Origin: a virus | Strand: one strand, 5' to 3' | Length of the DNA stretch: 22,652 nucleotides | IMG/VR virus record: IMGVR_UViG_3300045110_000168 | Span: 1-22,652 of that record | Shown here: positions 1 through 22,652 of the stretch, piece by piece | Layout: every line of letters starts with the position of its first letter | Numbering within the stretch: position 1 is the stretch's first letter | Notes under the pieces: generated by a model | The model's database searches: none | What the model was told of the DNA's origin: nothing | The model's input: the letters and a program-made list of their open reading frames with translations, nothing else | Position numbers and translations under genes: made by a program

Positions 1-120
1 GTCGCATAAATTACAATACCCAATAGCTTCAGCTGATTCTTCTACCGTGTAACTCTTTGGGAAGAAGATGTTCGTGGGTATATTGTTATCCTGACAAAAA
101 AAGCCCGTTCCCTTACGCAT
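1..120 (-). CDS. WhiB-family iron-sulfur transcription factor (partial, runs off the left edge)
   Basis: The first 40 codons of a gene reading leftward out of the window. The peptide has Cys9, a Phe-Phe-Pro at residues 19-21, and a Cys-x2-Cys at 36 and 39. This is the N-terminal pattern of WhiB-like proteins, which bind a [4Fe-4S] cluster with four cysteines (C-xn-C-x2-C-x5-C) and regulate transcription with the host main sigma factor. The fourth Cys and the GVWGG-type turn would lie outside the window. Start chosen at the ATG at 120 because a TATAAT box lies six bases upstream, which suggests a leaderless mRNA, and there is no SD. The gene is separated by about 45 nt from the end of the late operon, so it is probably its own unit. 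WhiB proteins are frequent in actinophages and can alter host gene expression or superinfection. The function here is inferred from family only. Confidence 0.75.
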   Translation of the reverse strand, partial: MRKGTGFFCQDNNIPTNIFFPKSYTVEESAEAIGYCNLCD

Positions 121-126
121 AGCCCC

Positions 127-132
127 ATTATA
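127..132 (-). promoter_or_regulatory. -10 box (TATAAT) of the WhiB-like gene, probably leaderless
   Basis: A perfect TATAAT on the minus strand is followed by GGGGCT and then the ATG at 120, so transcription would start at or next to the A of the start codon. No good -35 is seen 16-18 bp upstream. A short dyad (GTGACGATTATCAC, about 156-169) lies just upstream and overlaps the end of the preceding gene. It could be an operator. Confidence 0.6.
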
Positions 133-165
133 CCTCATCCTGATAACGACCGATAGTGATAATCG

Positions 166-3100
166 TCACTTGAATTTTATGGGTATTTGATCGAATGAAG
201 TATACGTGCCTCTTACTCTCCTAGTCGGATTAACGGGATATCTTGGAGTTGTTCCATCTCGTATTTCTGCCGCTGTGGGGGATTTTGGCTGTACTAATTC
301 GATCTTCCCATTGGAAATTTCAAGTCTAAATCCTGCTGGTTCCAATTGTTTGTTGTAAGAAACAAGTTGGTCACGCATAGTTTGCTTAAGCTCTGCTTCT
401 TTAGTTCCCTGCATTCTATCAGTTACATGGTAAACTGGTAGGCCAGCAGCATATGCAACTTTTTCAAGAGGATCTTTTGGCCCTGTAGCACTACTATACT
501 GACCAAATCCCTTGAACTTGTTTCTTAAGAAATCACCAACATTTTCTACAGGCTTACCTGTAAAGGTATCTTTCTTACTACTCAATTCAAATGGAAGTTG
601 AATAGCGGGAGCAGCTTGTGAAGCCAATCCACCAATCAAACCACCCGGCCTAGTAAATGGATCAGTAAGTGTTCGTACAGGATTCAAGGCATCTGTAAAT
701 CCCCAAGGTTGAGAGTCATCGGTCAAGAGACTTAGGTTTTGATCCCTTTGCCATGACGGTTCCCTTGTGTTTTGCCATTCTTCACTCGGAGCCAATTTCT
801 TCTGCATCTGACTCATCATGTTGAAGTACTTAGGATTCATCAACATGTTTTCGAGAAGAAGCGGAGAGGCTTTACGCATGTAGGTGTAGAATGGAATTCC
901 ATACTTGCGAAGTTTCTTTTCCCAAGGTGTCAAGGCATCGTAGTCAAACTTGAATCTATTGACTCTGGCTTGTGCAGCTTCCTCAGCTTTCGCCCATGAC
1001 TTCTCTTTGGAATATCCCTTAGCACGGTTAAAGGCATATTCCTCATCCATTGCGTGCTTGTAGTGGACTAAACGTCCGAAATCCTCACGAGCCTGAGAAG
1101 CATTAGCTACTTTCTGATGGGCGTTCTTAATTCCTTCTGCCAGTCTACTAACTGATTCAGGAACTTCCAACAAGTTGCTAACCTCAGGTGGAATAGCAGC
1201 ATTCTGAGCTATGTCTTTAATCTGTCCAGGAATTCCAAATGGATTTCGTGCAGCATCCTGTAGACGTGTGGTAGCCATATCCTCTGGATGAATTCTCTTA
1301 CTCATCTCAGTATCATAGTACCCAGAGCTAGCATTCTTGTCGTAACTATCCTTCAATTTACTAAAGGGGAAAGTTTCTCCACCAATATTGATATTAGGAT
1401 CGTCACGGGTAATCATATTCTTGAAAACTTCTGTATACTCCTTAGCTTTGACTCCATCCAACATTCCCATGAAGTAGTCACTAAGCATGTTTCGCATGTG
1501 GAATCCAGGCCAATACATTGTATTAGCAACCTTGTAGATTTGAGTCAGATTCTCTAGACCCTTAACAAAGTTCCTAGCTTCCTTGCTCTGATTAAAACCC
1601 ATGAGTTCATGGTAGTCATCAATGACTTTAGCAATATCCTTGTGCAAGTAGACATTCTCTCCAGGCTTCAATTCTTTCTTAAGCCATTCAGGAATTCCAT
1701 GAATATCGACTTTCTTCAAGTCATGCTTGAATACATCATGAGGTAGAATGCTGGATTTGATTCCATAGTGAGAAACCAAATCTTGAGTCAGACGTGTGGA
1801 TGCGAGCTTATTAAGACTGCGAACTTTTCGTTGAACGAGAGCATCAGCAAAATCTTCTTCTACTCTTAGACCTAAATTCTTTGCATCTGCACCAGTCCAT
1901 CCCTTAGATGATTTGGTAGCGTGCATTGATTCTTTTCTAGGCTCAATCCAACCTCTTGACAAGTTAGCATCAGGAAGTTTGGAACTACCACCCTTGATTC
2001 TATTGAATGTGTAGTTTGCAATATAAGGAGAGTCTGCCTCTGTTCTTACACCAGCGTCAACTTCAGCTTTGTGCATTTCCTTATATAGCTTAACCTGTTC
2101 TTGTTGAATTTCTCCAAGCTTTCCAGTTAGAACGATATCTTCTTCTGTAGCGCTCTTAATCAATTTACGTTCAGCAAGAGTAGTTCCTTGTGCAATCTCT
2201 GCAAGATTCTCTTTGAAGGCATTCAACTCCAACTTAGACCCAGATCGAATCTTATTGGATACATGGCTTGTAGCACCTGGAACCCAAGAACTCATAAGAT
2301 AAGCTCGTTTAAAATTCTCAGGAACGGCTCTGCCTAGATTCATATCATGAATCATTCTAGCCAATCGAGGAAGGTAGATATCATGCTGACCCATGCTAAT
2401 CTTAGGAACATTGAGAACTCTGTTTCTAAGATTAGCCTTAACATTGGTAGCGATATCTTGTACCATAGGCTCTAGCCGACCAGGGAATTCCTTATCAGCA
2501 AGCCTCACAATATCTTCTGGACTTAATGTTTGTCCAGCTTTAGCTGCTGTTGCTTGTACTTCTTCTGCTGCATCCAACCAATGAGAAAAAATAGGATCTT
2601 CTCGCATCTTAGCAAATTCAGTAGAAGTGTGTCTCTTACCACTTTCTACTTCCTCAATGAACTTGAGTTTCTGTGCTTGAATATCTTCAATTGCAGCAGT
2701 TCTAACATGTTCTCCAGCAGCTTCAGCTAATGTTCCATGAACATCTTTAGGGCCACCACCAGTAACTTTTCCAGACTTTTCCTCATAGATCATATTGTCT
2801 AGATCAGCCTGAGTTTGTCTAATTACACGATCCTTAAGACTTAGAGAAGTAGTACCGCCACCAATTCTCCTAGGCTGTTGACTGGTAACTGTTTTAGGTA
2901 GAGCTTGTTCTGTAACATTCTCAGCGATCCTAACTTTTGCAGGATCAAGCCAAACGGTTACACCATGCTTTTGACCTTTAGTAATTTCTCCACCTACATG
3001 AGCAAAGGCGTCATAACCACCAAAGTTGGAATCCTGCATAAGATCATTCAGATCATACATGATATCATCAGCTTCTGCTTGATGCATACGTCCATCAGAA

Positions 3101-4578
3101 AGCATTTCCTTAAAGGCTTTGTAAACGTCTTTGCCTTTAGACTGTGGATTAGCCAATGTATCCTGTAGTTTATTTATAGCTTCTTGAGTAGTATCAAACC
3201 ACTCATTTTGAACTAGACCATCTGTAAATTGCTGTACTGCCCTATTAAGATCAGGTGCTGGCCTTTCTAGATTTAACATCTTAGGCGGAGCATCTCCAGC
3301 CCATTCAAGACGATAAACATTAGGATTTTTACCTGCACCTTTAGCAGTATACTTTCCTGCTACAGAACCAGTATCGGTAGAATAAACCCCAGGACCATAC
3401 AGATTATCTGCGCTCTTTCCTGTGTATTGTTGGAACTCAGGAATAGGATCAGATGATCCATGATAGTATTTGCCAAACTCAGGCTTATTCAACTCAGGAG
3501 GTAGAACATCTGTAACTTTTCTAGTGCCTACAACCTTACTAGGAGTAGCTTCGATTTTTGTCTTATCTAAAACAGCTTTAAGATCAGGATGAGTTGCAGA
3601 GGACATACCTTCACCTACAGCTGCGCCAAATTCCTGTTTAATGGCATCCAAACCAAGAGCAGCTTTACCAGACTTTAGAAGCTCTGCGGTAGAATTAGCG
3701 GCTGTCTTAATGGTCTTTATCTTTGTGAAGGTCAATGGATTTTCTACGGTATCTATTCCGAAACCAAGAAGCCCATAATAATGTGGGCTAATAATATTGT
3801 CCTTAGCCCATTGAGGCATGAGAGCATTAAGCACATCATGACCTGAAGTCTTTGACTTACCTTCTAATCCAGATATAGCACCTTGTGTAGAACCACCAAC
3901 ACCTTGTCCTTGCGAACCTGATCTAACTAAAGATTCATTGACAGCATAACCATAGCGATTAGACACATCAAATGGACGACTTATTAGGTTTTTCATTGTC
4001 CATTGAGTTGCAGCACCTTGATTAAGCTGATGTGCGAAATCAAATGCAGAAGCACTATCACCTTCACCGGAACCAGAAGTTGGCTCATCATCAGACAAAC
4101 CAATATAACCTGCTACATTTCCAGCAGTATGCTGAATTCCCTTTACAAGTCCTTTGAGGGAGAATCCAGCGCTACTTTCCTTTGGAATATCTGGACGATC
4201 AGCTTTTTGAAGGTCTTTAACATTAACCTTAGGTCCTGTAGGTACAACTTTTGAAGATGCTTTAGAAGTTGTAGTCCCAGTATCAGGTATAACTTCACCT
4301 GTTCTAGGATTCATCTTACCTTTATTAGTAGTCAATCCTAGAATTGTAGCAGCATCTGTAGGTGTAGTTACAGGAGTTACCTTAGCTTTAGGAGTTTTCG
4401 TAGTAGTTGTCTTTTTCTTTGCCATCATCAGAGCAGCTTTAATTAAAGCTCCCTGATCTTGCTTTTGAAATTGGGCATCAGTGTAAGTAGGTAAAGGTCT
4501 ACCAACTTTTGACCCAACCAGTTCATTGAACTGTGAAGCAAAGATATTGCGACTATTCTCCGCAGCGGAAAGTGCCAT
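166..4578 (-). CDS. Giant internal virion protein (polyvalent type) with ADP-ribosyltransferase-like domain
   Basis: 1470 aa, last gene of the late operon. The N-terminus (1-150) is a low-complexity Thr/Lys-rich tail. Residues about 370-552 look like an ART domain of the kind found in phage polyvalent proteins: Tyr-Tyr-His-Gly-Ser at 371-375, Gly-Pro-Gly-Val-Tyr-Ser-Thr at 395-401, and a closing Gly-Tyr-Asp plus beta strand at 521-552. The third catalytic residue (a Glu in active ARTs) is not obvious, so activity is uncertain. The C-terminal half has WPGFHMRNMLSD (1023-1034) and a block around PFYTYMRKASPLLL (1229-1242), an arrangement I associate with very large phage internal virion proteins thought to be ejected with DNA. 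There is no signal peptide. The ATG overlaps the stop of the preceding gene (TAATG). Inferred role: capsid or ejection protein that may modify host targets at infection onset. Confidence 0.7.
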   Translation of the reverse strand: MALSAAENSRNIFASQFNELVGSKVGRPLPTYTDAQFQKQDQGALIKAALMMAKKKTTTTKTPKAKVTPVTTPTDAATILGLTTNKGKMNPRTGEVIPDTGTTTSKASSKVVPTGPKVNVKDLQKADRPDIPKESSAGFSLKGLVKGIQHTAGNVAGYIGLSDDEPTSGSGEGDSASAFDFAHQLNQGAATQWTMKNLISRPFDVSNRYGYAVNESLVRSGSQGQGVGGSTQGAISGLEGKSKTSGHDVLNALMPQWAKDNIISPHYYGLLGFGIDTVENPLTFTKIKTIKTAANSTAELLKSGKAALGLDAIKQEFGAAVGEGMSSATHPDLKAVLDKTKIEATPSKVVGTRKVTDVLPPELNKPEFGKYYHGSSDPIPEFQQYTGKSADNLYGPGVYSTDTGSVAGKYTAKGAGKNPNVYRLEWAGDAPPKMLNLERPAPDLNRAVQQFTDGLVQNEWFDTTQEAINKLQDTLANPQSKGKDVYKAFKEMLSDGRMHQAEADDIMYDLNDLMQDSNFGGYDAFAHVGGEITKGQKHGVTVWLDPAKVRIAENVTEQALPKTVTSQQPRRIGGGTTSLSLKDRVIRQTQADLDNMIYEEKSGKVTGGGPKDVHGTLAEAAGEHVRTAAIEDIQAQKLKFIEEVESGKRHTSTEFAKMREDPIFSHWLDAAEEVQATAAKAGQTLSPEDIVRLADKEFPGRLEPMVQDIATNVKANLRNRVLNVPKISMGQHDIYLPRLARMIHDMNLGRAVPENFKRAYLMSSWVPGATSHVSNKIRSGSKLELNAFKENLAEIAQGTTLAERKLIKSATEEDIVLTGKLGEIQQEQVKLYKEMHKAEVDAGVRTEADSPYIANYTFNRIKGGSSKLPDANLSRGWIEPRKESMHATKSSKGWTGADAKNLGLRVEEDFADALVQRKVRSLNKLASTRLTQDLVSHYGIKSSILPHDVFKHDLKKVDIHGIPEWLKKELKPGENVYLHKDIAKVIDDYHELMGFNQSKEARNFVKGLENLTQIYKVANTMYWPGFHMRNMLSDYFMGMLDGVKAKEYTEVFKNMITRDDPNINIGGETFPFSKLKDSYDKNASSGYYDTEMSKRIHPEDMATTRLQDAARNPFGIPGQIKDIAQNAAIPPEVSNLLEVPESVSRLAEGIKNAHQKVANASQAREDFGRLVHYKHAMDEEYAFNRAKGYSKEKSWAKAEEAAQARVNRFKFDYDALTPWEKKLRKYGIPFYTYMRKASPLLLENMLMNPKYFNMMSQMQKKLAPSEEWQNTREPSWQRDQNLSLLTDDSQPWGFTDALNPVRTLTDPFTRPGGLIGGLASQAAPAIQLPFELSSKKDTFTGKPVENVGDFLRNKFKGFGQYSSATGPKDPLEKVAYAAGLPVYHVTDRMQGTKEAELKQTMRDQLVSYNKQLEPAGFRLEISNGKIELVQPKSPTAAEIRDGTTPRYPVNPTRRVRGTYTSFDQIPIKFK

Positions 4579-5816
4579 TATGTCTTCTTTTTACCTGTAT
4601 TTGTAACCTTCGTTGTTACTTTAGGTTGTGCCCAAACTCCACCCAAACCTTCAGCGCCTCTTAGAACTGTTTGATGAGTTGGAATTGTGCCCTTAGCTGC
4701 AACTGCTGCTGTATAGGCAGGATTAATTACTTTAGCTGGAGCTTTGGGAGCTTTACCAGGGAGATAGTAGAACGAATTACTGGAAGCTTGCTTGCCATTA
4801 ACCATACTTGCAGCAACAGCAGCATTCACATTTCCTTGTGCCAGTTTAGTAACTGGGTTTCCAGAAGCAAGGTTAACTGCATTACGGAACGCAGCCGCAC
4901 CTTGCTTATCGCCAGAGGCTAGCAATTGATTGTAATAAGCCAAATCTTGCCCACCATATTCAGCTGTTCCAGTTTCTGTTGCTGTAGTACTTACTGAACC
5001 TCCAGAACTTCCACCTTTACGTCTACCTCCACCGCCTCCACCAGAACCTTTCTTAGCATTAAGTGCATCTACAAAGGCTTGAAGTTTCAAGAGATTCAAT
5101 TGAGCCACTCTTTCTTCTTCCAATTGATCCCATCCAGCAGATTGAGTAACCTTATCTTTTGCATATTGATTACCTCTAGCCAAAGCATCTTGTTGGGAAA
5201 GAAGTCCAGCTTTCAACAACCAAGCTTGATTATCAGCCAGGCTTTGATCTGAGTTTTCCTTATTCTTTCGCATAGCTAAATCTCTAGCTTGTGCAACAAT
5301 TGCAGGATCAACTCCAAGTGCTGTAGCAGATTGATCTTGTGCTGTACGAGAACCCATATAGGCATCATACAACTGTTGATTAGCTGCATCCTGATTTACC
5401 TTGAATTTATCAGATACAGCTTGGAAGATTGCAGGACGTGCATCTGCATTCTCTTTGGTATAGGCAAGAAGTTGATCGTACAAACCAGGGATTGGGTTCT
5501 TACTCAAATCAGCTTTATCTGCAACATATCCAGCTAAAGGATCAACAGGAGCAACAGCGCCACCACCTGAACTTCCTCCGCCACTTAATCTTGCAGTTGC
5601 AGCAGCTTGAATAGGATTAGCCGCAGGATAAACACCTTGGCTTTGTGTAGCTTTTGTTGAACCAGGAATATTTAATCCAGCTTGTACCCCACGAGCATTA
5701 GCAAATGCACGTGAGCCTAGAATTGTAGGTACTACAGGAGCAGCTTTAGGCTTTGTAGCATTCCTAATGATATCTGCTTCATAAACCCGTTCTACAGGTC
5801 GTACACCGGGAGGCAT
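4578..5816 (-). CDS. Ala/Gly/Gln-rich putative virion protein, 412 aa
   Basis: Family not recognised. The protein is rich in Ala, Gln and Gly, with Gly/Ser-rich linkers near residues 80-88 and 258-272 (a run of six Gly followed by RRK). The middle (about 110-250) is predicted helical, with many Gln/Ala/Leu residues, resembling the soluble helical internal proteins of short-tailed phages. It lies directly upstream of the 1470-aa virion protein and directly after a 46-aa basic protein: its ATG follows that gene's TAA with no gap, and the SD is AAGGGG. The repeated motif style (proline-rich ends, Gly linker) suggests a flexible structural or ejection protein. Mass spectrometry of virions would decide. 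Confidence 0.6.
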   Translation of the reverse strand: MPPGVRPVERVYEADIIRNATKPKAAPVVPTILGSRAFANARGVQAGLNIPGSTKATQSQGVYPAANPIQAAATARLSGGGSSGGGAVAPVDPLAGYVADKADLSKNPIPGLYDQLLAYTKENADARPAIFQAVSDKFKVNQDAANQQLYDAYMGSRTAQDQSATALGVDPAIVAQARDLAMRKNKENSDQSLADNQAWLLKAGLLSQQDALARGNQYAKDKVTQSAGWDQLEEERVAQLNLLKLQAFVDALNAKKGSGGGGGGRRKGGSSGGSVSTTATETGTAEYGGQDLAYYNQLLASGDKQGAAAFRNAVNLASGNPVTKLAQGNVNAAVAASMVNGKQASSNSFYYLPGKAPKAPAKVINPAYTAAVAAKGTIPTHQTVLRGAEGLGGVWAQPKVTTKVTNTGKKKT

Positions 5817-5957
5817 TTACTTCCCCTTCCTCTTGATTACCTTCTTTTTCTTCTTCATCAATTTGAGCATGGCCGCACGTTGCGCATCAAATTTCTTTGG
5901 ATGAGAGGCTAGATAACGAGCCTCAAACATATCTGAGGTTGTTTTAGATGAAGGCAT
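5817..5957 (-). CDS. Small basic protein, 46 aa
   Basis: Short gene filling the gap between two larger genes. The ATG overlaps the TAA of the 141-aa gene (TAATG) and an AGAGG lies five bases upstream. The TAA abuts the next ATG. The product begins MPSSKTTSDMFEARYLASHP and ends in a strongly basic stretch (residues 31-46, ten Lys and one Arg), so it could bind DNA or RNA. The tight packing on both sides is the main support that it is real. No family recognised. Possible roles are a head-internal DNA-binding peptide or a small assembly factor. Confidence 0.65.
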   Translation of the reverse strand: MPSSKTTSDMFEARYLASHPKKFDAQRAAMLKLMKKKKKVIKRKGK

Positions 5958-6382
5958 TATGCCCTCTTCCTCTTATTCGCCATAGCAGCAATTTTCTGGT
6001 AATTGGCACTTGGATCAGTTGGAGTATGCAGATGAATGTGAATTGCACTTTGCAAACCTGCAAGTGGAGAAGCAGTATCTCCTGTAGATTTCATAGGTGT
6101 AATAGCAGAATCTTCTTGATAAGAATGTCCTACTTGAACACCATTAGGATTCTTCCAAGCGCCTCCACCTTTGGAGCCTGTATAATCCCAACCCTTTAGC
6201 TTACCAGATGAACCACGTTGATCGGCAGTAGTACCCATCAACTTCTTCTTTCTAATGGGAACCATTTTCTTTCCAGTTTCAGTCCAAGCTCTGTCTTGCA
6301 CATTAGCTTGAACGATCTTTCTGTTTTGATTAGGATTCCCACCAGCATCTCTTATGCCTGGACCATATGGTTTCTTAGGCAT
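5957..6382 (-). CDS. Basic virion-region protein, 141 aa
   Basis: Unknown family. The N-terminal two thirds is basic and Gly/Asn/Pro-rich (MPKKPYGPGIRDAGG start, Lys-rich stretch near 44-47). The C-terminus contains a His-x-His-x-His (HIHLHT, about 114-119) and ends in KRKRA. It is probably disordered. SD AAGGA lies eight bases before the ATG, which overlaps the stop of the upstream 238-aa gene. It belongs to a set of small and medium proteins between the tail fibre and the giant internal protein, so a structural or ejection role is likely but inferred only from place. Confidence 0.6.
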   Translation of the reverse strand: MPKKPYGPGIRDAGGNPNQNRKIVQANVQDRAWTETGKKMVPIRKKKLMGTTADQRGSSGKLKGWDYTGSKGGGAWKNPNGVQVGHSYQEDSAITPMKSTGDTASPLAGLQSAIHIHLHTPTDPSANYQKIAAMANKRKRA

Positions 6383-7098
6383 TACTGTGGTCCTTGAACT
6401 TTCTTTTGGGCCAAGAATCCTGTTTGACCAGAAATTCCAGCCTTTGCAGCAGGCTTAGGAGCAGCTGCTCTTACAACAGGATTACTTGCAACAGGTGCTA
6501 CAAAACCTTGGGAAGCTTGAGGGATTGTTCCTGAAAGATTAGGTGTTGTTTGAACACCAGTTTGAGGAGCAATCATTGCCATCAATTGAGCAGTCTGAGC
6601 ATTCATTGCATCCAATTGCTGTTGGTGCTTAATTGCTGCATCAGCAGCAGCAGCTTGCTCTGCGGTCCACCTATTGGAAGCATCCAATTGAGCAGTTCCA
6701 TAACCGGATTCAAGAGCAGTAATTCCTCGATCAACTCCCTGCATACCATTCTGAGCAAAATTACTCAAATCGGTATCATATTGATCCCATTGAGTACCAA
6801 TATCTTGCTGTTGCTGCAAAGCGGCACCGCTATTAAGCAAACCACGATCTGCAAGACCTTGATTACCCATCAACAAAGCCTTTTGGCGATCTTGATGCGA
6901 ACGAGTAAGATTGTCTGTAAGCTGACGCTGGAAGTTTCCCTTATCCATATCAGCGTTGTTGATTGCTTGCATCAATGCTTGATACGCAGCATTAACACCA
7001 GCATCACTAGCCAGTGCTCCAATTGGAGCATTTCTACCGGCTGCGATTTGTGGGGCGTCTGGAGCAATTGTAAGTCCAGGTGAAAGATATTCAGGCAT
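6382..7098 (-). CDS. Ala/Gln-rich helical virion protein, 238 aa
   Basis: Unrecognised by family. Residues about 30-175 are Gln/Ala/Asn-rich and would form long amphipathic helices (QQQQ near 96-99, AEQAAAADAAIKHQQQ near 146-161). The C-terminus (about 180-238) is Pro/Ala/Val-rich and probably flexible. The composition and position between tail and giant internal protein resemble internal core or ejection proteins of short-tailed phages. The ATG overlaps the TAA of the upstream gene (TAATG), with a GGAGGG eleven bases before it. It shares its low-complexity style with the 412-aa protein downstream. The two could be diverged relatives, but no clear alignment is seen. Confidence 0.6.
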   Translation of the reverse strand: MPEYLSPGLTIAPDAPQIAAGRNAPIGALASDAGVNAAYQALMQAINNADMDKGNFQRQLTDNLTRSHQDRQKALLMGNQGLADRGLLNSGAALQQQQDIGTQWDQYDTDLSNFAQNGMQGVDRGITALESGYGTAQLDASNRWTAEQAAAADAAIKHQQQLDAMNAQTAQLMAMIAPQTGVQTTPNLSGTIPQASQGFVAPVASNPVVRAAAPKPAAKAGISGQTGFLAQKKVQGPQ

Positions 7099-7340
7099 TA
7101 TTGATACAACCCTCCGTGATCGGTCATCAGTGTATTTGAGTATTTACTTTGTGGTTTTACAGGCCCAGGGTTCATAATTGCAGCCCTGCGCTTACGCTGC
7201 AATTTAGCAGCAGCCTGTAGTGGTGTCATGTTGTTTTGGTTTCTTCCCAAAGGATTGGGAGAGGCACCAGTACCGTTATACACATTGTTTCCTCTGGCAT
7301 AACGATCTGTAGTTGATTTCTTACCAAGCATATCAGCCAT
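7098..7340 (-). CDS. Small hypothetical protein, 80 aa
   Basis: 80 residues, basic in the middle (KLQRKRRAAIM near 47-57), with many Asn, Gly and Pro and no membrane segment. It starts at an ATG with AAGGAG four bases upstream and overlaps the end of the 54-aa gene by 8 nt. It ends in TAATG shared with the next gene. Family unknown. The position suggests a minor virion or assembly protein. Confidence 0.6.
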   Translation of the reverse strand: MADMLGKKSTTDRYARGNNVYNGTGASPNPLGRNQNNMTPLQAAAKLQRKRRAAIMNPGPVKPQSKYSNTLMTDHGGLYQ

Positions 7341-7497
7341 TAGGCTCCTTCACTACCTCGTTGAACTGTTCGACTTCTTGAAGTCTTTCTTGCAACTTCT
7401 TGATGTGAAGTCTTTGCATGACAATCATGAGTTCTTTGGGAAATTCTGCATTCATAGCTTCTAGAATTTCCTCGTTGCTGACTTGAATTTGATCCAT
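7333..7497 (-). CDS. Small charged helical protein, 54 aa
   Basis: Short gene between the 73-aa and 80-aa genes. The ATG at 7497 has AGGAG four bases upstream, formed in part by the stop codon of the previous gene (TAGGAG). The product (MDQIQVSNEEILEAMNAEFP start) is predicted almost fully helical, with heptad-like Leu/Ile/Val spacing (about 22-48), so it may be a coiled coil. The stop lies inside the next gene (8-nt overlap). The combination of strong SD and seamless packing makes it very likely to be translated. Function unknown. Confidence 0.7.
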   Translation of the reverse strand: MDQIQVSNEEILEAMNAEFPKELMIVMQRLHIKKLQERLQEVEQFNEVVKEPNG

Positions 7498-7504
7498 TTT
7501 GCTC

Positions 7505-7726
7505 CTAAGATATGATGTTGGATAGGTCTACAGGTGGGAGGTTAACTCTTGCCTTTTCTTCTTCATACCTCTTAACCTGTTCCTTGATCCAATCCATGAT
7601 GACTTTTTTGGCAAGAGCAGGAGTAGGATCAGCTTTTGTAACTGCATCCACCATTTGATATGCACAAAGAGCTTCAATCACTCTGGGTAACTGTGCATCA
7701 GGGATTTGAAACGAAATGTTAGCCAC
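7505..7726 (-). CDS. Small tail-region protein, 73 aa
   Basis: Starts at a GTG inside the last codons of the tail fibre gene (8-nt overlap), with GGA five bases upstream. The opening residues, MANISFQIPDAQLPRVIEAL, resemble small proteins I have seen encoded near tail genes of many phages, with a beta strand followed by a helix. No function is known to me for that group. Residues 40-60 form a charged helix. It may help fibre folding or attachment, given the translational coupling to the fibre gene. That role is inference. Confidence 0.6.
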   Translation of the reverse strand: MANISFQIPDAQLPRVIEALCAYQMVDAVTKADPTPALAKKVIMDWIKEQVKRYEEEKARVNLPPVDLSNIIS

Positions 7727-9161
7727 TGTTTTCCAATCTTTCTAGTCGTTCGACAAGCACATCCATTTTACGATTCAGGGCGCCAACTCCACCTAAAGCA
7801 ATTGAAGCTACCTGAGCTATATCGTAACTATTCGGCTGATGATCTAAATCATAACTTGTTACTTCAGGAACTACGTCATAAACATGCTCTGCAATCAGAC
7901 CATATTTAGGCTTATCGTTCTTAACGATAATGCAAGGATCATCAACTGCATGTGTGCCCGTACAAAAATCTACAGCACAGTCATGGTTGTGATGTTCTAA
8001 ATCTTCAGGCTTAATCTTTAAGGGGTCTTTACCTTTTGCCATCCACTTTTCATTTGTCGCTTTATATTTTTCTGAAGGACGCATGGTTTGCGGACTAACC
8101 TTATATCGAAATTTATGAACCTTAAGGCTAGAAGCGATTCGCAGCATTTCCTCATCGTCCTGTTCAACGATATCCTTCTTAGTCTTAATCGAAGAAGTTG
8201 CAACAGTAAATGATTTTGCATAAATTGGTACAAAATCAGTATTGGCTGAATTGATGAAGTCAATACGTTCACCAAATTGACCAAAGTTACGAATAAGTGG
8301 GGCTACGCCATAAGGAGAACTCCAAAATGTCATACCTTCTTGAGAGTTTGCACCGCCTTGATCCATAAGAACTAATTGTTGCATAGACCAAGTGTGATCT
8401 GTTCCTTGATCTCTCCTAATTCCCATTGCACCATAACCAGCGGCACCATTAACATAACATGGGCCAAAAGTATTAGAACCTAGTAATCCAGCAGAACCAG
8501 CAGTATAAATACCAGTGTACCCACCCATTGCGCCACCTGCACCGCCACCACTTAATCCACCATTTCCTCCGCAAACTCCACCAGTATAGAAATTAGGTTG
8601 CGCTCTTACCCAAGAAGCATCCTGCATCCAAATACCGTTGTTGCCATATGCCGACCAAAGTACCTGACCTGATCCAAGCATATTGCAATGACCGTTAATA
8701 TTCACTACTTGCAGAACATTAGAGTCATTAGGAGTTTGCCCAAACAGATTTTTAGAACTTGTCCAGAAATAGTTAGGGGATGTTCCTCGATATCCAAAAA
8801 CATCATTGCCCTGGATACTAGTATAAAATGAGAAACCAGTATCACCAATGAATCTAGGACCACTCATCCAAGGCATTCCACTAAGATTGGAGAAGTAGTA
8901 GATTCTATTGGTAAAGGTGGAATCTAGCTTAAGAGAAACACCAGATACGAAGTTAAGATCACCAGACATTGTGTCTCCAGTTTTCCTAACATACGTTCCA
9001 ACACCAGCATTAAAAATTGCCTGCCTTAAGCTTTCACTTAATGGATGTTGGTGATCTACCTTTGCAAATTCTGGCAAGTACCCATCTGTAGAGAAGTCAT
9101 CTGAGACAGGTTGAATGGGATTGAGAGCATTTTCCTCGGGCTTATTGAAGAAATCAGTCAC
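7719..9161 (-). CDS. Tail fibre/spike with C-terminal S74 self-cleaving chaperone domain
   Basis: 480 aa. The N-terminus has KVDHQHPLSES (about 34-44), a motif common where phage fibres attach. Residues about 55-310 are beta-rich and include a Gly-rich segment (194-224), likely the shaft and receptor-binding part. From about 318 the sequence matches the peptidase S74 intramolecular chaperone: Ser-Ser-Ile-Lys-Thr-Lys-Lys-Asp-Ile at 323-331 with a Ser-Lys dyad five residues apart (323/328 or 324/329), then YGLIAEHVYDVVPE (420-433) and a C-terminal coiled coil (about 455-478). In this family the domain trimerises the fibre and then cuts itself off just before the Ser. An unusual His/Cys-rich insertion lies at about 390-410. 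The GTG start overlaps the upstream stop (GTGA). Confidence 0.85.
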   Translation of the reverse strand: MTDFFNKPEENALNPIQPVSDDFSTDGYLPEFAKVDHQHPLSESLRQAIFNAGVGTYVRKTGDTMSGDLNFVSGVSLKLDSTFTNRIYYFSNLSGMPWMSGPRFIGDTGFSFYTSIQGNDVFGYRGTSPNYFWTSSKNLFGQTPNDSNVLQVVNINGHCNMLGSGQVLWSAYGNNGIWMQDASWVRAQPNFYTGGVCGGNGGLSGGGAGGAMGGYTGIYTAGSAGLLGSNTFGPCYVNGAAGYGAMGIRRDQGTDHTWSMQQLVLMDQGGANSQEGMTFWSSPYGVAPLIRNFGQFGERIDFINSANTDFVPIYAKSFTVATSSIKTKKDIVEQDDEEMLRIASSLKVHKFRYKVSPQTMRPSEKYKATNEKWMAKGKDPLKIKPEDLEHHNHDCAVDFCTGTHAVDDPCIIVKNDKPKYGLIAEHVYDVVPEVTSYDLDHQPNSYDIAQVASIALGGVGALNRKMDVLVERLERLENSG

Positions 9162-10780
9162 ATTCCCATTCCATCTCTACCACGGTTATCCTGGTTGTAG
9201 ATCAAATCAACCCCAATGATTAGAAAGGGTGGATCATTTGGCAATCCACTTAAGCTAGTGTCAACTACTCCAGAAATTATCAGTGGGGTAGTTGGAGTTC
9301 CTTTAAATTGTGAGCCTAGAATGTCACTAATTGGCGCTTTAAAGACAGATTTACCCTTATCGCCAGCCGTAACTAGCTCATTGTTAAACCGCAAGTTTGA
9401 ACCGGAGTTCAAGTCATTCAAGTAACCGTAAATATCTACGTACTTGTACTTCTTAAAAGATCTACTCTTAAGAAAAGGTGCAGGTGTTTCTAAAACAACA
9501 GGCTTCTTTGATCTAGTTCCACCAATATGGTCTGTACTATTGGCGCAATCACCTTTCCAATATCCGCTATCATAGAAATAGATGGATTGATCGGTAGCAC
9601 TAGTCACTCCACAAAGCCAACTGCTAGCAATCTTGCCTCTATATGGCAAAAGACTACGACCAGCTTTGATCGTAGCCCAGTAAGAGTCTCCAAAGTCCAA
9701 CTCTGCCCAAATGAGCATATTGAAGTAGAGAATCTTTTTGTTACTATTGGCATTTACACTTCGTGTGTAGCTTCCAGCGGGTGCATTGAAGCTATTTCTG
9801 ACAAGAACAACTCCATCTTCCCAAGGATAAATGCTAAACCAACAGTAACTAGATTGGTTGTTGTGGAAGATTGAACGAATGTTGTTTGAAACAGGCTTGA
9901 AGGCTGATCCATCAAACATTGTCACACTCTGTTGATCTGTCAGAAAGATCATGTTCTTATTAAGACAAACTGAATCCCTGTCATAGATGGGGAAGTTTGT
10001 ACTTACAGGCTGAATACTCCAGTTTACAGGAGCACCATTCACAGAAAGAACATAGATTCCCTTATCAGTGAACATATAGATCTTATCCCTGTAGACAAAT
10101 GCATTGTATACAGTGACGTCAAAGTCCACAGATGGAATGTCAATGAAGTTTATGGTCTCATTCCATACCTCCGGATACAGTCCAATTGCTGGAAGATCAG
10201 TGTAGTAGATTCGGTTCTTCTTAATTCCGAAAACACGACTTCTAAAGGTGAGCATAATATCTACACCTTTAGTGATTGTATTCAGGTCAGTGCAAGTTAA
10301 AGCACCGCCAGCAGCGACGAAATTAGAGATTCGGAAGATTTTCCCAGCTGTAGTTCCATTGGATGCGTAATAGCGATCTTTGTACTGACAAAAAGCTTTG
10401 ACACCATATCCAGCAGGGAGAGTTTGAACCACAGATGTTGGAGTAATAGCATTACAGTTTAGCCATTTACAATCTCTGGTAGTTCCGTCATCAAAGAACT
10501 GCATAATCGTTGGAGTATCCGCAGTTTCGATACCTACAGCTGTGAACACTTCCATGTTATTCTCAAAGAGAGTTCTAGGAATTGGTTGAGCAACACCAAT
10601 AGCGATAGGCGTTTTCGTGGTTCGCTGAATTAGAACGAAATCTTCTCTAATCCTGTACTCTTTTTCTGCACTCATCAAAAGGTTAGTAAGCTGAGGACAA
10701 AGAGTATCAGTAGGTCTATCAGTTATGCCAAGCCCACCAAAGATAGGAAGCTCGAAAGTTTCTTCTCCAAATACTGGCAT
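9158..10780 (-). CDS. Tail protein, probable beta-propeller nozzle or tail-tube protein, 540 aa
   Basis: Large all-beta protein with recurring aromatic/Gly strands (YKDRYYAS, FRSRVFGIKKNRIYYTD, VYRDKIYMFTDKGIYVLS), which is the look of a beta-propeller. It lies between the connector/adaptor gene and the tail fibre, where short-tailed phages encode their nozzle proteins (gp10 of P22, gp12 of T7). This is the best functional guess. The start has AAGGG five bases upstream. The end overlaps the fibre start (ATGTGA). No enzymatic motif seen. The fold and role rest on position and strand pattern, not on a recognised signature. Confidence 0.6.
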   Translation of the reverse strand: MPVFGEETFELPIFGGLGITDRPTDTLCPQLTNLLMSAEKEYRIREDFVLIQRTTKTPIAIGVAQPIPRTLFENNMEVFTAVGIETADTPTIMQFFDDGTTRDCKWLNCNAITPTSVVQTLPAGYGVKAFCQYKDRYYASNGTTAGKIFRISNFVAAGGALTCTDLNTITKGVDIMLTFRSRVFGIKKNRIYYTDLPAIGLYPEVWNETINFIDIPSVDFDVTVYNAFVYRDKIYMFTDKGIYVLSVNGAPVNWSIQPVSTNFPIYDRDSVCLNKNMIFLTDQQSVTMFDGSAFKPVSNNIRSIFHNNQSSYCWFSIYPWEDGVVLVRNSFNAPAGSYTRSVNANSNKKILYFNMLIWAELDFGDSYWATIKAGRSLLPYRGKIASSWLCGVTSATDQSIYFYDSGYWKGDCANSTDHIGGTRSKKPVVLETPAPFLKSRSFKKYKYVDIYGYLNDLNSGSNLRFNNELVTAGDKGKSVFKAPISDILGSQFKGTPTTPLIISGVVDTSLSGLPNDPPFLIIGVDLIYNQDNRGRDGMGM

Positions 10781-10788
10781 TAGAACCC

Positions 10789-11433
10789 TTAGTATGTATA
10801 GGCAGAGAATACTTCGCTCTCACCTGGATCATCACGAACTACATAATTATCCTCATTGGGATTAGTTGATTCCTGTAGTCTCTCACCTGAGAATGCTTCC
10901 AGAGTATCAGAACTAATCTGTTGAGCCTTGTAGTTCTCGTTACGCTCATGTGAACGCATGATACAGTAACGAACAATGTCCTCATGGTAAGAAAGAGGAA
11001 CATCTAAGGGAGTTGCAATTGTGGCTACAGGTGTTGGAGAACACACGTAATCATGTTGCAACTGTGTTGTGTCATTTGCACCCTTATTAGGATACAAATT
11101 AAGTTGCTTGTTGAAGATATAATAGACCGTGGGAGTATCTACCGGCACGGTCGCATCATAACTTAAAGCATCAAGATCGTCAATCTCTACGAACTTGAGT
11201 ACTGTTTTTCCGTAGAGTAGCCGCTTCGTCATAATCCAATCAACAGGGAGATTGAGTGGAAATGTCGAAGCGACTATTCCTGTTGTGCTTTTAGTAAGAC
11301 AGTGAGTCTTTCGAGTAATTTGAAGCTGAGCTTCATCTACCCAATCAAAGATATCAGTCTGCGTGATAACAATTTCAGCCGGCGTATCACCAAACAATCT
11401 TTGAACTTTTCGCACCACAGTTGTGAGATTCAT
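10789..11433 (-). CDS. Head-to-tail connector/adaptor protein, 214 aa
   Basis: The N-terminal half is helical (MNLTTVVRKVQRLFGD; ITQTDIFDWVDEAQLQITRK about 24-43), followed by beta strands (PLNLPVDWIMTKRLLYG, TPTVYYIFNKQLNLYPN) and a C-terminal helix with RYCIMRSHERNENYKAQQ (about 155-172). This helix-strand-helix design, its length, and its place after the capsid gene fit the gp4-type adaptor that docks below the portal in short-tailed phages. The start shares ATGA with the stop of the upstream gene. The nine bases after its stop carry the SD for the tail protein. Confidence 0.65.
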   Translation of the reverse strand: MNLTTVVRKVQRLFGDTPAEIVITQTDIFDWVDEAQLQITRKTHCLTKSTTGIVASTFPLNLPVDWIMTKRLLYGKTVLKFVEIDDLDALSYDATVPVDTPTVYYIFNKQLNLYPNKGANDTTQLQHDYVCSPTPVATIATPLDVPLSYHEDIVRYCIMRSHERNENYKAQQISSDTLEAFSGERLQESTNPNEDNYVVRDDPGESEVFSAYTY

Positions 11434-11921
11434 GAGAAACTCTTTTTCCCATCATTTAATGTAGGGATTGGGTTATTCTCGTGTAGCTTGATTTTATCAT
11501 CGCTCTTGTTTTTAAATGAATAGCTAGAAGCCCTTGATGCGAGAACGTCAAGAGACAACTCATTGGCTTCATCAAGCTGTTCACGATATCTCTTTTCTTG
11601 ACCGTCCTTGATTGCCTTTTCCCATTTTTCGAGTGTGTCAAGTTGGTTGTTCTTCTGCTGATCGGCAGCCCAAATTCTCTGCAATACACGATCATCCAAC
11701 TCCCACGCTTCTAAGACCTTTTGATATGTACCATTTGGCATTCGCTGAATGACCATAAATGGTGCGGAAGTAATCTTGACTCTAGGATCGTCAGGATCAA
11801 GACAGATTACTTCAAGATTGTCGTCATATTGCTTAACAGCTTGGGCTACACGCAAAGCATCGTCTTGTACCCAAACTCCACCCATATCTAGATAATTCTT
11901 TCCATCATCTAGAACTACCAT
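11430..11921 (-). CDS. Head-region protein after the capsid gene, 163 aa
   Basis: The start is set at the ATG at 11921 because GGAGG lies five bases upstream. An in-frame TTG four codons earlier is part of the SD region itself and is not a credible start. Residues 1-80 contain short strands and acidic patches (CLDPDDPRVKIT about 40-51). The rest is a charged helix with a likely coiled coil (about 85-125). It resembles the small proteins that follow the major capsid gene in many phages (head completion or capsid-associated), but no family is certain. It is the first gene after the hairpin that follows the capsid gene, so its level may be lower than that of the capsid protein. Confidence 0.6.
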   Translation of the reverse strand: MVVLDDGKNYLDMGGVWVQDDALRVAQAVKQYDDNLEVICLDPDDPRVKITSAPFMVIQRMPNGTYQKVLEAWELDDRVLQRIWAADQQKNNQLDTLEKWEKAIKDGQEKRYREQLDEANELSLDVLASRASSYSFKNKSDDKIKLHENNPIPTLNDGKKSFS

Positions 11922-11941
11922 TGTTTCCTCCAAATGACAAA

Positions 11942-11986
11942 GTGCCAGGTAGTATCAGAAGTGGCAACACCGATACTACCTGGCAC
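11942..11986 (-). terminator. Strong hairpin after the capsid gene (attenuator-type terminator)
   Basis: Perfect 15-bp inverted repeat, GTGCCAGGTAGTATC and its complement, with a 15-nt spacer, starting seven bases after the capsid stop. On the minus strand it is followed by TTTGTCATTT, a weak T-rich tail. This is a usual place for a partial terminator or an mRNA-stabilising end that keeps capsid message in excess over tail messages. Confidence 0.65.
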
Positions 11987-11992
11987 CAATTG

Positions 11993-13204
11993 TTAGGACT
12001 CAGTAAGGTTTGTGAACCTACCGTGAGCACCACGCTTGTGGGTAACAATCTGCCAATACTGCTTCATCAGTGCTTCGAATACGTCATAGTCATGAACGTA
12101 CTTAAGAACCGATCCGTCAATATCTTCCCAGTACCAAGGCTTATCTCGGTAAATCATCACTTCATCTTCTTGCACTGCGTACAAAGACTTCGGTGGCTGA
12201 TCGGGGTCTGCAATGAATGGCAAATCGCCTTCGTACATGAATGCAAGACCAACAAGACCGCCATCCCATTGCTTTGGCTCGTTGTAACGGCGCAAAGATG
12301 TGAGGAGGTTAAAGTAAGTCCTACGGACTCCAAGTGCAGAAAAAAGAACACTTGGCTTACCACCGCTCTTCTGCTTAATATCGTCCATCATTTTAATGAC
12401 AACGAGTTCAGTCAGGGCAGTAGTGGCACCATCATCAATGGAACGCCAGTATTCATTACCAGCCGTACCAGAGTTAATGCCATGAAGCGTTCCTGCATCA
12501 TCAACAAGTTGAGCCAACCCATAAGGCTCATTATCGGTGTTACCGTTTCTCACTACGATATCACCAGTACTTGCTGTTACAACAGCATCAACAACAAAAG
12601 CTGTTGGAGAAGTGATAGAGACAATTGTTCTACCAGTGTTGGGTCCAGTTGGAACACCTGTAGCACCGGCAGTAATGTCAATATATTCACCAACTTGAAG
12701 CAATTGTGTTGGAGCAGTAACAGTTGTTGAAGCTGCACTTGGAGCCGTAAGAACCGAAATGCCTCCAGTCTTTCCAGACGAAGCAAATGAAGCAGAGTTG
12801 CCCCATGCGATTCTGTTACAATCCTTCGTCAAATCCTTCTTCAAACCATTCATTTCACCATCAAGTGCATTGATGAAAGACTTGGGATTCGAATCTGCCA
12901 AAGCGATTGTTGGGCCTGTAATCTTGATTCGGCCATATCCATACTTCAAACGCTCTTGCGCTTGTGCGTATCCTTGCTGACCTGCCGGACCAAGTTGTGC
13001 GCTTTCTGCACGGTAACTAATACCAGAGTTACGCTGGGTGTGGAGTGGAAAGACAACGTACTTGCCACCAGGAGTAGAGAAAATTCCTTCTGAGGACTTT
13101 TCAATTCTCTTAATGGCAACCGCATTCTCATCCAACTGATCGGTAACGCCACCCTCATATACTTCTTTGAGGATGCCATTAACAGTGGCTAGGGTTGCTG
13201 GCAT
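11993..13204 (-). CDS. Major capsid protein, 403 aa
   Basis: Placed directly after the scaffold gene and before the connector genes, with the length usual for an HK97-fold shell protein. The N-terminus (MPATLATVNGILKEVYEGGV) leads into a stretch with VVFPLHTQRNSGISYRAES (about 50-68) and ERLKYGYGRIKITGPTIALA (about 84-103), typical of the N-arm and E-loop strands of capsid proteins of this type. LKKDLTKDCNRIAWG (about 121-135) forms the start of the spine helix, and a beta-rich domain at about 145-205 may be an insertion. SD AAGGA is eight bases upstream. A strong hairpin follows the stop. There is no obvious prohead protease nearby, in line with a separate scaffold protein. Confidence 0.8.
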   Translation of the reverse strand: MPATLATVNGILKEVYEGGVTDQLDENAVAIKRIEKSSEGIFSTPGGKYVVFPLHTQRNSGISYRAESAQLGPAGQQGYAQAQERLKYGYGRIKITGPTIALADSNPKSFINALDGEMNGLKKDLTKDCNRIAWGNSASFASSGKTGGISVLTAPSAASTTVTAPTQLLQVGEYIDITAGATGVPTGPNTGRTIVSITSPTAFVVDAVVTASTGDIVVRNGNTDNEPYGLAQLVDDAGTLHGINSGTAGNEYWRSIDDGATTALTELVVIKMMDDIKQKSGGKPSVLFSALGVRRTYFNLLTSLRRYNEPKQWDGGLVGLAFMYEGDLPFIADPDQPPKSLYAVQEDEVMIYRDKPWYWEDIDGSVLKYVHDYDVFEALMKQYWQIVTHKRGAHGRFTNLTES

Positions 13205-13220
13205 TTGATTGTTCCTTTAC

Positions 13221-14036
13221 CTAGGATTGAGTATTAGCTTGAAGGATAGCAAGAGCATATGCCTTACGATCCGAATCGCTTAACCTAGAAGGATCAACCT
13301 GGTCCTGACGAACTGCTCCATTACCATTTAGAAGTCGTGGAGCTGGTTTACGTGCAGGACTGCCAAACCGTTCTTTGTAAGCATTGATTGCTTGATCTGG
13401 AGTTGCTCCCTTTTCTAACTGAAGCAAAAACCAGTCATCGTCAAAGTCACCGTGCCGAGTATGCATATCATGCATGAGTCTGTCAAGCTGAGCAATTTGC
13501 TGAGCTTCAATCTGAGACTGTTGAAAAGCCTGTTGCTGTTGATAGACAGTTCCGAGCATTGATTCATACTGCTCTTGTCTAGACATTAACTCACGATACA
13601 TTGCATCGTTCTGGGGCTCTTGCTGTCCCTGTTGTGGTTCGTATTGCTCATCATTTTCAAAAAGACCGTCGGTTGACATTCCCACTTCCCTCATTGCTGC
13701 TGTTAGTTCACGGATGAATTGTGCAGGATCATTCTGCATCATGTTGGTATAATGCTGAGCATATCTAAGATCCTCAATATCGCCCATTTCAAGATAAGGG
13801 CGATATGTTGAGTGAATCTCTTGGAATTTCCTTGTTACGTTCCCATCCCAATCCTTGACATACTTTGCAACGATTGGTCGATCATCTTCTGGAATTGAAC
13901 TCAAAACTCCACGAGTGAAATCTGAGTAATCAGAATAATCTACTTGTTCATGCTGGGACTGGTTGCTGGGACTGTCCGTTGGCTGGAACGGAGGAATTAT
14001 CAGGTCCGGCATTTCCGGGTTGTTGAAGTCCGACAT
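13221..14036 (-). CDS. Scaffolding protein, 271 aa
   Basis: Acidic, Gln-rich and largely helical, lying between portal and capsid genes. Residues about 120-200 are rich in Gln and Glu (QQGQQEPQND, QQQQAFQQSQIEAQQIAQLD), likely a coiled coil. The C-terminus (about 230-271) is basic and helical (PARKPAPRLLNGNG, then SDSDRKAYALAILQ), as in scaffolds that bind the capsid through their C-terminal helix. The start at 14036 gives an 89-nt overlap with the end of the portal gene in another frame. A second ATG eight codons later (14012) is possible and still overlaps. The SD is weak (GGTG ten bases upstream), so translation may depend on ribosomes finishing the portal gene. Confidence 0.75.
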   Translation of the reverse strand: MSDFNNPEMPDLIIPPFQPTDSPSNQSQHEQVDYSDYSDFTRGVLSSIPEDDRPIVAKYVKDWDGNVTRKFQEIHSTYRPYLEMGDIEDLRYAQHYTNMMQNDPAQFIRELTAAMREVGMSTDGLFENDEQYEPQQGQQEPQNDAMYRELMSRQEQYESMLGTVYQQQQAFQQSQIEAQQIAQLDRLMHDMHTRHGDFDDDWFLLQLEKGATPDQAINAYKERFGSPARKPAPRLLNGNGAVRQDQVDPSRLSDSDRKAYALAILQANTQS

Positions 14037-16098
14037 TTTGTGCTTGCACCACTTTCTGCTTAGTTAATGTAAGATGCTGTTCAAAGACTGACTTAATATA
14101 TGGAGACAGTCCTTCATATTGCTGAGATTTCATAAACAATTCATGCTCATAAATATGTACAGCATCGTTGTCGTATGAATTTGGAGGGAAAACTTGTGGG
14201 GGAGGCGGTCCTTGTGGTTGCATTCCCATCATAGGATTTTGACCCATTGCCATTGGATCTACAGGTGGGGGAGTTCCCATTCCATTCGTTGGCGGTGTTT
14301 GCATTCCAGACATATCTAGTGGAGGCATTCCTCCACCATTTAGTCCCGCACCGTTAGGATTAGAATAAGGATCAATCCCAGGATTAGTTGCCCCTGGTAA
14401 TTGTGCACCCATTTCCATACCTGGCATTCCAAATTGCAAGGCTGTGGGGTCTTGCACAGTAGCCATTGCGTGATTTTCTCGTTGGGCTTGCTTTGAATCA
14501 GCCTGTAGTTCTTCGTACAATCTGGAAGTTTCATTCATTTGCAAGTAACGGAGACCTTTTTCAGGAGGAATCAGTCCATTCTTCATTAGGTCTGTGATAA
14601 ATGCTTGCGTGGCCGCTTTGGATTTGGGAGCCATACTTCCAGGCTCAACCATAATATCCATGTTGTTAGTGAGATTAGATTGCTTAAACAAAGTAGCTTC
14701 AAATGAATTGTTCTTAGAGACAATGTTTACGATGTATTCTTCATCCCAGAACTGATTAATGAGAGCTAAAGTTTGCTTACCAACCTCGGTGGTAGCTTCC
14801 TCGATGGATGCCACGGTGTTATATATCTTGGAATCATTTTGTTCAGTAAGATACGCGATAGCCGACGCAGCCTCAATTCCTGTAGGAACAGTGCCTCGAG
14901 AAATTTCATTTCTACCTGCAATCTCATCCATATCGTCGATGATTCGTTGTGGTTCCTCTAGTGCATATTGAGGTAGGGGCTCAATTTGAATTGGACTAGG
15001 AGGATTGAAGCCAGGATTAACAGCAATATAAAGCCCCACTTCACTAGTAACTTTAGTAACATCAATTGAGCCCTTCGTATATGCCATTTGAGGCTTAGCC
15101 ATACGGTTCTTAGCTTCAATGATTTGCGATCTAGTTTTATTATACTCTTTTTGTAGAGGGATAATATCTTCGATCGTAGAGATTCCATAACAGCGCCCCG
15201 ATGCGGTATGATCCATTTTTGCAAATGGATAGTTTCCATGATCGTATGGCATTTCATCATCACCCTGAGTTTCCACTCCGGTATCTTCATCAACTTCAGT
15301 TCCTTGTGGGCTATACCTGTAGAGAATTTTATCATCTCCAAGAACAAGCATTGCACCAGCTGGGTATTTCTTACATGGCTTTACCCAGATTTCTTTGACA
15401 AGACAAGCTTTTGCACCTGCTGCTTGATTTTGAACACCAATTGCACTCAAGAATCTAGCCTCAAGATTGGTATTCACGATATCCATATCGGTTTTAATCT
15501 TGATATCGTAGGCTTCCTCAATATCTTCAGGACTAACGCCACGAACATGCATGACAAAACGTTGATTTTGGATATCTTCTTCTTCTAGATTGGGAAGATA
15601 CATATTAAATGCAGGAATCCTCTCATATGTGAGAGGAGTATTTGGCCCTTTACAAGTTGTTTTGATGTACCCTGTACCACAAAGAAGCATCCAGAAGGTG
15701 GCCTGCCGCCTAATTCTATTGTAATAACCAGAACTTAGACAATATTCAGCGAGACTTTCTGCCACTCTAGCTGCTGAAACATCCATAGGGTCTGTTGTAT
15801 TGGGCTTAGCATAGAACTGTGGTTCTTGCTTAATCAGTTTTGTGAGTTCATCTCTCACAATAGGCTTAACCCTATTAGCAGTAAGACGAACACGGTTTCT
15901 AGGAGTAGGAGGATTATATAGTCGTCCACCCGAACCACCAATACTTTGTTGCCAAACAACCCATTGCTTACTGAAATAGAACGCAAGGTTCATATACCAT
16001 TGCTGTTCGTAAGACTTGCGAAGATTCTCACAGGTCTTGAACTTCTTTTCCCAGTAATCAACTTCTTCTTTGACAGTATCAAACGGCTTCTTCGGCAC
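13948..16098 (-). CDS. Portal protein, 716 aa
   Basis: Forms the dodecameric ring at the DNA-entry vertex. The N-terminal region (YWEKKFKTCENLRKSYEQQW, NRVRLTANRVKPIVRDELTKLIKQEP) and the following sections (RQATFWMLLCGTGYIKT, HGNYPFAKMDHTASGRCYGISTIEDIIPLQKEYN) are typical of large portals of short-tailed phages. The C-terminus (about 560-690) is Met/Pro/Gly-rich and ends in a Gln-rich tail, probably the barrel and flexible end. The GTG at 16098 was chosen because AGGAGG lies six bases upstream. An in-frame TTG five codons earlier overlaps that SD. The gene start overlaps the 52-aa gene by 20 nt, and its last 89 nt also encode the scaffold N-terminus. Confidence 0.85.
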   Translation of the reverse strand: MPKKPFDTVKEEVDYWEKKFKTCENLRKSYEQQWYMNLAFYFSKQWVVWQQSIGGSGGRLYNPPTPRNRVRLTANRVKPIVRDELTKLIKQEPQFYAKPNTTDPMDVSAARVAESLAEYCLSSGYYNRIRRQATFWMLLCGTGYIKTTCKGPNTPLTYERIPAFNMYLPNLEEEDIQNQRFVMHVRGVSPEDIEEAYDIKIKTDMDIVNTNLEARFLSAIGVQNQAAGAKACLVKEIWVKPCKKYPAGAMLVLGDDKILYRYSPQGTEVDEDTGVETQGDDEMPYDHGNYPFAKMDHTASGRCYGISTIEDIIPLQKEYNKTRSQIIEAKNRMAKPQMAYTKGSIDVTKVTSEVGLYIAVNPGFNPPSPIQIEPLPQYALEEPQRIIDDMDEIAGRNEISRGTVPTGIEAASAIAYLTEQNDSKIYNTVASIEEATTEVGKQTLALINQFWDEEYIVNIVSKNNSFEATLFKQSNLTNNMDIMVEPGSMAPKSKAATQAFITDLMKNGLIPPEKGLRYLQMNETSRLYEELQADSKQAQRENHAMATVQDPTALQFGMPGMEMGAQLPGATNPGIDPYSNPNGAGLNGGGMPPLDMSGMQTPPTNGMGTPPPVDPMAMGQNPMMGMQPQGPPPPQVFPPNSYDNDAVHIYEHELFMKSQQYEGLSPYIKSVFEQHLTLTKQKVVQAQNVGLQQPGNAGPDNSSVPANGQSQQPVPA

Positions 16099-16237
16099 TT
16101 TCCGCCTCCTCAATTAAGTCCCTGTCGAACTCATCCAAATCAAAGATAGTTTCACCTTCATCATGGAAACCATCATTACGTTCCATTGAGAAAGTATCTC
16201 CATCTTTAAACTCTGTTGGTTCAAGCGAATTCGACAT
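16079..16237 (-). CDS. Small acidic protein, 52 aa
   Basis: The ATG at 16237 lies within the last codons of the zinc-ribbon gene (17-nt overlap) and the stop lies within the portal start. A much earlier in-frame start (16366) would overlap the upstream gene by 146 nt and is not preferred. The product is very acidic (DLDEFDRDLIEEAESAEEAV at the C-terminus) with no Cys. It may be an assembly factor or DNA mimic, but no family is recognised. Coupled translation with the genes on both sides supports expression. Confidence 0.5.
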   Translation of the reverse strand: MSNSLEPTEFKDGDTFSMERNDGFHDEGETIFDLDEFDRDLIEEAESAEEAV

Positions 16238-16709
16238 CTGGGATAACAAGAGGTTCTGATTCGTCAGATTCACGATTATCACGCTCTGGTTCTGAACTGT
16301 TGCTGACAATTGCTGAGTCACTCCCAGTTGTGCCAGATACAGTTCTTGAAAGTTCCATTCTTGCATATTCGTTCACTTTCACTAGGTTATCCATGAAAAC
16401 TTCGAGAGAATTACCAGTCATCTCAAACCACATTTCGCTCATGGTATTGAGTTTCTGTTTCAATACAGTAAGCTCATCCATTCTAGCCATGTATTCAGCT
16501 ACTATCTCACGGTGAGCCTCCACGCTAAGAAAGTCAGGAGTAACACGAACAATATCAGACATACAACTGTTACAGATGTAGACAATGCCTTCCCATTCTA
16601 CTTCAGATCCAATGTCTACAAACCAATCTCTGATCTGTGCGTGTGCCCCACATTTAATACAAACATGAGGAGTTGAGGGCGGGTCATATGTTAAAGCTAC
16701 TGGTCTCAT
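16221..16709 (-). CDS. Zinc-ribbon protein, 162 aa
   Basis: The ATG at 16709 overlaps the TAA of the terminase gene (TAATG). A TTG ten codons upstream lies inside terminase and has no better SD. The N-terminal part carries Cys-x2-Cys (CIKCGAH, about 17-20) and a second Cys-x2-Cys (YICNSCMSD, about 45-48), a classic zinc ribbon. Next comes a helical coiled-coil section (about 65-115) and a Ser/Glu-rich tail. The position between terminase and portal suggests a packaging or head-assembly helper, or DNA-binding regulator, but no family is certain. Confidence 0.65.
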   Translation of the reverse strand: MRPVALTYDPPSTPHVCIKCGAHAQIRDWFVDIGSEVEWEGIVYICNSCMSDIVRVTPDFLSVEAHREIVAEYMARMDELTVLKQKLNTMSEMWFEMTGNSLEVFMDNLVKVNEYARMELSRTVSGTTGSDSAIVSNSSEPERDNRESDESEPLVIPDVEFA

Positions 16710-18229
16710 TACCAATCCGATCCTAGGATATCGTCCCAAATTGGTGGATCATCCCACTGTTTGTACGATAGTTTCATCAGTTCTCTATCTCTGTATTCTT
16801 CGCCAATAGCTTCTGGAGCATTTAAGACGTTTCCTACAGGCTGGTCTTTATTCGTGAACATTTCTGGACGACTCATCATTCCATATCGAATGGCATCCAT
16901 TGAGTGATCGTCTTTTTTGGTAGGAATTTCCTGTACGTTATTCCTATCTGCTGTCTTACTAGAAGTGTACTTGGCCCAACGGTATTGTGGAATCTCTTTA
17001 ATGAGGTTCTCACAGTTTGTAGTGAACTTTAGTTCATTACGTGCGATCATCCCATTTACTCGAAGAATTCCTGCCTTTACGTCATTGTTACCGAGGACCA
17101 AGTACAGACCGTTTTCTCCGTATTCTTCATGAATACTTTTGCCTTCGATTGGTTGGATATTCCTAACCGAAGGATCAACTACCGTGTAGTCAATAATTTC
17201 ATGCAAACCCAGACGTCGAATAAGACCCAGGATAGCGCGAGCATTATCTTTAACGAGAGTTTTAGTGGATGTGTATTCTTCGTATACAATTACCTGTCCA
17301 TGTTCGTTGTAGCAAGCCAAATGGAATGCTGTGAGATTTGTGTATCCGTGGTCTAACATACCAAAATGACCCCAATTGTACTTATAGGCATCCCACATTG
17401 GAGTCCCAATGATAGGGTCTATGAAGTTCTCTTGAGTAAGTGATTTAGTGTAGATTCCTCCGGAAAGATTATAATAAGTTCCGTGGGTACGGGCGGACTT
17501 TTCTTCGTCTGACATTCCTTCAAGGAGTTCCTCCAAGACCGAAGCCGTGATATAAGGATTAGACAGAGTGTCAAGATGGAAAATTGCAATATTCTCGTTT
17601 TCAGGTTTTAACCCTTCCAGATACAATCGGTTGTAGGTCCAGGACATATCAAGCAAAGGCGTCATTGTCATAATCCATTCGCCATCTACGTCTGCGAGTC
17701 GGATTAGATTTTCGTTGAAGATTGCTTGCGGCGGTTCTTCATCGAACCAAACGTGATCCCTAGAAGTACCAGCGTGTTTTTGAACTTCTTGCTCGTAAGT
17801 CAGAAATTCAATTGTCGATCCATTTTCCAGAGTTAAGTTACGAGCAGCTGCATCATAACTTGCCTCCCAACTACCATTCCGCAATTGTGATGGGGGAATC
17901 CACTTAGCTAGTTCTGGAATGATAATTTTCTTAATTCCTTCTTCAAACGAGGAACCAATTGCCCTACAGGCTATAGGTGTTTTTTTCTTTTGATTCCACG
18001 GATGAGTCCCTGTCATTTTCCATACAGTTTCAGTGGCTCCCGCAACAGTTTTACCTGCACGGTTACCACCCAAGGCAACTTTCCCTTTCGCTCGGGATTT
18101 GTGAAAAGGAAGTTGTTGTTCTTGTGGAGTGTAGCCAGCTATTGTGGGATGAGTAATAATTCTTCTTAACGACGAACGAAAAACGTCCGCAGTTGTTGCG
18201 AGGGACGGTGCAACGAATTTCTTACTCAC
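16709..18229 (-). CDS. terL: Terminase large subunit (ATPase and nuclease), 506 aa
   Basis: Motor that pumps DNA into the prohead and cuts it. ATPase part: Walker A GGNRAGKT (54-61), Walker B HVWFDEEPP (159-167) with the acidic pair 164/165, and TMTP (188-191) as the coupling motif. RNase H-like nuclease part: Asp293 in MLDHGYTN, Asp352 in VVDPS, and the acidic cluster KKDDHSMDAIRYG near the C-terminus. Length is normal. It starts at a GTG with no clear SD, 12 nt after the previous gene, so initiation may be weak or coupled. It pairs with the TerS-like protein encoded at the beginning of the operon, separated from it by the lysis genes, which is unusual. Confidence 0.95.
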   Translation of the reverse strand: MSKKFVAPSLATTADVFRSSLRRIITHPTIAGYTPQEQQLPFHKSRAKGKVALGGNRAGKTVAGATETVWKMTGTHPWNQKKKTPIACRAIGSSFEEGIKKIIIPELAKWIPPSQLRNGSWEASYDAAARNLTLENGSTIEFLTYEQEVQKHAGTSRDHVWFDEEPPQAIFNENLIRLADVDGEWIMTMTPLLDMSWTYNRLYLEGLKPENENIAIFHLDTLSNPYITASVLEELLEGMSDEEKSARTHGTYYNLSGGIYTKSLTQENFIDPIIGTPMWDAYKYNWGHFGMLDHGYTNLTAFHLACYNEHGQVIVYEEYTSTKTLVKDNARAILGLIRRLGLHEIIDYTVVDPSVRNIQPIEGKSIHEEYGENGLYLVLGNNDVKAGILRVNGMIARNELKFTTNCENLIKEIPQYRWAKYTSSKTADRNNVQEIPTKKDDHSMDAIRYGMMSRPEMFTNKDQPVGNVLNAPEAIGEEYRDRELMKLSYKQWDDPPIWDDILGSDW

Positions 18230-18241
18230 GGGGTAGCTGAG

Positions 18242-18637
18242 TTATTTCTTTACTGCATCTTTGTGGGTATCGGCCTCTTTCTGAGCTTTGGTTTTATCTT
18301 CTTCTGTTACTTTCTTGGGGGCAGGCTCTTCTTCGGGTTCTTGCGGACTGATCGTCTTGTCCTTTGCAATTCGATCAATCTCCTTGATGCGTTCTTTGTG
18401 CTCATCCTCAGTGATTTTCTTTTCCTCTAGCAACTGATCTGTTGCTCGCTTATCACTTTCAGGAGTTGAGGCACGATATGGAACTGCTTCGGGCAGTTCA
18501 ATATCTTCTACCTTTTGCTTCTCATCTTCATCGAGAGGATGAGCGAAATCTGTTGTTTCCTGTTCAATGATCGTAGAACCTTCTGGACCATTAATAACTG
18601 AAACTTTGGTGGTTGGGTCATGGATGAAATCACTCAC
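18242..18637 (-). CDS. Highly charged protein of unknown function, 131 aa
   Basis: Rich in Glu, Asp and Lys and low in hydrophobic residues. The second half (about 65-131) is repetitive helix-forming sequence (LLEEKKITEDEHKERIKEIDRIAKDK style). It has no Cys, no membrane segment and no signal. The GTG start lies 8 nt inside the end of the holin-like gene. Its place between lysis genes and terminase does not reveal a role. It could be an antiholin-like or packaging accessory protein. Likely disordered or coiled coil. Confidence 0.6.
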   Translation of the reverse strand: MSDFIHDPTTKVSVINGPEGSTIIEQETTDFAHPLDEDEKQKVEDIELPEAVPYRASTPESDKRATDQLLEEKKITEDEHKERIKEIDRIAKDKTISPQEPEEEPAPKKVTEEDKTKAQKEADTHKDAVKK

Positions 18638-18959
18638 TTGTTTCTGCCTTTCCTATTCCGAAATTCGGGAGTAACAAACTGTCTGGTTTGGATGATGTGA
18701 GTCTAGTCTTTGACCAGACTGCTTGGTATGTGGAAACACTGATTGCAAATCCAACGAATGCAGTAATGAGAGTTTGCCAACTAAAAGCTGCTGCCTCTCC
18801 TTTTACTGCATTTGCTGTCAGAAATGCGAGGACGCTGTTGAGAAAAAGTGTGATAAGTCCTTTCCACTGTCCTTTAAGGTTTATCTTTGTGATGAAGCCA
18901 GTTAACAACGGAATTAGACCTGTTATCAAAAGATAAACGGGGTTACTTACAGTTATCAT
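18630..18959 (-). CDS. Holin-like membrane protein, 109 aa
   Basis: Three hydrophobic segments (about 7-25, 33-52 and 61-81) followed by a short polar tail. The size and the place next to the endolysin gene fit a class I-type holin that opens the membrane at lysis time. The ATG shares ATGA with the stop of the 38-aa membrane peptide gene, with no SD of its own, so translation probably depends on that peptide being read. No family signature is certain; membrane topology and context carry the call. Confidence 0.7.
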   Translation of the reverse strand: MITVSNPVYLLITGLIPLLTGFITKINLKGQWKGLITLFLNSVLAFLTANAVKGEAAAFSWQTLITAFVGFAISVSTYQAVWSKTRLTSSKPDSLLLPNFGIGKAETSE

Positions 18960-19072
18960 CTACGGACGATGTAAATGATTCCGCAGAGAATTACCACTAC
19001 AGCTGCAATGATAATTACGACGTTAGTTGTGCCACTATCTGTTGATGCAAGTAGTGAACTAAAATCTATCAC
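18956..19072 (-). CDS. 38-aa membrane peptide in the lysis cassette
   Basis: Short gene easily missed. The GTG start at 19072 has a perfect AGGAGG five bases upstream and overlaps the end of the endolysin gene. The peptide starts VIDFSSLLAS (the first Val is read as Met), has one hydrophobic helix (about 16-34, VVIIIAAVVVILCGIIYIV) and ends in Arg-Arg, giving a probable N-out, C-in single-pass topology. Its TGA overlaps the holin ATG. Plausible roles are second holin, antiholin or pinholin-like partner, or a leader that sets holin translation. The strong SD and tight overlaps make it very likely to be expressed. Confidence 0.7.
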   Translation of the reverse strand: MIDFSSLLASTDSGTTNVVIIIAAVVVILCGIIYIVRR

Positions 19073-19838
19073 TTGGACCTCCTGGGATTACTTGTGCTGG
19101 ATCATTGATATCCAAGCCAGCTTGCACACAAAGTCCATGCATCGCTGCCATGTTATCAAAAAAGATTCGTGGAGTTGATGGATCTTCTGCAACAATGCTT
19201 TCCATCAATTCTCCACTCATATGAAGAACAGGAAAACCTCCTCCAACTACGAATGCATTGATGTAGCCCTTCTGACGAAGGAACCTTTGCTTCAACATTT
19301 CATCATCTCCTACAGGTGTGGGTTCATGACCAATAACTGCATCACGAATCTTTGGGATGTATTCATACAAATGGTCACCTGGACAAGCCGTAGCATTTGG
19401 GTGCTTTGGGTTGTCTCGGTGACCAAGAATTTCTAGCTGACGTGGAACTGCTAAATCCCCATGATCTATCAGGAATTTAATACAGGAAACAATTGCTTCT
19501 ACAGCTGCGGCTGTCGGAATATCTCCCTGGTAGTTACCCATCAGGCAAATTGAACGAGAAACTTCGTTTTCTCCTAAAGTAGCCGCACTCTTACGATTAA
19601 GTCCCCTGGACTCGTACACAATTCCAGATGGACCAATGACCCAGTTGTAATCAATGTCAGTGTAATGCTTAACATCAATAGCGTTGTGCTGTAGAATATG
19701 CATCTGTTGGATTTCTTCAGCTACACTCACCGGGTAATGCCCTGCTGTGTGATGTATGTAAACCTTAGGCAACGTTCCGTTGAGAACTGGAATTTGTGTA
19801 GGTTTTGCTCCCCATGCTGTCCTCGATGTTAGGTTCAA
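19059..19838 (-). CDS. Endolysin, N-acetylmuramoyl-L-alanine amidase (amidase_2/PGRP fold)
   Basis: Cuts the bond between N-acetylmuramic acid and L-alanine in peptidoglycan. The N-terminal catalytic domain (about 5-165) has the PGRP pattern: RTAWGAKP (6-13), VYIHHTAGH (26-34) with zinc ligand His29, DIDYNWVIGPSGIVYESRG (61-79), LGHRD with His140, and the second-shell ACPGDHLY with Cys152 as third ligand. The C-terminal 80 residues match nothing I know and could be a host cell-wall binding part. There is no signal peptide, so release needs the holin. It starts at TTG overlapping the TerS-like stop (TTGA) with GGAG five bases upstream. Confidence 0.9.
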   Translation of the reverse strand: MNLTSRTAWGAKPTQIPVLNGTLPKVYIHHTAGHYPVSVAEEIQQMHILQHNAIDVKHYTDIDYNWVIGPSGIVYESRGLNRKSAATLGENEVSRSICLMGNYQGDIPTAAAVEAIVSCIKFLIDHGDLAVPRQLEILGHRDNPKHPNATACPGDHLYEYIPKIRDAVIGHEPTPVGDDEMLKQRFLRQKGYINAFVVGGGFPVLHMSGELMESIVAEDPSTPRIFFDNMAAMHGLCVQAGLDINDPAQVIPGGPSDRF

Positions 19839-20503
19839 TTTAACTCCAGGAGTTTGGCATCAAATTCTGATGCAATGGTATCTACAAGTTTCGGATCAAC
19901 GTGACGGATAAGAACTTCCATAAACAAACTAATTAGTTTGTTCAAATTTTGGTTGAGTTCACGGTTTGGGTCATGTATGCCAGTGAATTCGTGGAAGTAC
20001 TTAATCGCCTGCAAATCTCCAGAATCCACCAAACGACCAAGGCTGGTTTTCGCTACAGGGCGTACATTATTGAAAGCTTCTTCTGCACGCATCTCGTAGT
20101 AATGTTTGTTGGCGGTTCCTTTAAGAAGCACATTAAACTTGTGAGTCGTGAGTCCTACAGCCTTGAGCTTAATGGCTTTAGATCTTTTATCACTTACATC
20201 TACAAGTGAGTTGACGGCGATTACGAAAGATGGGTCTAGCTCATCTTTCTTCGCAACGCGACGGTAGGGGTCATATGTGGGAAGTTCTCTCTTTTCTAAA
20301 GCCTTGTTGATTGCTGGGAGCATCACCTTTAAAATAGAGAAGTCAGTTCCGTAAAGTTCGTTTAGCTGCATTCCTGTAGGATATTCTCCAGTGAGCCAAT
20401 ATCGAGCTTCTACTTGTGTAACGACTTGTTGGAGCAATGACTTATCGTACGATATCTCTACCACTTCATCTGTAGATGTGGGTTGTGAGAAATCTAACTC
20501 CAT
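19835..20503 (-). CDS. Probable terminase small subunit, 222 aa
   Basis: First gene of the late operon. The N-terminal half (about 20-75) looks like a helix-turn-helix segment. The C-terminal half (KLKAVGLTTHKFNVLLKG about 113-130, then LGRLVDSGDLQAIKYFHEFTG about 155-175) resembles small terminase subunits of the phBC6A51 kind, where GDlkAikyyhEltG closes the domain. This subunit would recognise the packaging site and load TerL. The ATG is six bases from the -10 box, so the mRNA is probably leaderless. TerL lies four genes further on. It could instead be a different DNA-binding regulator of the late operon. Confidence 0.55.
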   Translation of the reverse strand: MELDFSQPTSTDEVVEISYDKSLLQQVVTQVEARYWLTGEYPTGMQLNELYGTDFSILKVMLPAINKALEKRELPTYDPYRRVAKKDELDPSFVIAVNSLVDVSDKRSKAIKLKAVGLTTHKFNVLLKGTANKHYYEMRAEEAFNNVRPVAKTSLGRLVDSGDLQAIKYFHEFTGIHDPNRELNQNLNKLISLFMEVLIRHVDPKLVDTIASEFDAKLLELN

Positions 20504-20509
20504 GTTGGG

Positions 20510-20538
20510 AACGTATCACGTGCTCAAATGTTTGTCAA
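20510..20538 (-). promoter_or_regulatory. Leaderless late-operon promoter
   Basis: On the minus strand: perfect -35 TTGACA (20533-20538), 17-bp spacer, -10 TACGTT (20510-20515) preceded by TGA, an extended -10 (TGn). Six bases later is the ATG at 20503, so transcription should start at the start codon. This looks like a host main sigma factor promoter and is the only strong one seen for the leftward operon. Confidence 0.75.
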
Positions 20539-20636
20539 AATTTCTAAAAATAAAGGTTTTACTTGCTCGTTTTTTATTTAAAAATTTGTCTGCGTAATCG
20601 CCAAAAGAGGCAGTCGCATATATGGAGGACCAACCG

Positions 20637-20656
20637 ATGTTAGGCTGGCTTAACAT
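20637..20656. promoter_or_regulatory. Imperfect 20-bp palindrome, possible operator
   Basis: ATGTTAGGCTGGCTTAACAT has two 9-bp arms with one mismatch. Its first 18 bases recur as a direct repeat at 20705-20722 with four changes. The half site resembles DtxR/IdeR iron-regulator boxes (13 of 19 bases match the published consensus by eye for each copy), which is too weak to name a regulator. Confidence 0.4.
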
Positions 20657-20736
20657 TGGAGGGTAGGTACCCCTACCTTACTATGTTCGAATTTCAAACA
20701 CACTATGTTAGGTTGGGTTTACTGAATACGGTAAGC

Positions 20737-20750
20737 GGTACGACTGTACC
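20737..20750. promoter_or_regulatory. Operator-like dyad GGTAC-N4-GTACC (copy 1)
   Basis: Perfect 5-bp arms around four bases. An identical layout occurs at 20798-20811, 61 bp away. Both lie in the leader of the 107-aa gene, so they probably bind one dimeric repressor or activator. Confidence 0.5.
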
Positions 20751-20762
20751 AATAAAGGGAGC

Positions 20763-20792
20763 TTAACAATTGCGACCGCAACCTTTGCGATC
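20763..20792. repeat. Two 15-bp iteron-like units (degenerate)
   Basis: TTAACAATTGCGACC followed directly by GCAACCTTTGCGATC. They share the 15-bp period and the TTGCGAnC half with the six-unit array at 21644-21733, and a third partial unit (ACAAC) runs into operator copy 2. Confidence 0.5.
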
Positions 20793-20797
20793 ACAAC

Positions 20798-20811
20798 GGT
20801 ACACTTGTACC
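20798..20811. promoter_or_regulatory. Operator-like dyad GGTAC-N4-GTACC (copy 2)
   Basis: Same layout as copy 1, with flanks extending the symmetry to 8-bp arms (ACGGTACA and TGTACCGT). It covers the spacer and -10 of the weak rightward promoter candidate, which would suit a repressor. Confidence 0.5.
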
Positions 20812-20841
20812 GTGAATTACTATGCAGTCGAGTGCATAACA

Positions 20842-20865
20842 ATTCTTTGTTACCGCACAAAGAAT
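20842..20865 (+). other. Hairpin in leader of module 1
   Basis: Perfect 9-bp arms (ATTCTTTGT and complement) with a 6-nt loop. A smaller dyad, TATGCA/TGCATA, lies just upstream at 20821-20838, and a 6-bp GC hairpin (GCCCGG, 5-nt loop) at 20926-20942 precedes the gene. There is no T-run, so these are more likely leader structures than terminators. Confidence 0.5.
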
Positions 20866-20978
20866 CTTTGCCCGTAATGAGGAAACAAAGGTTGGCGCCA
20901 GTATCATTGTATTCGTAAGTGAGTTGCCCGGAGAGTCCGGGCCGTAGATGTCAGAAACGGAAGGGTAGGTGAAACATC

Positions 20979-21302
20979 ATGGCAAAGAAAGAATTTCCCG
21001 CCGATCGTGAAATGGTCGTCAAGGGTGCCGGTCCGGTCGTTCGATCGAATCAGGTAATCTTGGTCAAGGCTTACGCCGATCAAGACCTTGAGATCATTTC
21101 GGCTCAGCGTTCTTTCTATGAATCTCTCGCAAAGGTTCTTGCCGAATATCGTGCGGCTGATAATAAGCAGTACGATATGTTGACGTCCGGATATTCGGAT
21201 GCAACATGGGCAAAGGGTCTTGAGCGATTGGTCAAGAAAGATCCGGATAAGCCACGTGGTCGTAAGGCTGCACCAAAGGCTGATCCCGCCGAAGATTGCT
21301 GA
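20979..21302 (+). CDS. Conserved module protein A1, 107 aa, unknown function
   Basis: No family recognised. A paralogue (105 aa) is encoded at 21968 and is about 60-65% identical. The shared parts are the N-terminal VVKGAGPV-xx-SNQV segment, a central helical part ending in KQYDM-x-TSGY, and the basic C-terminal RLVKKDPDKPRGRK, then a Pro/Lys tail with Cys at the very end. The basic C-terminus suggests nucleic acid contact. The SD AGGTGA precedes the ATG by six bases. The gene is visibly richer in GC and in G/C-ending codons than its paralogue, so the two have different histories. It is followed by a hairpin and a 50-aa Cys-rich gene with a near-identical leader (AGGTGAAAC). Confidence 0.75.
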   Translation: MAKKEFPADREMVVKGAGPVVRSNQVILVKAYADQDLEIISAQRSFYESLAKVLAEYRAADNKQYDMLTSGYSDATWAKGLERLVKKDPDKPRGRKAAPKADPAEDC

Positions 21303-21321
21303 GATCGAAATGATCTCAAAG

Positions 21322-21348
21322 GGATAGGGTGGACTCTCCACCCTATCC
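21322..21348 (+). other. 12-bp hairpin between module genes
   Basis: Perfect 12-bp stem (GGATAGGGTGGA) with a 3-nt loop, 20 bases after the stop of A1. A smaller dyad, GAGATC/GATCTC (21301-21317), overlaps the stop. There is no T-tract. It may be a partial terminator or an mRNA processing or stability element that separates the levels of the two genes. Confidence 0.6.
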
Positions 21349-21382
21349 GATATACTCTCTATTGAAAGTGAGGTGAAACGAA

Positions 21383-21535
21383 ATGGAAACTTGCGAGTGT
21401 TGCGGTCGTTCGAGCAATACAGTCCACGTAGCGTGGTACTTGTACGATGACAACGCTGAGATTGAATTGTGCAGAAAGTGTGTGCAATCTCTCCGGGCGG
21501 AAGGTGAGACAGTAGAGCGGATGAAAGTAAGTTGA
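21383..21535 (+). CDS. Small Cys-rich zinc-binding-type protein B1, 50 aa
   Basis: The ATG follows GAGGTGAAACGAA, a good SD. The peptide has Cys4-x-Cys6-Cys7 at the start (METCECCGRSS) and a second Cys-x2-Cys (LCRKC, about 30-33), a pattern of a small zinc knuckle or ribbon. The C-terminal helix (VQSLRAEGETVERMKVS) is charged. Such mini zinc proteins in phages often bind host proteins such as RNA polymerase or sigma factors, but that is analogy. The stop lies two bases before the parS palindrome. The counterpart in module 2 (63 aa) also carries Cys-x2-Cys and Cys-x-Cys motifs, but they do not align well. Confidence 0.65.
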   Translation: METCECCGRSSNTVHVAWYLYDDNAEIELCRKCVQSLRAEGETVERMKVS

Positions 21536-21537
21536 GT

Positions 21538-21553
21538 TGTTTCACGTGAAACA
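21538..21553. promoter_or_regulatory. parS: parS centromere site, exact match to bacterial consensus
   Basis: TGTTTCACGTGAAACA is the 16-bp consensus parS recognised by chromosomal ParB in many bacteria, including the GTTTCACGTGAAAC core used in Streptomyces and Mycobacterium. The perfect palindrome extends to 18 bp (21537-21554). It lies in non-coding DNA between a stop codon and a terminator. No other CACGTG in the window has the flanks; the one near 20519 matches only the core. Confidence 0.8.
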
Positions 21554-21558
21554 ATTGA

Positions 21559-21596
21559 GCGAATAGCCCCTAGCCGAAAGGTTAGGGGTTATTCGT
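21559..21596 (+). terminator. Module 1 terminator
   Basis: Stem of about 17 pairs allowing G-U (GAATAGCCCCTAGCC with GGTTAGGGGTTATTC, plus two outer pairs) around a GAAA tetraloop, followed by GTTT. The U-tract is short, as is common in actinobacterial terminators. It ends 39 bases before the next -10 box. Confidence 0.8.
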
Positions 21597-21631
21597 GTTT
21601 GCGCCCTTCGTGCCTCCGGCGTCGCACTTCT

Positions 21632-21647
21632 GATTATAATACTGCAA
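21632..21647 (+). promoter_or_regulatory. Module promoter (TATAAT), copy 1
   Basis: GATTATAATACTGCAA with a perfect -10 at 21635-21640. The same 16 bases recur at the window end, and the upstream GTCGC is conserved too (14 bp before the -10 in both). The -35 is not evident. Transcription would start near 21647, inside the first 15-bp repeat unit, giving a leader of about 320 nt for protein A2. Confidence 0.7.
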
Positions 21648-21733
21648 AGCTTGCGTACGCAACTATTGCGAGCACAACTATTGCGCGCACAACAATTGTG
21701 ACCACAATAATTGTACTGACAATAATTGCGAGC
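21644..21733. repeat. Tandem array of six 15-bp repeats (CAA-N3-TTG core)
   Basis: Six head-to-tail units of exactly 15 bp, consensus RCAA-N3-TTGYGNNC. CAA at positions 2-4 and TTG at 8-10 are invariant, while the middle three and last four bases vary. A seventh unit begins (ACAA) and runs into the Fur-type palindrome. Each unit is a dyad, so it could bind a dimer on DNA or form a small stem in RNA. It starts directly at the promoter. Confidence 0.8.
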
Positions 21734-21735
21734 AC

Positions 21736-21756
21736 AAATGAGAATGATTCTCATTT
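21736..21756. promoter_or_regulatory. Perfect Fur-type palindrome (7-1-7), possible metal-regulator site
   Basis: AAATGAGAAT, one central G, and the exact complement. Its core, TGAGAAT-N-ATTCTCA, has the 7-1-7 layout of Fur-family boxes (Fur, Zur, PerR). It directly follows the 15-bp array. If functional, a host iron or zinc sensor would act downstream of the promoter as a roadblock. It may instead be an extra operator of the phage. Confidence 0.55.
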
Positions 21757-21790
21757 CTTTACCGGTACAAAACCGTAACCGGATTGTAAC

Positions 21791-21810
21791 AAACTATACC
21801 GGTACAGTTT
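21791..21810. promoter_or_regulatory. Near-perfect 20-bp palindrome with TACCGGTA core
   Basis: Ten-base arms with one mismatch. The core TACCGGTA occurs a second time at 21760-21767. Together with the GGTAC dyads of module 1, this suggests a shared regulator preferring CGGTAC half sites. Confidence 0.4.
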
Positions 21811-21901
21811 CTTCAATTTTTGATAGGGTCAAAGCTGCGCAAGCAATTCAGCGCCAGCTTCTCCCGCTGCAACTCGGAGCAGGTTCCTTGAAAATTGAAG
21901 A
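21810..21901 (+). ncRNA. Structured leader element upstream of protein A2 gene
   Basis: An 11-bp closing stem (21810-21820 with 21891-21901) encloses about 70 nt that can fold further: AGCTG-CGC near 21833 with GCGC-CAGCT near 21851 (one bulge), and CTGC/GCAG. This is the layout of a multi-helix leader such as a riboswitch or attenuator. No known riboswitch class is recognised. Confidence 0.4.
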
Positions 21902-21932
21902 TTAATTAGGCCAGGACTAGCCTTGCTATTCC
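21888..21932. repeat. Left arm of inverted repeat flanking the A2 gene
   Basis: Matches the reverse complement of 22301-22338: TTGAAA, then ATTAATTAGG, then GACTAGCC and TATTCCC are shared. This arm has seven extra bases (ATTGAAG) after TTGAAA, and there are a few other changes. In mRNA the two arms could pair around the whole gene. Confidence 0.5.
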
Positions 21933-21957
21933 CTTTTTCACCACTACACGAAAAAGG
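21932..21957 (+). promoter_or_regulatory. Hairpin covering the ribosome binding site of A2
   Basis: Perfect 8-bp arms (CCTTTTTC and GAAAAAGG) with a 10-nt loop. The 3' arm contains the AAGG of the SD, about ten bases before the ATG at 21968, so the folded form should reduce translation. Confidence 0.6.
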
Positions 21958-21967
21958 AAAAAACAAA

Positions 21968-22285
21968 ATGGCAACTAATCCAACCCCAAAAGAATTGGTC
22001 GTAAAGGGCGCAGGCCCTGTAATTACGTCCAATCAAGTCCTAATGGTTCAGGCATTTGCGAACCAGGACATTGAAACAATCAAAGCTCAAATGGTTTTCT
22101 TCGAGAACTTGAGCAAGGTTGTTTCTTCCTACAGGCAAGCAGCTTGCAAGCAATACGATATGGCTACAAGCGGCTATGTCAATGCTGATTGGCTCAATGG
22201 AGTTGAAAGGCTTGTAAAGAAAGACCCTGATAAGCCTCGGGGACGTAAAGCTACTGTCAAGCCAGACCCAGCAGATAATTGCTGA
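21968..22285 (+). CDS. Conserved module protein A2, 105 aa, paralogue of A1
   Basis: The ATG at 21968 was chosen because AAGGA lies upstream and the earlier in-frame ATG at 21923 would place the SD hairpin inside the gene. Like A1 it has VVKGAGPV, SNQV, a central helix, KQYDM-x-TSGY, RLVKKDPDKPRGRK and a terminal Cys, with substitutions spread evenly, so both copies are under selection. Codon use is more AT-rich than in A1. No known family; a small basic-tailed protein that may bind nucleic acid or a host protein. The hairpin over its SD and the long leader suggest tight control at translation. It is followed by a 69-nt gap holding the right inverted-repeat arm and the SD of the next gene. 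Confidence 0.75.
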   Translation: MATNPTPKELVVKGAGPVITSNQVLMVQAFANQDIETIKAQMVFFENLSKVVSSYRQAACKQYDMATSGYVNADWLNGVERLVKKDPDKPRGRKATVKPDPADNC

Positions 22286-22300
22286 GTAAATAAATTCACT

Positions 22301-22338
22301 GGGAATACTTGGCTAGTCTTGACCTAATTAATTTTCAA
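22301..22338. repeat. Right arm of inverted repeat flanking the A2 gene
   Basis: Complement of the left arm (21888-21932), starting 15 bases after the stop of A2 and ending just before the AGGAG of the next gene. Confidence 0.5.
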
Positions 22339-22354
22339 ATAGAAAGGAGACATA

Positions 22355-22546
22355 ATGGACGATTACGAGCCACCGCAATGGGTGAAAGACAATCAAATGA
22401 GAATTGAAATTCTCAAGATTGAAGCTTTCGCAAATGGAAGTCTTTATTACTTCCCTGACAATGACCCTGATAGTTGGGGTTATTGCGTTCAATGCGAACG
22501 TAATTCCATCTCGTGTGAATGCTACGATTCATACGATGAAGATTAA
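22355..22546 (+). CDS. Small acidic Cys-containing protein B2, 63 aa
   Basis: ATG preceded by AAAGGAGACATA, a strong SD (five bases). Very acidic, with aromatic residues at 30-41 (SLYYFPDNDPDSWG) and a C-terminal Cys-x2-Cys (YCVQCERN, about 44-47) plus Cys-x-Cys (CECYDSYDED, about 54-56), together a possible zinc site. It takes the place that the 50-aa Cys-rich protein holds in module 1. No family recognised. The acidic charge may mimic DNA or bind a basic partner, for example the basic tail of A2, but this is speculation. Confidence 0.65.
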   Translation: MDDYEPPQWVKDNQMRIEILKIEAFANGSLYYFPDNDPDSWGYCVQCERNSISCECYDSYDED

Positions 22547-22557
22547 TTCCCAAAAAC

Positions 22558-22596
22558 CCGAATAACCTACTAGCTCACAGCTAGTAGGTTATTTGG
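22558..22596 (+). terminator. Module 2 terminator
   Basis: Perfect 15-bp stem AATAACCTACTAGCT with loop CAC, extended by three more pairs (one G-U) to 18 bp. There is no long T-run. It resembles the module 1 terminator at its base (GAATA and TTATT) and again lies about 40 bases before a TATAAT promoter. Confidence 0.8.
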
Positions 22597-22634
22597 CGTT
22601 CTCCGCTTTATTTCTGCCAGCAGGTCGCGTTTAT

Positions 22635-22652
22635 GATTATAATACTGCAAGC
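22635..22652 (+). promoter_or_regulatory. Module promoter, copy 2 (runs to window end)
   Basis: GATTATAATACTGCAA is identical to copy 1, with -10 at 22638-22643 and GTCGC conserved 14 bp upstream. The last bases (GCAAGC) look like the start of another 15-bp array, so a third module likely follows outside the window. Confidence 0.65.

Follow-up and report, generated by a model that had tools for sequence, protein, structure and literature searches.

Exploitation of a host ParB by a phage without par genes is already known from one system, phage phi29, in which, according to PMC9437464 (citing Meijer et al. 2005), Spo0A suspends phage development, 'enabling spore entrapment' of the phage chromosome by Spo0J. 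The phi29 genome contains four TGTTCCACGTGAAACA sites, where 0.07 would be expected within 3 mismatches as estimated from control palindromes, and its relative Goe23 contains one exact and three one-mismatch parS sites. ParB-parS interaction likewise partitions the phage genome in the extrachromosomal prophages RedRock and Miko, which encode their own ParA and ParB, and the RedRock parS is of a type of its own, made of 8-bp direct repeats (PMC7157519). Finally, the integrative island SGI1, which is not a phage, exploits the partition system of another replicon, in this case the parABS of an IncC plasmid rather than that of the host chromosome, as described in PMC10954446. Here, we compare these systems with a host-type parS in a 22.6-kb virus record, an incomplete phage genome, the whole analysed stretch of which we call the window.

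Chromosomal parS has been described as 'mainly TGTTNCACGTGAAACA' (PMC7022226), and positions 21538-21553 of the window read TGTTTCACGTGAAACA, a 16-bp palindrome that matches this chromosomal ParB consensus exactly. The initial annotation had pointed out this 16-mer and suggested a search for further copies; the window holds this single one, with no second copy even at 3 mismatches allowed. Around the 16-mer, the perfect palindrome spans exactly 18 bp (21537-21554, unstranded, TTGTTTCACGTGAAACAA), as the annotation had stated, and it is one of four perfect palindromes of at least 14 bp in a scan of the window. Base composition puts the expected number of such sites in the window at 7.8e-6, and dinucleotides put it at 8.7e-6, close to the annotation's estimate of about 5 in a million. 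The site is indeed non-coding on the plus strand, where it starts 2 nt past the stop codon of gene B and lies ahead of the start of gene A', while the only open reading frames that cover it are mechanical minus-strand ones antisense to genes A and B.

The surroundings of the site combine small genes of unknown family with several kinds of repeats. Upstream lie gene A (20979-21302, plus strand, 107 aa), which is conserved in 4/4 close relatives, and gene B (21383-21535, plus strand, 50 aa), which carries a zinc-ribbon-like CxxC...CxxC arrangement; a family search with both yielded nothing above threshold, gene B giving only a sub-threshold Pfam match to UPF0167. The next plus-strand gene after parS, gene A' (21968-22285), shares 62% identity with its paralogue, gene A, and accompanies parS in both the window and the relative G001. 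Genes A and A' flank parS as a pair, and the tail of their products is basic and rich in proline, with cysteine as the last residue (LVKKDPDKPRGRK...C). Directly downstream of parS follows a hairpin with a 15-bp stem (21561-21594, plus strand), which is terminator-like with no clear T tail, was not called in a terminator scan, and co-folds with parS at -40 kcal/mol. Farther along, the region between parS and gene A' contains iteron-like 15-bp direct repeats of the CAACTATTGCGAGCA type (21660-21737, plus strand), of which two further copies occur before gene A at 20764-20796 and similar motifs occur in the equivalent regions of relatives. It also contains a palindrome (21739-21753, unstranded, TGAGAATGATTCTCA) that fits the 7-1-7 Fur-box pattern TGANAATNATTNTCA perfectly, where 0.02 such sites would be expected; this Fur-box-like site, absent from the relatives G001-G003, is possibly a second candidate host-signal site near parS.

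The phage itself is podovirus-like, with a P22-like portal, terminase, major head protein, S74-chaperone tail fibre and amidase encoded on the minus strand of the window and early genes on the plus strand from 20979 onward. Its close relatives are four contigs with terminases 93-94% identical, among which G001 (41,505 bases; 41.4 kb complete) represents a complete map because its two ends share an overlap of 145 bp at 99.3%. The genes of G001 include those for DNA polymerase A, a DnaB/AAA helicase, a PD-(D/E)XK nuclease, a SNF2-type helicase and endonuclease VII. WhiB, an actinobacterial regulator, is present in 3/3 relatives and, among 14 control genomes, in C. glutamicum only. Together with Arthrobacter, Microbacterium and Cellulosimicrobium as hosts of the closest cultured phages, WhiB in the relatives makes an actinobacterial host very probable. 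Two other candidate host markers were set aside: a terminase-profile search in genome contigs returned only ~30%-identical genes, nearly all from Clostridia, that gave no connection to the host, and the sole tRNA evidence was an odd tRNA-like call with an unreadable anticodon (a 2-nt call 'cc'), found in G001 (L131, 185-254) and G003 (L134, 7538-7608).

We detected neither ParB_N (PF02195) nor ParA-type AAA_31 (PF13614) in the window, G001, G002 or G003, and neither tyrosine (PF00589) nor serine (PF00239) integrases in the same set; these absences weigh less for the window and G002 than for G001, because both are incomplete. The initial annotation had called for such a search for ParA and ParB genes and had argued that a site without adjacent parAB would point to the host system, and the complete relative G001 does carry the site and no detectable ParA or ParB. 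With an exact consensus and a complete relative devoid of a ParA or ParB gene, host ParB is the natural candidate ligand. By contrast, plasmid-like maintenance, which the annotation had also raised, found no support: the searches turned up none of the integrase, ParA or ParB families, a phage-plasmid with its own parABS is not indicated by the neighbours of the site, which are genes A, B and A' rather than parA or parB, and a temperate integrating phage is disfavoured by the lack of any integrase family in the window or G001-G003. Like phi29, the phage is virulent-type, shows no detectable ParB_N (in the window and three relatives, one of them complete) and has a host-consensus parS in its genome. 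The placement is also similar, since one parS of phi29 sits right after gene 16, intergenic and before the early operon. Unlike phi29, with its four sites, sporulating Bacillus host and Spo0A control, the phage studied here has a single site and an actinobacterial host for which sporulation is not known, and it belongs to an unrelated family with unrelated gene content. It shares with RedRock and Miko the proposed partition of a phage genome through ParB-parS interaction, whereas it encodes neither ParA nor ParB and has no 8-bp direct repeats of the RedRock parS type.

Host-type parS sites occur in phages far more often than chance allows. Among IMG/VR viral contigs, at least 120 stretches contain the exact 16-mer, whereas three control palindromes matched to it in base composition occur in 1, 1 and 4 stretches. 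This is an enrichment of at least 30-fold, and one of the controls, TGTTACACGTGTAACA, itself resembles parS. Among the matches listed, 66 of 146 exact sites lay outside open reading frames of at least 60 aa, where ~14 would be expected (binomial 1e-29, for sites that are not fully independent and contigs some of which may hold host DNA). ParB_N was not seen in 46 of 50 parS-bearing records; of the 28 that reach at least 30 kb, 24 were without it. In cultured phages, the 18-bp query matched 217 records and two controls matched 1 and 30 (none exact), the carriers being mainly phages of Microbacterium, Listeria, Gordonia, Bacillus, Arthrobacter and Lactobacillus, along with unnamed and single-stranded ones; carrier genus names beyond the top ten accounted for at most 6 records each. 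No ParB_N match appeared in 10 of 12 cultured carriers tested, the two with a match being KaiHaiDragon and, weakly, Pureglobe5, so that a phage ParB-like protein has to be excluded case by case.

Several of these cultured carriers resemble the window phage in having exact TGTTTCACGTGAAACA in 1-3 copies and, in the tested records, no ParB_N: the Listeria A511/P100 group, the Lactobacillus Harbinvirus phages Lpa804 and Iacchus, Gordonia Woes and Orchid, Microbacterium OneinaGillian and Arthrobacter Racecar. They differ in being unrelated phages, and the Gordonia sites are embedded in longer palindromes. In Gordonia phage Woes (L144), exact parS sites occur at 2298-2313 and 2719-2734 near the right genome end, with small genes around them, each being the centre of a longer palindrome (e.g., TAGGGCAGTGTTTCACGTGAAACACTGCCCTA). 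In the Listeria A511/P100 group, the exact 18-bp parS is recurrent, and in AG20 it overlaps an annotated gene start. In the part of the literature covered, we found no report on host-type parS in Listeria, Lactobacillus, Gordonia or Microbacterium phages. The exceptionality that the initial annotation implied for the site is not borne out, given the many par-less phages with a host-type parS and the documented phi29 precedent. Phage-borne host parS is a known but thinly studied kind of element to which the window adds a case, its novelty having been overestimated at first.

Within its own phage group, parS is confined to some lineages. In G001 and in G004, a near-copy of it, the exact site is in the same place as in the window. 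G002 and G003 lack the site, as do, within 2 mismatches, both the closest cultured relatives and 50 wider ones taken from the terminase search. Directly after gene B, G003 has a terminator-like hairpin, and G002 has other genes. The distribution among G002, G003 and the 50 wider relatives implies that parS is not required in this group. Its dispensability in G002 and G003 favours an accessory rather than an essential benefit. Comparison of the flanking sequences showed a mosaic. Gene A of the window is nearest that of G002 (88%) and distant from that of G001 (62%), gene B of G001 is nearest that of G003 (83%) and distant from that of the window (60%), and the terminase of G001 is nearer G002 (98%) than the window (94%). 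Past the gene B stop codon, however, the window and G001 are mutually closest (85%) and have parS, the hairpin, the intergenic repeats and gene A' in common. Because the two are closest downstream of this stop codon and apart in the upstream genes and the terminase, the parS block behaves as an exchangeable module, a mosaic cis element with its upstream edge at or near the gene B stop; alternatively, it may be ancestral and have been lost twice. The site is identical in the window and G001, with the adjoining genes A and B only 62% and 60% identical. The surrounding block is conserved anyway; at its 85% identity, 16-24 identical columns would arise with a probability of roughly 1-5%, judged post hoc, so that the identity alone is a weak and not decisive sign of selection.

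Overall, we consider it very likely that host ParB binds the phage parS, because the 16-mer constitutes the complete canonical ParB recognition sequence and the domain search revealed no phage substitute. With parS present and the partner genes absent, the phage probably borrows the segregation machinery of its host. We infer that host ParB-CTP would recognise the site and close as a clamp, and that such clamps would slide along to adjacent phage DNA. The phage genome would thereby acquire a nucleoprotein label that normally marks the host origin region, and par genes of its own would be unnecessary. An infecting genome might then stay with the host nucleoid, or be partitioned along with it, during a slow or stalled infection, in a carrier or deferred state, as has been reported for phi29 and Spo0J. 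From our analysis, such retention or partition is the most likely benefit, one to which we give a little less than even confidence, and the reading as a whole, a loading site for the chromosomal ParB of an actinobacterial host with a retention or partition benefit, stands in our estimate at an even chance. Against it speak the single parS copy, the absence of the site from G002, G003 and the wider relatives, and the lack of any trace of lysogeny.

A ParB-dependent alternative is that the protein spreads from parS over the early operon and flanking promoters, where it would damp or time early genes or recruit SMC. The location of parS at the start of the early arm, between the A-B operon and gene A' and beside a repeat-rich intergenic region, fits such a transcriptional use, and ParB at an ectopic parS reduced adjacent gene expression on a test plasmid (PMC7022226). 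However, parS follows a stop codon instead of overlapping a promoter, and relatives run the same operon without it, which makes this use unlikely. Equally dependent on ParB is a decoy, in which many phage copies would titrate host ParB and upset chromosome segregation or the cell cycle to their own advantage: a single parS can load many clamps, the copy number climbs in lytic growth and no phage ParB is needed, but one site makes a weak sponge where several would be expected, and we regard this as improbable.

Readings without ParB are, taken jointly, also unlikely. In the transcript, the palindrome forms a stem of 9-10 bp that is capped by an ACGU loop, stacks ahead of the stronger hairpin and sits exactly between it and the stop codon, as would suit a 3' untranslated hairpin that aids termination, stability or processing and resembles parS only incidentally. 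Such a stem, however, requires neither an ACGT loop nor the exact 16-mer, G003 has the second hairpin only and no comparable stem, and the exact DNA sequence is found again in unrelated phages, at least 30 times as often as control palindromes, so we find an RNA element very improbable. The lineage-specific occurrence of parS in a mosaic block could also reflect an operator for a non-ParB regulator of phage or host, or a neutral passenger recombined from host DNA. Against the operator, G001 lacks a specific regulator gene, endonuclease VII being its sole gene with a recognisable domain that is missing from G002 and G003; against the passenger, a neutral 16-mer is unlikely to stay intact across diverged lineages or to be enriched outside open reading frames across phages. 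We therefore see little likelihood in either.

The broader pattern, exact host parS in many ParB-less phages, is a more interesting outcome than the single site. Tentatively, and with more doubt than confidence, we suggest that host-type parS may be a general, repeatedly acquired cis element of par-less phages whose hosts have a canonical ParB, which would recruit ParB, and perhaps SMC, for positioning, partition or the balance between lytic and deferred development; the window would then be a horizontally exchanged actinophage instance, in which the adjoining Fur-box-like site could supply a second host cue. Loading of host ParB on this phage, if it occurs, would make a segregation protein a direct participant in infection outside sporulating Bacillus. 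As phages that are simple to culture (Gordonia Woes, Lactobacillus Lpa804, Bacillus Goe23 and phi29) have exact or consensus parS and no ParB gene, the general question of whether phages use host centromere binding is answerable with existing isolates.

Further observations concern repeats and conserved DNA. The 23-kb viral contig IMGVR_UViG_3300037423_000235 (L296, L299) contains about eight copies of the parS variant TGTTACACGTGTAACA, which may represent a phage-specific centromere. At the locus studied here, DNA similarity of 20500-22652 to phage records was not found, and a sub-threshold plant microRNA match, the only hit to a known RNA family in the region, was judged to be chance. Downstream of the hairpin, CGCCCTTCGTGCCTCCGGCGTCGC is nearly invariant in four phages (window ~21602-21625; L126 ~6064; L127 ~5588; L129 ~5606), with flanks that have diverged to ~60-65%. 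Lastly, inverted arms of 38 nt with 82% complementarity (21885-21922 and 22311-22348) enclose gene A' and are largely conserved in G001; they could pair as a long-range stem in the RNA or delimit a mobile cassette.
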